A stretch of 64,000 nt of DNA from Candidatus Planktophila lacus (GTDB lineage: Bacteria; Actinomycetota; Actinomycetes; Nanopelagicales; Nanopelagicaceae). The notes under the pieces are model-generated. The model had not been told where the DNA came from. It saw nothing but the letters and a program-made list of their open reading frames with translations, and did no database searches. The DNA is taken from contig NZ_CP016780.1 of NCBI RefSeq assembly GCF_002288325.1, forward strand, positions 434,001 to 498,000, read 5' to 3'. Below, in pieces: positions 1 through 64,000 of the stretch. Numbering within the stretch: position 1 is the stretch's first letter; the number at the start of each line of letters is the position of its first letter. The translations under genes were made by a program, and so were the position numbers.

Positions 1-1
1 C

Positions 2-268
2 ATCGGCAAGATAAAGGCGAAAGATTTAAATTCTGATGCGGCAAAGAAAGAGGCAGGAATCGCTTGCGACAATGCCGCGATTGCAACGCTTACTGGACAG
101 AAAGAGTTGCCACCGACTTTAACTTACGGATATTTCTTTCCAGATCCAGGTGCCGAAGAGAAGAAGTACGGCAAGAAGATTTTGTGCTTCTTTAGAGTTG
201 CCGACCCGAAGAACGACAAGTTAACGCTTTCGATCAAACGCACTTTTCGCGAAGTCAGTTACGTTTAA
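2..268 (+). CDS. C-terminal part of a secreted Septum_form-like protein (partial)
   Basis: An open frame runs from the left edge to a TAA at 266-268, giving 88 visible residues. It has two cysteines, one in an IACDNAA segment and one in KKILCFFRV, with a proline/aromatic stretch (YGYFFPDPG) between them. That spacing of Cys, aromatic-Pro and a Gly-containing approach to a second Cys resembles the repeats of the actinobacterial Septum_form family (PF13845), which are exported or membrane-anchored. The start lies outside the window, so no signal peptide can be checked. The gene converges on the inositol genes that follow. Family assignment is inference from this short motif. Confidence 0.6.
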   Translation: MGKIKAKDLNSDAAKKEAGIACDNAAIATLTGQKELPPTLTYGYFFPDPGAEEKKYGKKILCFFRVADPKNDKLTLSIKRTFREVSYV

Positions 269-297
269 CCAGACCAAAAATCCAAATAAAAGAAAAC

Positions 298-2217
298 CTA
301 GTCGCGTTCGCTCGCGCCCTTACCGAAGTATCTCTTCTGCGCCTTGCGCGCCTCTGAATAATGCGCGTATGCCTTCTGCGTACTTTCCAAAGTAGATACC
401 GCAGGAATAGGAACTTCCCACCACGCTTCTCCACCCGGTGCATAAAGCAGTGGATCGCTATTGATATGGATCAGCGTTGCAGTTGGGTGCGCTTTAGCCA
501 GCTTCATCGCTGCAGATAGATCTGCAATGGCGTTAGGAGTTTCAGCGATGCGAATTACATTCATTCCGAGGCTCTCGGCATTGGTTGCAAGATCAACTGG
601 CAAGACGTCGCCGGTCTCATGGTTGTTGGCTTTCTTATCGCGGAAGCGGTACTTGGTACCAAAGCGCTGCGAACCAATATCTTCAGAGAGATGGCCGATA
701 GATGCAAAGCCATGGTTCTGCACTAGAACAACAATAAATTTCAGGCCTTCTGCAACCGCGGTAACGAGTTCGGTATGCATCATTAAGTAAGAGCCATCGC
801 CCATCATCACAACTGGTGTACGTGATGAATCAGCGCGAGCAACACCTAAACCTGCTGCGATTTCATATCCCATACATGAGAAGGCATATTCCATGTGATA
901 ACCAAGTGGATCACGTACCCGCCATAACTTATGGAGATCACCAGGAAGTGAACCTGCTGCGCCAACCAGAACATCGCGGGGATCTGTTGCTGCCTGCACC
1001 GCACCAATGATCTCGCTCTGGCTTGGCTTTGCTAACTTTTGATCAACGAAAGATGCATCAACAATGGCATTCCAGGTTGTCTTCTCTTCAGCAATCTTCT
1101 TGGCATATGCCGCATCTACCGCATATCCATTTAGCTCTTGTAAAAGTTCAGTTAACGCCTCGCGCGCATCGGCAACAACCGGAATTGCGCTGCCATGCTT
1201 AAAGGCATCGAAGGCGGTTACGTTGATATTGATAAATTTAACATCTGGGTTTTGGAAGACGGTGCGAGATGCGGTTGTGAAATCGCTATATCGAGTGCCG
1301 ATACCAATTACTAGATCAGCATCCTTTGCTAAACGGTTTGAAGTAGTTGTACCTGTTGCACCAACAGAGCCGCACATCTGTGGGTGATCCCAGTTAAGCG
1401 AACCCATTCCGGCTTGTGATACACCAACTGGAATGCCAGTTGATTCAACAAACTTGGTTAGCGCTGCATGTGCATCAGAGTAGATAACTCCGCCACCGGC
1501 AACGATAAATGGACGCTTTGCGCTGCGGATCGCCTTTGCAGCAACTGCACTGACACCAGCATCTGGGCGTGGACGGCGGATATGCCATTCGCGATCTGCT
1601 AAGAATTCTTCGGGAACTTCAATCGTTTCGGCCTGCACATCTTCAGGAAGACAGATAGTTACTGCACCTGTTTCAGCAGGATCGGTCAACACACGCATTG
1701 CGCCAAGCAGCGAACTAAAGATTTGTTCTGGGCGATTGATGCGATCGAAGAATTTAGATAGCGGTTTAAATGCATCATTGACCGACATCGTTAAGTCATA
1801 TGGTTGTTCTAACTGCTGCAGAACTGGATCAGAGACCCGGTTTGCAAAGGTATCTGCAGGAAAGAGCAACACTGGTAAACGATTTGTTGTTGCAACTGCG
1901 GCACCTGTGAGCATATTTGTTGCTCCTGGCCCAACTGATGATGCACAAGCAAAGGTAGAACGACGACGAGTCATACGTGCATATGCCGATGATTCGTGAA
2001 CCATTGCTTGTTCATTACGCGCTTGGTGGTACGGCATTAAATCTGGATCAGTCGTTGATAACTGCTTTAGCGCTTGTCCGATACCTGCCACGTTGCCGTG
2101 TCCAAAGATTCCAAAGACGCCCTGAATAGTTCGCTCGCGATGTGTGCCATCAACTGTGTATTGATGTGCCAAGAATTCGACGATTGCTTGACCGACGCTC
2201 ATCTTGCGAGTTGCCAT
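298..2217 (-). CDS. iolD: 3D-(3,5/4)-trihydroxycyclohexane-1,2-dione acylhydrolase IolD
   Basis: Thiamine-diphosphate enzyme that opens the ring of trihydroxycyclohexane-dione in myo-inositol breakdown. The 639-residue length is normal for IolD. The N-terminal domain carries the ThDP-activating Glu69 in NEQAMVHESSAYAR, followed by the SVGPGATNMLTG segment near residues 94-105. The C-terminal ThDP-binding motif is GDGS at 473-476 with its Asn501 partner. The long KPLSKFFDRI and MEYAFSCMGYEIAAGLG segments are typical of IolD and not of acetolactate synthase. A Shine-Dalgarno AAGGGAG precedes the ATG. It lies 27 bp downstream of mmsA and is the last gene of this minus-strand run; other iol genes are not in the window. 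Confidence 0.93.
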   Translation of the reverse strand: MATRKMSVGQAIVEFLAHQYTVDGTHRERTIQGVFGIFGHGNVAGIGQALKQLSTTDPDLMPYHQARNEQAMVHESSAYARMTRRRSTFACASSVGPGATNMLTGAAVATTNRLPVLLFPADTFANRVSDPVLQQLEQPYDLTMSVNDAFKPLSKFFDRINRPEQIFSSLLGAMRVLTDPAETGAVTICLPEDVQAETIEVPEEFLADREWHIRRPRPDAGVSAVAAKAIRSAKRPFIVAGGGVIYSDAHAALTKFVESTGIPVGVSQAGMGSLNWDHPQMCGSVGATGTTTSNRLAKDADLVIGIGTRYSDFTTASRTVFQNPDVKFININVTAFDAFKHGSAIPVVADAREALTELLQELNGYAVDAAYAKKIAEEKTTWNAIVDASFVDQKLAKPSQSEIIGAVQAATDPRDVLVGAAGSLPGDLHKLWRVRDPLGYHMEYAFSCMGYEIAAGLGVARADSSRTPVVMMGDGSYLMMHTELVTAVAEGLKFIVVLVQNHGFASIGHLSEDIGSQRFGTKYRFRDKKANNHETGDVLPVDLATNAESLGMNVIRIAETPNAIADLSAAMKLAKAHPTATLIHINSDPLLYAPGGEAWWEVPIPAVSTLESTQKAYAHYSEARKAQKRYFGKGASERD

Positions 2218-2244
2218 TTGTAGCTCCCTTGACGTGTTTACTAA

Positions 2245-3735
2245 TTAATTCTGGGGAAAGCCGAGGTTGATTCCACCATGGCTTGGATCTAACCAGCGGC
2301 TAGTGATCGCTTTGCCGCGAGTAAAGAAGTGCACGCCTTCTTCACCGTGCGCTTTGGTGTCACCAAATAACGATTGCTTCCAACCACCGAATGAGTAGTA
2401 AGCAACTGGTACAGGGATTGGAACGTTAATTCCGACCATGCCAACTTGAATCTCGTTCTGGAAGCGACGCGCTGCGCCACCATCATTTGTAAAGATCGCA
2501 GTTCCGTTGCCGAATGCACCGCTATTAATTAGCGCAACGCCTTCGTCGTATGTCTTTACGCGAACAACAGAAAGGACTGGTCCGAAGATTTCATCCTTAT
2601 AAACACTTGAAGTAGTTGGTACCTGGTCGATCAGGGTTGGCCCAAGCCAGAAACCAGCAGCCTCGCCATCGGCCTTTACGCCGCGACCATCAACAACAAC
2701 CTTTGCACCATCTTTAATTGCAATATCAATGTAGCCAGCAACCTTGTCACGGTGTTCTTTAGTAACAAGTGGACCCATATCGCATCCGCGGCGACCATCA
2801 CCGGTGCGCAACTTGTCCATACGAGAAACGATCTTCTCGATCAAGGCATCTGCAACTGGCTCAACTGCAACGACAACTGAGATCGCCATGCAACGTTCTC
2901 CAGCTGAACCGAAGCCTGCGTTGATCGCTGAATCTGCAACTAGTTCGAGGTCAGCATCTGGCAAGACCAACATATGGTTCTTGGCGCCACCAAGTGATTG
3001 CACGCGCTTTCCAGCCTTGGCACATTCTTCGTAGATATAACGCGCAATTGGAGTTGAACCAACGAATGAAATTGATTCAACATCAGGGGAGTGCAACAAA
3101 CCATCTACAGATTCTTTATCGCCATTCAAAACGTTAAATACGCCATCAGGCAGACCCGCCTCTTTCCAAAGCTTGGCGATCCAGATTGATGCAGTTGGAT
3201 CTTTCTCAGATGGCTTCAATACAACTGTGTTTCCGGCAGCGATTGCGATTGGGTAGAACCACATCGGAACCATCGCTGGGAAGTTAAATGGAGAGATAAT
3301 TCCAACAACGCCAAGTGCCTGACGAGTTGAGTAAACATCCACACCGGTTGAAACGTTTTCGGAGTAGTAACCCTTAATAAGTTGTGGCATTCCAACTGCA
3401 AACTCGACTACTTCTTGGCCACGGGTAATTTCACCGAGAGCATCAGATAAAACTTTTCCGTGCTCGCTCGTGATGATCTCGGCGAGCTCGCCCTTTTTAG
3501 CATTTAGAAGTTCGCGGAATTTAAAGACGATCTGTTGACGCGCTGCTAGTGAAGTCTTCGACCAACCAGGAAATGCTTTCTTCGCAGATGCGATAGCAGC
3601 GTTGATCTCTGCCGCATTTGCCAGCGCAACGCGCTTTGTCTCAACACCTAAAGCAGGGTCATAGACAGGAGCGGTGCGTCCTGATGTGCTTGGTACCTCT
3701 TTATTATCAATCCAGTGTCCAACAGTTGTAGTCAT
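2245..3735 (-). CDS. mmsA: Methylmalonate-semialdehyde dehydrogenase (CoA-acylating)
   Basis: Aldehyde dehydrogenase superfamily member of 496 residues that converts malonate or methylmalonate semialdehyde to acetyl- or propionyl-CoA, the last step of inositol and valine breakdown (also called IolA). Visible landmarks are PFNFPAM with the oxyanion Asn151, the NAD segment KPSEKDP (175-181), LGGAKNH at 248-254 where Asn replaces the general-base Glu as in MMSDH enzymes, and the nucleophile Cys282 in GSAGERCMA. The ATG at 3735 has a TAGGAT hexamer exactly six bases upstream, so it may have its own leaderless promoter overlapping the end of the amidohydrolase gene. Pairing with iolD supports the inositol role. 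Confidence 0.94.
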   Translation of the reverse strand: MTTTVGHWIDNKEVPSTSGRTAPVYDPALGVETKRVALANAAEINAAIASAKKAFPGWSKTSLAARQQIVFKFRELLNAKKGELAEIITSEHGKVLSDALGEITRGQEVVEFAVGMPQLIKGYYSENVSTGVDVYSTRQALGVVGIISPFNFPAMVPMWFYPIAIAAGNTVVLKPSEKDPTASIWIAKLWKEAGLPDGVFNVLNGDKESVDGLLHSPDVESISFVGSTPIARYIYEECAKAGKRVQSLGGAKNHMLVLPDADLELVADSAINAGFGSAGERCMAISVVVAVEPVADALIEKIVSRMDKLRTGDGRRGCDMGPLVTKEHRDKVAGYIDIAIKDGAKVVVDGRGVKADGEAAGFWLGPTLIDQVPTTSSVYKDEIFGPVLSVVRVKTYDEGVALINSGAFGNGTAIFTNDGGAARRFQNEIQVGMVGINVPIPVPVAYYSFGGWKQSLFGDTKAHGEEGVHFFTRGKAITSRWLDPSHGGINLGFPQN

Positions 3736-3739
3736 AGCC

Positions 3740-5332
3740 TCATCCTATGACGGCAACCCCAGATTTATAAACGGTCCGAATCTTGATACTGGCCACATCA
3801 TGCGGTGCAATCGCCAGCGGGTTCTGCTCCAGAATCATCAAATCTGCCTGCATTCCGACGGCGATCTCGCCAAAGCGCTTTTCATTAAAGCCTTGGTAGG
3901 CAACGCCTGCGGTGTAGAAAGACAAACTCTCTTCAACCGTTATCGCCTCGTGCGCACTCCAACCTTCAGCCGGCCATTTATCTGGTGATTGGCGATGCGT
4001 TGGAACCGCTAGCGCCAATAAAGGAATGTAAGAGGTAACTGGCCAATCGCTGCCGTAACTCATTCGCGCACCGCTTTTAACCATCGACTTCAATTGATAT
4101 TGACGATTGTTTCGTTCATCACCAATACGCGGTGCAATAAGTTCTTTATTCATCGGATCTAAGTAAGTCCACAACGGTTGGAAGTTTGCAATCACCCCAA
4201 GGGATGCAAAACGTGGCAGATCTGCTTCATCAATTAACTGCGCATGTGTAATGACGGGACGGCGATCCCACTTGGGATTTACCGCCACCATCTTTTCAAT
4301 CGTATCGAGCGCCTGTCGAGCTGCCGCATCTCCAATGGCATGGATATGTAGTTGATAACCCTGCGAATCAAATAACACAGCGGCATCCAAGATTTCGTCA
4401 TCGCTCCAGATCAATAAACCCTTCGATGTTGGATTATCTAGATATGGCTCAAGCAGCGCCGCGGTTCCGGCAGATAAAGCACCATCGCCAATAATCTTTA
4501 TCGTCTTACATGCCAACTTCGACTTAGGTCCAAGTGCATTTACTTGTTCGCGAATCTGCCCAAAGTATTCGACGTTATCTCGCCATGAATCTGGCTGCGC
4601 CAACATGTATAAATCCATATTGATCTGTAACGCACCTGATTTATCGGCCGCTATATAAGCCTCTGCCATACCCGGTGTAACCCACGCATCAACTGATGCG
4701 GTGACACCACTTTCTAAGTAACGCTGCGAAGACCAAGCTATTGCTGCTACATCATCTTCTAGTGTGCGCTCTGGCGCGTGTTTCATAATCAAATCCATCG
4801 CAGATGGCTCGCGCAGTGTGCCGCGCGCTGATCCATCGGGGTTACGCGCAATGGTGCCACCATCAGGATCAACAGTTGCAGCGGTTATTCCGGCAATCTC
4901 AATCGCTTTGCTATTTACCCAAATCGTATGGTGATCAACAGCCTGCAAAACAACGGGGCGATCACTAACAACTTCATCTAACCAACTTGCTAAGAAATCT
5001 CCACCGCTAACTGAAGCAGCTTCATAAGCACCGCCCACAATCCACGGGGTATTCGGATTAGCCTCTGCAAATCTTTTAACTTCGGCAACGATTTCAGCAA
5101 CAGTCTGTAGACCATTTACTAGCGGCCCTTGCGCTTCGCGTCCACCAAATAACGGATGTGCATGGCCATCCATAAATGCCGGTGCCATAAACTCACCTTT
5201 TAGATCAACAACGTTATCTCCGGGTTGAGCAGCGCCATTTATCTCAACGATCTTCTCGCCATCGATGCGCACAGAGTCGGCAACACATCCGATGCCACAC
5301 CAGATAGTGCCGCCGCTAAAGAAAGTTGCCAC
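3740..5332 (-). CDS. Amidohydrolase family 3 protein (YtcJ-like)
   Basis: A 530-residue metal-dependent hydrolase of the amidohydrolase superfamily. Metal-ligand motifs are present in order: HAH at 57-59 in FMDGHAHP, VDHHTIW near 152, HIHAIGDAAARQA with the two conserved histidines in the middle, THAQLIDEADLPRF, and the C-terminal SYGSDWPV with the catalytic Asp. The terminal MQADLMIL segment is the usual beta-sandwich end. The substrate cannot be told from sequence; YtcJ-type enzymes act on amides, N-acyl compounds or related C-N bonds. The GTG start is preceded by AGGGAGCG. Its stop lies 4 bp from the mmsA start, so it is probably co-transcribed with inositol genes, but no role in that pathway is known. 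Confidence 0.88.
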   Translation of the reverse strand: MATFFSGGTIWCGIGCVADSVRIDGEKIVEINGAAQPGDNVVDLKGEFMAPAFMDGHAHPLFGGREAQGPLVNGLQTVAEIVAEVKRFAEANPNTPWIVGGAYEAASVSGGDFLASWLDEVVSDRPVVLQAVDHHTIWVNSKAIEIAGITAATVDPDGGTIARNPDGSARGTLREPSAMDLIMKHAPERTLEDDVAAIAWSSQRYLESGVTASVDAWVTPGMAEAYIAADKSGALQINMDLYMLAQPDSWRDNVEYFGQIREQVNALGPKSKLACKTIKIIGDGALSAGTAALLEPYLDNPTSKGLLIWSDDEILDAAVLFDSQGYQLHIHAIGDAAARQALDTIEKMVAVNPKWDRRPVITHAQLIDEADLPRFASLGVIANFQPLWTYLDPMNKELIAPRIGDERNNRQYQLKSMVKSGARMSYGSDWPVTSYIPLLALAVPTHRQSPDKWPAEGWSAHEAITVEESLSFYTAGVAYQGFNEKRFGEIAVGMQADLMILEQNPLAIAPHDVASIKIRTVYKSGVAVIG

Positions 5333-5369
5333 TTGCGCTCCCTAGAAAGAATTGGCGCAAGTCTAGGGG

Positions 5370-7025
5370 TTACTTCTTTTTATATCCCGCCGGGCACTTA
5401 GGACTAACTGCCGTTACCTTCTTAGTGGTCTTTCCCTTTACGCAAGAGATTGTGATCTTCTTAGAGGCGACCGGCGCCACAACCTTCTCCTGAGAAAGCT
5501 TTACGTTGATAGTTGGCGCAGAGAATGTAAATCCCTTAGCAGAGAGATAGAGCCATCCGTTCTTCTCGTTAACGATAGTGGTGGCAACTTTCTTCTCACC
5601 TTCATCGGAGGTAATTGAAATCTCTGCCTTGATCGGAGCGCTTGAGAAACCATAGAGACAGCGCGCAATATCGCTACGCATCGACAAGTCGTAACTTCCG
5701 GAGGCGAGAGAGCCATTTGCTTCATAATGCGGTGAAGCAACTTTATAGGTGAGCGATTGCGATTCTTTATCAAATGTCGGAGGACCAGGTAGATAAGTAA
5801 GGGCATTGGTTGTTACAAGACCTGCAACGTTTCCTGTGTTATCTGAACATTTCTGAACATCACTGGAATTCTGGCCGTAATTCATTGCTTTAAAGGCCCA
5901 AGTTGTGTTTGTCGATGTTGCCTTATCTTTATATGCGGGGGCAAAGGCCGCAGCTAAATCAACCATTACAGCTGAAGAGGAACCGTCGTTGATGCGTGCT
6001 TCTCTTATTCCATCCCCGCTCTTTCCGAAGTATCTATCAGTAAAAACAATGTCTCGAACTTTCTGTGGAATCTCTGCATTAGGAACAGAGAAGTTCAACG
6101 TTGGAACACGTACTGGTTCGGCTTCGACTGAAATTTCCTGTCCAGTTTTCCAATTCTTAATCGTTACATCAGGCAGTGCCAAACGTCCGTGGTACCAACC
6201 AGATAACTTTGTTCCCATGCGCAGCGAAACACCAAAGCGATAGCCCGCTGGAAATTCACGAACGGCTTCACAGACATTTACATCAGTTCCGACACAACGC
6301 GAACCGTCTGGCAAATACCAATTTCCAGTATCGCCCCAGTTAACCCAAGAAGCACGAGCGGTGCCGTTATCACGCGGCTGAATCAATCTATATTGCCCAG
6401 GAATTTCTTCGACAGGCGATATTCCAGTCTTTAGCTCGCTAAGGAAAATCTTTCGTGCACTAATTGGCTCACCAGCTTTCTTCTCTGGTTGAGCAAGCAT
6501 AAATTGAGATGATACAAAGTATGTATCTTTACCTGCGCTATTGATGACGCCAGGTATTTGCCACAGCGCACCTTGCCCTGTTCCATCCGGCAAATTGATC
6601 GCAACATTTTCTTTAAATGTAAATTTCCCGTAATCCAGTGGAACAGATTTAACTAATTTTCCAGGAATCTTTTTTCCGGCCGAGTCAACCGCCCAAACAT
6701 CAGCGATACATGCAACGCTTGATGCATCGGTACAAACAGTGAGATTTACATATCCGATAATTCCAGCCGCATCAGTGCAAATCTTGTCCTCGAGATCATC
6801 GCAACGAAGCCAAGTTTCCTGCGAATCCAAGTTGCCTTTACCGAAGACAACATTTGGTGAGCGACCAAACTCCAACCCATCTTCGATTAGCAGTCCGAGT
6901 AGAGGAATATCTGGAGCGAACTTCATTCCGGCGTTAGCCGTATTGGCCTGAACCAACGAACCCAACAAAAGCGCAGCAACTAGAGCTGCTCCATATTTAC
7001 GGACTGACTTCACGTAAAACCCCAT
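5370..7025 (-). CDS. Large secreted protein with conserved two-Cys basic C-terminal tail
   Basis: About 551 residues with a signal peptide (basic KSVRKYG, hydrophobic AALVAALLLG, then Ala-rich cleavage region ending NTANAG). No enzymatic motif is recognised. Several paired cysteines in the first 120 residues (RCDDLEDKICTD, VCTDASSVAC) suggest disulfides. The last 30 residues form a Lys-rich tail with two Cys (CVKGKTTKKVTAVSPKC then PAGYKKK), shared with the proteins at 8911-9975 and 28973-30226. The region before the tail (KKVATTIV, NGWLYLSAKGFTFSAP) also aligns with the 28973 protein, so these two are paralogues. I took ATG 7025; a TTG at 7031 in frame is the alternative. Function unknown, probably cell-surface. 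Confidence 0.8.
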   Translation of the reverse strand: MGFYVKSVRKYGAALVAALLLGSLVQANTANAGMKFAPDIPLLGLLIEDGLEFGRSPNVVFGKGNLDSQETWLRCDDLEDKICTDAAGIIGYVNLTVCTDASSVACIADVWAVDSAGKKIPGKLVKSVPLDYGKFTFKENVAINLPDGTGQGALWQIPGVINSAGKDTYFVSSQFMLAQPEKKAGEPISARKIFLSELKTGISPVEEIPGQYRLIQPRDNGTARASWVNWGDTGNWYLPDGSRCVGTDVNVCEAVREFPAGYRFGVSLRMGTKLSGWYHGRLALPDVTIKNWKTGQEISVEAEPVRVPTLNFSVPNAEIPQKVRDIVFTDRYFGKSGDGIREARINDGSSSAVMVDLAAAFAPAYKDKATSTNTTWAFKAMNYGQNSSDVQKCSDNTGNVAGLVTTNALTYLPGPPTFDKESQSLTYKVASPHYEANGSLASGSYDLSMRSDIARCLYGFSSAPIKAEISITSDEGEKKVATTIVNEKNGWLYLSAKGFTFSAPTINVKLSQEKVVAPVASKKITISCVKGKTTKKVTAVSPKCPAGYKKK

Positions 7026-7096
7026 TCGCAACTGACCGATACAGCCTACTTAGGCCTATATATCTGCCGTCAATTACCCCCGCGATTTATGCAGGG

Positions 7097-7783
7097 CTAT
7101 TCCAGTTCCTTCGGCGCCTGCATCGTAAGCGGCGGGATCGCCGGCTTATCTTCCTCAAGCTCCTTCATATTCTTATCTATCTCTTTGATGACCCGATCGA
7201 TGCCGTACTCGGCGGCGATCAGGGCGCAGGATAAGAAACGGTTAAATTCTCGGCCATCACGGGCGCCGAATAAAACCCCCGAAGTCTTCTGACGATTGCT
7301 GACATGAAAGATGTAATCAGTCTCATCGGCGGATGCGGCAGCACCGTTCCACTTTGAAAAAGCCCACTCTTTGGTATTAAACATTCCGTTAAACAAAACG
7401 CGCTGGGTTGTTAAAAGCACATCGCCGACTTCAGCATATTTCTGAATTGGATCACCGGAAACATATGTACCGCGCGTTGCACCAACGCGATAACGAATAC
7501 CGGCAACCACCGGAATGCTTAGCCCTTGGCTAGAGCCTTGAAAACTTCCGGCGCCTCGACCTGCTTCGTGGAATTGACCTTGCGCAGTCCAGAGAACTAT
7601 TTCGCCAGCCTTTTGAATCGTCTGATTAACAACAACATCTTCACCTTTAGCCGCCAATAGAAATGCATCGCGCGCCTTCTGAAAGATTTCAATATCGCTC
7701 TGCCAATCAGTTAACTCGGCATCGTAAACTTCCATCGCGCTTTTATATGCGCGCTTAGCTTTCCAATTAGCGATAAATCCCAT
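7097..7783 (-). CDS. Conserved hypothetical protein, PH-like domain
   Basis: A 228-residue soluble protein without signal peptide. The first 60 residues are charged and helical (WKAKRAYKSAMEVYDAEL). The middle, about 70-185, has the pattern GAGSFQGSSQGLSIPV, GIRYRVGATRG and LLTTQRVLFNG followed by EWAFSKW, which resembles the bacterial PH-like or Bact_PH fold proteins of actinobacteria, where an 'iTdkRvvF' strand is typical. The C-terminus is an acidic and proline tail. It starts 4 bp after the CPBP protease stop, so the two are probably translated from one transcript. Function is unknown; a membrane-associated scaffold is only a guess. Confidence 0.75.
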   Translation of the reverse strand: MGFIANWKAKRAYKSAMEVYDAELTDWQSDIEIFQKARDAFLLAAKGEDVVVNQTIQKAGEIVLWTAQGQFHEAGRGAGSFQGSSQGLSIPVVAGIRYRVGATRGTYVSGDPIQKYAEVGDVLLTTQRVLFNGMFNTKEWAFSKWNGAAASADETDYIFHVSNRQKTSGVLFGARDGREFNRFLSCALIAAEYGIDRVIKEIDKNMKELEEDKPAIPPLTMQAPKELE

Positions 7784-7786
7784 GGC

Positions 7787-8680
7787 CTAATTCTGCCCAA
7801 CTAGCGCCGGTTTGTCCGAACTTTCGTCAACTAACTTCCATTTAATTGCTAGACGGATAGCAAAGCCTTTCAACCACCGCGGAACCCAGATCTTGCGTGG
7901 CTTTGAAAAGTAGAGAATCAAGAGAGCGGGAAAGAGAGCCATTAAGAAATCTGAAAATGGCGATGTCAGCCCTTCCCAGAATGGATACGAAGTCGGCGGG
8001 TTATCAGCCAACTTTGGGGGAGTCTTATCAAAGACAACGCTCCAATCCATGAGCGCATGCACCAAGACCGCCACCCAAATACTGCGCGTTGCAATCATGA
8101 TCGCGCACATCAAGAAACCAAAACAGAAGGCGCTCATCACATGCCAATAGGCCAACCATGGATCCCAATCGCTGCCCGTGTAGAGATTTAAATGCATCAA
8201 CCCGAAGAAGAGCGATGAAACAAATATCGCCGCCTTATGGCTTCGCCTCTTTAACACGCCATATATAAAGCCACGAGCAACGATTTCTTCACCGAAACCT
8301 ATAGAGAGCAAGAAGATAATCCCGGGCACCGCAACTTTCCACGGTTTCATCACGTTATCTTCATTAGAGATAACTGAAATCAAAATCGCAGCAGAGAGAG
8401 CCATGGCAAAGATTGAACCAGGTGAAATACGAGGCAATCCAAAGTATTCAAGCGTTGGCAAATTAAATCGCTTAATGAAAAAGAGAAATACCAAACCCAT
8501 CACAACGAAAGCCGCGATATTGCTGGCGCTTCCAGACGGATCCATAAATGGAACGCGCACATATCGCAGCAACAAAATTGCAAAGAACGAGAACCCCGCT
8601 AAGGAGATCCCGATCTGTAATCGCTTCATACCCTCAAAGCTAGCGAGCCCCACTGACAAACGTGGTTCATATTTATCCAC
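7787..8680 (-). CDS. CPBP family intramembrane metalloprotease
   Basis: A 297-residue polytopic membrane protein with about seven hydrophobic segments. The three CPBP (Abi, type II CAAX protease) motifs are present: EEIVARGFIYG with the EExxxR signature, FGLMHL (FxxxH), and HALMDW (HxxxD). These line up the glutamate and histidine zinc-site residues of the Rce1-like family. In bacteria such proteins act in peptide maturation, immunity to self-made bacteriocins or protein quality control; nothing nearby fixes which. The start is GTG 8680 after TTTACTTT, with no clear Shine-Dalgarno. It leads the two-gene run with the PH-like protein. Confidence 0.88.
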   Translation of the reverse strand: MDKYEPRLSVGLASFEGMKRLQIGISLAGFSFFAILLLRYVRVPFMDPSGSASNIAAFVVMGLVFLFFIKRFNLPTLEYFGLPRISPGSIFAMALSAAILISVISNEDNVMKPWKVAVPGIIFLLSIGFGEEIVARGFIYGVLKRRSHKAAIFVSSLFFGLMHLNLYTGSDWDPWLAYWHVMSAFCFGFLMCAIMIATRSIWVAVLVHALMDWSVVFDKTPPKLADNPPTSYPFWEGLTSPFSDFLMALFPALLILYFSKPRKIWVPRWLKGFAIRLAIKWKLVDESSDKPALVGQN

Positions 8681-8737
8681 AACAAAGTAAAAAACCTAAG
8701 TCAGCAAACTTCTACTGACTTAGGTTCCGTCCTGCGT

Positions 8738-8810
8738 ACCGCTGTAGCTCAATGGATAGAGCACCTATCTTACTAATGGGAGTGTAGGGGTTCGATTCCC
8801 CTCAGCGGTA
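8738..8810 (+). tRNA. tRNA, anticodon TAC by position (Val-type), unusual anticodon loop
   Basis: The sequence folds into a full cloverleaf of 73 nt. The acceptor stem is 8738-8744 with 8803-8809 (7 bp) and A73 is 8810. The D stem is GCTC/GAGC, the anticodon stem CCTAT/ATGGG includes one G-T pair, the variable region has 5 nt, and the T arm is AGGGG-TTCGATT-CCCCT. Counting places the anticodon TAC at 8771-8773, which would read GUA (Val). Position 37 is T instead of the usual purine, and the D loop GGATA resembles tRNA-Arg, so the amino acid is less certain than the gene. CCA is not encoded. A strong terminator hairpin follows. Confidence 0.88.
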
Positions 8811-8817
8811 CGCACAC

Positions 8818-8852
8818 CTAATGGCCACGCCGTAGTAAAGCGTGGCCATTAG
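8818..8852 (+). terminator. Hairpin terminator after the tRNA
   Basis: A perfect 13-bp stem (8818-8830 with 8840-8852) and a 9-nt loop, followed by a T-rich stretch (TATTTTCTT). The stem is palindromic, so it could stop transcription in both directions, between the tRNA and the protease gene. Confidence 0.8.
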
Positions 8853-8910
8853 TATTTTCTTACGCAGAGTAACTATTTACTTAGTATCCAAAGACCCAAT
8901 ACTTTTGGCT

Positions 8911-9975
8911 ATGAAATTTCGCGCAGCCGCCTTGGCCTTAGCCCTTTGCGCATCAACCTTTGTCCAGCCCGCAAACGCTTCATATAACGGCGTTATCGAC
9001 TATTCAAATCCGCGAATCGTTCCGATCTTCAGAAATGTAAATCAGGATTTCCCATCCTGGTCCGGTTACGCGTATTCATCAAGAATCATTTTCACAGCTG
9101 GACACAGCGAGGTAACAGTTAAAGAGAATGGCGAACGAATTGACCATTCTGCGATGCCTGCCTTTGTGGGATTACCAAACTCGAAAACTAGTAAAGATCT
9201 GAAGAAAGTGCCGGTGATTAAAAGATATCTCTCTACCACCATGCGTTTTGAAGGTGGAGCTATGGGCGATTTTGCAATCTATGTACTTGGCGAAGATATC
9301 GGTGACTTCAAGCCGGCAAAGCTAGGCACTTTAGAGATTCAAAAAGAATTGGAAGCGCAGAAAGCAGTGGTTGAAATAACTGGCTATGGAGAATATAGAG
9401 ATCGCTGCAATGAGGGTGAAAAACTTCCATGTACCGATAAATTCCAACCTCCACAATCTCAAGAACCTCGTAAGTTAAAAGTTCAAGTGCGCCCATATGA
9501 TGACTTTCTAACTCTCGTCGGTTATGAACGTCCGCAAGTAAAGGGAAGCCTGCTTACTTGGGGTGGCGGGAAAATCAGCCCTTGTGGTGGCGATTCAGGT
9601 GGATCTGTTACAACAACTTACAAGGGCGAAGAAATCTACCTATCTGTCACACCAAATGGTATGAACGGTTATGCATGTGGTGCAGCCGGTTATTACGATG
9701 GAAAAGGCGGAATTGGTTATGCATCACCGATTCAAGACCATCTTGATATTTTGAAGCAGGCAGAGGATTTTGTCGCTGCAGCACTTGCACAAGAAGCAAT
9801 AGAAAGAGCGAAAGCAAAGCCCGCTCCAACACCTTCGCCATCGGCATCTCCGACTCCTGTAGCTAAACCAATCGCAGCGCCTAAGAAATCAACGATTACC
9901 TGCGTTAAAGGAAAGACTTCAAAGAAGGTCACTGCCGTTTCACCGAAGTGCCCATCTGGCTATAAGAAGAAGTAG
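8911..9975 (+). CDS. Secreted trypsin-like serine protease with conserved C-terminal tail
   Basis: A 354-residue exported protease of the S1 (chymotrypsin) fold. The signal peptide is MKFRAAALALALCASTF through QPANAS. The catalytic triad is visible: His in IFTAGHSE, Asp in GDFAIYVL, and Ser in CGGDSGGS. A Pro/Ala/Ser linker (PTPSPSASPTPV) leads to a basic two-Cys tail (CVKGKTSKKVTAVSPKC, then PSGYKKK) almost identical to tails at 5370-7025 and 28973-30226. I reject an upstream in-frame GTG at 8842 because it lies inside the terminator hairpin. ATG 8911 has a TACTTT hexamer five bases upstream and a proper signal peptide. Substrate unknown. Confidence 0.88.
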   Translation: MKFRAAALALALCASTFVQPANASYNGVIDYSNPRIVPIFRNVNQDFPSWSGYAYSSRIIFTAGHSEVTVKENGERIDHSAMPAFVGLPNSKTSKDLKKVPVIKRYLSTTMRFEGGAMGDFAIYVLGEDIGDFKPAKLGTLEIQKELEAQKAVVEITGYGEYRDRCNEGEKLPCTDKFQPPQSQEPRKLKVQVRPYDDFLTLVGYERPQVKGSLLTWGGGKISPCGGDSGGSVTTTYKGEEIYLSVTPNGMNGYACGAAGYYDGKGGIGYASPIQDHLDILKQAEDFVAAALAQEAIERAKAKPAPTPSPSASPTPVAKPIAAPKKSTITCVKGKTSKKVTAVSPKCPSGYKKK

Positions 9976-9984
9976 AGTCCACAC

Positions 9985-10473
9985 ATGACAATTTCACTTC
10001 AGCGCGCACTCGAACATATGGCTTGGGCCAACCAAGAGATCTACAAGTTAATCGCCGAGCTACCCGATGAAGCACTCGATGCCTATGCCACAGACCCAGA
10101 ATTTCCGATCCGCGAAATCCTGCGCCACATCGCATCATCATCCGGCAGTTACGCATCGCGCCTCGAAGAGACAGCCCCCGTCGTACTAGAGCAGCCAAAG
10201 AACATGGCCGAACTCCGCGAGCTCACAAAAATTCTTGCAGTAAATGATGCTCGCCTTTTGAAACTTGTTGATCTCGAAGATAAAACAATTGCAATAACTC
10301 GCGATGGCGAAACCACACATTGGTTACGCTCCACCATCATCACCCAAGCAGTGCACCACTCAATCGAACACCGCGCGCACGCCGTTTCTGCACTCGAAGC
10401 CCGCGGTTACAAAAAGGTAGACCTAGATGACTTCGACGTCTGGAGCTACGAACTCAGCCTGAGAATCGATTGA
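9985..10473 (+). CDS. DinB-like domain protein
   Basis: A 162-residue four-helix-bundle protein of the DinB/YfiT superfamily. The metal-site histidines are in ALEHMAWAN near residue 11, ILRHIA near 48, and the C-terminal HHSIEHRAHAVSAL. The superfamily includes mycothiol- or bacillithiol-dependent S-transferases and metal-dependent hydrolases; nothing here decides the substrate. The ATG at 9985 lies six bases after TAGAGT (9973-9978), which overlaps the TAG stop of the protease gene, so a leaderless promoter may be built into that stop codon. Confidence 0.83.
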   Translation: MTISLQRALEHMAWANQEIYKLIAELPDEALDAYATDPEFPIREILRHIASSSGSYASRLEETAPVVLEQPKNMAELRELTKILAVNDARLLKLVDLEDKTIAITRDGETTHWLRSTIITQAVHHSIEHRAHAVSALEARGYKKVDLDDFDVWSYELSLRID

Positions 10474-10524
10474 GAATCCTGTTTTAACGAGAATATTCAA
10501 GGTTCGGTTGGTACCGTTTACTTC

Positions 10525-10899
10525 ATGTTCGCCTTCAAATCGCTAGCGGCCAAGTACAGCGGGGCAATGGCGCTATTTCTGGTGATCTTCTCTGCTGGGT
10601 TTGTTGTCGTGCATGCATGTCACTCAGAGCAGGCAACTCATGCCAGCGCAGCCGGTCATCATCAAGTTCTCGAACAATCCGGAGGCAACGCAATTGGCGG
10701 CAATTCACTCGTTGCAAATGTATGCACAGCTGCCTTCTTCGTAGTTCTCCTGGTAAGTCGCAAATATCTTCTCAAGAAAAGCAGCGGTGTCCTTCTTCGT
10801 GTAAAGAGCCAGATATTCCTTTTAGGCAGCGTTTTACAAAGGCCACCCAATATCAAATACGCGCTTTCACTTACTCAATTAGGAGTTATCCGAATCTAA
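10525..10899 (+). CDS. Small membrane protein of unknown function
   Basis: A 124-residue protein with a hydrophobic segment at about 14-31 (GAMALFLVIFSAGFVVVH), a short polar part rich in His and one Cys (HACHSEQATHASAAGHH), a second hydrophobic segment at about 65-78 (CTAAFFVVLLVS), then a basic cytoplasmic-type tail. The His/Cys stretch between two membrane segments could bind metal, and the next gene is DUF305, a family often linked to copper; both points are inference. The ATG has TACCGT seven bases upstream. I do not recognise a family. Confidence 0.55.
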   Translation: MFAFKSLAAKYSGAMALFLVIFSAGFVVVHACHSEQATHASAAGHHQVLEQSGGNAIGGNSLVANVCTAAFFVVLLVSRKYLLKKSSGVLLRVKSQIFLLGSVLQRPPNIKYALSLTQLGVIRI

Positions 10900-10950
10900 A
10901 CCTATCTCGTTAATTAGTCATCTATTTAACTAATGAGAAAAGGAATATTC

Positions 10951-11493
10951 ATGTTTAAGAAAATTATTGTTGCACTCTTGTTTTTAGTCTCATTTTCACC
11001 CGCAAGCCCAGCAGTCGCAAGCTCCCACGGTAAGACGCTCAGCAATCTAAATAGCAATGACATCATGTTCGCTCAAATGATGATTCCCCATCACCAACAA
11101 GCTATAGAGATGTCGAAATATGCTCTGAAAAATAGTTCAAATAAAGAGATTAAAGTTCTCGCAACGGCTATCTCATCTGCTCAAGGTAAAGAAATAGCCC
11201 AGATGAAGTATTGGCTACGCGCCACTAAATCACCAGCGACTATGGGCCATCACATGGATATGAACGGCATGATCTCAGATAAACAAATGAAGGAGTTGAG
11301 CGCTTTAAAGGGATCTAAATTCGATAAAGCATTCTTGAGCGCAATGATCGAACATCACCAGGGAGCCCTGGAAATGGTGGAACTTTTAAATTCAACTAAG
11401 AACGCAGAAGCGAAAAAATTGGCAAAAGAAATAATCCGAGTGCAAAAAGCTGAGATTTCATCGATGAAGAAGCTATTGGCCACGTCCGCTTAA
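10951..11493 (+). CDS. Secreted DUF305 protein
   Basis: About 180 residues with a signal peptide (MFKKIIVALLFLVSFSP, cleavage after VAS). The DUF305 domain is a helical, ferritin-like fold and shows its two signature copies, MMIPHHQQAIEMSK and MIEHHQGALEMVE, each an HH plus Met-rich helix. An extra His/Met stretch (MGHHMDMNGM) lies between them. Family members are often found in copper or silver response loci, but no function is proven. I chose ATG 10951 over 10933 because AAAGGAA lies just before it. It follows the small His-rich membrane protein. Confidence 0.85.
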   Translation: MFKKIIVALLFLVSFSPASPAVASSHGKTLSNLNSNDIMFAQMMIPHHQQAIEMSKYALKNSSNKEIKVLATAISSAQGKEIAQMKYWLRATKSPATMGHHMDMNGMISDKQMKELSALKGSKFDKAFLSAMIEHHQGALEMVELLNSTKNAEAKKLAKEIIRVQKAEISSMKKLLATSA

Positions 11494-11505
11494 GGCGATT
11501 TCCCC

Positions 11506-12507
11506 ATGGTGCGCATAATTCTCGTCTTTGCCTTATTTCTAACTTCTCTCATCGCTTCACCTTCTGCGGTAGCGGCGCCATCGGTTGCTTCTGCCCAGCG
11601 CGATGTGAACCGTCTTAGGACACTAGCTGCCGAAAAATTTGAAGCAGCCAATGAGGCAAATATTAGAATTAAGCAGCTTGAGAAAGAGAACTCTGCGCTG
11701 GTTGCCAAAGAGGCAGTTCTCAAGAAGAAGTTAAACGCATCGAGTGAAATTCTTGCACGAATTGCAATTGCAAATTTTCAAGGCCATGGCTTTGGTAAAA
11801 CTGTTGATTTGATGTTTTCAGCAGATCCAACTCAGTATCTGTCAGATGCCTCTGTTTTGGAGATCATCACTCGTGGTTATTCCCAAGAGTTACAAGAATT
11901 TACTCGTAATAAACAGAAGGTAGAAGCGTCGCGATATGTAGTCTCAGATAAAACGGAACTCTTGAAGAGGGAAAAGTTGCGTTTAAATAGAGAGGTTGCA
12001 TCCGCAAAGACTGCACTAGCAAAAGCAGAGAAAATCTTAAAGTCGTTAAAGAAAGAGGATAGAGAACGCCTGGCACGCGAAGAGGCTGAACGCGAAGATA
12101 AAATCCTCAACGACTCCAAGAAATACGCAGCAAGTTACGCCGGTGACAATTCGCGCGGTTCAATCGCCCTCAAGTATGCGCTAAAACAGATTGGCGATAT
12201 CTATGTCTGGGCCGCGGCAGGTCCAACCCGTTGGGATTGCAGTGGTTTAACGATGCGAGCATATCAAACAGCGGGAGTTTCGCTGCCTCATTCATCGCGC
12301 ATTCAAGTCAAATATGGAAAACCAATTTCATATAACGCTCTCAAACCAGGTGATTTGCTCTTCTTTGGTAAGCCAATTAGCCATGTTTCGCTCTATATGG
12401 GCGGCGGAAAGATGGTCCAGGCACCGCGTCCCGGTAAGCGCGTTGAAGTTGTGAAGTTAACTAAACGCTTTGGATCAAAGCCATTTGTTGGAGCAAGGCG
12501 GCTATGA
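11506..12507 (+). CDS. Secreted NlpC/P60 peptidoglycan hydrolase (coiled-coil type)
   Basis: A 333-residue RipA/RipC-like wall hydrolase. After a signal peptide (IILVFALFLTSLIAS) comes a long coiled coil (about 25-210, rich in Lys/Glu/Ala). The C-terminal NlpC/P60 domain has the nucleophile Cys245 in WDCSGL and the base His293 in SHVSLY. These enzymes cut D-Glu-mDAP bonds in stem peptides, and the coiled coil usually controls access, often through FtsEX-type partners. The last 4 bp overlap the next paralogue (ATGA), so translation is coupled. Confidence 0.9.
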   Translation: MVRIILVFALFLTSLIASPSAVAAPSVASAQRDVNRLRTLAAEKFEAANEANIRIKQLEKENSALVAKEAVLKKKLNASSEILARIAIANFQGHGFGKTVDLMFSADPTQYLSDASVLEIITRGYSQELQEFTRNKQKVEASRYVVSDKTELLKREKLRLNREVASAKTALAKAEKILKSLKKEDRERLAREEAEREDKILNDSKKYAASYAGDNSRGSIALKYALKQIGDIYVWAAAGPTRWDCSGLTMRAYQTAGVSLPHSSRIQVKYGKPISYNALKPGDLLFFGKPISHVSLYMGGGKMVQAPRPGKRVEVVKLTKRFGSKPFVGARRL

Positions 12508-13718
12508 AATTATCAAAGCGGTTTGCACTCCTTACCTTAATTGCGGCATTCACATTCTCAAGCACTGTCACCGCTCCAATTTCGGCAACTAACCATAAGC
12601 CGACCTTGGCGCAGATTGAAGCTGCAAAGAAAGCAGAACTAGCTAAGAAGAAAATTGCCGATGAAGCCTTTAAGAAGTTAGCCAAGGCGCGTGGAAACTT
12701 AAAGGCGCTCGTTCAATTAGCTAACGCCGCCGATGCAAAATACAAGCGCGCCAGGGCCGATCTCGCTGTCGCCGTAAATCAATCACAGCAGGCACAGGCA
12801 TCTTATGAAGTAGCAGTTGCCGCCGTTGCCGGTACGCATCGCGAGATCGGTAAGTTGGCGATGAATGCCTATATTTCAGGCGGTGGCTTAACAGACCTCG
12901 AATCAATTCTGAGTTCTAACGGACCACAGGATGTAATAGATCGATTATCAACTTTAGATAATTTAGGTGAGGGAAATAAAACTGCGCTAAGACGATTTAA
13001 GGTCGCTGAAGATATAGCAGAGGCGGCGAAGATAAAGGCAGAAGTTGCCAAAGCAAATCAAGCTGCAGTGACCGTCCGTGTTGCCGCGGCAAAGAAAGAA
13101 GCAGATGATGCTCGTACCGAGCAACAGAAGGAAGTAGATAAATTACAAGCGGTCCAGGACAAATTACAGCGAGATCTAGCCTCTGCGAAAAAAGTTCGTA
13201 TTACCCTGGAGCAGAAGCGCCAGTTGGCAATCCTAGAAGAAACCCGTGCCAATGAAGCGACCAAAACAAAGACCCAATCAAAAATCTGGAAAGGTGGAGG
13301 CCCAACTGGCGTCTCCCGGATCAGAACCACGGAAGAACAACGTTTAAAGGTAGTTGAATTTGCAAAGAAACAAGTTTTAGCTGGCAAGCCATATATATGG
13401 GGTAGTGAAGGACCAAACGCTTTCGATTGTTCTGGTCTGGTTTATGCCGCCTTTAAATCTGTTGGTCTCGGTTGGCCGATTTGGGATCGCCTAAACTCAA
13501 GCCTTTATTACACCTACACAAAACAGATTCCAATCGCAGAGATGCAACCTGGAGATCTAATTTTTTACTCATACAAGGGAACCCAGAGCACCATTCATCA
13601 CATGAGCATTTATGCCGGCAACGGCATGATGTGGGAAGCGCGTTCGACTAAAACCGGCCTTCGTTATTCCAATATTTACAGCGTCGAAGGCATGATGCCT
13701 TACGCGGGAAGAGTGTAA
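12504..13718 (+). CDS. Second secreted NlpC/P60 peptidoglycan hydrolase
   Basis: A 404-residue paralogue of the preceding hydrolase. It has a signal peptide (FALLTLIAAFTFSS), coiled coil to about residue 255 with an N-terminal AKKAELAKKK segment, and an NlpC/P60 domain with Cys309 in FDCSGLVYAAF and His366 in HHMSIYAGNG. Its catalytic domain has an aromatic-rich insertion (GWPIWDRLNSSLYY) absent from the first enzyme, so substrate access may differ. The start overlaps the previous stop and the next gene begins on the base after its stop, giving a tightly coupled three-gene run. Confidence 0.9.
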   Translation: MKLSKRFALLTLIAAFTFSSTVTAPISATNHKPTLAQIEAAKKAELAKKKIADEAFKKLAKARGNLKALVQLANAADAKYKRARADLAVAVNQSQQAQASYEVAVAAVAGTHREIGKLAMNAYISGGGLTDLESILSSNGPQDVIDRLSTLDNLGEGNKTALRRFKVAEDIAEAAKIKAEVAKANQAAVTVRVAAAKKEADDARTEQQKEVDKLQAVQDKLQRDLASAKKVRITLEQKRQLAILEETRANEATKTKTQSKIWKGGGPTGVSRIRTTEEQRLKVVEFAKKQVLAGKPYIWGSEGPNAFDCSGLVYAAFKSVGLGWPIWDRLNSSLYYTYTKQIPIAEMQPGDLIFYSYKGTQSTIHHMSIYAGNGMMWEARSTKTGLRYSNIYSVEGMMPYAGRV

Positions 13719-14498
13719 ATGCGACCAGTAAAAGTTATGGCAACGGTATTTGCGTTAGCGCTTACACAAATCTCACCATTGAGTGCCGCCACCTTTGATT
13801 CGGTCTCACATATCCACGGGATCAAAGCATTTAATAACACAATCTTGATGGGAACTCACGAAGGTTTATTTGAGTTCGTTGATCAAAACAAGATGCAACC
13901 AATCGGCAAAGATCCCTTCGACATTATGGGTTTGGATGCTAGAGGCACAACGCTATTCGCGAGCGGGCACCCAAGTGCAGTTTCAAAGTTACCTAACCCT
14001 CTGGGGCTACTAAGTTCTGGCGATGGAGGTAAGACTTGGAAGTCAGTGTCACTACTGGGAAAAGTTGACTTCCACTTCCTGGAAGTTTCTGGCTCCCAGA
14101 TATATGGCGGTAACGCCACTGATGGTTCTCTGATGTATTCCAAGGACCTGGGAAAAAATTGGAAGCGACTTGGTGAAATGAAATTCACAGACATTGCTGT
14201 TTTATATGGCTCGCACGGTGGTGCCTTAGCAATTGATAACGGCAAGCTGTTTAAAACCAGTAACTCTTTCACTAATTCAACGCCGCTAACCTTCAAATCT
14301 AAAGTTGCCGCTGTGGAGAGCATCGGCAAGGATATTTACATCGCATCAAAGAATCAGATCTTTCGCTCAACCGATGCGGCCAAGAGCTGGAAAATCTTTA
14401 AAAGCTACAAATCCGAAGTTTCAGATATCTCGGTCTCTTCAAAAATATTGGCAGCAATAGTCGCCGGAGAGGTTTTGACCATTAAAGTAGGTACATGA
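13719..14498 (+). CDS. Exported BNR/sortilin-like beta-propeller protein
   Basis: A 259-residue protein with a signal peptide (VMATVFALALTQISPL) and BNR/Asp-box type repeats: LSSGDGGKTWKSVS, MYSKDLGKNWKRLG and RSTDAAKSWKIFK. The opening FDSVSHIHGIKAFNN and MGTHEGLF match the F510_1955-type 'glycosyl hydrolase' annotations, which are propellers without proven catalysis. It follows two wall hydrolases with no gap and overlaps the next dehydrogenase by 4 bp. It may bind wall or surface material, but this is inference from context. Confidence 0.75.
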   Translation: MRPVKVMATVFALALTQISPLSAATFDSVSHIHGIKAFNNTILMGTHEGLFEFVDQNKMQPIGKDPFDIMGLDARGTTLFASGHPSAVSKLPNPLGLLSSGDGGKTWKSVSLLGKVDFHFLEVSGSQIYGGNATDGSLMYSKDLGKNWKRLGEMKFTDIAVLYGSHGGALAIDNGKLFKTSNSFTNSTPLTFKSKVAAVESIGKDIYIASKNQIFRSTDAAKSWKIFKSYKSEVSDISVSSKILAAIVAGEVLTIKVGT

Positions 14499-15526
14499 AC
14501 GCTATTTACTTCACCCAATTCAAGGGACCACTTGAAATCAAAGATATCTCGGTCCCAACTGCAACAAACGATGGCGTCGTTATAAAAGTTGAAGCAACTG
14601 GTTTATGTCGTAGCGATTGGCACGCTTGGATGGGCCACGACTCTGACATCGTCTTGCCACATGTCCCGGGCCACGAACTCGCGGGTGTTATCTCCGAAAC
14701 CGGCAGCGCAGTTACCAAATTTAGAGTCGGCGATCGCGTAACCGTTCCCTTTGTCTGCGGCTGCGGCAAATGCCAATACTGCACACGCGGTGATGCCCAA
14801 GTCTGTCCAACCCAAACACAACCCGGCTTTACCGATTTCGGATCATTCGCCGAATACGTCGCAATAAATAACGCTGACTTCAACTTAGTAACGATTCCCG
14901 AAAACGTTTCCTTTGCAACCGCTGCAGCACTCGGATGCCGCTTTGCAACTTCCTATCGCGGCCTCATTAAACGTGCACACGTTAAAGCAGATGAGAAAGT
15001 TATTATCTACGGATGCGGCGGCGTTGGCCTAAGCGCAATCATGATCGCCAAAGCCCAAGGCGCACACGTTTACGCCGTCGACATCAACGATGCCGCACTT
15101 GAAATCGCACAATCACTTGGCGCCGAAACAATTAACTCCAGCAAAGTCGATCCCGTTGCCTTCATGCAAAACCTCGGGGGAGCAGATGTCGCAGTCGATG
15201 CACTAGGCAGCCAACAAACCGCCAGCGCATCCGTACTTTCACTTGCTCGTCGTGGTCGCCACTTACAACTCGGACTCTTACTCACAGCAAACGGTTTAAC
15301 TGATATCCCAATGGCCCGCGTTATCGCTTGGGAGTTAGATCTTCTTGGTTCACACGGAATGGCCGCAAAGGATTACCCAGAAATGTTGGCGCTCGTTGCC
15401 AGCGGCAAGTTAAACCCGGCATCACTAATTACACGTGAAGTTGGCTTAGTTGAAGGCGCCAAAGCACTCGCTGAATTAGATTCCCAACCTTTCGGTGGCA
15501 TCACAGTCATTACACCTGAGCTTTAG
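14495..15526 (+). CDS. Zinc-dependent alcohol dehydrogenase (MDR family)
   Basis: A 343-residue medium-chain dehydrogenase. Catalytic zinc ligands are Cys38 and the His60-Glu61 pair in VPGHELAG. The four structural-zinc cysteines are 90, 93, 96 and 104 in CGKCQYCTRGDAQVC. The Rossmann motif is GCGGVGLSA, followed by DINDAAL, where the acidic residue suggests NAD over NADP. The closing SHGMAAKDYPEML region is typical of the group annotated as zinc-dependent alcohol dehydrogenase. The substrate is not determinable. The ATG overlaps the previous stop (ATGA) and a terminator follows. Confidence 0.88.
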   Translation: MNAIYFTQFKGPLEIKDISVPTATNDGVVIKVEATGLCRSDWHAWMGHDSDIVLPHVPGHELAGVISETGSAVTKFRVGDRVTVPFVCGCGKCQYCTRGDAQVCPTQTQPGFTDFGSFAEYVAINNADFNLVTIPENVSFATAAALGCRFATSYRGLIKRAHVKADEKVIIYGCGGVGLSAIMIAKAQGAHVYAVDINDAALEIAQSLGAETINSSKVDPVAFMQNLGGADVAVDALGSQQTASASVLSLARRGRHLQLGLLLTANGLTDIPMARVIAWELDLLGSHGMAAKDYPEMLALVASGKLNPASLITREVGLVEGAKALAELDSQPFGGITVITPEL

Positions 15527-15554
15527 CAACTAATTCACTAAAGCTTTGCAAAGT

Positions 15555-15584
15555 AAAAGCCCGCGGATTTCTCCACGGGCTTTT
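15555..15584 (+). terminator. Rho-independent terminator
   Basis: A 9-bp A-tract/GC stem (15555-15563 with 15576-15584), a 12-nt loop, and T residues closing the 3' arm. It ends the run that begins with the NlpC/P60 genes. Confidence 0.8.
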
Positions 15585-15679
15585 CCTGTAACTCACACTC
15601 CTGCGACGTGGTTAAAAGATACAGCCGATTTCTCCACGAAGTTCTCTTAATTACTCTGCGTAACAACTATTCTTCTAAT

Positions 15680-15817
15680 GTGATCGCAAAGACCAAGAAC
15701 GGCTTCCCGCCAAAGATCTGCGCAACCTGCGGTCTGCCCTTTGAATGGCGCAAGAAATGGGCGCGCGATTGGGAGAACGTTAAATACTGTTCAGAGAAAT
15801 GTAAGAACGGAAAGTAA
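15680..15817 (+). CDS. DUF2256 small zinc-ribbon-like protein
   Basis: A 45-residue protein with [20 protein letters not shown] and VKYCSEKCK. The C-x2-C ... C-x3-C spacing and the WRKKWARxW core match DUF2256 closely. I chose GTG 15680, which gives the usual family length; longer upstream in-frame starts would add an unrelated Leu/Arg-rich stretch. In other bacteria DUF2256 genes often sit near cryptochrome/photolyase genes; here the photolyase is 12 kb away. Molecular function is unknown. Confidence 0.82.
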
Positions 15818-16882
15818 TTAAATAGTTCGGCCGCGATCAAGCGGCAACGACCAGTCAATCTTCACACCCAACGCCTCTGCCGCGTTCATCGCCCAACGTG
15901 GATTGCGCAACATCGCACGCGCCAAGAAAACCGCATCTGCTTCTTCAGTCTCAATAATGTATTGCGCTTGCTCTGGCTCGGTAATCAATCCAACTGCCGC
16001 AGTTGGAATTCCCGCCTCTTTACGGATCGCAGCCGCAAAGGGAACTTGAAAACCTGGCGTTGCCTTAATCGGTGCGTTATGAACTGCGCCCCCTGATGAA
16101 ACATCGATCAGATCAACGCCAGCCACCTTTAACTTCGCCGCCAATTCAATCGAATCAATTAAGTTCCAACCTTCATCAACCCAATCAGTTGCCGAGATAC
16201 GAACAAAGAGCGCCACCTGATCTCCAATCGCAGCGCGCACCGCAGCGGTTACCTCCATCAAGAAACGGATCCGATTCTCAAAGCTGCCACCGTATTCGTC
16301 GGTGCGATCATTTGAAACCGGTGAATAAAACTGGTGCAACAAATAACCATGCGCTGCATGTATTTCAATTACATCAAAGCCAACTGCCACAGCACGTCGT
16401 GCCGCATCAGCGAACTCATTTACCAACTGCGCAATCTCAGCAACCGTTAAAGCACGCGGCGCCGGATATCCCTCAAATGCTTTATCCGTTGATGAAACCG
16501 CTTGCCATCCACCTTCACCAATCTCAGCCATCCGCGTTGTATCCCACGGACGCATCGTCGATGCCTTGCGCCCAGCATGTGCCAACTGAATGCCCATCTT
16601 CACACCCTGCGAATGCGCAAAATCAACCATCGGTGCAAATGCCTGGGCATGCGCGTCATCTTCAATCGTTGGACAACCAATTGAGATTCGCCCTTCTGGA
16701 ACAACACCAGTTGCCTCAACCATGATCAACCCCGGCGCACCCGTTGCAAACGCTCCCAAGTGCGCGCTATGCCACGCACCCACAAAACCATCGGTTGCGC
16801 TGTATTGGCACATAGGAGAGACCCAAACGCGATTCTGAAATGTAACCCCGCGCAGAGTAAATGGATCAAAGAGTGTATTCAT
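15818..16882 (-). CDS. NADH:flavin oxidoreductase, old yellow enzyme family (YqjM/NamA-like)
   Basis: A 354-residue FMN-dependent TIM-barrel ene-reductase. Visible family marks are the N-terminal LFDPFTLRGVTFQNRVWVSPMCQYS cut into LFDPFTLRGV and SPMCQYSA with the YqjM-type Cys near residue 25, QLAHAGRKAS, the active-site HAAHGYLLHQF with the substrate-binding His pair, SPVSNDRTDEYGGS, and the terminal phosphate-binding VGLI and FLARAMLRNPRW. It reduces activated C=C bonds or serves as an oxidative-stress reductase; the true substrate is unknown. A TAAGAT hexamer lies six bases before the ATG, pointing to a leaderless mRNA. It converges end to end with the DUF2256 gene. Confidence 0.92.
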   Translation of the reverse strand: MNTLFDPFTLRGVTFQNRVWVSPMCQYSATDGFVGAWHSAHLGAFATGAPGLIMVEATGVVPEGRISIGCPTIEDDAHAQAFAPMVDFAHSQGVKMGIQLAHAGRKASTMRPWDTTRMAEIGEGGWQAVSSTDKAFEGYPAPRALTVAEIAQLVNEFADAARRAVAVGFDVIEIHAAHGYLLHQFYSPVSNDRTDEYGGSFENRIRFLMEVTAAVRAAIGDQVALFVRISATDWVDEGWNLIDSIELAAKLKVAGVDLIDVSSGGAVHNAPIKATPGFQVPFAAAIRKEAGIPTAAVGLITEPEQAQYIIETEEADAVFLARAMLRNPRWAMNAAEALGVKIDWSLPLDRGRTI

Positions 16883-16956
16883 ATCTCGATCTTACTCTGA
16901 AATAAAATCACTTACCCAGTAAGATTTAAATAAGACCAATCAAACAAGGAGTAAAA

Positions 16957-17106
16957 ATGGGCGCTTGCACATGCGGATATACAACCGATCCAGAGAAGAA
17001 CTGCAACGGCACTCACAATGTAGTCAAGGCTGTTAAAGCCGACATCATCGCCAAGCTTGAGGCTGAAGGTTTTGCAGATGCCGCGGAGTCGCTGAAGGTT
17101 AAGTAA
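16957..17106 (+). CDS. Small CDGSH-like iron-sulfur protein
   Basis: A 49-residue frame preceded by CAAGGAGT at a good distance from ATG 16957. The N-terminus reads MGACTCGYTTDPEKNCNGTH, which keeps the CxC ... C-x-G-[ST]-H spacing of CDGSH-type 2Fe-2S sites, with Asn in place of Asp before Gly. The rest is a short helix (ADIIAKLEAEGFADAAESL). A second, canonical CDGSH protein is at 55732-55920. It is shorter than common gene-calling cut-offs and easy to miss. The cluster type is inferred from the motif only. Confidence 0.72.
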   Translation: MGACTCGYTTDPEKNCNGTHNVVKAVKADIIAKLEAEGFADAAESLKVK

Positions 17107-17148
17107 AGTTTTATTTCTCTTTGATTATTCTAGATTTCTCCCTTGGAA

Positions 17149-18276
17149 CTAGCTATTTTTCATTACCTTGTAGTCATATCCAAGGGCATCTAAGTCTGAA
17201 TCTTCAATCTTCCAAGGTGAGATGAAAATAACCTTTCCACCTTTTGCCGATGGTGGCTCGCTTCGATCTAGATCTATTTGGCTCACGACGATAAGCGCAT
17301 TATTTGGATGCTCTTGGCGGTGAAGAAGAACTTCATTTCGGGTGAGTACAACTTTCTCACCTAACGACATCGTTCCCTTAACCTCGATGTAAAAATCGAT
17401 GTCATTCAACTTTGCGGCGATGTCATAGGAACGATTTTTTCCGACATCTTTAATGTCCGTGAAACCCTTCTTTCCCAAATGCTTCATGGCTACTTCAACT
17501 GCGTGCTCTTCAATGACTTTCTTATGCGCTTGCGGTAAACGCGAGCGCCCTTGGCGTCGAGGTCCGGTTAGATCTCTTCCAGCGGCTTGTGCGATTGCTG
17601 CGACAGCTTCTTTATGCTCAGGACTTTCGGATCCGGGGATCGTGGCATCCGTTTCCTGCAAAAAATAAATCTTAGATAGCATCTCCAACAAGAACTCGAT
17701 ATCCGTGAAAATCTGTTCGTCAGAGGGAACGCTTTCTTTGCGATATTCAAATCCACATAAACTGGTCCGATCATAAGCTTCAGCAAGATTTCCTTTTGCC
17801 TCTAGATTTCGTGAGAACTTAAGTCTCGGATTCTTAACCTGATCAAGATTTAACTTTTCGCGGCCCCACGTCATTAGCGCGGCAGCAACCTCAGGTGCGA
17901 GAGCTTTTTGATATCTCCGCTCCATGGAATCACCATCGTAAGTCGTGCTGGCATGCCCAAGACTTAGGTAACAGTTAGATCCGGTGGCTGAGAACAAGAA
18001 AACGACGTACCAGCCTTTTGTGGCACTTGGACTGAGTTCTTTAGATGCTAGACGCACCCAAGGAATCTCTGCTTTATTTCCGTCGCCATCTTTACCTTGC
18101 ACCCAGAGATCTTCGATAGCTATTTCGTACTTGGATTTGAAGCGATCTAAGTTTTCGCTCAGCGAAGAGGCAATCTCTTTGCGGATCAGGATTCCACGTC
18201 TTTGCATAGCCGGAGTGTTCTTTGAGGTGTATTGCCTTTGAAGCTCAAGAACTTCTCGAATCTGGGAACTGATCAT
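17149..18276 (-). CDS. MrcB_N (DUF3578) - DUF3883 protein, probable restriction/defence factor
   Basis: A 375-residue two-domain protein. Residues 1 to about 185 resemble the McrB N-terminal DNA-recognition domain (MrcB_N/DUF3578): GWYVVFLFSATGSNCYLSLGHAS is split as GWYVVFLFSATG and YLSLGHAST. The C-terminal part, about 255-375, matches DUF3883 with the nuclease-like core SYDIAAKLN ... DFYIEVKGT, a D-x(n)-ExK arrangement of PD-(D/E)xK enzymes. Such proteins are frequent in defence islands. Its ATG has TAACCT six bases upstream, and this -10 overlaps a 17-bp palindrome. It is divergent from the DUF2075 operon. Confidence 0.82.
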   Translation of the reverse strand: MISSQIREVLELQRQYTSKNTPAMQRRGILIRKEIASSLSENLDRFKSKYEIAIEDLWVQGKDGDGNKAEIPWVRLASKELSPSATKGWYVVFLFSATGSNCYLSLGHASTTYDGDSMERRYQKALAPEVAAALMTWGREKLNLDQVKNPRLKFSRNLEAKGNLAEAYDRTSLCGFEYRKESVPSDEQIFTDIEFLLEMLSKIYFLQETDATIPGSESPEHKEAVAAIAQAAGRDLTGPRRQGRSRLPQAHKKVIEEHAVEVAMKHLGKKGFTDIKDVGKNRSYDIAAKLNDIDFYIEVKGTMSLGEKVVLTRNEVLLHRQEHPNNALIVVSQIDLDRSEPPSAKGGKVIFISPWKIEDSDLDALGYDYKVMKNS

Positions 18277-18282
18277 GCTGGA

Positions 18283-18352
18283 AGGTTACTCAGGGTAACC
18301 GACATCTGCCAGATGCTTACGGAGAGTAGTTTTCGGCTATAGCCTTAACTCG
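18283..18352. promoter_or_regulatory. Divergent promoter with two inverted repeats
   Basis: The 75-bp gap between two divergent genes holds two dyads: GGTTAC-TCAGG-GTAACC at 18284-18300 and CATCTG-C-CAGATG at 18303-18315. The left gene's likely -10 (TAACCT, complement of 18283-18288) falls inside the first dyad, and the right gene's likely -10 (TAGCCT, 18340-18345) lies six bases before GTG 18352. Both transcripts would be leaderless. The dyads are in a position to act as operators for shared control; no regulator is known. Confidence 0.55.
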
Positions 18353-20205
18353 TGCTGGCATATCTCGCTACGAAGAAGAAATTTCTGGAGGACGCCCACA
18401 TCATTGAAGACCTTGTCAGGGATGCCGTAAAGCAGAATTTGGGCCTAGGTGTCGGGCAAAATGAATATTCATCCTGGCGAAACTCACTCGGTAACGGAAT
18501 GTCTCACATTATTGCGAGTCCAGATATACCGGATGATGCAGGAATTGCTATTGAGTATCAAATAAATAAACTCAAAAACCGAATCGATTTCATAGTTTCT
18601 GGAAGGCAAGCGGACGGGTCCGAATCAATTGTAATAATTGAACTTAAGCAGTGGACAAGTATTGATTATTCCGAGCTGCCGGAACATGTAAACACCTTCG
18701 TAGGCCAGAAGAATCGAGATGTCGTTCATCCTTCTTATCAGGCACGAAGTTACGCAAGCTTGTTAGAAATGTACAACGAATATGTCTACGAGACGCCCGT
18801 TAGAATTACTTCGTGCGCATATTTACATAATTGTCCTGAGTTAGATGTTGTCAATGATTCTCGTTACGAAGAAGCGCTTCGAAATACCCCTGTTTTTATT
18901 AAAGGACAAAAGAAAGAAATAGTCGCACTAATTTCTGATCGAATTAAGAGTGGTGATGGAGTAGAACTACTTAAGAGAGTCGATGCCTCACCAACAAAAC
19001 CTTCACTTCAGCTAGCTGATGCAGTAACAAATATGCTTCAAGGCAAAGAAGCATTCGTTCTCATTGATGAGCAAAAAACGGTCTTGGAAACGATTGTCAA
19101 GACTTCACTCCAGGGCTTGAAGGGGCCAAAGCAAGTCGTGATAGTTAAAGGTGGACCAGGGACAGGTAAGTCAGTTATTGCGATAAATTCACTTTCGAGA
19201 CTTATGGGTCAGCGATTGATTGCTCGCTATGTAACGCCGAATGCCGCACCTAGAGCAGTTTTTGAAGTGAAGCTTAAGTCGGCTTTCAAAGGTGGAGAGA
19301 TTAAAGAGCTTTTTAGCGGATCTGGAAATTTTACGGGAATAGAAGCAAATGACTTCGATGTACTGATTGTCGATGAAGCGCATCGACTAAAACTAAGAAC
19401 CCAATATTCGAAGGGAGGCGATAATCAGATTCGCGAGGTTATTCAGGCCGCGAAAACTTCTGTTTTCTTCCTGGATGAAGCGCAGAAAGTAACCTGGAAG
19501 GACATAGGGGAGTCATTCGAGATCGAAAAATTCGCCAGGGCCATGGGGGCCGAGATTCATCATCTTGAGTTAAAGTCTCAGTTTCGATGTAACGGTTCCG
19601 ATGGGTATTTAACCTGGCTTGATGAAAGCTTAGGGATTGCGGAGGACTCAGGTAACTCCTTCAACGATGCCAATTATGATTTTCAGGTTTTTGACGATCC
19701 ATCGAAACTGTACGCTGAAATTCGAAAGCGAAATAAACTGAACAACAAATCGAGAATGTTGGCGGGTTACTGCTGGGACTGGATAAGTAAAAAAGATAAA
19801 TTGAAATTTGATATTGAATTTCCCAAGTTTAATTTTCGAGCGAAGTGGAACTTGGAGTCTCGTGGAAGTGCGTGGATAATCGACCCCAATTCTATTGACG
19901 ATATTGGCTGCATTCACACATCACAAGGTTTAGAACTTGAATATGTAGGTGTAATCATCGGCCCAGACTTTAAATTAATAGATGGTTGCTTAGCGACAGA
20001 ACCCTCAGGTCGGGCAAGCACCGATGTTTCACTGCATGGATATAAAAAAGAGTTCAAGGAGAATCCCGAATTAGCCACCATCAAGGCAGACCAGATAATC
20101 CGAAATACATACAGAACTCTCATGACGCGAGGTATGAAGGGTTGCTATATTTACTGTACTGACGAGCAAGTAGCTAGTTATTTCCGAGATCGACTAGCAA
20201 GATAG
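18352..20205 (+). CDS. DUF2075 / Schlafen group 3-like nuclease-helicase
   Basis: A 617-residue protein. The N-terminal part has RIDFIV at 77-82 and IVIIELKQW at 93-101, an Asp ... E-x-K pattern of PD-(D/E)xK nucleases. The central and C-terminal parts are the DUF2075 (PF09848) superfamily I helicase-like ATPase: Walker A GGPGTGKS at 267-274, Walker B VLIVDEAH at 337-344, FFLDEAQKVTW, the family motif LKSQFRCNGSDGYLTWLDE, and the late QGLELEYVGVIIGPD and RNTYRTLMTRGMKG. The GTG start fits a leaderless mRNA. The following MazG-like gene is 7 bp away, so these two probably work together. Base composition looks AT-richer than nearby housekeeping genes. A role in phage defence is inferred from domains and context. 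Confidence 0.88.
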   Translation: MLAYLATKKKFLEDAHIIEDLVRDAVKQNLGLGVGQNEYSSWRNSLGNGMSHIIASPDIPDDAGIAIEYQINKLKNRIDFIVSGRQADGSESIVIIELKQWTSIDYSELPEHVNTFVGQKNRDVVHPSYQARSYASLLEMYNEYVYETPVRITSCAYLHNCPELDVVNDSRYEEALRNTPVFIKGQKKEIVALISDRIKSGDGVELLKRVDASPTKPSLQLADAVTNMLQGKEAFVLIDEQKTVLETIVKTSLQGLKGPKQVVIVKGGPGTGKSVIAINSLSRLMGQRLIARYVTPNAAPRAVFEVKLKSAFKGGEIKELFSGSGNFTGIEANDFDVLIVDEAHRLKLRTQYSKGGDNQIREVIQAAKTSVFFLDEAQKVTWKDIGESFEIEKFARAMGAEIHHLELKSQFRCNGSDGYLTWLDESLGIAEDSGNSFNDANYDFQVFDDPSKLYAEIRKRNKLNNKSRMLAGYCWDWISKKDKLKFDIEFPKFNFRAKWNLESRGSAWIIDPNSIDDIGCIHTSQGLELEYVGVIIGPDFKLIDGCLATEPSGRASTDVSLHGYKKEFKENPELATIKADQIIRNTYRTLMTRGMKGCYIYCTDEQVASYFRDRLAR

Positions 20206-20212
20206 GTTAGCT

Positions 20213-20521
20213 ATGAACGAAATTAATCAACTAATGGCTGAAATTCGGGCTTTTGCTGATGCACGAAAATGGGAGGTTTTTCATACTCCCAAAAATCTGT
20301 CTATGGCAGTAGCAGGTGAAGCGGGTGAGCTGGTCGCAGAGTTCCAGTGGCTTACCGCAAGAGAGTCGGAACGCTCAGAGTTATCTGCTGAAAAACTGAT
20401 CGATATCGAAATGGAAATCGCTGATGTGGCTATGTACTTGTTAAGACTGGCAGACGTTTTAAATATAGACCTCTCAGAAGCTGTCAGAAAGAAATTGGCA
20501 ATTAACGAATCCCGTTTTTAG
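20213..20521 (+). CDS. MazG-like nucleotide pyrophosphohydrolase
   Basis: A 102-residue all-alpha NTP pyrophosphohydrolase of the MazG/RS21-C6 type. The metal-binding motif is split as usual: GEAGELVAEFQWL in helix 2 and EIADVAMYLLRLADVL in helix 3 (E-x2-E and E-x2-D). Such enzymes hydrolyse non-canonical or modified dNTPs, or in some stress systems deplete (d)NTPs or ppGpp. It is only 7 bp downstream of the DUF2075 gene and 26 bp before the next one, so the three form one operon. Confidence 0.87.
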   Translation: MNEINQLMAEIRAFADARKWEVFHTPKNLSMAVAGEAGELVAEFQWLTARESERSELSAEKLIDIEMEIADVAMYLLRLADVLNIDLSEAVRKKLAINESRF

Positions 20522-20547
20522 CTTATCAATCGAATAGCGGGGGAACT

Positions 20548-21396
20548 GTGGACGCTGATCTTGCACTTCGCAAGAGTCTCGGATTAACTCCATCAGATTC
20601 ATTTGAGAGATATTCAGAATCTGAGATTATTGATTTGGTAATCAAGTTTGCGATTTGGCCATTGGAAGATTCTTTCCGACATGCGCCTTGGTTAGCTCGA
20701 TACGCGGTTAGAAGGCAGCGACACAGAATTGATGAGAGAGCGCCAGGAGAAAAAAGAGATCTTTGGGGAATGCCAGATGAATCAGGCTATTTCGCTGACG
20801 ATAATTCTCTGTTGAAAAGTACATTTATGAACCTACCGATTTTAGGGAAGAACAACCCCTACGGAAATTCCCGCATCTCTTCCGGATTAGTCTGCTGTCA
20901 TATTTGGCCGAAGACGACTAGTGACCCACTTCTATTTTCATTTCTTCCAAATTTGGTTTGGATTCCAAAAAGCCTTTCAAGATTTACCGATGTATTTGGC
21001 GATAAGGCTACCCATAAAGTTCATTTCGTATTGCAAACACTTTCGCATTCTCGATATAGAGAATTGGAAGTTTTAACGGGGGAGGGGCAAGTAGGCGATG
21101 CATGGAGGCAACTCACTAACCCTTCAATAGATATTGATCGCGAGTTCCAATTCAATGAAATGATTTCAGAGCCATCTTTGTCTAAACGCGTTAGAACTAG
21201 GCATGACCGGCTGATAACCTTTTTGACTTCTGCGCTGGAAGATGGACCCGGATTACAGCGCAGATTCAGTAAGCGCTATCACTTAGGTTGGGGCCCGGGT
21301 ATCGACAAAACTATCCCGTCGATAAATGAACTTGTGAGCAGGAGCAAGATTCTGGAACTAAAGAGAATCATCGAAGAGACATCTCCAAGACTTTAA
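20548..21396 (+). CDS. Unknown protein with an HNH-like motif, third gene of the accessory operon
   Basis: A 282-residue soluble protein I do not recognise. A GTG start follows CGGGGGAACT. A central segment, about 110-150, reads GLVCCHIWP ... LFSFLPNLVWIPKSLSRFTD. The Cys-His, then Asn in PNLVWIP, arrangement recalls the beta-beta-alpha-metal core of HNH nucleases such as 'CHI-P ... N-l-v-l', but a third ligand is not evident, so catalysis is unproven. The C-terminus is basic and helical (RVRTRHDRLITFL, RRFSKRYHLGWG), fit for nucleic-acid binding. It is likely the effector or partner of the DUF2075-MazG pair. Nothing in it suggests a mobile-element enzyme. Confidence 0.6.
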   Translation: MDADLALRKSLGLTPSDSFERYSESEIIDLVIKFAIWPLEDSFRHAPWLARYAVRRQRHRIDERAPGEKRDLWGMPDESGYFADDNSLLKSTFMNLPILGKNNPYGNSRISSGLVCCHIWPKTTSDPLLFSFLPNLVWIPKSLSRFTDVFGDKATHKVHFVLQTLSHSRYRELEVLTGEGQVGDAWRQLTNPSIDIDREFQFNEMISEPSLSKRVRTRHDRLITFLTSALEDGPGLQRRFSKRYHLGWGPGIDKTIPSINELVSRSKILELKRIIEETSPRL

Positions 21397-21433
21397 TTCT
21401 GATTTTGGTAATCAATTAACTGAATAAACCTAA

Positions 21434-21721
21434 TTAAACCCGATGCTTCCCAACCTGCTTTAACTTCCGCAGCGCTTTCGGCGTGATCTTGCCACCGAAA
21501 GTTCCGCGCTTTGGTGCAGTGAGAAAGCCGATATCCATTGCAGTGCTCACGCATTCTCCGATGAATTCTTCGGGGAGGACGAGTTCGTAGGCGAGGTCGA
21601 TAACGGGGATCTGTGAACCAGTGAGGACTACGCGGTTATAGAGCCAAGCGATTTCAAGGAGGTATTCCTCGCTATCGGAGTCGGGTGTAAGGGTGCGGGC
21701 GCGTTCGAGTGCGAAGTCCAT
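21434..21721 (-). CDS. Conserved hypothetical protein (small, winged-helix-like)
   Basis: A 95-residue protein. It is helical with EEYLLEIAWLYNRVVLTGS, PVIDLAYELVLPEEFIGE and a C-terminal basic hairpin LTAPKRGTFGGKITPKALRKL. The pattern of helices followed by a Gly-rich beta wing suggests a winged-helix DNA-binding fold; similar small proteins occur in other actinobacteria. It converges with the defence operon and is transcribed away from the tRNA-remnant region. Function unknown. Confidence 0.65.
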   Translation of the reverse strand: MDFALERARTLTPDSDSEEYLLEIAWLYNRVVLTGSQIPVIDLAYELVLPEEFIGECVSTAMDIGFLTAPKRGTFGGKITPKALRKLKQVGKHRV

Positions 21722-21758
21722 GTGGGGAATCTATGGGTGGGGTGTGACATGGGGAGAG

Positions 21759-21792
21759 AAAGCGAAAACCCCGCCATTGCTGACGGGGTTTT
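21759..21792 (+). repeat. 34-bp direct repeat, copy 1 (hairpin terminator)
   Basis: This 34-bp stretch is repeated without change at 22169-22202, exactly 410 bp away. Its core, 21765-21792, is a perfect 9-bp stem of A4C4G with its complement around a 10-nt loop, a rho-independent terminator shape. What follows (21793-21830) weakly resembles the 5' half of a tRNA (TGCTGTTGCTCAATAATG, then a stem-loop with TTGACTC). Confidence 0.8.
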
Positions 21793-21851
21793 CTGCTGTT
21801 GCTCAATAATGCATCTCTTTGACTCAGAGAACATAAGTTTAGCAGGCAAAC

Positions 21852-21886
21852 AAAAAGTCCCACAGATGATTCTGCGGGACTTTTTT
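21852..21886 (+). terminator. Hairpin terminator before a tRNA 5'-half remnant
   Basis: AAAAAGTCCC pairs with GGGACTTTTT, with an inner CAGA/TCTG stem and one A/C bulge pair. A run of six T closes it. The next base begins a partial tRNA (21887-21922). Confidence 0.75.
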
Positions 21887-21922
21887 GCTGTGCTCTGGAT
21901 AGAGCGCACGCCAATGACTAAG
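21887..21922 (+). pseudogene. tRNA 5'-half remnant
   Basis: The segment copies the D arm to anticodon loop of the intact tRNA at 22029-22104. It has GGATAGAGC, two extra bases (GC), then a 15-base perfect match ACGCCAATGACTAAG (21908-21922 versus 22054-22068). The acceptor and D stem are damaged (GCTGTGCTC) and there is no variable or T arm after it, so it cannot make a tRNA. The match ends inside the anticodon stem, a usual crossover site for tRNA-targeting integrases. Confidence 0.65.
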
Positions 21923-22028
21923 TGAGCAAAGGTTACCAAAGAAATTTCAAGTTTGATTGAAAAGTTATACACAGATGAGTGACCAAAAAATTACTCGTAA
22001 CAGGAAAACATTTAAGTTCCGCATGTGT

Positions 22029-22104
22029 CTCGCTGTAGCTCAGCGGATAGAGCACGCCAATGACTAAGGCGTAGACGCGGGTTCGAATCCCGCCAGCGAG
22101 ACCA
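22029..22104 (+). tRNA. tRNA, anticodon GAC by position (Val-type), CCA encoded
   Basis: A full cloverleaf: acceptor CTCGCTG/CAGCGAG, D stem GCTC/GAGC, anticodon stem CGCCA/AGGCG with an A-A mismatch at the loop end, 5-nt variable region TAGAC, T arm GCGGG-TTCGAAT-CCCGC, A73 at 22101 and encoded CCA at 22102-22104. Counting gives anticodon GAC at 22062-22064, which would read GUC (Val). As in the tRNA at 8738, position 37 is T and the D loop is GGATA. The helix could slip one step to ACGCC/GGCGT with a 9-nt loop. A terminator follows at 22111. Gene certain, amino acid less so. Confidence 0.88.
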
Positions 22105-22110
22105 CTCCTT

Positions 22111-22145
22111 AGAAGCCCTGGGAATTAGTCACCTGGGGCTTCTTT
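22111..22145 (+). terminator. Terminator of the intact tRNA
   Basis: AGAAGCCC (22111-22118) pairs with GGGCTTCT (22136-22143), then T residues. It lies 7 bases after the encoded CCA. Confidence 0.75.
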
Positions 22146-22168
22146 GTTTTCCCATTAAGTTATGCGGA

Positions 22169-22202
22169 AAAGCGAAAACCCCGCCATTGCTGACGGGGTT
22201 TT
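22169..22202 (+). repeat. 34-bp direct repeat, copy 2 (hairpin terminator)
   Basis: Identical to 21759-21792. It again forms the 9-bp A/C stem with a T-run and again is followed at once by a tRNA-like 5' half (22205-22241). Confidence 0.8.
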
Positions 22203-22204
22203 TC

Positions 22205-22241
22205 GTTGTAGCTGCGGATAGAGCGCCTCTTGACGAAGGGA
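22205..22241 (+). pseudogene. tRNA 5'-half remnant, second copy
   Basis: The segment reads GTTGTAGCTGCGGATAGAGC and then GCCTCTTGACGAAGGGA. The first part matches the tRNA D arm (one base deleted in the D stem region) and the second resembles an anticodon arm with TTGACGAA in the loop. No T arm or acceptor 3' strand follows; the sequence turns AT-rich. The 48 bases after it lead to the mycoredoxin start. Confidence 0.6.
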
Positions 22242-22288
22242 GTTTATTTTAACAAACATTTATCAGTGTGCGCCAGTACTCTTAGGGC

Positions 22289-22528
22289 ATGTCATTTGTT
22301 ATGTATTCAACTAGCTGGTGTGGTTACTGTAAGCGTTTGAAATCTCAATTAGGTGAACTCGGAGTTACATTTGAAGAGATCAACATTGAGGAAGTACCGG
22401 GCACGGCTGAGATCGTTGAGAAGGTAAATGGTGGCAATCGCACGGTGCCGACATTGGTGTTCGCAGATGGAAGTGCGATGACCAATCCTTCGGCCAAAGA
22501 AGTTGTTGCGAAGTTGGCTGCGCTTTAA
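22289..22528 (+). CDS. mrx1: Mycoredoxin-type glutaredoxin
   Basis: A 79-residue thioredoxin-fold protein with the redox motif CGYC at 12-15 in TSWCGYCKRL, the cis-Pro in NRTVPTLVF, and the thiol-binding end GSAMTNPSAKE. These match actinobacterial mycoredoxin-1, which reduces protein-mycothiol disulfides. A TACTCT hexamer sits six bases before the ATG with no Shine-Dalgarno, so it is likely leaderless. The next gene begins about 20 bp later. Confidence 0.9.
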   Translation: MSFVMYSTSWCGYCKRLKSQLGELGVTFEEINIEEVPGTAEIVEKVNGGNRTVPTLVFADGSAMTNPSAKEVVAKLAAL

Positions 22529-22547
22529 AGGAAATTTGAGGAGCCGC

Positions 22548-23054
22548 GTGAAAAAGTTAATTGCCGCCCTGCTGGCTTTGAATTTGCTTGGCATGGCGCC
22601 AGCATCTGCGCATCAACCGGTGGATTTGTTAAATAGCGACACCACGCCAAGTGCTGGGCCTCTGTTGGTAGATGGCACAGTCTCGTTTGCGGTACGCGCA
22701 TCATTTACTAAGGCTGGACAGAAGAAGGCATTTCGCGCCGCCTTAAAAGAAGGCGATCAGTTGGATGTTCAATACTTAATCATTGATAAGAAGCCAGAGA
22801 ATAAACTGAAGAATTCTAAATTACCGCTACTGGTTATAACTTCGCCGTCGGGTAAGAAGACAACAATGAAATTCACCGAGCGAACTGAGTTCTTGGAAAC
22901 TTATAGTCGCACTATGTATTTGTATTTATCGCGCATTAGCGAAGTCGCTGAACCTGGGATCTATAGCTTCATGATCACTGCGCGTACTAAATCTGCGATA
23001 ACGCTCGGGGTTGGTGCGAGAGAAGTGCCTGGCGAAGTTCTGCGCGGGCAATGA
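22548..23054 (+). CDS. Secreted protein of unknown function
   Basis: A 168-residue exported protein. I chose GTG 22548 because GAGGAG precedes it and because it gives a clean signal peptide (VKKLIAALLALNLLGMAPASA). An upstream in-frame start would read through the end of mycoredoxin. The mature part is beta-rich with no cysteines: SFAVRASFTKAGQKKAF, LDVQYLIID, LYLSRISEVAEPGIYSFMI. It ends in a region overlapping the next start by 4 bp. The fold may be Ig-like, but this is a guess. Confidence 0.7.
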   Translation: MKKLIAALLALNLLGMAPASAHQPVDLLNSDTTPSAGPLLVDGTVSFAVRASFTKAGQKKAFRAALKEGDQLDVQYLIIDKKPENKLKNSKLPLLVITSPSGKKTTMKFTERTEFLETYSRTMYLYLSRISEVAEPGIYSFMITARTKSAITLGVGAREVPGEVLRGQ

Positions 23055-23452
23055 GATTCGTCAAAGGTTTTGCACGGGTTACTCTAGGAATTGCTCTGGG
23101 GTATGCGGGGTTTACCCATTTAACTTCTAGCCGTTTGGAATTTCAGGCACAGGTTCCGAACTGGGTTCCATTTAGCGCTGACTTTGTGGTGCTGGCATCT
23201 GGAGTGGTGGAAATTGTCTTGGGTCTGGCGTTGGTCTTTTTAGTTAAGTACCAAGTGCAGGTGGGTTGGGTTGTTGCGGCTTTCTTTGTGGCGATCTTTC
23301 CGGGAAATATCTCGCAGTATGTAAACGGGATAGATGCATTTGGATTGGATACCGACCGGGCGCGGTTTGTGCGTTTGTTCTTTCAGCCGCTGCTTGTGGC
23401 GTGGGGGCTATGGGCAACTGGGGCGTGGCGAGCGGTTCGACGGGCGAGGTAA
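23051..23452 (+). CDS. DoxX-like small membrane protein
   Basis: A 133-residue protein with about four membrane segments: VTLGIALGYAGFTHLTS, FVVLASGVVEIVLGLALV, VGWVVAAFFVAIFPGN and a final PLLVAWGLWATGAW. The N-terminal GYAGFTHL and the GNISQYVNG loop are typical of DoxX/DUF4870-like families. Membrane redox functions are proposed for DoxX relatives. It overlaps the secreted protein before it (ATGA). Confidence 0.75.
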   Translation: MRFVKGFARVTLGIALGYAGFTHLTSSRLEFQAQVPNWVPFSADFVVLASGVVEIVLGLALVFLVKYQVQVGWVVAAFFVAIFPGNISQYVNGIDAFGLDTDRARFVRLFFQPLLVAWGLWATGAWRAVRRAR

Positions 23453-23475
23453 AGAACGCGGGTGTACCGTTTTCT

Positions 23476-23958
23476 ATGGCAAAAAAAGAGATTGAATCTG
23501 AAGATAAAGTCTATGGAGAGAAATCTATCCTTCCACTGAAGTACGTGGACATGATGGAAGATATCTTTCACGCAGTTCTTGCACTCGCCTTGCTGGGTAT
23601 CGGCATTGGCGCATTTTTCTTTAGCATCAAGCGCTTAATTGAGACTGCGCCCTTCTTTCCAAATGGAATGATCCAAGGCGTAAATGACATCTTGTTTATC
23701 GTCATCATTCTAGAAATTTTGCGCACTGTTATCTCGCGCTTTACCGATGGCGTTTACCAGCTCGATAAGTTTTTGATTATTGGTGTAATCGCTGCTGTGC
23801 GACATATCTTGACGGTGGGCGCATCGCTTACTTTGCAGACAGGCAAGAGCGATGTGGCATTTGAGCGCGCGATTTACGAGATGGGATTAAATGCCCTGAT
23901 AGTTGTTGCTTTGGTATTTGCGATCTTCTTATCGAAGAGCGCGCATCGCCGAAAGTAG
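23476..23958 (+). CDS. PsiE-family membrane protein
   Basis: A 160-residue protein with four hydrophobic helices: FHAVLALALLGIGIGAFF, DILFIVIILEILRTVI, FLIIGVIAAVRHILTVG and ALIVVALVFAIFL. EILRTVISRF and VRHIL are hallmarks of the phosphate-starvation-inducible PsiE family (PF06146). I chose ATG 23476, which has TACCGT five bases upstream, over a start that would run 210 bp into the DoxX gene. Its role is unknown in all species. Confidence 0.8.
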   Translation: MAKKEIESEDKVYGEKSILPLKYVDMMEDIFHAVLALALLGIGIGAFFFSIKRLIETAPFFPNGMIQGVNDILFIVIILEILRTVISRFTDGVYQLDKFLIIGVIAAVRHILTVGASLTLQTGKSDVAFERAIYEMGLNALIVVALVFAIFLSKSAHRRK

Positions 23959-23960
23959 AA

Positions 23961-24083
23961 CTACTCGAAATCTCCGCCGCGGCCGGTAAGGCGCTTCGGG
24001 TCTTTGCGCGGCCGATCAAAACGCGTTGCCAGAGCAATGACCGCTATCGCATTGATGGCAATTAAGACAAGACCGATCTTCAT
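23961..24083 (-). CDS. Small membrane protein (40 aa)
   Basis: A 40-residue frame whose ATG overlaps the stop of the next upstream gene (TAATG), so its translation can be coupled. It reads MKIGLVLIAINAIAVIALAT, a single membrane helix, then a basic tail RFDRPRKDPKRLTGRGGDFE. It converges on the PsiE gene with a 2-bp gap. Length is below usual gene-calling limits. The hydrophobic/basic layout and coupled start argue for a real gene; no family recognised. Confidence 0.55.
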   Translation of the reverse strand: MKIGLVLIAINAIAVIALATRFDRPRKDPKRLTGRGGDFE

Positions 24084-24460
24084 TAGGCGCCTAGTACTGC
24101 CCAGACAACGAGAGCGAAGATTGCGATATCAAATGCGATGATCGCAATTGCTGAAAGTGAAACAAGGCCGCGTGAATCTGCGATCTTTTCAGTCATTGCA
24201 GATGGCTTCTCTACTTTGCGAAGATCAACGATCAACGCTTCGCCTTCACGCACTGCTGCGTATTGGCTGATAGTCGCAAGGATTCCGGTAACGGCTGCAA
24301 CGCCAAGGGCTAAGTACTTCGCGCCATCTGATGCGGTTTCAAAGGAACCGATTGCAGCAAGAGCGACAATTGCAATAAGAACTAGAGCTGGGGCAACTTG
24401 TGCCTGAATGATTTGAAGACGTAGGTGGTTCCACTGCTTGATAAGTGACTTTTCGTCCAT
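24083..24460 (-). CDS. Two- or three-helix membrane protein
   Basis: A 125-residue protein. ATG 24460 follows GGAGAGGAAACGCTC, which decides the start over longer possibilities. After a charged segment (MDEKSLIKQWNHLRLQIIQ) come hydrophobic helices at about 24-40, 49-66 and 102-124. A polar stretch between them holds REGEALIVDLRKVEKPS. No family is recognised with confidence. It overlaps the 40-residue gene downstream. Confidence 0.7.
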   Translation of the reverse strand: MDEKSLIKQWNHLRLQIIQAQVAPALVLIAIVALAAIGSFETASDGAKYLALGVAAVTGILATISQYAAVREGEALIVDLRKVEKPSAMTEKIADSRGLVSLSAIAIIAFDIAIFALVVWAVLGA

Positions 24461-24603
24461 GAGCGTTTCCTCTCCAAGAAACTCTGTTATCCGTTTGGAT
24501 ACCCTAAAGGTTAGGCGCACGGAAGGAGAAGTGCGACCTGAAAAATCCATGTGAATTTTGGTTCTAGCGCGCATAGCCCAGCACGCTGGTTTACCCTTTC
24601 GCT

Positions 24604-25152
24604 ATGAAAATTTATGCGATCGCCACTGGCGCAACCGTTGCTCTGGCTCTAGTTGTTGCCCCATCTGCCTCTGCCGCTGCTAAAGAAGGTGCGGCATGCA
24701 AGAAGGCGGGACAGTCTTCGACAGTATCTGGTCGCAAATTTACTTGTGTGAAAAAGGGAAGTAAGTTGGTTTGGAATAAAGGTGTGGTGGTTAAGAGCGC
24801 ACCAACTGCATCGGCAACTGCTGCTGCGAGTGCGGCACCTGCAGCACCGGCGATGAGTGCAACTCCAATGGCATCAAAATCTGCAGAGCCAAGTAAATCT
24901 GCAGCTCCAGCTTCAACGGGTTACACAATGGAGCGCGTCAAAGCTAACGGCACATCTTCTAGTTGTTGGACTGTCATTAATGGATATGTCTACGATTTAA
25001 CGAAATGGATTGGTTCTCATCCAGGCGGATCAGGTGCGATTACATCTTTATGTGGCACAGATGGAACTTCAGAGTTTCTTGCTATGCACCGTGGACAAGG
25101 AAAGCCTGAAGCGCGCTTAAGTGGTTATGCGCTTGGCAAACTAGAAAAGTAA
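24604..25152 (+). CDS. Secreted cytochrome b5-like heme-binding protein
   Basis: A 182-residue exported protein. The signal peptide is KIYAIATGATVALALVV through APSASA. Residues about 28-60 form a small two-Cys module (ACKKAGQSST ... KFTCVKKGSKLVWNKG) common on exported proteins of this lineage. An Ala/Ser/Pro linker follows. The C-terminal cytochrome b5 domain has GYVYDLTKWIGSHPGG with the heme-ligand His, and FLAMHRGQG with a second His. It may carry electrons at the cell surface. TACCCT lies six bases before the ATG (leaderless). Confidence 0.83.
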   Translation: MKIYAIATGATVALALVVAPSASAAAKEGAACKKAGQSSTVSGRKFTCVKKGSKLVWNKGVVVKSAPTASATAAASAAPAAPAMSATPMASKSAEPSKSAAPASTGYTMERVKANGTSSSCWTVINGYVYDLTKWIGSHPGGSGAITSLCGTDGTSEFLAMHRGQGKPEARLSGYALGKLEK

Positions 25153-25153
25153 G

Positions 25154-25612
25154 TTACGAGCGAATAAAAGCGGCAACTTCAGAATTGCTCTTCATTTCGG
25201 CAAGTTCTTCAGGCGTTGGCAGAGTTGGGCGATCACGATCTACTTTGACCATACATAGGAAGCCAAGCACTTCGTTTTCAGCGGCGCGGAATTGGTGCCA
25301 CGCCCATGATGGAACGTAGACCAAGTCATGAATTGCTAGAGGTAGAACTTCATCGCCAACTAAACAAGAGCCCTTACCTTTAATCGGAATCACTAGGTGG
25401 GTGTGCTCGTGCTTTTCGAGAGTGGTGTGGCCGCCGGCATCTACTTCGAAGTAGCGAACTTCCATACCTTCTTGATGTTCTTCACCAAATAAGACGCGGC
25501 GGGTTACATCTTTAAATGTGGCATCGCCATCTTCATCTTTGTAGACGAGCTCTTCAACGTTGCGCCAGCGATGAGGTTCATCTTGGGTAACGTGGAATTT
25601 GCTCGTGCTCAT
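25154..25612 (-). CDS. Cupin domain protein
   Basis: A 152-residue single-cupin protein. Motif 1 is HTTLEKHEHTHLVIPIKG (G-x5-HxH-x3-4-E type, with His residues as likely metal ligands), and motif 2 is YVPSWAWHQFRA with the last His. An unusual N-terminal block TQDEPHRWRNVEELVYKDE precedes it. The enzyme or binding role is unknown. TATAAT lies exactly six bases before the ATG, a model leaderless promoter. It is divergent from metY with 44 bp between the starts. Confidence 0.82.
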   Translation of the reverse strand: MSTSKFHVTQDEPHRWRNVEELVYKDEDGDATFKDVTRRVLFGEEHQEGMEVRYFEVDAGGHTTLEKHEHTHLVIPIKGKGSCLVGDEVLPLAIHDLVYVPSWAWHQFRAAENEVLGFLCMVKVDRDRPTLPTPEELAEMKSNSEVAAFIRS

Positions 25613-25656
25613 TCGGCGATTATAGCCGCGATACGGAATTGGTGTTTAATTGGTTT

Positions 25657-26967
25657 ATGAGCGAACACAAGTGGGGCTTTAAAACTAAGGCTCTGCACGC
25701 TGGCACGCAGCCAGATCCACAAACTGGTGCGCGCGCACTTCCGATTTACCAATCATCAGCATTTGTCTTTGAAAATACCGAAGATGCCGGAAATTTATTT
25801 GCGCTACAGAAGTACGGCAATATCTATAGCCGAATTGGTAACCCAACAGTTTCAGCCTTTGAAGAAAAGATTGCAGCACTTGAAGGCGGCATCGGGGCCG
25901 TTGCAACATCTAGCGGACAAGCAGCGCAGTTCTTAACTTTCGCAGCTCTTGTCGGTACAGGCGATCACGTAGTTGCATCATCTGCTTTATATGGCGGCAC
26001 GTTGACTCAGTTAGATGTCACCTTGCGCCGCTTCGGTGTGGATACAACTTTCGTAAAGTCGGATAAGGCTGAAGATTTTGCCGCGGCGATCACTGATAAA
26101 ACCAAGTTTCTTTATGCCGAGATGGTGTCCAACCCAGCATCACAAGTTGGCGATATTGAAGCACTGGCAAAGGTGGCACACGATGCTGGCCTGCCTTTAG
26201 TTATCGATTCAACTGTTGCCACACCATATTTAGTGCGCCCAATCGAATTTGGTGCTGACATTGTTCTTCACTCAGCAACCAAGTTCTTAGGTGGACACGG
26301 CACAACACTGGGCGGTGTAATCGTTGAATCCGGCAAATTTAATTGGGGTAACGGCAAGTTCCCTATGATGACCGAGCCAGTTCCTTCATACGGTGGAGTC
26401 TCTTGGTGGGAGAACTTCGGTGAGTTTGGATTCTTAACCAAGGTTCGCGTTGAACAACTGCGCGATATCGGAGCATCGCTAAGTGCGATGTCAGCTTTCT
26501 TATTGGTGCAAGGCGTTGAAACGCTGCCACAACGTATGCGCGATCACGTCATCAATGCCAAAGCCGTCTCGGAATGGTTAGAAAGTGATTCACGTATTGC
26601 CTGGGTCAAGTACTCAGGACTTGCTAGCCATCCACATTATGCGCGCGCTAAGAAGTACATGCCAGAAGGTCCTGGTTCAGTATTTTCATTTGGCGTTAAG
26701 GCATCAGGTGATTTATCTGGACGCCAAACAGGTGAGAAATTTATTAACTCGGTGCAGTTAGCGAGCCACTTAGCCAATATCGGAGATGTGCGCACGCTAG
26801 TGATTCACCCAGCAAGCACCACGCACCGCCAGTTAACTGATGATCAGTTGATTGAGGCCGGAGTTCCACAAGACTTGGTTCGCATAAGCGTAGGCTTGGA
26901 AGATATTGAAGATATCTTGTGGGATCTAGATCAGGCTTTAACAACTGCAACAGGTAAGGCTCGCTAA
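25657..26967 (+). CDS. metY: O-acetylhomoserine sulfhydrylase (aminocarboxypropyltransferase)
   Basis: A 436-residue PLP enzyme of the Cys/Met metabolism family that makes homocysteine from O-acetylhomoserine and sulfide. The PLP lysine is in HSATKFLGGHGTTLGG, with Tyr/Arg contacts in YSRIGNPT, ALYGGT stacking Tyr and DSTVATP. The length and the long middle insertion (FNWGNGKFPMMTEP) mark MetY-type enzymes over cystathionine gamma-synthase. It pairs functionally with metX at 52882. I chose ATG 25657, which has TTTAAT six bases upstream. It overlaps the next gene by one base (TAATG). Confidence 0.92.
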   Translation: MSEHKWGFKTKALHAGTQPDPQTGARALPIYQSSAFVFENTEDAGNLFALQKYGNIYSRIGNPTVSAFEEKIAALEGGIGAVATSSGQAAQFLTFAALVGTGDHVVASSALYGGTLTQLDVTLRRFGVDTTFVKSDKAEDFAAAITDKTKFLYAEMVSNPASQVGDIEALAKVAHDAGLPLVIDSTVATPYLVRPIEFGADIVLHSATKFLGGHGTTLGGVIVESGKFNWGNGKFPMMTEPVPSYGGVSWWENFGEFGFLTKVRVEQLRDIGASLSAMSAFLLVQGVETLPQRMRDHVINAKAVSEWLESDSRIAWVKYSGLASHPHYARAKKYMPEGPGSVFSFGVKASGDLSGRQTGEKFINSVQLASHLANIGDVRTLVIHPASTTHRQLTDDQLIEAGVPQDLVRISVGLEDIEDILWDLDQALTTATGKAR

Positions 26968-27446
26968 TGGCATTTACTGAACCAAACGCGATGGAGCGTT
27001 TGAAGTACATGCAGGATGCCAAGACCGTTGCGATCGTTGGAGCATCAGATAACCCATCGCGCGCTAGTTACTTTGTTGCAACTTATTTGTTGTCGGCTGC
27101 GCACTTTAAGTTGTTCTTTGTAAACCCAAAGCTCGATGAGATCTTAGGCCAGAAGGTTTATAAGTCACTTGCTGATATTCCAGAGCCAGTGGACATTGTC
27201 GATGTTTTCAGAAAGGCATCAGATATCCCAGGCGTGCTAGATGAGGCGATCGCAATTAAAGCTAAGACTTTCTGGATGCAGCTCGGAATTAGCGATGATG
27301 TATCTGCCGAACGAGGCGTGGCAGCAGGTTTAAATGTTGTTCAAGATAAGTGCATCAAGATCGAGCACGCGCGCTTTGCTGGCGGACTTAACCTGGCGGG
27401 TTTTAATACCGGGGTTATCTCTTCCAAACGCAATAAATCTATTTAG
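26967..27446 (+). CDS. CoA-binding domain protein (YccU-like)
   Basis: A 159-residue Rossmann-fold protein of the CoA_binding_2 family: VAIVGASDNPSRASYFVATY at 24-43, FVNPKLDEILGQKVYKSL, DIVDVFRKASDIPGV and TFWMQLGISDD. The family binds CoA but has no known reaction. Translation is coupled to metY (TAATG), a pairing that suggests a helper role in sulfur amino-acid metabolism, though this is inference. Confidence 0.88.
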   Translation: MAFTEPNAMERLKYMQDAKTVAIVGASDNPSRASYFVATYLLSAAHFKLFFVNPKLDEILGQKVYKSLADIPEPVDIVDVFRKASDIPGVLDEAIAIKAKTFWMQLGISDDVSAERGVAAGLNVVQDKCIKIEHARFAGGLNLAGFNTGVISSKRNKSI

Positions 27447-27457
27447 TTAAAGTTAAT

Positions 27458-28930
27458 TTAAATAGTTCCTGCATCTAAACCTTTTAGAACTTCTTTGGCG
27501 CGCACCTTTAACTCAGGTAGATCAGATAAGCGATTAAGACCGAAGATCTGCTGGCTCATGCGGTGGTTCTTCTTAAAGGTTTCAGAGTGACGATCTAGGA
27601 AATCCCAATACAAAGTAGTAAATGGACAAGCGGTATCGCCGGTGCGCAATTTGGGGTTGTAGGCACAGCCTTTGCAGTAATTAGACATGCGCGAGATATA
27701 AGCACCGCCTGCTGCATATGGCTTGGTCATCATCGCACCGCCATCTGCGTGAACGCCCATACCGATAACGTTTGGAACCATTACCCACTCGGTGGCATCG
27801 ATAAAGACTTCGCGCATCCAATCAAGAAACTCTTGTGGGTTGGTGCCGGTGATTAGGGCTAAATTACTTAAGACCATTAAGCGCGGGATGTGGTGCACCC
27901 AAGCGCGATCTTGAATATCTGTGACGATTGTTTTTACGCAGTTCATCTGGGTTTTAGCGGGATCGCTAAAGAGAGGCAGGAGTTTCTTTGTTGCGTTCAG
28001 TTGATTGTTTTCGCGGTATTCAGGGCCTAAATACCAATACATACCATTTACATATTCGCGCCAGCCAATTACTTGGCGAATAAAACCTTCGGCAGATTCG
28101 ATCGGCACTTCGCCGGTGTTGAACTTCTTTACTGCGGCATCGATAACCTCGCTGGCGTGAAGAAGTCCGTTGTTTAGGTAAGGGCTAAGTAGTGAATGAT
28201 GCAGCGCCCAGTTATCCAGAGCCATCGCATCTTCGTATGGTCCAAATGTTGCGAAGTGATTTTCGATAAAGTTCTTTAGCTGAGCAAGTGCGCCTTTGCG
28301 GGTTGTCGCCCAAGTGGTGGTGGGAGTGAAGCCCAGTTCTTTACCAACCTCAAGATCAATCGCATCAGGTTTATGTTCTAAATACTTGGGCCAGGTGTAG
28401 TTCTTTGGGGGAGGCAGGCGGTTCTCTTTATCGAAGTTCCAAGCGCCTCCAGTTGGTTTGCCGTTCTCAATCAAGATATTTAAACGTGCACGTTGGGCGC
28501 GATAGAAAGTCTCCATCAGGTAGCTCTTCTGCGAATCCGCCCAGATAAAGAAGTGCTTGCGGGTGGTTAGGAAAAAGTCGTTTTCGACAAATTCTGCGCC
28601 AAACTCTTTGAGCTGTTCCATCTGGCGATGAGATGACGGTTCAGCGCAGATTAACTTGTGGGTCTTATATTTCTTCTTAACCTTGGTTAATCCATCAGTA
28701 GTTGTTGGGGCTTTCTCGTATTCAACGGTGAAACCTTCATCGCGCAGTGATTGTGCAAAGTGGCGAGCGGAGGAGATAAGAAAGTGCAGGCGTTGTGGGT
28801 GCCAATTGCGCCCCGTTGTCATACGCGCGCTTTCGACCATCACAATTACATCTTGCTTAGGGTCAGCGCTCTTTAGTGCGCCAAATTTGCGGTGCAGGTG
28901 ATCAAAAGGAATATAGATCAGCTGCGACAT
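27458..28930 (-). CDS. FeS-type bacterial (6-4) photolyase / cryptochrome
   Basis: A 490-residue protein of the deoxyribodipyrimidine photolyase-related (FeS-BCP, PhrB/CryB) family that repairs UV lesions with FAD. The N-terminal Rossmann-like part begins QLIYIPFDHLHRKFGAL. The C-terminal catalytic domain includes FIRQVIGWREYVNGMYW, HHIPRLMVLSNLA and WVMVPNVIGM. Four cysteines fit the 4Fe-4S cluster: one in QMNCVKTIV and three in YCKGCAYNPKLRTGDTACPF. TACTCT lies six bases before the ATG. Useful to a sunlit-water organism. DUF2256, a frequent neighbour elsewhere, is at 15.7 kb. Confidence 0.92.
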   Translation of the reverse strand: MSQLIYIPFDHLHRKFGALKSADPKQDVIVMVESARMTTGRNWHPQRLHFLISSARHFAQSLRDEGFTVEYEKAPTTTDGLTKVKKKYKTHKLICAEPSSHRQMEQLKEFGAEFVENDFFLTTRKHFFIWADSQKSYLMETFYRAQRARLNILIENGKPTGGAWNFDKENRLPPPKNYTWPKYLEHKPDAIDLEVGKELGFTPTTTWATTRKGALAQLKNFIENHFATFGPYEDAMALDNWALHHSLLSPYLNNGLLHASEVIDAAVKKFNTGEVPIESAEGFIRQVIGWREYVNGMYWYLGPEYRENNQLNATKKLLPLFSDPAKTQMNCVKTIVTDIQDRAWVHHIPRLMVLSNLALITGTNPQEFLDWMREVFIDATEWVMVPNVIGMGVHADGGAMMTKPYAAGGAYISRMSNYCKGCAYNPKLRTGDTACPFTTLYWDFLDRHSETFKKNHRMSQQIFGLNRLSDLPELKVRAKEVLKGLDAGTI

Positions 28931-28972
28931 GCGTAAAGAGTAATTGGATCAGCGTTTTTACGCGCCTTTTAG

Positions 28973-30226
28973 CTACTTCTTTTTAAAGCCTGTTGGGCAC
29001 TTAGGTGGTGCGCCGGTTACCTTCTTTGAGGTCTTGCCTTTCACGCAAGTGATCGTTGATTTCTTTGGCGCAACTGTCTTGGTTGCTTGCACAGGCTGCT
29101 TTACTGCTTGCTCTGGCCCCTTAAAGCTAATAGCCAATTGTGGAGATGAGTAAGTAAAGCCGTAGGCGCGCAGGTTGATCCAATCGTTCTTCGAATCATA
29201 TTTAGCGCTAACGGTTGCTATTTTTGTAGTTCCATCTTGGTAAGAGATTTCCACTTTGGCATAACCTGCAGCAATTGCAGGATCGATGCCCCACCAGTCG
29301 CGGGCGCGGTTGCCTTTAATCTTCAGCTCCATCCAGCCCTGGATCTCGTTACCGTATTCATCGAAGTGAGCGTTGCCAACTTTTACGACGATCTGCTGGT
29401 TTACGCGATCAAAGCGGAAATCACTTAGACACCACCAACCATTTGTTCCGAGGATTACATCATCGGGGCGAGTCTCACCTGTCTTATTACCTGCATCGTA
29501 ATAAATCATATTTACTGCGATATTTCTTTTCGTAGTTTTTGCTCTCAATAAATTCTGATCGCAGACTTGATCGCCCAGTTGTGCAGACGGACTATTTTCA
29601 GGAAGTCCCTTTACGGTGATTATGTCGCCAGCAACGCTTACCTCTGGATCGCGCACATTAGAGAGCACCCATTTGATTTTCTTGGCGAATCCGCTGCTCT
29701 TTAATTTAAATTCAAAATAGTAGCCTTCAGGAAGCGAACTTAAATCTTGATTGTATCCAGTCGTGTTGATCTGCAAACTAGCGCTCATAAGGTGGACATA
29801 TGAATGGATCAAATCCGTGCCATCGCTATTTGTTATTCCTGTGGGCAATTTCCAATGCGAAATAGGAACCATTTGATCTTTTACATAAGCAGAGTTCTCA
29901 ACAGGTTCGCCTTGAGGGGTATTTGTAATCAACCAATATTGCACAGACTCACTCGGTTTGAAATCCTTCGGAACCTGATAGGTGAGGGCGCCAGCATCTG
30001 TTCCATCTGATTTATAAATGTTGATTCCTGCAATGCAATCGTTGGTGATCTGCCATTCATCGCGACATGGAATCCATTGGCCATAACGGATATCGGTTAG
30101 GCCGGTCTGCTTCCACCACTTTGGTTCAGGCGGCATCGGAAAAGGATCGGCGGCGCTTGCTGGGGTTAACGTGGTGACAGTCAAAAGTAAGGCGATTGCG
30201 ATGCGAAGCGCTGAACGAGTTTTCAT
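28973..30226 (-). CDS. Secreted protein with conserved two-Cys tail, paralogue of the 5.4-kb protein
   Basis: A 417-residue exported protein with a signal peptide (ALRIAIALLLTVTTLTPASA). No catalytic motif is recognised. Cysteine pairs (PCRDEWQITNDC) occur near residue 55. The segment VEISYQDGTTKIATVSAKY then DWINLRAYGFTYSSP near 330-375 matches the same region of the 5370-7025 protein. The last 27 residues are the shared tail (CVKGKTSKKVTGAPPKC, PTGFKKK). A surface-bound beta-rich protein is likely; no function can be named. Confidence 0.8.
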   Translation of the reverse strand: MKTRSALRIAIALLLTVTTLTPASAADPFPMPPEPKWWKQTGLTDIRYGQWIPCRDEWQITNDCIAGINIYKSDGTDAGALTYQVPKDFKPSESVQYWLITNTPQGEPVENSAYVKDQMVPISHWKLPTGITNSDGTDLIHSYVHLMSASLQINTTGYNQDLSSLPEGYYFEFKLKSSGFAKKIKWVLSNVRDPEVSVAGDIITVKGLPENSPSAQLGDQVCDQNLLRAKTTKRNIAVNMIYYDAGNKTGETRPDDVILGTNGWWCLSDFRFDRVNQQIVVKVGNAHFDEYGNEIQGWMELKIKGNRARDWWGIDPAIAAGYAKVEISYQDGTTKIATVSAKYDSKNDWINLRAYGFTYSSPQLAISFKGPEQAVKQPVQATKTVAPKKSTITCVKGKTSKKVTGAPPKCPTGFKKK

Positions 30227-30353
30227 GGCTACTTCACCGTTTCTTTTGCCGCTTTTTATGCGCCTAGTGCGGTTGTCGGCGCGCTGGATTAGAGTCTAAA
30301 TCTAGGTAGTCCTATGCCCGCCTGCAATAGCAGTCGGCGAAAAGGAGGCGAAG

Positions 30354-30752
30354 ATGTTCGAACTATTGGCTCTTACGGCGGTTATCTATCTCTTTATCAA
30401 TCGCAAGAAGAAGGTGCGCAAGCCGCGGGGGATCGATGCCGAACTCCGCGAACTGGTTGAGAGCACTTATTACTCCGATGCGATGGCCGCTGAGATCAAG
30501 GGTTATCTGCTTTCAGTTGTCGGCGATGACCGCGATGGCGCCGAGAAATTTTCCGATGCACGAATTGCGCAGGCGCAATCTATTTTAGATAAGGCCGGGC
30601 CTTCCGCTTTTTACTGGATGACTGAAATCGCAACGCAATTAGCGGTTTTATCTGCCGCCAAGATCAATGGCATCGGAACGAATGTAGAAAGTGAGATTGG
30701 TGCTGGCCCGGTAACGCCAGAAAGCGTTGTTCGCATCGTCGTTCAAGGTTAA
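30354..30752 (+). CDS. Conserved hypothetical protein
   Basis: A 132-residue protein. An N-terminal hydrophobic helix (FELLALTAVIYLFI) is followed at once by NRKKKVRKPR, so it is likely a cytoplasm-facing membrane-anchored protein. The rest is helical (ELRELVESTYYSDAMAAEIKG, FSDARIAQAQSILDK, FYWMTEIATQLAVL). A strong AAAAGGAGG site precedes the ATG, one of the best in this window. No family is recognised. Confidence 0.65.
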   Translation: MFELLALTAVIYLFINRKKKVRKPRGIDAELRELVESTYYSDAMAAEIKGYLLSVVGDDRDGAEKFSDARIAQAQSILDKAGPSAFYWMTEIATQLAVLSAAKINGIGTNVESEIGAGPVTPESVVRIVVQG

Positions 30753-31205
30753 GAAAATTACAGAAAGTAGTTTTAATTATTTGATTAAATTATTTGATTG
30801 CACTTGCAGAGAAAGAATTTTGATATATATTTAGTGGACCGCGCCGGTTCGCCAGAACCGACACGGCCGCCAGATGCGAATTAAAGATTGCTGAGATCCG
30901 GCCCGTCGTTATTTCGACGGGCGCTTCGCATTTCCACGTATCTAAATACGAGGTCGGCTAAGGCAACGACAAGCGTCACCCAATCGGTAGCTCTCATTTC
31001 ATTTGCACTCCTTTCTCCATTCTCAGCCTTTGCTGAGTGAACAAATGGGTCGCTGGCGGCGCGCATCTGCGTGGAGTTAAGGATTAAGGCGTGCGAAAGG
31101 TATTGGTAACAAGCCGCCAAGATTCAGATTTCTCCTTGGCTGTGGATATATCTCAATCAGCCGCTCGGATTAGTTAATTAATTGGCCGCTGATTAGAATG
31201 CGCAG
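30753..31205. other. Intergenic region with hairpins and one possible small gene
   Basis: This 453-bp gap holds an AT-rich direct repeat (TTATTTGATTA / AATTATTTGATTG, 30777-30801), a hairpin GGTTC-GCCA-GAACC at 30846-30859, and a second hairpin at 30902-30923 (GCCCGTCG with its complement around TTATTT). On the minus strand, 30881-30997 is a possible 38-residue gene listed separately. At the right end, TAGAAT (31194-31199) is the likely -10 of prpB. The hairpins could belong to an untranslated RNA, but no known RNA family is recognised. Confidence 0.45.
30881..30997 (-). CDS. Possible small protein (38 aa)
   Basis: A frame of 38 residues, MRATDWVTLVVALADLVFRY followed by VEMRSARRNNDGPDLSNL. 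A clear GAAAGGAGTG lies upstream of ATG 30997. The first half could form an amphipathic or membrane helix and the second is charged. The GC-rich hairpin at 30902-30923 lies inside its 3' end, which could instead mean that the strand encodes an RNA. Not recognised. Confidence 0.35.
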   Translation of the reverse strand: MRATDWVTLVVALADLVFRYVEMRSARRNNDGPDLSNL

Positions 31206-32093
31206 ATGAAGCCAGAATCGGCCGGAAGTAAATTTAAGAAGGCGCTGCAGGAAGAGAAGCCACTGCAGATTGTTGGTGCAATAAATGCAAATCATGCGTT
31301 GCTGGCAAAGCGGGCTGGATACCGCGCCATTTACTTATCTGGTGGTGGGGTCGCCGCAGGTTCACTGGGTGTTCCAGATCTTGGAATAACAACTTTAGAA
31401 GATGTCTTAACTGATGTTCGTCGAATAACTGGAGTTTGTGATCTGCCCCTGTTGGTTGATGCCGATACAGGTTTTGGGCCATCGGCTTTTAATATCGGTC
31501 GCACTGTAAAAGATTTAATCAAAGCAGGCGCAGCTGCAATGCACATTGAAGATCAGGTGCAGGCAAAGCGTTGTGGCCATCGCCCGAATAAAGAGATTGT
31601 TAGCAAGGGCGAAATGGTTGATCGCATTAAGGCAGCCGTTGATGCGCGCACGGATGCAGATTTTGGAATCATGGCGCGCACAGATTCGATTGCGATTGAA
31701 GGAATCGATGCTGCGATCGAAAGATCACTTGCGTACATTGAAGCCGGCGCTGACTTTGTTTTCCCTGAGGCGATCCGTGACTTGGAAAGTTATAAGAAGT
31801 TTGCTGCAGCTGTCGGCAAGCCGATCTTGGCTAACATCACCGAATTTGGTTTAACCCCGCTCTTTACGCGCGATGAACTCGGTGCCAATGGGGTTGGAAT
31901 GATCTTGTATCCGTTGTCAGCTTTCCGCGCGATGAACAAGGCGGCCGAGAACGTTTATGAGGCGATTCGCCGTGATGGAACCCAAGCCGGTGTCATCGAT
32001 TCGATGCAGACCCGCGAAGAGTTGTACGAGCGAATTAATTATTATGAATTCGAAAAAGCGCTAGATCAATTCCAGAGCGAAAAGGATAAGTAA
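31206..32093 (+). CDS. prpB: Methylisocitrate lyase
   Basis: A 295-residue TIM-barrel lyase of the isocitrate lyase/PEP mutase family that splits 2-methylisocitrate to pyruvate and succinate in propionate breakdown. Visible motifs are [16 protein letters not shown] near 40, the metal-binding [25 protein letters not shown] with the catalytic KRCGH Cys, [10 protein letters not shown], and [15 protein letters not shown] lies six bases before the ATG. It overlaps prpD by one base. No prpC (methylcitrate synthase) is in the window. Propionyl-CoA made by MmsA could feed this pathway. Confidence 0.94.
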
Positions 32094-33547
32094 TGTCGGC
32101 AAATATCACCCGTGTAAATCAGGAGTTTGATAAAGAGATCGTAGATATCGTCGATTACGTCTTTGATTACGAGATTACCTCTGATCTAGCTTATGAAACC
32201 GCATGGTCATGTTTAATGGATACCTTGGGTTGCGGCCTGGAATCACTCGAATACGAAGCTTGCACCAAGTTGCTGGGACCACTTGTTCCAGAACTTCAGG
32301 TTAAAGATGGTGTGCGCGTTCCGGGCACCGCTTATCGCTTAGATCCAGTGCAGGGCGCATTTAATATCGGCGCGCTTATCCGTTGGTTAGATTTCAATGA
32401 CACCTGGCTTGCCGCCGAATGGGGACACCCATCAGATAACTTAAGCTCGATCTTGTCTGTCGCTGACTGGATTTCGCAGCATCCGCAATATGGAACCGGC
32501 CAAAGGCTCACGATGCGCGATGTCATGACTGCAATGATCAAAGCCCACGAAATTCAGGGCTGTATCGCGCTAGAAAATTCATTTAACAAAGTCGGTCTAG
32601 ATCACGTGATCTTGGTAAAGATCGCATCTACTGCAGTTGTTTCGCAGATGCTTGGTTTAACTCGCGAGCAAGCGCTTAACGCGGTTTCACTTGCATGGAT
32701 CGATGGCCATTCACTTCGCACATATCGCCACTACCCAAATGCGGGATCACGTAAATCATGGGCGGCCGGCGATGCAACTTCGCGCGCAGTGCGCCTTGCA
32801 CTTATGGCCAAGTTAGGTGAGATGGGTTATCCATCTGCACTAACTGCCAAGAGCTGGGGTTTCTACGACACCTTATTCCGCGGCAATCACTTTAAATTCC
32901 AACGTCCATACGGTTCATATGTAATGGAGAACGTGCTGTTTAAGATTTCCTACCCTGCAGAGTTCCACTCACAAACAGCGGTAGAAGCCGCCTTTACGCT
33001 GCATAAGCAGATGGTTGCTGCAGGAAAGACCAGCGATGACATCGCCAAGATCAGCATCCGCACCCACGAAGCATGTATCCGAATCATCGATAAGAAGGGG
33101 CCGCTTAATAACCCTGCAGATCGCGATCACTGTATCCAGTACATGGTTGCGGTGCCGTTGATCTTTGGTCGTTTAACTGCCCGTGACTACGAAGATGTAA
33201 TCGCGGATGATCCACGAGTTGATGCGCTGCGCGCGAAGATGCACCTGCGCGAAGATGAAAGCTTTACTGCAGATTACTTTGACCCCGCAAAGCGTTCGAT
33301 CGCTAATGCAATGACCATCGAATTTAACGATGGAACAGTGCTTGGTGAAGAAGTCGTCGAATATCCAGTAGGCCATGCTCGTCGTCGCGCTGAGGGAATT
33401 CCGTTGCTAGTTGAGAAATTCAAGATCAACTTAAACCGCATCTTCGACGCCAATCAACAGAAGAAGATCTTGGACCTTTGCTTAGATCGCAAAGCGCTGG
33501 AGGCCACTGAAGTTAAGGACTTCATGGCGATGTTGGTCAAGGAATAA
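32093..33547 (+). CDS. prpD: 2-methylcitrate dehydratase
   Basis: A 484-residue MmgE/PrpD family protein that dehydrates 2-methylcitrate. Family marks are ALIRWLDFNDTWLAAEWGHPSD in two parts (RWLDFNDTW and GHPSDN), RTYRHYPNAGSRKSWAAGDA, KISYPAEFHSQTAVEAA and the C-terminal YPVGHARRRAEGIPLL. The start overlaps the prpB stop (TAATG), so the two are translated together. Confidence 0.94.
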   Translation: MSANITRVNQEFDKEIVDIVDYVFDYEITSDLAYETAWSCLMDTLGCGLESLEYEACTKLLGPLVPELQVKDGVRVPGTAYRLDPVQGAFNIGALIRWLDFNDTWLAAEWGHPSDNLSSILSVADWISQHPQYGTGQRLTMRDVMTAMIKAHEIQGCIALENSFNKVGLDHVILVKIASTAVVSQMLGLTREQALNAVSLAWIDGHSLRTYRHYPNAGSRKSWAAGDATSRAVRLALMAKLGEMGYPSALTAKSWGFYDTLFRGNHFKFQRPYGSYVMENVLFKISYPAEFHSQTAVEAAFTLHKQMVAAGKTSDDIAKISIRTHEACIRIIDKKGPLNNPADRDHCIQYMVAVPLIFGRLTARDYEDVIADDPRVDALRAKMHLREDESFTADYFDPAKRSIANAMTIEFNDGTVLGEEVVEYPVGHARRRAEGIPLLVEKFKINLNRIFDANQQKKILDLCLDRKALEATEVKDFMAMLVKE

Positions 33548-33551
33548 ACCT

Positions 33552-34202
33552 TTGAAGAAATTGCGCGGCCTGCTTAAAGCCTCACACTTTGGGCCGACGC
33601 TAATTGTCACGAGCATTTCTTGGTTCTTTGCCGCGCATTACTGGTGGGAAGGACCCGCCTATGTAATCGCTTTTGGTGTATTTACCGGTCAATTGGTTGT
33701 CGGCTGGAGCAATGATCTATATGACTATAAAGATGATTTGATGCATAACCGGCAGAACAAACCACTTGTATCTGAACTTATCTCGCAAAGCTATTTAAAG
33801 CGCTGGTTAACTTTCATGGTGCCGTTCTCATTTGTGGCAAATTTGCTTGGCCCGCTTGGGTTTAAAGGCGGCTTGGTTTATATGTTTGGAATATCAATGG
33901 GAGTTGCCTACAACTTCTACTTTAAATTCAATGTCTTCTCATGGTTTCCATACGCGCTGGCTTTTGCGGCGCTACCTTCATGTATTGCGATATCAAAAGA
34001 TGTAACTCCACCAGTATGGATGTGGCTTGGGGGAGCGTTGCTGGGATCTGCTGCACACTTTATAAATGTAATTAAAGATATGGATCAGGATCGCGCAAGT
34101 GGCATTGGTGGTGCGCCACAGCGAATCGGTAAGCGCAACTCAATAGTGGTTGCAGGGCTGTTGATCGCCCTAGGGCTTTCAACGCTAGTTGTATTTAACT
34201 AA
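33552..34202 (+). CDS. UbiA-like prenyltransferase family protein (short)
   Basis: A 216-residue membrane protein with about six hydrophobic segments. The first Asp-rich motif is GWSNDLYDYKDDLMHNRQNKP, here given as NDLYDYKDD, and the second is KDMDQDRASG. Both metal-diphosphate sites of UbiA enzymes are therefore present, although the protein is shorter than the usual 280-300 residues. The start is TTG 33552, 4 bp after prpD. The isoprenoid acceptor is unknown; it is not obviously linked to propionate. Confidence 0.78.
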   Translation: MKKLRGLLKASHFGPTLIVTSISWFFAAHYWWEGPAYVIAFGVFTGQLVVGWSNDLYDYKDDLMHNRQNKPLVSELISQSYLKRWLTFMVPFSFVANLLGPLGFKGGLVYMFGISMGVAYNFYFKFNVFSWFPYALAFAALPSCIAISKDVTPPVWMWLGGALLGSAAHFINVIKDMDQDRASGIGGAPQRIGKRNSIVVAGLLIALGLSTLVVFN

Positions 34203-34221
34203 TTTAAATTAAAGTAATTAA

Positions 34222-34896
34222 CTAGCGAACGCTGCGCATAACAGCGGTGACTTTGCCCAAGATCTCGCAATTATCGCCATTGATTGGCTCGAATGCGGGG
34301 TTGGCAGGAAGTAACCAGATGTGGCCGTTCTTGCGCTGGAAAGTCTTAACAGTTGCTTCGCCATCGATCATCGCGGCAACGATCTCGCCATTGTTGCAAT
34401 CCTTCTGTTCGCGAATAACAACGTAATCACCATCGCAGATTGCGGCATCGATCATTGATTCACCGACAACTTGCAACATGTAGAGGTTGCCCTTGCCGAC
34501 CAAAGTTTCAGGGAGTGCAAAAGTTGATTCAACGTTCTGTTCTGCGGTGATTGGGCCACCGGCTGCGATACGACCAACGAGTGGAACCTGCTTGGTGGCT
34601 TCGACTTCGAGTTCGGATTTCTCGCCAGGCATTAATACTTCAAGTACTCCGCCGCGAGTTGGGTGGGCGGTGATAAAACCCTTTTCCTGCAAGATCTCGA
34701 GCTGGTATTTGACGGAGGCAGGGGATGAAAGGCCGGCGGCCTTAGCGATCACACGCATTGACGGTGGGTAACCCTCGTCGTCCATGCTCGCCTTGATGAC
34801 CTGGAGGATCTTGAGCTGGCGGGCGGTTAGCTTCTCCTCGTCGGAGGTGAAGTCTGGGAGCTCGGTTACTTTGCTGGATGCGGGTTTCTTAGCCAT
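34222..34896 (-). CDS. lexA: LexA SOS repressor
   Basis: A 224-residue repressor-protease. The N-terminal winged helix (about 24-88) has the recognition helix SSPASVKYQLEILQEKG. The self-cleavage site is Ala112-Gly113 in GRIAAGGPI. The catalytic dyad is Ser147 (VVGESMID) and Lys184 (GEATVKTF). The promoter region holds two SOS boxes (34928-34943 and 34989-35004), so it is autoregulated together with the divergent LysM gene. Confidence 0.97.
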   Translation of the reverse strand: MAKKPASSKVTELPDFTSDEEKLTARQLKILQVIKASMDDEGYPPSMRVIAKAAGLSSPASVKYQLEILQEKGFITAHPTRGGVLEVLMPGEKSELEVEATKQVPLVGRIAAGGPITAEQNVESTFALPETLVGKGNLYMLQVVGESMIDAAICDGDYVVIREQKDCNNGEIVAAMIDGEATVKTFQRKNGHIWLLPANPAFEPINGDNCEILGKVTAVMRSVR

Positions 34897-34927
34897 GGGC
34901 TAATCGTCCCACGCCTAGGAAAAAAAA

Positions 34928-34943
34928 TCAAACATATGTTCGA
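34928..34943. promoter_or_regulatory. SOS (LexA) box 1
   Basis: TCAAACATATGTTCGA matches the actinobacterial SOS box TCGAAC-N4-GTTCGA with one mismatch in the left arm. It is 32 bp from the lexA start. Confidence 0.8.
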
Positions 34944-34988
34944 AAATAACTTGCCGATGTCGGTGGCATGGGGTTTAATTGGCCTTGT

Positions 34989-35004
34989 TCGAACAACTGT
35001 TCGA
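34989..35004. promoter_or_regulatory. SOS (LexA) box 2
   Basis: TCGAACAACTGTTCGA is a perfect match to TCGAAC-N4-GTTCGA. It is 37 bp before the LysM gene start. Confidence 0.9.
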
Positions 35005-35040
35005 ATACCTTCCCCAAGGTAGTACCAGCAGGAGAAAACC

Positions 35041-35418
35041 ATGAGCACAGTTTCTTTAAACGCAACAAGCGCGCAAACCCTTATAAATCAAGGGTTTCAA
35101 GGCTATTCAACCAATCCGTCCGGCTTTCGTTTAAATCGCCGTGGTCGCCTAGCCCGTACGTTCGTGGTTCTCTCACTCGCTGTGGTCCTAGCCAGCGTCT
35201 TTGGCTTCCAGGCCGGGGCCGGCACAACCGACACCGTTGGCGCCCCAACATCTTTTATTGAGATCACCGCAGCCCCTGGGGATACCCTCTGGTCGCTGGC
35301 TACCCGTATGGCAGATGGCGGAGATGTTCGCGCGCTCGTAGATGAGATCGCTTCCGTTAACTCGCTGGCAACGGCTGAGCTCCAGGCAGGCCAGAAGGTA
35401 CGCATCCCGCTCGATTAG
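35041..35418 (+). CDS. LysM membrane protein, probable SOS-induced cell division suppressor
   Basis: A 125-residue protein: basic N-terminal cytoplasmic part, one membrane helix at about 40-60 (FVVLSLAVVLASVFGF), and an external LysM domain at about 74-124 with TAAPGDTLWSLATRM and LQAGQKVRIPL. A gene of this layout divergent from lexA under an SOS box is the arrangement of yneA in Bacillus, divS in Corynebacterium and the Rv2719c gene in Mycobacterium, which delay division after DNA damage. By that analogy this is the division inhibitor. AGGAGAAAACC precedes the ATG. Confidence 0.85.
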   Translation: MSTVSLNATSAQTLINQGFQGYSTNPSGFRLNRRGRLARTFVVLSLAVVLASVFGFQAGAGTTDTVGAPTSFIEITAAPGDTLWSLATRMADGGDVRALVDEIASVNSLATAELQAGQKVRIPLD

Positions 35419-35507
35419 TTTTGAATTAGTTTTAAGAGATAGCCCCGACACGCCCTAGCAATGGTTAATGCGTACTCATCAGGAAAACTCTCAAGATTTG
35501 CTTTATA

Positions 35508-35620
35508 GTTCCCACTATATGTAGGGGTCGAAACGAAGAAAACTTCCATAAGTAGTGTTTTTAGGGTAGTTTCAGCGGTTCGCCAATACATCTAAATTTG
35601 GGAATATCTAGTATTTCGAA
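35508..35620 (+). promoter_or_regulatory. Upstream region of nrdR-nrdJ with possible NrdR-box-like sites
   Basis: The 217-bp gap before nrdR has CCCACTATATGTAGGG (35511-35526) and GGAATATCTAGTATTTC (35601-35617). Both are AT-centred imperfect palindromes of about 16 bp, like NrdR boxes, but their spacing is about 90 bp and the match is loose. No B12 riboswitch is visible. A GGGAGACACG site precedes the nrdR ATG. Confidence 0.35.
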
Positions 35621-35635
35621 GGGAGACACGCCGAG

Positions 35636-36199
35636 ATGATTTGCCCGTTCTGCAGCCACGATGATTCTCGAGTTGTTGACTCTCGTCCGGTCGAAGATGG
35701 CACTCAGATCCGCCGTCGCCGTGAATGCCCACAATGTGGCGAGCGCTTCTCAACTCAGGAAGTCGCTCTTCTCAACATTATTAAACGATCTGGTGCAACC
35801 GAGCCATTTGCTCGCGAAAAAGTTTTGGTTGGCGTACGTAAAGCCTGCCAAGGTCGCCCAGTCGGCGAAGATGATCTAGTCCTGTTGGCCCAGCGCGTTG
35901 AGGAAACCCTTCGCCGCACTGGCAAAGCAGAAATCGAAGCTCAAGAAGTGGGCTTGGCAATCCTTGCGCCACTTCGCGAACTCGATGAGGTGGCTTACCT
36001 GCGATATGCCTCGGTATACCGTAACTTTGCCTCCCTTGAAGATTTCGAAGGCGAGATCGCGTTACTGCGAGCGGTGCCTTCGAGCGCTATTTCCCACAGC
36101 GCAAACTCAGCAAGTGCAAATTCCTCAGTAAATGCAACAAAAGAACAAAGCGACGCCCCATCGTTAAAAACGAATCAAACAACAACGAGCAATCGTTAA
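35636..36199 (+). CDS. nrdR: Transcriptional repressor NrdR
   Basis: A 187-residue regulator of ribonucleotide reductase genes. The zinc ribbon is [10 protein letters not shown] ... [11 protein letters not shown] with four Cys (3, 6, 31, 34). The ATP-cone spans about 45-135 with [20 protein letters not shown] Ser/Asn-rich, probably disordered tail from about 145 onward is longer than in most NrdR proteins. It is directly upstream of nrdJ (22 bp), so it likely controls its own operon in response to dATP/ATP. Confidence 0.95.
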
Positions 36200-36221
36200 A
36201 AGAGAAGACGGGAAAATAAAA

Positions 36222-39068
36222 ATGTCAGATACGGTCATCAACCGACCAATCAAGATCAAAGCTCATAACACCGTAAAGGGTAAGGGCTTAACGATCGAAC
36301 GTATTTATACAAATGAGGGAATTCATCCATACGATGAAGTTAAGTGGGAGCGTCGCGATGTTGTCCAGGCTAACTGGAAGACAGGCGAGACAGTATTCGA
36401 ACAACTCGGTGTTGAATTTCCAGATTTTTGGTCAGTAAACGCATCAACAATCGTTACTACCAAATACTTCCGCGGGGCAGTGGGAGCAGAAAATCGCGAG
36501 TGGTCTCTAAAGCAGGTCATCGATCGCGTAGTTCTTACATATACAAAGGCCGGAAAAGAATTCGGTTACTTTGCAACAGATAAAGATGCAGAGATCTTCG
36601 AGCACGAGCTAACACATATGCTCTTGCACCAGATCTTCTCCTTTAACTCACCAGTTTGGTTTAACGTCGGAACAGCAGCACCTCAGCAAGTAAGCGCATG
36701 CTTCATTTTGTCGGTTGATGACACGATGGATAGCATCCTTAACTGGTACCGCGAAGAAGGAATGATCTTCAAAGGTGGATCAGGTGCAGGACTTAACTTG
36801 TCACGTATCCGTTCATCAAAGGAACTTCTAAAGTCCGGTGGAACAGCCTCTGGCCCAGTTTCATTTATGCGTGGTGCAGATGCATCTGCAGGAACAATCA
36901 AATCTGGTGGCGCAACCCGTCGCGCAGCCAAGATGGTTGTTCTAGATGTTGATCACCCAGATATCGAAGAATTCATCGAAACCAAGGTCAATGAAGAAGA
37001 CAAGATTCGTGCACTACGCGATGCTGGCTTTGATATGGATTTGGGAGGCAAAGACATAATCTCTGTGCAATATCAGAACGCGAATAACTCAGTCCGCCTT
37101 TCAGATAAGTTCATGCAAGCGGTTGAAAACGGAGAGCAGTTTGGTTTAACAGCTCGCTCAACTGGCGAAGTTATCGACACAGTTGATGCGCGCGAACTCT
37201 TCACAAAGATTGCACAAGCTGCATGGGCATGTGCTGATCCTGGAGTTCAATTTGATGACACCATCAATGATTGGCACACAACTCCAGAGTCAGGTCGCAT
37301 CAACGCGTCAAACCCTTGCTCTGAGTACATGTCACTAGATAACTCATCATGTAACTTGGCTTCACTTAACTTGATGAAGTTCCTAAAGGATGATGGATCA
37401 TTTGATGCCAAGACATTTGGACGCGCATCTGACTTGATCATCACTGCAATGGATATCTCAATCTGTTTCGCAGATTTCCCAACTGAAGCGATCGGCGACA
37501 CAACTCGCGCCTTCCGTCAGCTCGGAATCGGATACGCAAACCTTGGCGCACTTCTTATGGCTTCAGGTCTTGCCTACGATTCAGAGGGTGGACGCGCTCT
37601 TGCTGGTGCAATCACTTCACTTCTAACCGGAACAACATATAAGCGCTCAGCAGAACTTGCTGGCATTGTTGGTCCATATGCAGGCTTTGCACAAAATGCT
37701 AAGCCTCATGCCCGCGTAATGCGCAAGCATGCAGCAGCATCATCTGCAGCTAAGCAGCTTTCAACTCTAGATATCGATGTCTGGACTGAAGCAAATAAGG
37801 CATGGGATGCATGTCTATCAACTGGCGACAAGAACGGCTGGCGTAACGCACAGATCTCTGTGCTTGCACCAACCGGAACAATCGGCTTGATGATGGATTG
37901 CGATACAACTGGTATCGAACCTGACTTCTCATTGGTTAAGTTCAAGAAGCTCGTCGGTGGCGGCTCAATGCAGATCGTTAACCAGACAGTTCCAGCTGCG
38001 CTACGTAAGCTCGGTTACAACGAAGAGACAATCGAAGCGATTGTTGAATTCATTGCAGCCAATGGCCACGTAATCGATGCTCCAGGGCTAAAGACAGAGC
38101 ACTACGAAGTATTTGACTGTGCACTAGGTGCGCGTTCAATTGCTCCAATGGGCCACGTACGCATGATGGCTGCTTGCCAGCCGTTCCTTTCAGGTGCGAT
38201 TTCAAAGACAGTTAACCTCCCAGAGGATGCAACTGTTGAAGAAGTTGAAGAAGTTCACCTTGAAGCATGGCGTATGGGCATCAAGGCACTTGCTGTCTAC
38301 CGCGATAACTGCAAGGTCGGTCAGCCACTTTCAGATGGCAAGGCTAAGAAGAAAGATGCACCTGTTGAAGCAGAAGCACTTGCTACTCCAGTTCGCAAGC
38401 GTCTTCCAAAGTCACGCCCATCAACTACAACATCATTCTCTGTTGGCGGCGCCGAGGGTTACATGACCTCAGGTGCATACGCTGATGGTGCACTTGGTGA
38501 AGTATTCCTAAAGCTTGGCAAGCAGGGTTCAACTCTTGCCGGTGTAATGGATGCATTCTCAATCGCAGTTTCAATCGGACTCCAGTACGGCGTTCCACTA
38601 GAAACATTCGTTGAGAAGTTCACAAACTTGCGCTTCGAGCCAGCAGGTATGACAGATGATTCAGATATCCGCATGGCGCAATCCATGATGGATTACATCT
38701 TCCGTCGCCTGGCACTTGATTACTTACCATTCGATCAGCGTTCAGCGATGGGTCTGTTTACAGCCTCAGAGCGTGCACGCGCACTTGAAACAGGCGAGTA
38801 CACACAAGATGCAGCACCTGCGAGTGCTGATACCCCAAAAGCGGCTGTAGCTGCGGCGGCTCCTGTGGCTGCTCCAGCACCAAAAGCAGTTGAGGTAAAG
38901 ATCGAACCAGCACCACTTGATCGAGCAATCGGTTCATCATCTGATCTCCTTGAATCAATGGGAATCAAATCAGATGCACCGCTCTGTATGACATGTGGCG
39001 TAAAGATGCGTATGTCAGGTGCATGTTTCGTATGCGAAGGCTGCGGAAATACATCTGGTTGCAGCTAA
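36222..39068 (+). CDS. nrdJ: Adenosylcobalamin-dependent (class II) ribonucleotide reductase
   Basis: A 948-residue enzyme that reduces ribonucleotides to deoxyribonucleotides without oxygen sensitivity, using B12. The alpha-barrel has QQVSACFILSVDD with the first active-site Cys, GGSGAGLNLSRIRSS, RRAAKMVVLDVDHPDI, NPCSEYMSLDNSSCNLASLN with the radical-site Cys, and APTGTIGLMMDCDT. An Ala/Pro-rich linker (near 865-900) leads to a C-terminal CMTCGVKM ... CFVCEGCGNTSGC cysteine cluster that re-reduces the active site. nrdR-nrdJ near lexA is also found in Streptomyces. The cell needs B12 if no other reductase exists; that cannot be seen here. Confidence 0.96.
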   Translation: MSDTVINRPIKIKAHNTVKGKGLTIERIYTNEGIHPYDEVKWERRDVVQANWKTGETVFEQLGVEFPDFWSVNASTIVTTKYFRGAVGAENREWSLKQVIDRVVLTYTKAGKEFGYFATDKDAEIFEHELTHMLLHQIFSFNSPVWFNVGTAAPQQVSACFILSVDDTMDSILNWYREEGMIFKGGSGAGLNLSRIRSSKELLKSGGTASGPVSFMRGADASAGTIKSGGATRRAAKMVVLDVDHPDIEEFIETKVNEEDKIRALRDAGFDMDLGGKDIISVQYQNANNSVRLSDKFMQAVENGEQFGLTARSTGEVIDTVDARELFTKIAQAAWACADPGVQFDDTINDWHTTPESGRINASNPCSEYMSLDNSSCNLASLNLMKFLKDDGSFDAKTFGRASDLIITAMDISICFADFPTEAIGDTTRAFRQLGIGYANLGALLMASGLAYDSEGGRALAGAITSLLTGTTYKRSAELAGIVGPYAGFAQNAKPHARVMRKHAAASSAAKQLSTLDIDVWTEANKAWDACLSTGDKNGWRNAQISVLAPTGTIGLMMDCDTTGIEPDFSLVKFKKLVGGGSMQIVNQTVPAALRKLGYNEETIEAIVEFIAANGHVIDAPGLKTEHYEVFDCALGARSIAPMGHVRMMAACQPFLSGAISKTVNLPEDATVEEVEEVHLEAWRMGIKALAVYRDNCKVGQPLSDGKAKKKDAPVEAEALATPVRKRLPKSRPSTTTSFSVGGAEGYMTSGAYADGALGEVFLKLGKQGSTLAGVMDAFSIAVSIGLQYGVPLETFVEKFTNLRFEPAGMTDDSDIRMAQSMMDYIFRRLALDYLPFDQRSAMGLFTASERARALETGEYTQDAAPASADTPKAAVAAAAPVAAPAPKAVEVKIEPAPLDRAIGSSSDLLESMGIKSDAPLCMTCGVKMRMSGACFVCEGCGNTSGCS

Positions 39069-39088
39069 TTCTTTAAACCAACCCCGTT

Positions 39089-39125
39089 AAAAAGCCCCGC
39101 TGATTAATTTCAGCGGGGCTTTTTT
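39089..39125 (+). terminator. Rho-independent terminator after nrdJ
   Basis: A 15-bp stem (39089-39103 with its complement ending at 39124) around TTAATT, A-tract on the left and T-tract on the right. It ends the nrdRJ transcript. Confidence 0.88.
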
Positions 39126-39211
39126 ATTAAACAGTTCAATTCGCTAGATTTCTTCAAATGCAAGGGCTTGGCAAAGATAAGATATGTACTTCGCAAGTTT
39201 AGGAGAAGTAA

Positions 39212-40336
39212 TTGCCACAAGCCCTGCCCCGCAAGTTGGTGCATCGCTTGGTGACCCTAAATGCAATGAGCTCCTTCTTAATGGGCTCAATCGGATTTTC
39301 AATTCAACTAATTAAGCGCGACTTTGAGTTAACCCGCGTAGTAGCCAGTTGGCACAACATCGGCTGGGCGGCAGCCTTGGTATTTATCTCATTTATATTG
39401 CTCGGTCATGGCCATCGCCGGCCTGCCCACCAAACTATTCGCTTTGGTTGGGCGCTATTAATTCTTGGTTCACTTGTCTATTGCCTTAGCCCAAATATTT
39501 ATTTCTCAGTACCTGCAGTGATCCTTACTGCAACTGGTTCGGTTATCGCAGGCAACACAACGACGGCAATCTTGGGCGCGCATTCAAAGACGGCGCTGAA
39601 GAATATGTTCCGATCAACCGGAGTCGGTTTGTTTGCGGCATCCGTTTCTCCAACGGTAATTGGCATTACGACGCAGGCAGATATTCCTTGGCGCGCAACA
39701 GTTGCAACAACTGCTGTGCTTATTGGGCTAGTTGCCTTAAAGATCGTTCCTGAATTAGAAGCTCGTCCAGAGCCAGACCATGCCGATAGCAAGATCATCT
39801 GGAATAACACGATGATCGCAATTCTTCTCTTTGCTTTTATGACGATAACAATGGAAGTTTCACTATCGGCTTGGGCGCTAGATCTTTTAACTGAGCGTGG
39901 ATCAGAGGTTAAATCTGCGGTTCTATTTGCAACCATCGCACCTTATTTCGTGGCGCTAACTCGCATCTATCTTTCAACTAAGAATGAACATAACCTGTAT
40001 CGCATCTGGCGATTCTCATTTGTGGCGATCGGATCAGGTGTATTGCTCGTTATCTTTGCATCATCACCAACGCTTACCTTGGCAGGTTTGATTATTGCCG
40101 CTGCAGGTATTGGGCCATGTGCATCTATTGCTATCGCAAACGCATCTTCGACCGCGCAGGGTTCAGATCGCGGTATCGCCGCCTTTGTGATTGGTATGGG
40201 CATTTCAAATGGCACATCACCATGGATCATGGGATTTGTCAGCGAGAACTTTGGATTTGCCGCAGCCTACGGAGTCATCTTGCTTGCACTAATTGCTGCA
40301 ACTTATTTCTTTGCAACTATAAACAAGAAAAATTAA
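39212..40336 (+). CDS. Major facilitator superfamily transporter
   Basis: A 374-residue permease with about eleven or twelve hydrophobic segments. Loops GHGHRRPAHQT and STKNEHNLYRIWR are the cytoplasmic connections expected between helices 2-3 and the two halves. The start TTG 39212 follows TAGGAGAAG. It is short for an MFS protein and lacks any signature that gives a substrate. It converges with the SDR gene and overlaps it by 4 bp. Confidence 0.82.
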   Translation: MPQALPRKLVHRLVTLNAMSSFLMGSIGFSIQLIKRDFELTRVVASWHNIGWAAALVFISFILLGHGHRRPAHQTIRFGWALLILGSLVYCLSPNIYFSVPAVILTATGSVIAGNTTTAILGAHSKTALKNMFRSTGVGLFAASVSPTVIGITTQADIPWRATVATTAVLIGLVALKIVPELEARPEPDHADSKIIWNNTMIAILLFAFMTITMEVSLSAWALDLLTERGSEVKSAVLFATIAPYFVALTRIYLSTKNEHNLYRIWRFSFVAIGSGVLLVIFASSPTLTLAGLIIAAAGIGPCASIAIANASSTAQGSDRGIAAFVIGMGISNGTSPWIMGFVSENFGFAAAYGVILLALIAATYFFATINKKN

Positions 40337-41082
40337 CGAGGAAGGCGAAGTCCTTGCATTCCGCCATCTACGCCAAGTGCGGTGCCCGTTGTAGATGCTT
40401 GTGCAGGATTTGCCAGAAAGACAATCGCGCTAGCAACTTCTACAGGTGAAACAAGACGCCCGATTGGTTGGCGCGCTTGCAAGGCGGCATATTCCTGATC
40501 AGGGTTATCTGCCTTAGAAAGTAAGTTTTTAATCCAAGGGGTATCTGATGTTCCAGGGTTAACGCAGTTAACGCGAACACCGTGAGCAATTCCATCGGTT
40601 GCCATAGCAAGAGTAAGTGCGTAGATCGCACCCTTGCTGGCACCGTAAACCGCGCGATTTGGAACGCCAGCTGTTGCAACTAGCGAACAAGTGTTAACGA
40701 TTGCGGCATGTGAACTGGCCTTTAGGTATGGCATCGCTGCAGCGCTCATGCGCCCTGTGCCAAAAACATTTACATTGAAAACTCGTAGCCATTCTTCTTC
40801 GGTGGCTTGCTCGACGGTGCCGATAGCGCCGATGCCAGCGTTGTTGATCAGAATATCTAGCGTCTTGCTCTGGCTGGCGAATTCAACAAATGCTTTCTTA
40901 ACGCTATCGGGGTTGGCGATATCGCATTCAATAAATGTTGCTAGCTGACCCATATCACCAGAGCGAAGATCAAAGCCGAATACCTTCGCACCTTGCTCAG
41001 TTAACTTACGGGCAACTTCTAAACCGATACCAGAGCCTGCGCCTGTAACAATGGCGGTTAAGCCTGCGAAATCTTTACTCAC
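40333..41082 (-). CDS. Short-chain dehydrogenase/reductase
   Basis: A 249-residue Rossmann enzyme. Cofactor motif TGAGSGIGLEVARKL near 14, NNAGIGAIG near 85, catalytic Ser-Tyr-Lys in NTCSLVATAGVPN and VYGASKGAIYAL, and VNCVNPGTSDTPW. Asp38 in GFDLRSGD suggests NAD preference. The FAH-family hydrolase gene ends one base from its start, and the pair resembles L-fucose or other sugar-acid catabolic pairs, where the SDR oxidises a sugar and the FAH protein acts on the dioxo acid. This is inference. Confidence 0.9.
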   Translation of the reverse strand: MSKDFAGLTAIVTGAGSGIGLEVARKLTEQGAKVFGFDLRSGDMGQLATFIECDIANPDSVKKAFVEFASQSKTLDILINNAGIGAIGTVEQATEEEWLRVFNVNVFGTGRMSAAAMPYLKASSHAAIVNTCSLVATAGVPNRAVYGASKGAIYALTLAMATDGIAHGVRVNCVNPGTSDTPWIKNLLSKADNPDQEYAALQARQPIGRLVSPVEVASAIVFLANPAQASTTGTALGVDGGMQGLRLPR

Positions 41083-41939
41083 TACTTTGCTCCCGCGTTA
41101 TAGGCTTTAACGTGGTTGGTGATCTCACCGATACCTTCAATGCCCGTCTTAAGAACATCGCCAGCCTTTAGATAAATCGGTGGCTTAAAGCCCATGCCTA
41201 CACCGAATGGCGTTCCGGTATTGATGATGTCACCTGGGCAGAGCTCCATAAATTGGCTGATGTACCAAACGATGTGGTTGATTCCGTATAACAAGTCATC
41301 GGTATTGGAATCTTGTTTCATCTCATCGTTTACTGAACACCATAAGCGCAGGTTATGAGCGTTAATTGAATCTGCTGAAACGATTACTGGGCCGACTGGA
41401 TTAAATGTGGGGAATGACTTGCCCTTAACCCATTGACCGGCGCGCTCCATCTGCCAGTGGCGCTCTGAAACATCCTGCGAGATTGAGTAACCCAAGATGT
41501 GCTCTGCAGAATCTTCAGGAGAGTTTAGATAAAGCGCGGACTTGCCAATAACAATTGCGAGTTCAACTTCGTAATCTGTGGCCGCGCTATTTGGTGGAAT
41601 AACAACATCATCATTTGGACCGGTAATCGAATCTGGAGCCTTCATAAAGATAACTGGCTCAGGTGGAGTATCGAACCCCGCCTCTTTGATATGCGCTAGG
41701 TAATTAAGACCTACGCAAATAATCTTGGTTGGCTTATTGATAACTGCGCCGTAGCGAAGACCGGCAAGCGGTGTGCGGGGAAGTGAATTCAGATCAGCGT
41801 TGGCAACGCGTAGATAACCACCGGCTTCTAAATTTTCGCGATCCCAGTCGCTGACAAGTGAATCAACATAGATTGCGTTATCACCATCGATAACTGCTGG
41901 GCGTTCTGATCCGCGTTCACCAATTCGTGCGATTTTCAT
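41082..41939 (-). CDS. Fumarylacetoacetate hydrolase family protein
   Basis: A 285-residue FAH-fold enzyme. Conserved elements: KIICVGLNYLAHIKEAG, KAPDSITGPNDDVVIP, the metal site DYEVELAIVIGK (E-x-E), SQDVSERHWQMERAGQW, KSFPTFNPVGPVI and NTGTPFGVGMGFKPP. Relatives hydrolyse or decarboxylate 2,4-dioxo acids. A strong GGAGGAATA site precedes the ATG. It is the first gene of the pair with the SDR. Confidence 0.9.
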   Translation of the reverse strand: MKIARIGERGSERPAVIDGDNAIYVDSLVSDWDRENLEAGGYLRVANADLNSLPRTPLAGLRYGAVINKPTKIICVGLNYLAHIKEAGFDTPPEPVIFMKAPDSITGPNDDVVIPPNSAATDYEVELAIVIGKSALYLNSPEDSAEHILGYSISQDVSERHWQMERAGQWVKGKSFPTFNPVGPVIVSADSINAHNLRLWCSVNDEMKQDSNTDDLLYGINHIVWYISQFMELCPGDIINTGTPFGVGMGFKPPIYLKAGDVLKTGIEGIGEITNHVKAYNAGAK

Positions 41940-42024
41940 TATTCCTCCAGGTCTTACACAACCTTATATGAGCAAGTAAGGCTTGGTCACGGGTGGTGTC
42001 ACTGATTTTCGCTACTGTGGCCCA

Positions 42025-42048
42025 GTGAGGATTGAACTACAAATATGA
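42025..42048 (+). CDS. Possible 7-codon leaderless upstream ORF (MRIELQI)
   Basis: TACTGT at 42013-42018 lies exactly six bases before GTG 42025, the leaderless spacing seen at many genes here. That GTG opens seven codons ending in TGA 42046-42048, which overlaps the ATG of the helicase (ATGA). The leader could couple or regulate translation of the helicase. It is inferred from position only. Confidence 0.4.
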   Translation: MRIELQI

Positions 42049-44039
42049 GTGATCTATCGGCGAAAGTGCGTTCGGCCCTGGATGCCGCAGTCGCCGCCAT
42101 TGGGGGATCACCACGTGAAGGCCAGATCGAAATGGCTGAAGCGGTGGCAAATGCGCTCACCGATCGCCACCATTTAATGGTGCAGGCCGGCACTGGTACC
42201 GGAAAATCACTGGCTTATTTAGTTCCAGCACTTGTCCATGGCCGCAAAGTTTTGATTGCAACGGCAACTCTTGCGCTGCAACGGCAGTTAGTGGAACGTG
42301 ATTTACCTGCTGTTGTGCCAGCACTTGAAAAAGAGTTAGGCCGCGAGATTACTTATGGAATTTACAAAGGCGTCGGCAACTACGTTTGCTTACAGAAGAT
42401 GAATACCGATGAACCAGATCCCGATGGCGAAGTTTTGCTGGAGGTAAGTTACTTAGAAAAAGATGCCAAACGTTTACATGCCTGGGCAAAGACTCCAGGC
42501 GTTTCAGGTGATCGCGATGATGCACCTGATGTCGATCGCAGAGTCTGGGCGGCAAATTCACTTTCTGGACGCGAATGCGTTGGCGCCGATGTCTGTAATT
42601 ACGGGCCACAATGTTTTGCAGCACTCGCTAAAGCGAAGGCACAGACCGCAGATGTTGTAGTCACCAACCACACCTTGCTTGCGATCGAAATCGTTGATTC
42701 ACATCCGATCTTGCCCGAACGCGATGCGGTGATCTTGGATGAAGCCCACGAGTTTATGGATCGCACTACGCAGGCAGTGACCGAAGAGCTCACATCTGCG
42801 CGCGTGATTCGCGCAGCCGCGATGGCGCGCAAACATATGCCGGGCAAGTTAGCTGATGCGCTCACCAAAGCGGCCGATAATTTCCACGATGCGATGGCAG
42901 ATTACGGAGATCAGATCCGCGGTGACTTTGCCGCGCAAGGTCGGCTTGAAGAAATTCCATCTTCACTTGAAGCACCTATCCGTAAAGTTAAAGATGCGGC
43001 AGCTGCGATCGTGCAGATCATCAACGCCGATGACGACATTATCGATTCTGATGCGATTGCAGAGCGCGCCCGTGTAAAAGGTGCGGTCTCTGAGATCAAT
43101 ACAACTTGTGGCAAATTGTTAAAGATGGGCAATACCCACGTGCTCTGGTATGAACCAACCTTTTCAACACTGCATTTAGCACCGCTTTCTGTCTCTGAAG
43201 TTCTCCGTTCAAACCTATTAACCAAGACTCCAGTGATTGCGACATCTGCAACGCTCACCGTTGGCAATGGCTTTGATGCGATGGCGCGCAGTATTGGTTT
43301 CGTCGTTGGTTCAGATGCAGACACTGAAAGTGAAGATGGCGATATTGATCCGGCAAATGTGCAGATGCTCGATGTTGGCTCACCATTTGATTTCGCCAAT
43401 CAAGGCGTTCTATATATGCCAAAGCATCTACCTGAACCAGGTCGCGATGGACCAAGTCCTGAAGTCTTAACTGAACTCGGCGAGTTAATTGATGCAGCGG
43501 GTGGACGCACCTTGGCGCTATTTAGTTCATGGCGCGGTGTTGAAGCAGCCGATGCCCATCTGCGCAGCGTTTTAAAAGAGTTACCGATCACCATAATTAC
43601 TCAGAAACGTGGAGATGCAGTTGGTCCGCTCGTTGAACGTTTTGCGAAAGATGAAACATCAATTCTGCTCGGCACGATGTCGCTCTGGCAGGGCGTTGAT
43701 GTTCCAGGTTCATCTTGCATCTTGGTTGCAATTGATCGAATTCCATTTCCGCGTCCTGATGAACCGGTTATGTCAGCTCGTGCATCGTTGGCAGATGCCG
43801 CAGGTGGCAGTGGCTTTATGCAAGTATCACTACCGCGCGCAGCGCTACTGCTGGCGCAAGGCACTGGCCGCTTAATTCGCAGCGTTGATGATCGCGGGGT
43901 AGTGGCCATTTTAGATTCGCGAATTGTGACCAAACGCTACGGAAGTGTCCTACTTAACTCAATGCCGCCGCTGTGGCGCACCAGCGATCGGGCTGTGGTC
44001 ATTGATTCACTGCGCAGGCTTTCGCAAACCATGAAATAA
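42045..44039 (+). CDS. DinG/XPD-family ATP-dependent DNA helicase
   Basis: A 664-residue superfamily II helicase with an iron-sulfur domain. Walker A is GTGTGKS at 49-55, DEAH at 232-235 in VILDEAHEF. Cysteines 115, 178, 184 and 190 (YVCLQK, RECVG, VCNYGPQCF) fit the 4Fe-4S ligands. C-terminal motifs include TSATLTVGNGFD, TLALFSSWRG, LLGTMSLWQGVDVPG and QGTGRLIRS. It probably unwinds damaged or RNA-paired DNA. A similar gene lies near lexA/nrdR in Streptomyces, but no SOS box is seen here. Confidence 0.92.
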   Translation: MSDLSAKVRSALDAAVAAIGGSPREGQIEMAEAVANALTDRHHLMVQAGTGTGKSLAYLVPALVHGRKVLIATATLALQRQLVERDLPAVVPALEKELGREITYGIYKGVGNYVCLQKMNTDEPDPDGEVLLEVSYLEKDAKRLHAWAKTPGVSGDRDDAPDVDRRVWAANSLSGRECVGADVCNYGPQCFAALAKAKAQTADVVVTNHTLLAIEIVDSHPILPERDAVILDEAHEFMDRTTQAVTEELTSARVIRAAAMARKHMPGKLADALTKAADNFHDAMADYGDQIRGDFAAQGRLEEIPSSLEAPIRKVKDAAAAIVQIINADDDIIDSDAIAERARVKGAVSEINTTCGKLLKMGNTHVLWYEPTFSTLHLAPLSVSEVLRSNLLTKTPVIATSATLTVGNGFDAMARSIGFVVGSDADTESEDGDIDPANVQMLDVGSPFDFANQGVLYMPKHLPEPGRDGPSPEVLTELGELIDAAGGRTLALFSSWRGVEAADAHLRSVLKELPITIITQKRGDAVGPLVERFAKDETSILLGTMSLWQGVDVPGSSCILVAIDRIPFPRPDEPVMSARASLADAAGGSGFMQVSLPRAALLLAQGTGRLIRSVDDRGVVAILDSRIVTKRYGSVLLNSMPPLWRTSDRAVVIDSLRRLSQTMK

Positions 44040-44046
44040 TTTTTTT

Positions 44047-44643
44047 ATGCCCAAGATTTCCACGCAAGATCTAGCCTCGCATCGCGATTGGCGCCGTATT
44101 CAATTGATTTCAGCGGCTACTCAGATCGCACTTGAGGAAAGCTCTGCCAGCATTTCAATCGCCGCAGTTGCAGCGCGCGCTGGGCTATCGCGAACTTCGG
44201 TCTATGAATACTTTTCTAGCAGCCAAGATCTCGTTGCTGATCTGTTAATTGAAGAGCTAAAGAACTTTGGCGAACTCTTGCGCAGCGCAATCGAAGATGA
44301 AAGCGATCCAATCGCAGCGCTAACAATCTGGATTGAAACATCTCTTAACTACGTAGGCGATGGACGACATCTGCTTGCCAAGTCACTTCACGCCACAACT
44401 TTGCCGCGCGAGCGAAACGCTGAAATAGGCGCCGCCCACCGTCAGATGCTCGCGCCACTTAGCAAAACTTTTGCTGCCCTTGGCATCACAGATACCGCAC
44501 GCGCCTTAGCGCAGTTGCAAGCGATTACAGATGTAGCAACCCGCCGCATCGAATCAGGTGCCGCAACGGCGCAAGATGAGATCGCAGTTACAACCGATTT
44601 CTATATCGCCGGAATTAAAGCTTTAGCTAACTCTAATTCTTAG
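44047..44643 (+). CDS. TetR/AcrR family transcriptional regulator
   Basis: A 198-residue regulator. The N-terminal HTH at about 18-62 reads RRIQLISAATQIALEE, then ISIAAVAARAGLSRTSVYEYF and SSSQDLVADLL. The C-terminal ligand domain is helical. It is 7 bp after the helicase gene. The target and ligand are unknown. Its stop overlaps the convergent secreted-protein gene by 21 bp. Confidence 0.88.
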   Translation: MPKISTQDLASHRDWRRIQLISAATQIALEESSASISIAAVAARAGLSRTSVYEYFSSSQDLVADLLIEELKNFGELLRSAIEDESDPIAALTIWIETSLNYVGDGRHLLAKSLHATTLPRERNAEIGAAHRQMLAPLSKTFAALGITDTARALAQLQAITDVATRRIESGAATAQDEIAVTTDFYIAGIKALANSNS

Positions 44644-45591
44644 ATCTTGCTTAAGGGCTAGCCACATTCCTTCTTTAGCTGGCGCTGTAGCAACGATGGT
44701 GCAGACCCCTCGCTTTTGAGACTCGATTAGATTTAACTCAACGCGACAGTTCTTACTCAAACTCTTGTAAGTAATTACCTCACCGAAATTGCTTTCAGCA
44801 GGCATCGCCTTTGGTTTACCCTTTTTGAGTTCCTTGGTGGCGCGCTCTACTTTCTGGGTGCCAGGTTCGAGGATAAATGGATAGTTTGCAGAACTTGCTG
44901 CGAACTTATCGTTGCCGGCAGTTCGGTGAGCAAGTGCGCACTGTCCAGCGCCCTTGAGTGCAGTTAGCGTTCCATTTACGTATGAACATTCTGGAGTCAA
45001 TGAAGTTAACGTCACTGGCAGACCAGATTGCGCAGTTGCAACAATCTTTGCGCTCTGGCGATAGGCAAGTGCCATCGGAACATTTCGGGTTAGCGGCTTG
45101 GTATTTAAAGTAACGGTTACTACATCAGCCGGTAGCAAAGGCGCGGCAGCACCTTCGCGGAAGGTAATTGGAAGGAATAAATCTTCGCTGGTATCTGCAG
45201 TTGCAGAACGATCTAGGCGGAAGAAGATTCCGCAAGATGTTTTGGTGCAGTCAACAGCTACGCCGCGCCCGGTAATAGTTGAGGCAACTTTAAATGCGAT
45301 TGGCCCTGTTGCACTTACTGAACCAACTTCACCTTTAGTGCTGATCCAGAGCTGTAATTCATCGCTGCAGGTTGCAGGACGAGCACCAGCGACTGGGGCG
45401 ATGCATTGCTGCATATACATTCCGCCCTTGGTCGTAAATTTTGTAAAGCCGCCATTGACGGTGGCACCTGCTGGATCAAGATTTGTTAGCGGGCCGCTCT
45501 GGAAGACAAACGTCTCCGCGCTGGCACTCGGCGCCGTGAAGACAGGTATAGCCAGTGCTAATACTGAGATTAAGGTGATCATTTTCTTCAT
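44623..45591 (-). CDS. Secreted neocarzinostatin-like domain protein
   Basis: A 322-residue exported protein (signal peptide MITLISVLALAIPVFTAP). Residues about 30-165 hold a beta-sandwich with YMQQCIAP, CSDELQLWIS and AVDCTKTSCGIFFRLDRS followed by DLFLPITF, the disulfide pattern of the neocarzinostatin-like fold. The second half is Lys/Ala-rich with four further Cys (PECSYVNG, GQCALAH, NCRVEL, RGVCTIV). It is translated 2 bp after the shorter paralogue. Standing divergent from hmuTUV, the pair may bind heme or another ligand at the cell surface; this is inference. Confidence 0.75.
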   Translation of the reverse strand: MKKMITLISVLALAIPVFTAPSASAETFVFQSGPLTNLDPAGATVNGGFTKFTTKGGMYMQQCIAPVAGARPATCSDELQLWISTKGEVGSVSATGPIAFKVASTITGRGVAVDCTKTSCGIFFRLDRSATADTSEDLFLPITFREGAAAPLLPADVVTVTLNTKPLTRNVPMALAYRQSAKIVATAQSGLPVTLTSLTPECSYVNGTLTALKGAGQCALAHRTAGNDKFAASSANYPFILEPGTQKVERATKELKKGKPKAMPAESNFGEVITYKSLSKNCRVELNLIESQKRGVCTIVATAPAKEGMWLALKQDLRIRVS

Positions 45592-45593
45592 TT

Positions 45594-46115
45594 CTATTTC
45601 CTTTTCTTAAATGTGACTGGAATAAAAAGATCGCGCGATCTATCCCCTTCACGTAGATGATCTGATCTAACTGTTAAAGCGCATTTACTTTTGCGGCAAT
45701 CGATCTTGCCGATTTTTTCCGAGACTCCAACGTTCTTGGTAAATCTGCCACCGGCGCGGAAAGGTTCTGCCAGATTGGCTGCATAGGGTGGTGCATTTGA
45801 TGAGATCCAGTAAGAAGCATCGCCGATTCCGGATTTGTTAACGCCACCGCCACACGGAGTCGGAGCAGCACCCGATTTTGGCATTACGCAGTACGCAAGG
45901 TAGATACCGACAGTTTCATCAAAACCTTTACCAGTGATGACAATCTGCGCCTGACCATTTTTATCAACCGTTATATCTCGCGCTTGTGCGCTAATTGATT
46001 CGCCGAACTGGCCCTTAACCAATTGCGGTTTCTGCGCAGCGTTGCTCGGTGCCACACTAAGTGAGATCAGAAGCAGCGCAGATACGGCTGTTGTGAGAAA
46101 AGCCTTTGTGCGCAT
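45594..46115 (-). CDS. Secreted neocarzinostatin-like domain protein, shorter paralogue
   Basis: A 173-residue exported protein (AFLTTAVSALLLISLSVAP). It has ITGKGFDETVGIYLAYCV, GASYWISSNAPPYA-like segment DASYWISSN, and KIDCRKSKCALTVRSDH then DRSRDLFIPVTF. The last two match the domain of the 322-residue neighbour and recall the VDC..C pattern of neocarzinostatin. TAAGGT lies six bases before the ATG, so the two-gene mRNA is probably leaderless. Divergent from hmuT with 84 bp between starts. Confidence 0.75.
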   Translation of the reverse strand: MRTKAFLTTAVSALLLISLSVAPSNAAQKPQLVKGQFGESISAQARDITVDKNGQAQIVITGKGFDETVGIYLAYCVMPKSGAAPTPCGGGVNKSGIGDASYWISSNAPPYAANLAEPFRAGGRFTKNVGVSEKIGKIDCRKSKCALTVRSDHLREGDRSRDLFIPVTFKKRK

Positions 46116-46199
46116 GAGAAAACCTTACTTTTATCTCGTTACCGTCTTATCCGACAACCCACCTATATCTGTCAGGTAAAAGGCTGAGATGATTTAAGG

Positions 46200-47117
46200 G
46201 TGCTAAAGAATGGTCGATACCGGCATCTGTCAGTGGCTCTGGCCACAGCGCTTTCTTTAACCGCATGTAGTTCCGGTGAAGTTGCTGTGCAAGAGATTAA
46301 AAGCGCTGCCGCGATAAGTATCGAAGATGGCGGTACTTCTTCAGCAACGCGCGTAATCGCACTTGCAAACGGATCTGCAGAAATTTTGGTTTCTTTAGGC
46401 TTAAAGCCAATCCTTATTGGACGAGATATCGCCAGCACTGAAGAAGTACTTTTAGATATTCCAATCGTTACCTCTGGCCATCAAGTTGTTGCGGAAAATA
46501 TTTTGAATTTGAACCCAGACTTGGTTCTGATCGACGATGCAACTGGACCGCTCGCTGCAATTAAGACCCTGCGCGAAAATGGAATCAAGATTGTTCAGGT
46601 GCGCCAGGCCTGGACGCTCTCGGATATAAATCTAAAGATTGCCGATATTGCAGGGGCTGTTGGAGCAATTCCATCGGGGGCTGCCTTGAGCGAGAAGATC
46701 AACCAGTCACTTTCTGAAGTTAAGAAAGCAGATCGAAAAGCACGAATCGCCTTTCTCTATCTCCGCGGCGGAAACTCGATCTATCTCCTTGGAGGGAAAG
46801 GTTCAGGAGCAGATTCGCTAATCACGGCGATAAATTCCGTTGATGCCGGCGCAGAGTTTTCGAAAGATCCCTTTACGCCAGTTAGCGCCGAAGTTCTGGC
46901 TGAGTTAAACCCAGATGTAATTTTAGTTATGAGCAAAGGTCTGGCATCGGTTGGGGGAGTTGCAGGTTTAAAGGCACTTCCTGGAGTTGCCCAGACAACT
47001 GCTGGAAAGAAGGGGCGCATCCTTGCCGTTGATGATTCTCTTTTACTCTCCTTTGGCCCCCGCACACCAGATCTGATTCTTCAGATGGCAGCTTCTGTAG
47101 ATGAGTTGATGAAATGA
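46200..47117 (+). CDS. hmuT: Heme ABC transporter substrate-binding lipoprotein (HmuT-like)
   Basis: A 305-residue lipoprotein. The signal ends in a lipobox SLTAC. The class III binding-protein fold reads RVIALANGSAEILVSLGLKP, LIGRDIAST, VTSGHQVVAENILNLNPDLVLI and LRENGIKIVQV, the HmuT/IsdE layout, with ELNPDVILVMSKGL in the second lobe. Start GTG 46200. It overlaps the permease by 4 bp. Heme is the likeliest ligand; cobalamin or siderophore cannot be excluded by sequence. Confidence 0.85.
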   Translation: MLKNGRYRHLSVALATALSLTACSSGEVAVQEIKSAAAISIEDGGTSSATRVIALANGSAEILVSLGLKPILIGRDIASTEEVLLDIPIVTSGHQVVAENILNLNPDLVLIDDATGPLAAIKTLRENGIKIVQVRQAWTLSDINLKIADIAGAVGAIPSGAALSEKINQSLSEVKKADRKARIAFLYLRGGNSIYLLGGKGSGADSLITAINSVDAGAEFSKDPFTPVSAEVLAELNPDVILVMSKGLASVGGVAGLKALPGVAQTTAGKKGRILAVDDSLLLSFGPRTPDLILQMAASVDELMK

Positions 47118-48088
47118 AGTTACGTTTCTCGCTAATTGTTATCGCGCTAAATATTGCGGTGGTGGCATCTCTATTGCTCGGTGCAACGCAGGTAGAAAAC
47201 ATCTGGCGTTATCTATTTAACCCCGGCTTTGACAGCGCAAGTACCAACCATTTAATTCTCTGGCAGATTCGAATTCCACGCATTCTGGTTGCGCTCTTAA
47301 TTGGCGCAGCACTTGGCTTAGCCGGTGCGATCGCACAATCTGCGGCAAATAACCCGTTGGCAGACCCTGCAATCTTAGGAACATCAGCAGGTGCAAGCCT
47401 GGGCGTTGTAATTGGCGTTCTCTTAAACCTTGCTGAAGTTGGTTCAGTGTCGGCAGTTCTCTTTGCAACTATTGGAGCGCTGATTGCAACGGCGCTCACT
47501 TTTACTTGGGCTCGCTCAGTAGGTGCCTTGATCATTATCGGAATCGGTACCTCGGCGCTCTTTTCCGCAGTTGTTGGGCTACTAATTACCGCCACAAATA
47601 ATCCAGAGATCCGTTCGATCTCATTCTGGTCGCTCGGTTCATTAGCGTTAGCGACATCAGAGAGCCTTTTGATTCTTACGCCAGTATTTCTGGTCTGCTT
47701 CTTCTTCGCCTTTAAAATCGCTCCACAGTTAGATCTACTCTCACTCGGTGATATCTCAGTACGTCACTTAGGACTTTCTGCGAAAGCGATTCGCTTGAAA
47801 GCATTCTTGATAATCGGTTCATTGGTTGCAGTCAGCGTGAGTACCGTGGGCTCAATCTCCTTCTTGGCGCTGGCCGCCCCACATATTGCGCGCATTCTCT
47901 TTGGTGGAAAGAACCGAATATTGACGATCGCATCTTCGCTAATCGGTGCGCTGATCTTGCTGGTCGGTGACACGATCGCACGCAGCGTTCTTCCCCCATA
48001 CGAACTACCTATCGGCCTGATTACATCTTTATTGGGTGCACCAATTCTTATCCTGCTAGTGCGAAAGGCGGCGCTGACATGGAAATAA
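47114..48088 (+). CDS. hmuU: Heme/iron ABC transporter permease (FecCD family)
   Basis: A 324-residue integral membrane protein with about ten helices. FecCD/BtuC signatures are WQIRIPRILVALLIGAALGLAG cut as IRIPRILVALLIGAALGL, QSAANNPLADPAILGTSAGA with the canonical NPLA.P..LG..sGA, and GSISFLALAAPHIARILFGG, the coupling loop toward the ATPase. It overlaps hmuT (ATGA) and hmuV by 10 bp. Confidence 0.9.
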   Translation: MKLRFSLIVIALNIAVVASLLLGATQVENIWRYLFNPGFDSASTNHLILWQIRIPRILVALLIGAALGLAGAIAQSAANNPLADPAILGTSAGASLGVVIGVLLNLAEVGSVSAVLFATIGALIATALTFTWARSVGALIIIGIGTSALFSAVVGLLITATNNPEIRSISFWSLGSLALATSESLLILTPVFLVCFFFAFKIAPQLDLLSLGDISVRHLGLSAKAIRLKAFLIIGSLVAVSVSTVGSISFLALAAPHIARILFGGKNRILTIASSLIGALILLVGDTIARSVLPPYELPIGLITSLLGAPILILLVRKAALTWK

Positions 48089-48693
48089 TTGAGATCAAAG
48101 ATCTAACGCTGCAGCGCAATAACCGCGAACTCTTCACGGGGTTAAGCGCCACTATTGCTAAAGGCTCAATTAGCGCAATTATCGGCCCTAATGGTTGCGG
48201 CAAGAGTTCGCTGCTCTTGGCTATCACCGGTGACCTAAAGCCAATTAGCGGTTCTATCTTTATCGCGGAAAAGAATTTGCAAGAGTTAAGCGATCTCGAA
48301 CAATCGCACCTGCGCAGTTTGGCGCTGCAAGAGCGCACCTTCTGGCTACCGATGACTGTTCGCGAAGTACTAGCCTTGGGGCAGAGCGATGAGGCCATGA
48401 ATCAAATTGAGAAGATAGCGGCCGACTTGGGGCTTACCGAATTGTTGGGGAACTTAGTGACTACGCTTTCTGTCGGACAGGTGCAGCGTGTTGAAATCGC
48501 CCGCACCTTGTTGCGCGACTGCCCGATCTACCTTTTTGACGAACCATTTGCGGCACAGGATCTGGCAAGTAAAGAGAAGTTAATTGAAATCTTTAAGCAA
48601 CAGCGCAGCGCAGGAAAGACCGTCATTCTGGTCGCACATAGTGAAGTTGAAAAACTATCTTGGTGTGATCAGATAATCCAACTGGGCTCTTAA
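48079..48693 (+). CDS. hmuV: Heme/iron ABC transporter ATPase (HmuV-like, short)
   Basis: A 204-residue ABC ATPase. Walker A GPNGCGKSS near 36-44, signature LSVGQVQRVEIART near 132 (Gly-Gln-Val for the usual GGE/GGQ), Walker B YLFDEPFAAQD near 150-160, and His in VAHSEVEKLS. It lacks the C-terminal extension of many FecE/HmuV proteins (about 255 residues) but keeps all catalytic elements. Its last 39 bp overlap the convergent NUDIX gene. Confidence 0.87.
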   Translation: MEIIEIKDLTLQRNNRELFTGLSATIAKGSISAIIGPNGCGKSSLLLAITGDLKPISGSIFIAEKNLQELSDLEQSHLRSLALQERTFWLPMTVREVLALGQSDEAMNQIEKIAADLGLTELLGNLVTTLSVGQVQRVEIARTLLRDCPIYLFDEPFAAQDLASKEKLIEIFKQQRSAGKTVILVAHSEVEKLSWCDQIIQLGS

Positions 48694-49122
48694 ATCGCGC
48701 CAAGATTTTGCAAAGCTGGGGTGTAGCGGCAAGCGAGTTACATCATCAAATAAAACCCAACGCACTTCATGTGATTCATCATTTAACTCGTGCGCCACAA
48801 GTTCGCTCGTTGCCTCAGCGATAACGGTGTCATAAGACCAGTTACCGTGGTTATCGTTATGGGTTTGGCGCGGGGTTAACTGCTGTGGATCAATACCGGT
48901 CTCTTCTACCGCTTCGCGAATTGCGCCATCAATAACGCTCTCGTGTGAATCACGCGCACCGCCTGGGATTCCCCAAGTGTCTCCGTTATGAACCCAGGGT
49001 GCGCGGTGCTGTAACAAGATTGCGCCATCGCGATAGATAAGTAAACCTGCTGCGCCATGCAAGCCCCAATGTTTAGAGCCGCAACTGCACTCGACCCAAC
49101 CATCTCCATCGCGCGCAGCCAT
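48655..49122 (-). CDS. NUDIX hydrolase
   Basis: A 155-residue pyrophosphatase. The Nudix box is GARDSHESVIDGAIREAVEETGI in the form G-x5-E-x7-REUxEExGU (about residues 56-78; the first box residue is in GIPGGARD). An N-terminal pair of cysteines (VECSCGSKHWG) and a His are additional and could bind zinc. Substrate unknown. Convergent overlap of 39 bp with hmuV. Confidence 0.88.
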   Translation of the reverse strand: MAARDGDGWVECSCGSKHWGLHGAAGLLIYRDGAILLQHRAPWVHNGDTWGIPGGARDSHESVIDGAIREAVEETGIDPQQLTPRQTHNDNHGNWSYDTVIAEATSELVAHELNDESHEVRWVLFDDVTRLPLHPSFAKSWRDLRAQLDYLITPR

Positions 49123-49211
49123 GTTCCTACCTTTCCATATGAGCCGTTAACTATCCACATGGAGTAGGTGCGGGGCGTTTTTTATCAGTTGCAAGATCTA
49201 TCTTCCCGCAG

Positions 49212-49949
49212 ATGAAGCTCCCATTAATTCTGATTACAGCGTTGGTAATTTCTCTACAAACTCTCACTTCGCACGCAGCAGATTGCGTCAAAGCCTGTGT
49301 TGATGTCTATACCCAAGATGGGCAATTGGTTATTGAAGCGAGAAAGGGAAGTGGCCCAAGTTCGGGCAAGGTGACCAAACCCAAAGTTGTTAAGCCAAAG
49401 GTTGTTGCTAAGCCTAAAGTTGTAGCCAAACCTAAGCCGGTTGTAAAGCCTAAAGTTGCTGCACCGGTTAAGAAAGCACCAGCGAAACCTGTAAAGAAAC
49501 CAGTTAAAAAAGCGGCACCGAAAGTAGTCGCAGCAACTTCACTCAGTGATCGCTTAAGTAAATCACTTCCCACCGGCGGCATTTCATATCAGCCAAATTT
49601 CAAACCGCTAATTCACACTCCGGTCTATTTCTGGAATGACTTGCCATCGGTCTTCCGCACCCAAGTTAATTTAATTGGCGAAACCATCGATGTGGTTCTG
49701 CGCCCTTCATATTTGTGGTCCTTCGGTGATGGTTCATTTCTTGCGACAACCGATCCAGGTGGTCCATTTCCCGAAGGCAAGATCACACATATTTATTCAC
49801 AGCCCGGCATTTATCCGGTGCTTTTAACAACAACTTGGAGCGGCAGTTTTTCTCACAATGCCGTAGAACGCGCCATTACTGGCCAGATCAAAAAAGTTTC
49901 AGCGCTGACCATCACCGTGGTGGCAGCTCCAACCCGCTTTATGAATTGA
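49212..49949 (+). CDS. Secreted protein with Lys/Pro/Val repeats and a PKD-like domain
   Basis: A 245-residue exported protein (ILITALVISLQTLTSHA). The mature protein begins with a two-Cys segment (DCVKACVDVY) and then a long repeat of KPKVV and PKKAP units (about 50-115). The last third holds SFGDGSFLATTDPGG, ITHIYSQPGIYPVLLTT, a PKD-like beta domain. Low-complexity basic repeats probably span or bind the wall. TATCTT lies seven bases before the ATG. The downstream DUF4192 gene starts 5 bp later. Confidence 0.75.
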   Translation: MKLPLILITALVISLQTLTSHAADCVKACVDVYTQDGQLVIEARKGSGPSSGKVTKPKVVKPKVVAKPKVVAKPKPVVKPKVAAPVKKAPAKPVKKPVKKAAPKVVAATSLSDRLSKSLPTGGISYQPNFKPLIHTPVYFWNDLPSVFRTQVNLIGETIDVVLRPSYLWSFGDGSFLATTDPGGPFPEGKITHIYSQPGIYPVLLTTTWSGSFSHNAVERAITGQIKKVSALTITVVAAPTRFMN

Positions 49950-49954
49950 GAGAG

Positions 49955-50974
49955 ATGACTACGCTTACATCACCACATGACCTACTTGCCGCAATTCCCT
50001 TTCTAATTGGTTACCACCCTGAAGATTCATTGGTTGTAGTTTCAATTAAAGATAACACCGTTGGAATGGCGATGCGGATTGATTATCCAGTTGATATTCC
50101 CGAAGGTGCTTACGACTTATTGGCTTCACATCTACAGCGAGATTTGGCAACTGGGGCGCTGTTAGTTGCTTATGTTCCAAGCGATCGCAGCGATGGGGAA
50201 GTTGTTCTTGCCGATACAAGGGCGGCGTTAACCCGAATTAGTATTGCTACTGATGAATCTCTGCTTATCCAAGGCGGGCGTTATCGCTCTGTTCTATGTC
50301 AGGATCAAGGTTGTTGCCCTGCTGAAGGAAACTTAATTCCCGAGATCGATGGTTCGCGTATTGCCGTTGAACATGTTGTTGCAGGTCGTGCGATGCCCTT
50401 TGCCAATCTGCAAGCACTCACCGATTCAATTTCATCGTTGCCGGTAGCAACCGAGGCTAAATGGTGCGAATTAGTGGACAGTTTTCTAATTCCCAAAGCT
50501 ATGGATAACTTGCCGAAGTTACAACGCGATGGCGCAACTGCGGTAATTGATTTAGCAGGTGAATTTGCCAGTGGACGCATTGGCCAAGATCTCGAACTAA
50601 CCGCGCGGGTTATCGGTCGGTTAAGCGATATCCAGGTGCGCGATTTTGCACTTGGCAGCCATGATGAAGAGAACGTTGATACCTACTTTCAGATGTGGCG
50701 CCACTTAATGCGGATCGCACCAAAGGGATATGTGGCACCGATTGCATCTCTGTGTGCCGCGCTGGCATATGAAAGCGGTGATGGCGCACTTGCCCACCGC
50801 GCGCTAGATCGCGCCCTCGAAGATGCCAATGGTTATTCCCTGGCGCTCTTATTGCGACGCGTCTTTACAGCAGGTTGGCCGCCGGCATCCTTTGCGGCGA
50901 TGCGCAGAGAACTACATCCCAAAGTCTGCGCTGGAATTTTTGGTGAAGATCTACCGCCCGGATTCGGGCTTTAA
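49955..50974 (+). CDS. DUF4192 protein
   Basis: A 339-residue actinobacterial protein of the DUF4192 family. Marks are LTSPHDLLAAIPFLIGYHPE, SLVVVSIKDNTVGMAMRIDYP in parts, LLQ-like LLVAYVPSDRSDGE, SVLCQDQGCCPAEG and LCAALAYESGDGALAHRALDRAL. I chose ATG 49955 after GAGAGAG rather than a longer frame that overlaps the preceding gene. No activity is known. The gene sits in a region (sigma factor, parE, IMPase, ROK) that is often syntenic in actinobacteria. Confidence 0.85.
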   Translation: MTTLTSPHDLLAAIPFLIGYHPEDSLVVVSIKDNTVGMAMRIDYPVDIPEGAYDLLASHLQRDLATGALLVAYVPSDRSDGEVVLADTRAALTRISIATDESLLIQGGRYRSVLCQDQGCCPAEGNLIPEIDGSRIAVEHVVAGRAMPFANLQALTDSISSLPVATEAKWCELVDSFLIPKAMDNLPKLQRDGATAVIDLAGEFASGRIGQDLELTARVIGRLSDIQVRDFALGSHDEENVDTYFQMWRHLMRIAPKGYVAPIASLCAALAYESGDGALAHRALDRALEDANGYSLALLLRRVFTAGWPPASFAAMRRELHPKVCAGIFGEDLPPGFGL

Positions 50975-50977
50975 CAA

Positions 50978-51775
50978 TTACTTTGTTGGAAAGAAGCTAT
51001 CTAATTGAGCAAAGACTTTAGGGGATGCAGCAATTATCTTGCCGCCCAGGTGCAGTCCATTGTCAGCGATAAAGTCATTAACTCTTCCGCCTGCTTCAGA
51101 GACCAATAAAAGAGCAGCTAAGCAATCCCAAGAGTTGATGTGATATTCGATGTAACCAATGAGTGCGCCACTTGCCACATAACAAATACCAAGTGCTCCT
51201 GAACCATTTCGGTGGTACATGCCACCGTTTTCAAGCAGGCCTTTCATCATATGAATCAACTGCGCTGGGGAAGTGCGGTTGGAGTAACCAACGCTAACGA
51301 TGCCATCGTTTAGAGTCTGGGCATCGCGCACTTGAATTCTCTTGCCGTTTAACGTTGCGCCTTTGCCTTTTTGGGCGATGAAGAATTCATTACCTGCAGG
51401 GCTATAAACCAAGCCGATTTCAATTTGAGATTGACTTACAAAGGCGATCGAAACACACCAACTAGTCATCCCCATCAAAAATGGCTGCGTGCCATCAATT
51501 GGATCAACTACCCAGATACCTTCTGCGCCTTCAATTCCAGTTGGCCCGGTTTCCTCACCAAAGAATGCATCATCTGGGAAACGTTCCTTGATAGCACTTT
51601 TGATCAAAACTTCAGTGTTGTAATCGGCTTCGCTAACAAAATCCTGCAGCCCTTTGCTCTTAACTTCTAGAGTTTCCAGCGATTTCCAATATGTCATGGC
51701 TAGATCACCGGCGCGAAGAATTAGCTCTTTGCCGAATTCAAAGCGCTGATCAATATCTACTTGCGAAAGGCTCAT
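50978..51775 (-). CDS. Inositol monophosphatase family protein
   Basis: A 265-residue Mg-dependent sugar phosphatase. Metal-binding motifs are FGEETGP near 70 (E-E), WVVDPIDGTQPFLMG near 85-99 (DPIDGT) and SWDCLAALLLVSEAGGRV near 210 (WD, EAGG). It dephosphorylates inositol phosphate, histidinol phosphate or a related compound. TAGACT lies six bases before the ATG (leaderless). It is not placed next to the inositol genes at the left end. Confidence 0.9.
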   Translation of the reverse strand: MSLSQVDIDQRFEFGKELILRAGDLAMTYWKSLETLEVKSKGLQDFVSEADYNTEVLIKSAIKERFPDDAFFGEETGPTGIEGAEGIWVVDPIDGTQPFLMGMTSWCVSIAFVSQSQIEIGLVYSPAGNEFFIAQKGKGATLNGKRIQVRDAQTLNDGIVSVGYSNRTSPAQLIHMMKGLLENGGMYHRNGSGALGICYVASGALIGYIEYHINSWDCLAALLLVSEAGGRVNDFIADNGLHLGGKIIAASPKVFAQLDSFFPTK

Positions 51776-51797
51776 CTGGAGAGTCTAATACCCGTCT

Positions 51798-52691
51798 TTA
51801 TTGCCATAACCAGGCAGCGCCGCGAACACCACTTGAATCTCCATGTTTTGAGCGAACAATTGGTGTGGCAAAGACTGGCGAAAATGTGTACTGACCAATT
51901 TTTCCTGGAAGATCGCGATACAACTCATCGATATTGCTCATTCCGCCACCCATGACAAAAACATCTGGATCCAATGTATTTACAACTACTGAAAGTCCGC
52001 GTCCAACGCGGTCAATCCAACTTTCATAATTTGCGATAGCAATTGTCTCTCCACCGCGTGCACGTTCCATAATCTCTGAAGGCTTTAGATCTGCGCCACC
52101 GCGCCTTTGATAATCTCTGGAGAAGCTATATCCCGAGATCCAAGTTTCCATACATCCCTTTTTGCCACAGTAACAATCTTCTCCAGGAAGTTCATCGGCG
52201 GTAGCAAATGGCAGCGGGTTATGTCCCCAATCACCAGCGCTGTTATTAGGGCCGTGATGTGCGCGCATATTTACCGCAACACCTGCTCCTGCACCGCTAG
52301 CGATAATTACTCCGAAGACAACTGCGTAACCTGCACCGGCTCCATCACGGGCTTCAGATGATGCAAAACAATCGGCGTCGTTTACAACGCGAAGTGGTCG
52401 TCCAATTACTTTGTTCAAATCTGCTTCAACGGGCTGGCCGTTTATCCAGGTTGAACTTCCGCCTTTACCTAAACGACTAATTGGTTCAAGAGATCCCGGA
52501 ATTCCAATTCCGATTGAACCGCGCTGACCGGTCTTCTCCTCGATCTCCACGATTAATTCGGCAATCGTCCTTAAGCAAGCCTGATAGTCACCGCGCGGAG
52601 TATCGCGCCTGATGCGCATTAGTTCGGTGCCATCGGGTTCTAGGGCAACGATTTCAATCTTGGTTCCGCCCCAGTCAACCCCGATCAACAT
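51798..52691 (-). CDS. ROK family sugar kinase or regulator
   Basis: A 297-residue ROK protein. ATP motif is GVDWGGTKIEIVAL, the catalytic Asp lies in VVNDADCFA, and the zinc site is CYCGKKGCMETWISG with the preceding His. No HTH is present, so it is a kinase (glucose, fructose or N-acetyl sugar). I chose ATG 52691, with TACTCT six bases upstream, over a 120-bp longer frame that would run into the riboswitch. Confidence 0.9.
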   Translation of the reverse strand: MLIGVDWGGTKIEIVALEPDGTELMRIRRDTPRGDYQACLRTIAELIVEIEEKTGQRGSIGIGIPGSLEPISRLGKGGSSTWINGQPVEADLNKVIGRPLRVVNDADCFASSEARDGAGAGYAVVFGVIIASGAGAGVAVNMRAHHGPNNSAGDWGHNPLPFATADELPGEDCYCGKKGCMETWISGYSFSRDYQRRGGADLKPSEIMERARGGETIAIANYESWIDRVGRGLSVVVNTLDPDVFVMGGGMSNIDELYRDLPGKIGQYTFSPVFATPIVRSKHGDSSGVRGAAWLWQ

Positions 52692-52756
52692 AGTTCTAGA
52701 GTAAGTCAGATAGAGAATGCGCGAAAGACCCACGTGGTTTTTTGGGTTAGAATTTG

Positions 52757-52862
52757 GACAGGTCACGAGTTCTAATCGATAGCCCCGGCTGATTAGACGG
52801 CAACCCTCCACCGCGGTGGGGTGCTCCGGGTGACGACCAGGTTTGCATCACACGATGTGAGC
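52757..52862 (+). ncRNA. SAM-IV riboswitch upstream of metX
   Basis: The segment begins GGTCACGAGT (52761) and includes CCGGCTGATTAGACGG, CAACCCTCCACCGCGGTGGG and GTGCTCCGGGTGACGACCAGG, the conserved core of SAM-IV riboswitches (RF00634) of actinomycetes. P1 is GGTC (52761-52764) with GACC (52835-52838). A TCACACGATGTGA hairpin lies just downstream. It should repress metX when S-adenosylmethionine is high. The metX start is 20 bp further on. Confidence 0.9.
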
Positions 52863-52881
52863 AAGTGCGTGAAGGAATTAA

Positions 52882-53970
52882 ATGTCGAACTCGATTACTA
52901 CAGCAGTTACAGGTGCATGGCTGGAAAGCCATGATCCCGGCGATCGCAAATTTGTAAAGATCGGCTTTCTCTTACTTGAAAGCGGCGAGACGCTGCCCGA
53001 TATCACGATTGCTTATCAAACTTGGGGCACGTTAAGCGCTGCAAAAGATAATGCGATTTTAATTAACCATGCGATGACTGGTTGGTCTGATGTAACTAGT
53101 TGGTGGCCAAATATGGTCGGCCCAGGTCTTCCTTTTGATACCGATAAATATTTCATCGTCTGCCCTAATGTGATTGGCGGATGTCAGGGAAGTACAGGTC
53201 CATCGAGTATTGCTCCTGATGGCAAACGTTACGGCTCACGTTTTCCAGTTGTGACAGTGCGTGATATGGCCGCGGCCGAACTTTTATTTAGCGATGCCAT
53301 CGGCATAAAGAAATATCGTTTGGCTGTAGGTCCATCCCTTGGCGGAATGCGCTCGCTGGAATGGGCGATTGAATATCCAGACCGCGTCGGTGCTATTTGC
53401 ACGATCGGTTCATCAGCAGTTGCAACCGGCGATCAGATCGGCGGATTCTCAGTGCAGATCCGCGCAATCAAGAGCGATCCAAATTTCAACGGCGGCGATT
53501 ATTACGAGCAAGCAAGGGGCCCAATCGAAGGCTTGGGTATCGCCCGACGCATCGCGCATCTGACTTATCGCACCGAATCTGAGATGGATGTGCGCTTTGG
53601 TGGCCAGATGCAGGGCGATGACACCGGGCGCTATGCCGTTGAGTCATACCTTGATCATCAGGCGGTTAAATTGGCCAAGCGCTTTGATGCCAATACCTAT
53701 ATCTCGCTAACTTCAGCGATGGCATCCCATGATGTGGGCCGCGATCGCGGGGGAGTCGTGGCTGCGCTGGAATCGATCAAGATTCCGGTCGTTGTGGTCT
53801 CAATTGATACCGATCGCCTATTCCCACCTCGACTTCAGGTTGAGATTGCCGAGCTCGTTCCTAAGGCGCAACCGCTAATTACTATCTCATCGGACTTCGG
53901 ACACGATGGCTTTTTGGTCGAATCTGAGTCAGTTGGCGCCGCAATCGGCCAAGCGCTGAGTATAATATAG
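52882..53970 (+). CDS. metX: Homoserine O-acetyltransferase
   Basis: A 362-residue alpha/beta hydrolase that acetylates homoserine for methionine synthesis. Nucleophile Ser152 is in AVGPSLGGMRSLEW, the acid Asp in SIDTDRLFPP, and the base His in SDFGHDGFLVE. TGWSD, CPNVIGGCQGSTGPSS and GYRFPVVT-like SRFPVVTVRD are typical of MetX. It works with MetY at 25657. Control is by the SAM-IV element; GAAGGA precedes the ATG. Confidence 0.94.
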   Translation: MSNSITTAVTGAWLESHDPGDRKFVKIGFLLLESGETLPDITIAYQTWGTLSAAKDNAILINHAMTGWSDVTSWWPNMVGPGLPFDTDKYFIVCPNVIGGCQGSTGPSSIAPDGKRYGSRFPVVTVRDMAAAELLFSDAIGIKKYRLAVGPSLGGMRSLEWAIEYPDRVGAICTIGSSAVATGDQIGGFSVQIRAIKSDPNFNGGDYYEQARGPIEGLGIARRIAHLTYRTESEMDVRFGGQMQGDDTGRYAVESYLDHQAVKLAKRFDANTYISLTSAMASHDVGRDRGGVVAALESIKIPVVVVSIDTDRLFPPRLQVEIAELVPKAQPLITISSDFGHDGFLVESESVGAAIGQALSII

Positions 53971-54006
53971 CCATCGCTTCGAGCAGTTCGAAACAAAGGT
54001 TTCGAA
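53961..54006 (+). promoter_or_regulatory. Likely sigma-factor promoter and 20-bp dyad
   Basis: TATAAT at 53961-53966 inside the end of metX is a likely -10. Twenty bases later lies a perfect palindrome TTCGAAAC-AAAG-GTTTCGAA at 53987-54006, followed by a third TTCGAA at 54012-54017. It resembles but does not match the LexA box spacing. The dyad falls in the expected 5' leader of the sigma gene. Confidence 0.5.
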
Positions 54007-54033
54007 GATAGTTCGAAAAACCAAAGGACAATT

Positions 54034-55701
54034 GTGGCTGTATTTAGTGCGCTCAAAAACAAGGCAAAGTCAGCAAAGGCAGCGAAAAATGCTCCTGCCA
54101 AGAAAGCTGTTGCTAAGAAAGCACCTGCAAAAAAGGTAGCCGCCAAGAAGGCACCTGTTAAGAAAGCGTCAGCGAAGAAGGTCGCAGCGAAGCCTGTTAA
54201 GAAGGCCGTCGTTAAGCCAGTTAAGCCAGTAAAGGTTGCGCTGAAGAAAGATTTATCTGCCAAAGAAGTTCAACAACTTGTAAATTTGAAGAACGACGTC
54301 GCTCGCCACAAAGAGATCGTCGAAACACTTGCTGCCAGCGGTATCGATAACTATCGCAAAGCGGTTAAGAAAGAATTTTTGGCGCTCGCCCAAGAAGCGC
54401 GCCACCTTGATGAAGTTATTGCAACTGACTCTGAGAAAGCACGCAAAGCAGGACTCGGAACATCTGCGCGAATTCTCTCTAAAGCCCAACTCGCACTAAT
54501 TGCGCCACCTCCAGCACCTGTTGCTCCAAAGAGCGAAGGTAAAGCCGGCAAGGCTGCGGTGGTTCTAGATGATGAAGGTAACGAAATCGTCGTTGAAGAA
54601 ATTGAACTTGAAGATGTCGAAACTCTTATCGCTGAAGTCGCTGAAATCATCGACACAGAAGCAGAAGATAAATCTAATCAGCCACGCGTTGTAAACCTGG
54701 CTGAAGAAGCATCTGGAAACGAAGAAAATGCCTTCACCCTAAAGGCCTCTGAAGAAGATGATGCACCTGCGCAGACAGTTATGACTGCTGGTGCAACCGC
54801 TGACCCAGTAAAGGATTACCTAAAGCAGATCGGCCGCGTAGCACTCCTTAACGCTGAGCTCGAAGTAGAGCTAGCAACGCGTATTGAAGCCGGCCTCTTT
54901 GCCGAAGAGAAGATTAAAGAAGATAAGAAGATGGAGAAGAAGTTCAAGCGCGAACTTGAATGGATCGTTGAAGATGGCAAACGCGCTAAGAACCACTTGC
55001 TTGAAGCAAACCTTCGTCTCGTTGTATCTCTTGCAAAGCGTTACACCGGTCGCGGCATGTTGTTCCTTGATCTAATTCAAGAAGGAAACCTCGGCCTTAT
55101 CCGCGCAGTTGAAAAGTTCGACTACACAAAGGGTTACAAGTTCTCTACCTATGCAACTTGGTGGATCCGTCAGGCGATTACTCGCGCGATGGCAGACCAG
55201 GCTCGCACAATCCGTATTCCAGTTCACATGGTTGAAGTCATCAACAAGTTGGCTCGCGTTCAGCGCCAGATGTTGCAAGACCTCGGCCGCGAACCGACTC
55301 CAGAAGAGCTCGCTAAAGAACTTGATATGACACCTGAAAAGGTTGTTGAAGTTCAGAAGTACGGCCGCGAACCAATCTCACTTCACACACCACTTGGTGA
55401 AGAAGGCGATTCTGAGTTCGGAGATCTCATTGAAGACTCTGAAGCGGTTAAGCCTGAAGAATCTGTAACTTTCACAATCTTGCAAGAACAGTTGATGCAG
55501 GTCTTAGGTGGCCTCACCAACCGTGAAGCAGATGTAATCAAGGCTCGTTACGGACTTACAGATGGTCAGCCAAAGACCCTTGATGAGATCGGCAAGGTTC
55601 ACGGGGTTACTCGCGAACGTATCCGCCAGATCGAATCAAAGACGATGTCGAAGTTGCGCCACCCATCACGTTCGCAATCACTTCGCGATTATCTAGATTA
55701 A
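54034..55701 (+). CDS. sigA: RNA polymerase primary sigma factor (HrdB/SigA type)
   Basis: A 555-residue sigma-70. The first 80 residues are Lys/Ala/Pro repeats (AKKAPAKK type), as in actinobacterial HrdB. A helical acidic region follows. Region 1.2-2 starts at [16 protein letters not shown], with [20 protein letters not shown] (2.1-2.2), [20 protein letters not shown] (2.3-2.4), region 3 near [19 protein letters not shown], and 4.2 [20 protein letters not shown]. It recognises the housekeeping promoters. Start GTG 54034 after AAAGGA. Confidence 0.96.
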
Positions 55702-55731
55702 AACTAGATTAAAAAGAAATCGAGTTCTAAC

Positions 55732-55920
55732 GTGGATAAGCCAAAGGTTTTCATAAACCCCAAAAGTGGTTCTATCCGCATAACCGGTGAAGTTGAAATG
55801 GTCGATGCTGATGGCAACGTTCTAGAGACTTTAGAAAATCCAAAGTTCTGCGGATGTGGCCAATCAAAAGAAAAACCCTTCTGCGACGGATCGCACAAGG
55901 GTCTTCTTAATAAAGATTAA
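55732..55920 (+). CDS. CDGSH iron-sulfur domain protein
   Basis: A 62-residue protein with the CDGSH motif KFCGCGQSKEKPFCDGSHK, three Cys and one His as 2Fe-2S ligands. A GTG start is used. The N-terminal half (VFINPKSGSIRITGEVEMVD) is beta-rich. It converges directly with DUF7455. A shorter relative is at 16957-17106. Confidence 0.9.
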   Translation: MDKPKVFINPKSGSIRITGEVEMVDADGNVLETLENPKFCGCGQSKEKPFCDGSHKGLLNKD

Positions 55921-56133
55921 TTAATTCTTAGATTCAACCAAGCGCTCTGACTCGTCTTGGATTGCAACTGCCACAGCCTTTAGCTTTTCAGCGTATTCCT
56001 TGCCGTGGTGTGCACAGAACATTAGTTCGCCACCTGTTGCGAGGGTTGCTCGCACATATGCCTGAGCGCCGCAACGATCGCAACGATCAAGTGCATTAAG
56101 AGGTGTGGATTCGAGGATTACTTGCTCGGTCAT
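55921..56133 (-). CDS. DUF7455 small protein
   Basis: A 70-residue protein with a zinc-ribbon-like start LDRCDRCGAQAYVRATLATGG and FCAHHGKEYAEKL, C-x2-C ... C-x2-H. This is the DUF7455 pattern of actinobacteria, where it sits close to the primary sigma factor and parE as here. GGAGAGCG precedes the ATG. Role unknown, perhaps RNA polymerase or translation related. Confidence 0.85.
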   Translation of the reverse strand: MTEQVILESTPLNALDRCDRCGAQAYVRATLATGGELMFCAHHGKEYAEKLKAVAVAIQDESERLVESKN

Positions 56134-56357
56134 CGCGCTCTCCGTTCATTTAGGTGGGAAGTGGTACTTCTTATGGAACATCAAACCATGTCTCTTTATT
56201 CCCCGCAGGAAATAAATGGAGGAATATTGTTACTTTTGCGTTGCAATTCACAGACTTTTCCGATTTTTCGCCCGAAAGAAGGAAATTACCAATATTTGAG
56301 ACTATTACGGCGCGTTAACGCAAGATCCTTGCAACTACGCCGATAACCTTTGCCTCC
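56134..56357. other. Gap between DUF7455 and parE
   Basis: This 224-bp gap separates divergent genes. I see no hairpin or RNA family. TAACCT at 56345-56350 lies eight bases before GTG 56358 and may be the parE -10. Confidence 0.4.
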
Positions 56358-58469
56358 GTGGCCGCCAAGAATTCTAAAGATGCTGGAGATCAACTCGATC
56401 TCACTGCTCTAGGCGACGCCGAAGATTCTTATACCGCCAAAGACCTGGCAGTCCTTGAAGGCCTTGATGCGGTTCGTAAACGTCCGGGTATGTATATCGG
56501 TTCAACCGATTCACGCGGGCTCATGCACTGTCTCTGGGAAATTATCGATAACTCAGTAGATGAATCACTTGCAGGTCATTGCAAGAAGATTGAAATTAAT
56601 TTAGAAGCTGATGGATCTATCGAAGTCCATGATGATGGTCGCGGTATTCCAGTTGATAAAGAACCAAAGACTGGATTAACTGGAGTTGAAGTTGTACTTA
56701 CAAAGTTGCACGCAGGCGGAAAGTTCGGTGGCGGTTCTTATGCTGCATCAGGTGGTCTGCACGGCGTTGGTGCATCAGTTGTAAACGCACTTGCCGAACG
56801 TCTTGATGCAGAAGTAGATCGCAATGGCAAAATTTACTGGATGTCATTTAAGCGCGGCGTTGCCGGCATCTTCGATGGCGAAGGTCCAAAGGCAGAGTTC
56901 ACACCACAATCTGGACTTCGCACAATTGGAAAAGTTTCTGCAAAAGTTACAGGTACCCGTATTAAGTGGTGGGCAGATCGTCAGATCTTCTTAAAGGAAG
57001 CATCCCTTGATATCGAAGAAATTTACGCTCGCGCACGTCAGACCTCATTCTTAGTTCCAGGCTTAACGCTGATCGTCAATGACAATCGCACCAAAGCCGT
57101 AACAACTCAAACTTTCTACCACAAGGGCGGTATCTCCGAGTTCTGCGAATTCTTACAACCAGATCAACCAGTAGGCGAAGTAATCCGCATCTACGGCACC
57201 GGCCATTATCAAGAGACTGTTCCAGTCCTTGACGATAAAGGCCACATGGTTTCAACTGAAGTAGAACGCGATATGGAAGTAGATATTGCGATGAAGTGGG
57301 GCGATGGCTTTGATGCCACCGTTCACTCCTTCGTAAACATTATTTCGACGCCAAAGGGTGGAACCCACGTTCAAGGTTTCGAGCGAGCGATCACCAAAGC
57401 ATTTAACGAATCCCTTCGCAGCACTGGCACTCTGAAGAAGAACGAAGCCGATGTAATTAAAGATGACATCATGGAAGGCCTTACCGCTGTCATCACAGTG
57501 CGTATGTCTGAACCACAGTTCGAAGGACAGACCAAGGAAGTTCTCGGCACAGCGGCTGCAACACGAATCGTCTCTGCAGTAGTTGCCGACAAGATGAAAG
57601 AGTTCTTCAACACAACTCGTCGTATCGATAAGGCCAACGGCCGTTTGATTCTCGAGAAAGTTGCTGCTGCATCACGTACTCGTATTTCTGCACGTACTCA
57701 CAAGGACCTGCAACGTCGTAAGAACGCCCTCGAATCATCTGCGCTTCCAACCAAGCTCTCTGATTGCCGCTCTGAAGATGTAACTCGTACCGAACTTCTG
57801 ATCGTAGAAGGTGACTCAGCACTTGGTACCACCAAGGCAGCGCGTAACTCTGAATTCCAAGCAATCCTGCCAATTCGCGGCAAGATCCTTAACGTACAAA
57901 AGGCATCGCTTTCACAAATGCTAGATAACTCCGAATGCGCATCAATCATTCAGGTAATCGGCGCCGGTTCCGGTAAATCATTTGAACTAGCCGATGCGCG
58001 CTACGGCCGCATCATCTTGATGTCCGATGCGGACGTTGATGGTGCGCATATTCGCTGCTTGCTCTTAACTCTTCTCTATCGCTACATGAAGCCGATGATC
58101 GATGACGGTCGCGTCTTTGCAGCGATTCCACCACTTCACCGCATCGAGCTAATGGGTAGCGGCGGCAAAAAGGGTGAGTACATCTACACATACTCAGATG
58201 ATGAGATGAAGAAGGTCACCGCAGATTTGAAGAAGTCCGGCAAGAAGTGGAAAGAACCTATTCAGCGCTATAAAGGCCTTGGTGAAATGGATGCTGATCA
58301 GCTCCGTGAGACCACTATGGACCCAGATGCTCGCACCCTACGCCGCATAACAATTTCTGATGCAGCAGCGGCAGAGGCGATGTTCGAACTTCTCATGGGT
58401 AACGATGTAGCCCCACGTAAAGAATTTATCTCAACGGCTGAAATCGATCGCGATCGGATCGACGCTTAA
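56358..58469 (+). CDS. parE: DNA topoisomerase IV subunit B (type IIA, ParE-like)
   Basis: A 703-residue GHKL ATPase/Toprim protein. Asn/Asp of the ATP site in EIIDNSVDESLAGHC, DDGRGIPV, GLHGVGASVVNAL, the transducer lysine segment near 370, Toprim E in LLIVEGDSALGTTKAARNS, DADVDGAHIRCLLLT, and the closing QRYKGLGEMDADQLRETTMD. The DNA gyrase subunit would normally sit with gyrA and recF; the nearby sigma factor and parC indicate ParE. Confidence 0.9.
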   Translation: MAAKNSKDAGDQLDLTALGDAEDSYTAKDLAVLEGLDAVRKRPGMYIGSTDSRGLMHCLWEIIDNSVDESLAGHCKKIEINLEADGSIEVHDDGRGIPVDKEPKTGLTGVEVVLTKLHAGGKFGGGSYAASGGLHGVGASVVNALAERLDAEVDRNGKIYWMSFKRGVAGIFDGEGPKAEFTPQSGLRTIGKVSAKVTGTRIKWWADRQIFLKEASLDIEEIYARARQTSFLVPGLTLIVNDNRTKAVTTQTFYHKGGISEFCEFLQPDQPVGEVIRIYGTGHYQETVPVLDDKGHMVSTEVERDMEVDIAMKWGDGFDATVHSFVNIISTPKGGTHVQGFERAITKAFNESLRSTGTLKKNEADVIKDDIMEGLTAVITVRMSEPQFEGQTKEVLGTAAATRIVSAVVADKMKEFFNTTRRIDKANGRLILEKVAAASRTRISARTHKDLQRRKNALESSALPTKLSDCRSEDVTRTELLIVEGDSALGTTKAARNSEFQAILPIRGKILNVQKASLSQMLDNSECASIIQVIGAGSGKSFELADARYGRIILMSDADVDGAHIRCLLLTLLYRYMKPMIDDGRVFAAIPPLHRIELMGSGGKKGEYIYTYSDDEMKKVTADLKKSGKKWKEPIQRYKGLGEMDADQLRETTMDPDARTLRRITISDAAAAEAMFELLMGNDVAPRKEFISTAEIDRDRIDA

Positions 58470-58491
58470 CTTATTTAGCTTTAATCAGGTT

Positions 58492-60090
58492 TTAATCAAT
58501 AGAAACTAGATCGAAGTACTCGTCTTTCCAAATATCTTCATCGCCATCAGGCAGCAAGATCACGCGCTCTGGCTTAAGGGCCTGAACAGCGCCTTCGTCG
58601 TGAGAGACCATGATTACTGCGCCTTGATATTCACCAAGAGCGCCCAAGATCTCTTCACGTGAAGCGGGATCTAAGTTGTTTGTTGGCTCATCTAGCAAAA
58701 GAACGTTTGCGGCAGATACAACAAGAGTTGCGAGTGCTAAACGAGTTCTTTCGCCACCAGATAAGACCTTCACTGGCTTATGAACATCATCGCCAACGAA
58801 TAAGAATGAACCAAGAACGTTACGGGCTTCTGGTTCGCGCAAGTCATCCTTGGAAGACATCATGTTTTCCAGAATTGTGCGATCAAAGTCGAGCATTTCA
58901 TGTTCCTGGGCGTAGTAACCAAGTTTTAAGCCATGGCCATGTTCAACTTTTCCAGTATCGGATTCGAGTTGATTGGCAAGGATCTTTAGAAGAGTAGTTT
59001 TTCCAGCACCGTTAAGTCCCAAGATAACAACGCGTGAGCCCTTATCGATAACACAGGAAACGTCGGTAAAGATTTCAAGTGATCCGTAGTTCTTAGAGAG
59101 CTCTTCACCGGATAGGGGAGTCTTTCCGCAAGGTGCTGGTGTTGGGAAGCGAAGTTTGGCGACCTTATCCTTAACGCGAACGTCATCGAGTGAGGAACGA
59201 AGTTTCTCAGCGCGACGTAACATGCCTTGAGCGGCAGTTGCCTTAGAAGCCTTAGCGCGCATCTTCTCGCCCTGCTTCTGCAAGATTTCAGCTTTCTTTT
59301 CGGCGTTGGCACGCTCTTTCTTGCGGCGATGTTCATCTTGCTCGCGCTGCAAGAGGTATTGCTTCCAGCCCAAGTTATAAACATCGATCACGTTACGGTT
59401 GCCATCGATATAGAAGACCTTATTTACAACTTGTTCGATCAAGTTAACATCGTGAGAGATGATGACAAGTCCGCCTGAATAAGTGCTGAGGTAGTTGCGA
59501 AGCCAGATGATTGAGTCAGCATCTAAGTGGTTCGTTGGCTCATCCAGAAGCAGAGTTTCTGCGCCCGAGAACAAGATACGTGCAAGTTCGATACGACGGC
59601 GCTGACCACCAGATAGTGTGTCTAGTTGATTGCCAAAGACTGCTTCAGATACGCCAAGTGAAGTTGCGATCGCTTCTGCTTCAGATGTTGCGGCATAACC
59701 ACCGGCTGCTTGGAACTCGGCATCGACGCGTGAGTAACGCTCCATCGCCTTTTCGAGTGCTTCACCTTCAGTTGTTGCCATCTCTTCTTCAACTTGGGTC
59801 ATACGCGCTGCGATCTGATCTAATCCGCGCGCCGATAAAATTCTTTCAATAACAGTGCCTTGATCTTCGCCAGTGCGGGGATCTTGAGGCAGATAACCGA
59901 TTTTGCCGGTGCGTTGTACTGCGCCACCTGCGGGGAGTGTTTCACCAGCAAGTACCTTGGCGAGCGTAGATTTTCCTGCGCCATTGCGACCAACGAATCC
60001 GATGCGATCTCCGTGGTTGATGCGAACATTTACTCCTGAGACCAGAAGTCGCGCACCTGCGCGTAGTTCAAGAGCACTTGTAGAGATCAT
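58492..60090 (-). CDS. ABC-F family ATP-binding protein
   Basis: A 532-residue soluble protein with two ABC domains and no membrane part. Domain 1: GRNGAGKSTLAKVL, LSGGQRRRIELARIL, LLLDEPTNHLD. Linker with charged coiled coil (RRKKERANAEKKAEIL), and domain 2: GLNGAGKTTLLKIL, LSGGERTRLALATL, LLLDEPTNNLD. ABC-F proteins act on the ribosome, for translation or antibiotic protection. The short linker without extra arms suggests a general factor. Confidence 0.92.
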   Translation of the reverse strand: MISTSALELRAGARLLVSGVNVRINHGDRIGFVGRNGAGKSTLAKVLAGETLPAGGAVQRTGKIGYLPQDPRTGEDQGTVIERILSARGLDQIAARMTQVEEEMATTEGEALEKAMERYSRVDAEFQAAGGYAATSEAEAIATSLGVSEAVFGNQLDTLSGGQRRRIELARILFSGAETLLLDEPTNHLDADSIIWLRNYLSTYSGGLVIISHDVNLIEQVVNKVFYIDGNRNVIDVYNLGWKQYLLQREQDEHRRKKERANAEKKAEILQKQGEKMRAKASKATAAQGMLRRAEKLRSSLDDVRVKDKVAKLRFPTPAPCGKTPLSGEELSKNYGSLEIFTDVSCVIDKGSRVVILGLNGAGKTTLLKILANQLESDTGKVEHGHGLKLGYYAQEHEMLDFDRTILENMMSSKDDLREPEARNVLGSFLFVGDDVHKPVKVLSGGERTRLALATLVVSAANVLLLDEPTNNLDPASREEILGALGEYQGAVIMVSHDEGAVQALKPERVILLPDGDEDIWKDEYFDLVSID

Positions 60091-60127
60091 TTGACGAAGT
60101 CTCCCACAGGGGAGAAGTTAAACGAAA

Positions 60128-61657
60128 TTAAGCAGCGCCAATTCGTGTGCGACGCGGGGTAGCGAATGATTTTCCGACTGCAGTTAGCTCGGTTGCAACC
60201 TGCGCCTTGATATTTTCTTCAGATTTTAGAAGAGCGCTAAGCGCGGCGATAGTTGTTTTGAGTTCTTTCTGTTCAGTCTCAAGTTCGAGTTTGCTCATCT
60301 TGGTCAAACGACGAAGCGGCATGTCGAGGATATAAGTTGCTTGTTCATCATTTAACTTAAAGTCCTTGATCAACTTCTCTTTGGCAGCGGCTGCATCATC
60401 GCTACCGCGAATAATCTTGATTACCTTATCGATATCAATGATCGCCTTAAGCAGACCATCGACCATTGATAGGCGACCTTCGGCCTTGGCTTTGCGATAT
60501 TCAGAGCGACGACGTACAACTTCGATGCGGTGATCGATAAAGACTTGTAGCAATTCCTTAAGTCCAAGAGTTTGTGGGCGACCCTTAACCAAGGCAACAG
60601 CGTTAATGGCGAAGGCATCTTCCATCGGAGTTAACTTATAGAGCTGTTCTAGAACTGCCTCTGGTTCAAAGCCGTTCTTTAGCTCGATAACTACGTTGGT
60701 TCCGGTCTGGCCATCAGTTAGATCGATGATGTCTGAAATACCTTGAATCTTCTTCGCCTTAGCAAGATCTGCAATACGTTCAACAACTTTTTCAGGGCCG
60801 ATGTTAAATGGAAGTTCCTTAATGGTGATACCCATCTTGCGAGAGGTAACTTTGCTGATTTCAACAGATGCGCGAACCTTAAATGAACCCTTACCGGTGG
60901 CATATGCCTCGCGTACGCCTTCGGCGCCAACGAGTTCTCCGCCAGTTGGAAAGTCTGGCCCAGGGATGTGCTTCATCAACTGATTAAGCGTCGCCTTAGG
61001 GTTATCAATTAAGAACTTAGTTGCAGCGATAACTTCACCTAGGTTATGTGGCGCCATATTTGTCGCCATACCAACTGCGATACCTGAACCGCCATTTACC
61101 AAAAGGTTTGGATACGCGGCAGGAAGAACAAGTGGCTCAAGCAATTGGCCGTCGTAGTTTGGACCAAAATCAACGGTGTCTTCATCGGCTTCAGCAACCA
61201 TCGCCATTGCAGCGTTGGCTAGACGAGCTTCGGTGTAACGCATCGCTGCAGGGCCAGAGTCGAGTGAACCAAAGTTTCCGTGGCCGTCGATTAGTGGAAC
61301 CTGCATTGAAAAAGATTGCGCCATACGAACAAGTGCATCGTAAATCGCTGAGTCACCGTGTGGGTGCAACTTACCCATTACTTCACCGACAACACGTGCG
61401 CTCTTCACATGGCCGCGCTCTGGACGAAGACCCATATCGGCCATCTGGTGCAAGATGCGGCGGTGAACTGGCTTTAAACCATCGCGCGCATCAGGAAGTG
61501 CTCGTGAGTAAATAACTGAGTATGCATATTCAAGAAATGATTCTGACATTTCAGATGAAACATCGATATCTACAATCTTGCCGGGATATTCACCGGGCTT
61601 TGGACCAACGACCTTCTTCGCCTTGGTCGATGCTGCGGCTTTCTTTGCTGTTGCCAT
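60128..61657 (-). CDS. parC: DNA topoisomerase IV subunit A lacking its C-terminal domain
   Basis: A 509-residue protein with a basic Lys/Ala-rich start, then the type IIA breakage-reunion core. QRDL-like helix SESFLEYAYSVIYSRALPDARDGLKPVHRRIL, here cited as RALPDARDGLKPVHRR, GKLHPHGDSAIYDALVR, catalytic Tyr in AAMRYTEARL, NLLVNGGSGIAVGMATN, and the coiled-coil KAEGRLSMVDGL ... MPLRRLTKM. It stops soon after residue 500, so the six-bladed pinwheel C-terminal domain, which usually adds about 250-300 residues, is absent. No remnant follows in the 37-bp gap. A TATCTT six bases before an out-of-frame ATG at 61665 makes the promoter/start unclear. Confidence 0.88.
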   Translation of the reverse strand: MATAKKAAASTKAKKVVGPKPGEYPGKIVDIDVSSEMSESFLEYAYSVIYSRALPDARDGLKPVHRRILHQMADMGLRPERGHVKSARVVGEVMGKLHPHGDSAIYDALVRMAQSFSMQVPLIDGHGNFGSLDSGPAAMRYTEARLANAAMAMVAEADEDTVDFGPNYDGQLLEPLVLPAAYPNLLVNGGSGIAVGMATNMAPHNLGEVIAATKFLIDNPKATLNQLMKHIPGPDFPTGGELVGAEGVREAYATGKGSFKVRASVEISKVTSRKMGITIKELPFNIGPEKVVERIADLAKAKKIQGISDIIDLTDGQTGTNVVIELKNGFEPEAVLEQLYKLTPMEDAFAINAVALVKGRPQTLGLKELLQVFIDHRIEVVRRRSEYRKAKAEGRLSMVDGLLKAIIDIDKVIKIIRGSDDAAAAKEKLIKDFKLNDEQATYILDMPLRRLTKMSKLELETEQKELKTTIAALSALLKSEENIKAQVATELTAVGKSFATPRRTRIGAA

Positions 61658-61682
61658 GCGCGCATTCTGCCAAGATAACTAG

Positions 61683-62588
61683 CTAAATCGCGGTACCTAC
61701 ACGCGGTCTGCCGCCGACGATTGCAACACAACCTGCCGCTAACTCTCCACCTGCCTGTAAAGCAGCGGTTAAATCGTGGTTCATCGAATATGAGGCGATA
61801 AATCCGGCGGCAAAACTATCTCCAGCCCCTGTTGTATCAACAACGGTAGCTGCAACTGCAGGAAGGCTAATGGAATCAAAACCGCGTGCTTTGGCGATAG
61901 CGCCAGCAGAGCCGCGTTTAATTACGACAACCTGCGAGAAATCAAGCAGGTAATCAAGAGCGCGTTCAATATCAACTGAGCCAGTTAAGTAAATCGATTC
62001 TTCTTCATTTAGGAATAAAACATCCATCATTGAAAACCAGTTATGTAACTCTTTATCTGCAACATCTTTCATCGCACCAACAGATGCGGGATCAAAATAA
62101 ATCGGTAGCCCATCTGCCTTGATCTTCTCAATCATCGCTAAAACACCATCACGGGCTAAGGGATTGAGAAGCGCGTAACCAGAGATGTAAACAGCTTGAA
62201 ATGAACCCAGATCAGGTAGGTCTGTCACGGTTAGTCGTGAATTTGCACCTTTATCCGGAAACATAGTGCGCTCACCTGATGAGTCAACAAGAACTACAAC
62301 AACGCCGGACGTTTCACCTGGAATTATTAGATCTCCATGGTTTACGCCTAAGGCATCGAATTCTGCAACGATCGCAGCACCTGCTGGATCATCTCCAACG
62401 TGGCTAACGATTGTGCTCCGTGCATCGGTACGAGTTAGCCAAGCGGCGACATTTCCTGCGGCTCCACCACTGCTGGTGCTGATGCGGCTTGCGGTATCGC
62501 TACCGAAATTAATTTTTTGGGGAGAAACGTTTATGCGGGCGATGACATCGAGCATTACATCGCCGATACACAGAACGTTAATTGTCAT
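61683..62588 (-). CDS. PfkB family kinase, probable pseudouridine kinase
   Basis: A 301-residue ribokinase-fold enzyme. GGAAGNVAAWLTRTDA near 40-55 binds sugar, DTTGAGDSFAAGFIASY near 250 is the PfkB signature 2 with catalytic Asp and anion hole. It is 15 bp downstream of psuG, an arrangement in which the kinase makes pseudouridine 5'-phosphate for PsuG. The sugar specificity is inferred from the neighbour. Confidence 0.85.
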   Translation of the reverse strand: MTINVLCIGDVMLDVIARINVSPQKINFGSDTASRISTSSGGAAGNVAAWLTRTDARSTIVSHVGDDPAGAAIVAEFDALGVNHGDLIIPGETSGVVVVLVDSSGERTMFPDKGANSRLTVTDLPDLGSFQAVYISGYALLNPLARDGVLAMIEKIKADGLPIYFDPASVGAMKDVADKELHNWFSMMDVLFLNEEESIYLTGSVDIERALDYLLDFSQVVVIKRGSAGAIAKARGFDSISLPAVAATVVDTTGAGDSFAAGFIASYSMNHDLTAALQAGGELAAGCVAIVGGRPRVGTAI

Positions 62589-62603
62589 TTAAATACCTAA
62601 GAG

Positions 62604-63518
62604 TTAGTGCTGCTGCTTAGCAACGGCGATATCAGCGGCAAGTGCTGAGTTCGATTTAATAATTTCGATATTTACTGAAAGCGATTCGCCTTCGCTGGCG
62701 GTGTGGAAATGCTCGAGAAGGAAAGGAGTTACCGCCTTGCCGACAATCCCCGCTTTACGTGCACCGGCTAGTCCGCTCTTCAAAATCGCATCATGGCGCT
62801 TGCGATCCATCTCGTGCTTTACCGGATTTGCGACAACCAACGCGCTCTTATTGGTCTTTAGCGCCTCACGTGAGTGAATGATTTGTGCGATCTCGGTAGC
62901 GCTTTCCACGCGATGTTCGATTGTAAAACCAGAATCAGTTAGGTAGAAACCTGGAAAGGCCGTTGTCTTATATCCAACTACGCCAATGGCTAGTGTTTCT
63001 AAACGCTCTAACGTTGCTGCCACATCGAGAATCGATTTAACACCAGCACATACAACAGTGATATCTAATTGTGAAAGCGCCGTAAGGTCGGCAGACTCAT
63101 CAAAAGTTTCATTGGCATCGCGGTGAACTCCGCCCAAACCACCAGTTGCAAAGACTCGGATTCCAGCAAGTGCGGCTAAATGTGCTGTTGCAGCAACTGT
63201 TGTCGCTGCGCTCTTCTTGCTCGCCGAGATAATGGCCAAGTCGCGACTAGATGCCTTAGCGATGTCATCGCGATTAGCAATTGCCTTTAATTGGTCATCG
63301 GTTAAGCCAATATGAACAACTCCATCGATTACCGCAATAGTTGCTGGAACTGCGCCATGATCACGGACGATATCTTCGACTTCACGCGCTACCTCTAAAT
63401 TTTGTGGGCGCGGCAGACCATGACTGATGATCGTTGATTCGAGTGCAACTATTGGTTTTCCTTCAGCCAGCGCTGCAGCAACTTCGGGCGATGGAGTAAA
63501 AGGCATACGGTGGCTCAT
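62604..63518 (-). CDS. psuG: Pseudouridine-5'-phosphate glycosidase
   Basis: A 304-residue enzyme that splits the C-C bond of pseudouridine 5'-phosphate into ribose 5-phosphate and uracil. Motifs: KPIVALESTIISHGLPRPQN in parts (VALESTIISHGLPRP), GAVPATIAVIDG, GIRVFATGGLGGVHR, VVCAGVKSILD, GYKTTAFPGFYL, and VANPVKHEMD. Start ATG 63518 with TAAGGT seven bases upstream. It leads the two-gene operon with the PfkB kinase. Confidence 0.93.
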   Translation of the reverse strand: MSHRMPFTPSPEVAAALAEGKPIVALESTIISHGLPRPQNLEVAREVEDIVRDHGAVPATIAVIDGVVHIGLTDDQLKAIANRDDIAKASSRDLAIISASKKSAATTVAATAHLAALAGIRVFATGGLGGVHRDANETFDESADLTALSQLDITVVCAGVKSILDVAATLERLETLAIGVVGYKTTAFPGFYLTDSGFTIEHRVESATEIAQIIHSREALKTNKSALVVANPVKHEMDRKRHDAILKSGLAGARKAGIVGKAVTPFLLEHFHTASEGESLSVNIEIIKSNSALAADIAVAKQQH

Positions 63519-63550
63519 AAGCCCAACCTTACCCGTGAGAAGATACCTCC

Positions 63551-64000
63551 GTGCATCTCTCGCAAATCACTCCTTCGCTCTTTGCCAGCCTAGGTTTAGC
63601 CGATGCCAGTGATCAAATAAATTGTGGTGCTAGCCCCAACGGCCGCGAACTTCTCTTTCTTGTAGATGGCTTAGGCGCAGATGCAGTTGAAAAGTTTTCT
63701 AGCTATATCCCAACACTTTCCGCGCTGATTCGCCACGGCGCTGTGCGCACTTCGTTTCCTTCAACGACGGCGACAAGCCTGGCAACGCTAACTACAGGTG
63801 TTAATCCCGGAACCCACGGAATGTTGGGTTACACCGTGCAAGTTCCACGCAGTGGTGGTCGCATTCTTAACTCACTTAAATGGGATGAACGCGTTGATCC
63901 AACAATTTGGCAACCTGTCCCGACTTTATTCGAGCGCGCAACGGCTGCAGATATCAACGTTACCCATGTTGCGGCAAAGCGTTATGAAGATACTGGTTTC
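63551..64000 (+). CDS. Alkaline phosphatase family / type I phosphodiesterase (partial)
   Basis: The first 150 residues of a longer protein, cut by the right edge. ELLFLVDGLGADAVEKF holds the first metal Asp, and TSFPSTTATSLATLTTGVNPG holds the nucleophile Thr or Ser after FPSTT, cited as FPSTTATSLATL. GTHGMLGY and VPTLFERATAA follow. These mark nucleotide pyrophosphatase/phosphodiesterase-like enzymes. Start GTG 63551, divergent from psuG with 32 bp between starts. Confidence 0.88.
   Translation, partial: MHLSQITPSLFASLGLADASDQINCGASPNGRELLFLVDGLGADAVEKFSSYIPTLSALIRHGAVRTSFPSTTATSLATLTTGVNPGTHGMLGYTVQVPRSGGRILNSLKWDERVDPTIWQPVPTLFERATAADINVTHVAAKRYEDTGF

Follow-up and report, generated by a model that had tools for sequence, protein, structure and literature searches.

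Three exported proteins encoded in the window end in a common C-terminal tail, which we read as a lysine-rich, probably disulfide-closed envelope-binding module by which exported proteins, those of phages included, would be retained on the cell non-covalently; we give this reading a probability of roughly 0.6. It builds on computed properties of the tail, namely modularity, predicted export, selection at the protein level, a predicted fold, lineage restriction among the sampled genomes and carriage on viral contigs. The window is the whole stretch of 64,000 nucleotides that was analysed, from position 434,001 to 498,000 in a genome of 1.38 Mb that consists of one contig (lineage Actinomycetota, Ca. 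Nanopelagicales, Ca. Nanopelagicaceae, nearest to Ca. Planktophila lacus; G118 is a genome of the same species). The three carriers and their parts are as follows.

8911..9975, + strand: exported trypsin-like serine protease; tail TITCVKGKTSKKVTAVSPKCPSGYKKK
9841..9876, + strand: flexible Pro/Ala-rich linker from the protease domain to the module; pLDDT < 50 at mature residues 289-300
9877..9972, + strand: module at the protease C-terminus, formed by the last 32 residues; profile match and AF2 hairpin
5370..7031, - strand: large exported beta-rich protein of 553 residues, main carrier family; tail TISCVKGKTTKKVTAVSPKCPAGYKKK
5373..5468, - strand: C-terminal module of the 553-residue protein; sequence, and AF2 strands 491-497 and 500-506
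28973..30226, - strand: shorter exported member of the main carrier family, 417 residues; tail TITCVKGKTSKKVTGAPPKCPTGFKKK
28976..29071, - strand: C-terminal module of the 417-residue protein; sequence and profile

A near-identical tail on these three proteins had been noticed in a sequence-only reading of the window, and all three indeed end as described. In the proposed tail pattern, one variable position is missing between T and KKVT. The body of the protease is trypsin-like, since it has both the S1 fold and a His-Asp-Ser triad. A PDB fold search matched it to the trypsin fold, including thrombin and bacterial trypsins, and the triad consists of His43, Asp98 and Ser207 (mature numbering; codons starting at 9103, 9268 and 9595). 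In the protease alignment A4 (18 sequences), H43 and S207 are invariant and D98 is nearly so. The window protease itself gave only insignificant matches in Pfam and NCBIfam; its relative L055 matches Pfam Trypsin. With 30% identity over a comparison that includes the tail, the two large proteins are distant paralogues; body clustering placed the protease in a different family. The 553-residue protein had no significant match in Pfam or NCBIfam. When the large body was compared with PDB folds, no match was convincing: among the 50 matches listed, TM-scores did not exceed 0.17 when normalised on the query and 0.33 when normalised on the target, and the first eight matches had an rmsd over 20 Å.

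The genome contains 18 copies of the module, each with E <= 3e-14 in a search with a profile built from these same copies; with the protease tail alone as first query, 17 copies were obtained from the same genome at E <= 7e-7. The similarity between tails is far beyond chance. Fifteen of the 17 other genomic tails are 55-82% identical to the protease tail, the full range being 38-82%. All 18 copies end within two residues of the consensus end, with a stop codon directly after, and each of the 18 carrier proteins starts with a signal peptide, as judged by eye. Sixteen carriers belong to the large exported family, while the protease and a 397-residue protein represent two other families. The 14 aligned members of the large family are 23-36% identical to its window protein, tail included. 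Six of its genes lie in tandem at 1,106,969-1,117,610; they are closely packed (L015) and this may be a strain-variable surface locus. One large-family member (L104:5731-7353) stops about where linker and module would begin, and is a natural tail-less relative.

A shared gene end could simply have been copied recently, or spread by gene conversion, with no function of its own. We compared codons over 153 pairs of the 24-residue core. They agreed at 43.0% of shared residues, and codon usage predicts 41.5%; in 500 codon-usage simulations the mean was 41.6% (sd 1.6), and 94 of the 500 reached the observed value. The synonymous codons are therefore as diverged as codon usage predicts, which indicates that the protein sequence is under selection and that the copies are not recent. 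The nucleotide sequence of the tail had been described as conserved too, but with 43.0% observed against 41.6% simulated this does not extend beyond the amino-acid constraint. Copying can still claim the large size of the main carrier family (103 of 162 carriers) and a few closer pairs: three pairs of adjacent paralogues show 67-71% codon agreement and a few others 64-67%, indicating that those few are recent while the set as a whole is not. For the whole tail set, recent copying was rejected by the synonymous-codon test, and it is also opposed by the carriage of the module in 21 body families, in 15 of 17 genera and on viral contigs. We consider that it has virtually no chance of being the explanation. 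With diverged codons and many unrelated bodies, the tail is not limited to recent paralogues.

Among the loci with the tail, many MAG titles, Bifidobacterium and Streptomyces for example, look mislabelled and were disregarded. The named loci include one in Ca. P. lacus MMS-21-148 that is syntenic with the window. Here the protease body (8911-9975 against L095:3029-4096) is down to 53% identity and the module core is nearly unchanged, which again argues against recent copying. The three genes compared to the left of the protease are 97-99.5% identical; to the right, the next gene is 96% identical, and those following are at 50%, 75%, 89% and 88%. The protease is thus one of at least two divergent spots at this locus, and a body at 53% identity beside near-identical flanking genes suggests either replacement or fast diversification of the protease. 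A second divergent spot is the small frame at 10525-10899, two genes to the right of the protease, which is 50% identical in MMS-21-148.

A search with profile A1 gave 237 module matches in 235 frames (168 loci and the window), 232 of them ending within four residues of the frame end. The carrier loci are best matches (best 80; best 30 per genome search), so that the carrier set leans towards close tail copies. The 235 frames were reduced to 179 distinct ones, and bodies were clustered by single-linkage BLASTP after 17 frames under 200 residues had been left out. The resulting 162 bacterial carriers of at least 200 residues fell into 21 body families, with 103, 19, 9, 7, 5, 3 and 2 members and 14 singletons; as clusters are single-linkage, the largest, with its 103 members, may be chained. 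For the 20 smaller families, a single representative each was compared with Pfam: ten passed the cut-off (Trypsin, LRR_5, AIR9-type Ig, Peripla_BP_6, fn3, Kelch, DUF3472, RCC1, Peptidase_S8 and DUF1501), seven had no family and three had matches below the cut-off only. The DUF1501 carrier, L059, appears by eye to start with a twin-arginine-type signal. The linkers are Pro/Thr/Ser-rich, Lys/Ala coiled-coil-like or nearly absent.

The module can also lie elsewhere in the protein. In L044 and L047 it stands directly after the signal peptide and is followed by a linker and a domain, and L112 has three internal copies with Pro-rich linkers between them. Four copies occur in one 419-residue frame of G003, and two each in frames of 749-774 residues in G106, G118, G124 and G136. 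N-terminal and internal tandem copies fit a binding module; they do not fit an obligate C-terminal signal. Judged from sequence and models, the module is autonomously folding, position-independent and repeatable.

Two separate AF2 models agree on a confident small beta-hairpin. In the protease model (18 sequences, mean pLDDT 83), the module forms strands 305-311 and 314-320 in mature numbering, with a block pLDDT of 80-89, and is preceded by a segment with pLDDT < 50. In the model of the large protein (44 sequences, mean pLDDT 86), the strands span residues 491-497 and 500-506 and the last three blocks reach 92-94. The cysteine pair is invariant in the 63 diverse copies of profile A5, for which one of 61 diverse copies (16-residue spacing) had been left out and two copies of another class added. 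The spacing between the cysteines is 15 residues in 197 of 198 distinct copies and 16 in one. Because the pair is invariant and its spacing nearly constant, the two cysteines are probably closed by a disulfide. VKOR was considered as a disulfide partner and is unsupported: of 25 genomes, 2 have it, neither of them tail-rich and neither with a copy of the module by profile A1, so that an obvious catalyst for the disulfide is lacking here.

An invariant cysteine pair in 63 diverse copies, together with the coiled-coil-like linkers of some carriers, would also suit a cap that serves stability, folding or multimerisation, for instance through an inter-chain disulfide, and has no anchoring role. 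Such a cap is very unlikely in our view, as a flexible linker separates module and body in the protease model, the module sits on bodies of many folds, and its lysines are conserved although a cap would not need them.

Export of the carriers was assessed with a home-made signal-peptide rule on 145 of the distinct frames, 34 that run into the end of a locus having been left out. It recognised a signal peptide in 138 of the 145 carriers and in 131 of 256 control frames; the rule is lax, as the best of several starts was kept and about half of the controls pass, some of them plainly not exported. Seven carriers failed the rule. In L037 a signal peptide is nevertheless evident by eye; for L082, L085 and L134, homologous sequence lies upstream in a different frame; L070 borders on a stretch of unread bases; and the two L034 frames start inside a carrier-family body (the second judged from its residues alone). 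No convincing cytoplasmic carrier was therefore found among the 145; occurrence of the tail on cytoplasmic proteins had been named as evidence against a surface role.

Other anchors are rare on the carriers. Transmembrane segments beyond residue 150 were predicted in 4 of 145 carriers versus 59 of 256 controls, and at a slightly looser threshold in 7 of 138 versus 49 of 131. Among proteins that passed the signal-peptide rule and had no transmembrane segment, a lipobox was present in 1 of 131 carriers versus 7 of 82 controls (Fisher p 0.006), a contrast that involves few cases and a control set including frames plainly not exported. Solute-binding proteins are usually lipid-anchored in Gram-positives; L109, a solute-binding protein, has the module and no lipobox by eye. 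The motifs LP.TG and LA.TG were absent from the last 60 residues of all 145 carriers and all 256 controls. No hydrophobic helix was found near the C-terminus: the tails lack a hydrophobic stretch, and 141 of 145 carriers have no transmembrane segment beyond residue 150. A cysteine-paired, lysine-rich hairpin on carriers that are otherwise unanchored is best read as a putative non-covalent envelope anchor.

The rival closest to known surface display is a C-terminal sorting signal, in which the tail would be recognised and cut and the protein attached by a transpeptidase or protease, as with LPXTG or CTERM. The module lies within four residues of the frame end in 176 of the 179 distinct frames, as such a signal should, and convincing cytoplasmic carriers are lacking. 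We looked for partner genes in 25 genomes, 12 of them tail-rich and 13 low- or zero-copy. A co-occurring processing enzyme had been suggested, but sortase (PF04203) was found in none of the 12 tail-rich genomes and in 1 of the 25 overall, a genome without the module; a control search was positive in 3 of 14 genomes. Of the 13 low- or zero-copy genomes, 12 lack sortase as well; its absence therefore does not track the module and is background, not proof. Together with the copies placed after a signal peptide (L044, L047) or in internal tandem, its absence from all 12 tail-rich genomes makes a cleaved C-terminal signal quite unlikely, and the module is moreover predicted to fold by itself, with no membrane helix after it. 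The sequence-only reading had proposed an undescribed surface-retention or sorting signal. Of this, an undescribed retention module is the part that holds up, given the lack of a significant match in Pfam, NCBIfam or PHROGs, the lack of a convincing cytoplasmic carrier among 145, and the many unrelated bodies; sorting is disfavoured by the position of the module and by the absence of sortase from the tail-rich genomes tested, and the anatomy of the carriers points to retention.

The module was found in 140 of 201 sampled genomes of Ca. Nanopelagicaceae and in 15 of 17 genera. The genomes contain between 0 and 23 copies, and the module is therefore not essential. In a sample of the class (profile A5, E <= 0.01), 32 of 41 genomes of the family were positive against 2 of 353 others, one of these weak at 0.004. 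In a sample of the phylum, the module appeared in the own genome and in 2 of 395 others, both from one genus of another class; the family of that genus yielded the same 2 genomes out of 61. The carriers there are exported proteins of 188 and 183 residues. Across these genomes, which are samples and not complete sets, the distribution suggests a trait of the family that is rarely transferred.

The module lies outside the known families that we searched. Pfam gave nothing significant for 18 and 63 copies (best E 0.033, TSP_1, 2 of 63), NCBIfam matched none of the 18 copies, and the best E values in PHROGs (0.13) and among PDB sequences (0.15) were not significant. No published description of the module was found in open-licence PubMed Central papers. 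The words 'C-terminal' and 'sortase' are absent from the main text of a paper on secreted proteomes from fresh water, Planktophila among them (PMC11039613). The module is best read as acting like a wall-binding module outside any known family tested.

Like the signals of the sortase/LPXTG system, the module stands at the C-terminus of many exported proteins that are unrelated to one another, in a bacterium of Gram-positive type, and would serve surface display; it differs in having no LPXTG-like motif, no membrane helix and no sortase (12 of 12 tail-rich genomes), in its free position and in its predicted hairpin. GlyGly-CTERM, PEP-CTERM and the C-terminal domain of the T9SS, an outer-membrane system of Bacteroidota, are lineage-specific regions of C-terminal homology on unrelated exported proteins, as is the module, but the latter has no transmembrane helix and can be N-terminal. 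The Excalibur domain, too, is short, has two cysteines and lies at the C-terminal end of exported bacterial proteins; it has an Asp-rich calcium loop, which the lysine-rich module lacks, and the module does not match Pfam. LysM, SLH, GW, CWB2 and choline-binding repeats are small repeatable modules that bind the wall non-covalently, at either protein end, behind a linker and sometimes in tandem. The module resembles them in all of these arrangements, with non-covalent binding as the proposed activity. In contrast to them, it has no significant Pfam match, is about 30 residues long with one cysteine pair, and is nearly confined to one freshwater actinobacterial family in the sampled genomes.

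We propose that the module, of about 27-32 residues, consists of a beta-hairpin of two strands and a subsequent P-x-C-P-x-G-[YF] turn, with a lysine-rich face and end; its cysteines are probably paired in a disulfide. Usually through a flexible linker, it would be joined to many different proteins exported by Sec and, in one apparent case, by Tat. Once exported, it would attach non-covalently to part of the producing cell's envelope, the likeliest target being an anionic wall polymer or peptidoglycan. In this way a cell that has no sortase may keep proteases, solute-binding proteins, adhesin-like repeats and other proteins on its surface. LCP ligases attach wall polymers, and an LCP ligase is present in 24 of the 25 genomes, so that anionic wall polymers probably exist; tail-rich and tail-poor genomes do not differ in this. 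The same holds for LysM, also found in 24 of 25 genomes and as a single copy in all but one of those.

Binding could instead be directed outwards, to a substrate or particle such as a polysaccharide, nucleic acid or other cells, in the manner of a small carbohydrate-binding domain. Many bodies are adhesin-like or enzymatic, the sequence is lysine-rich, and unrelated enzymes can have one binding module in common. We nevertheless regard this as unlikely, because one sequence is found on very different bodies, among them a solute-binding protein that is bound to stay on its own cell, and on exported proteins from viral contigs.

Envelope retention would extend to viruses. IMG/VR contained 42 loci with the module, each with one carrier frame and with the module at most five residues from the frame end. 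In 26 of them (L172-L193, L195, L197-L199) the carrier has about 570 residues and, judged by eye, a signal peptide, and all 26 loci contain a relative of the L185 gene for the terminase large subunit. In L185 the carrier (2408-4096) directly follows this gene, which was confirmed by PHROGs. A relative of a second large protein (L185:4239-6272), seemingly with a signal peptide, is present in 24 of the 26 loci. The other 16 viral-set carriers (L171, L194, L196, L200-L212) are trypsin-like, exported and related to the window protease; 13 of the 16 were aligned and three were judged from their ends. Fifteen of these loci have neighbouring frames in common with other viral loci, in the case of L211 a single frame; L171 has none of the probed viral genes and is putatively viral only. 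In L205, an endolysin matched by PHROGs is about 1 kb away from the carrier, and a WhiB-like frame was recognised by eye in L207. Published phage isolates of Planktophila carry whiB (PMC10202952). The module-bearing viruses are inferred to infect Nanopelagicales. Among 50,697 public phage records there was no match to the tail, to the 562-aa viral protein or to a viral protease.

Carriers encoded by phages may be held on the infected cell or be used for binding it. A more specific version of the retention reading, to which we give somewhat less than even odds, is that the disulfide-closed hairpin serves as a position-independent means of general display throughout the family, and that phages use it for exported proteases and for the terminase-adjacent protein, for example in superinfection exclusion.

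Nanopelagicales (acI) are among the most abundant lake bacteria, and the lack of sortase in the tail-rich genomes tested raises the question of how proteins are held on the cell. A good share of acI surface proteins may be recognisable by this one module and, if retention is true, sequence alone would tell retained from released proteins. The module also offers a way into a family of large exported proteins that lacks annotation, and would serve as a very small display tag. Finally, it points to viral proteins that may act at the cell surface.
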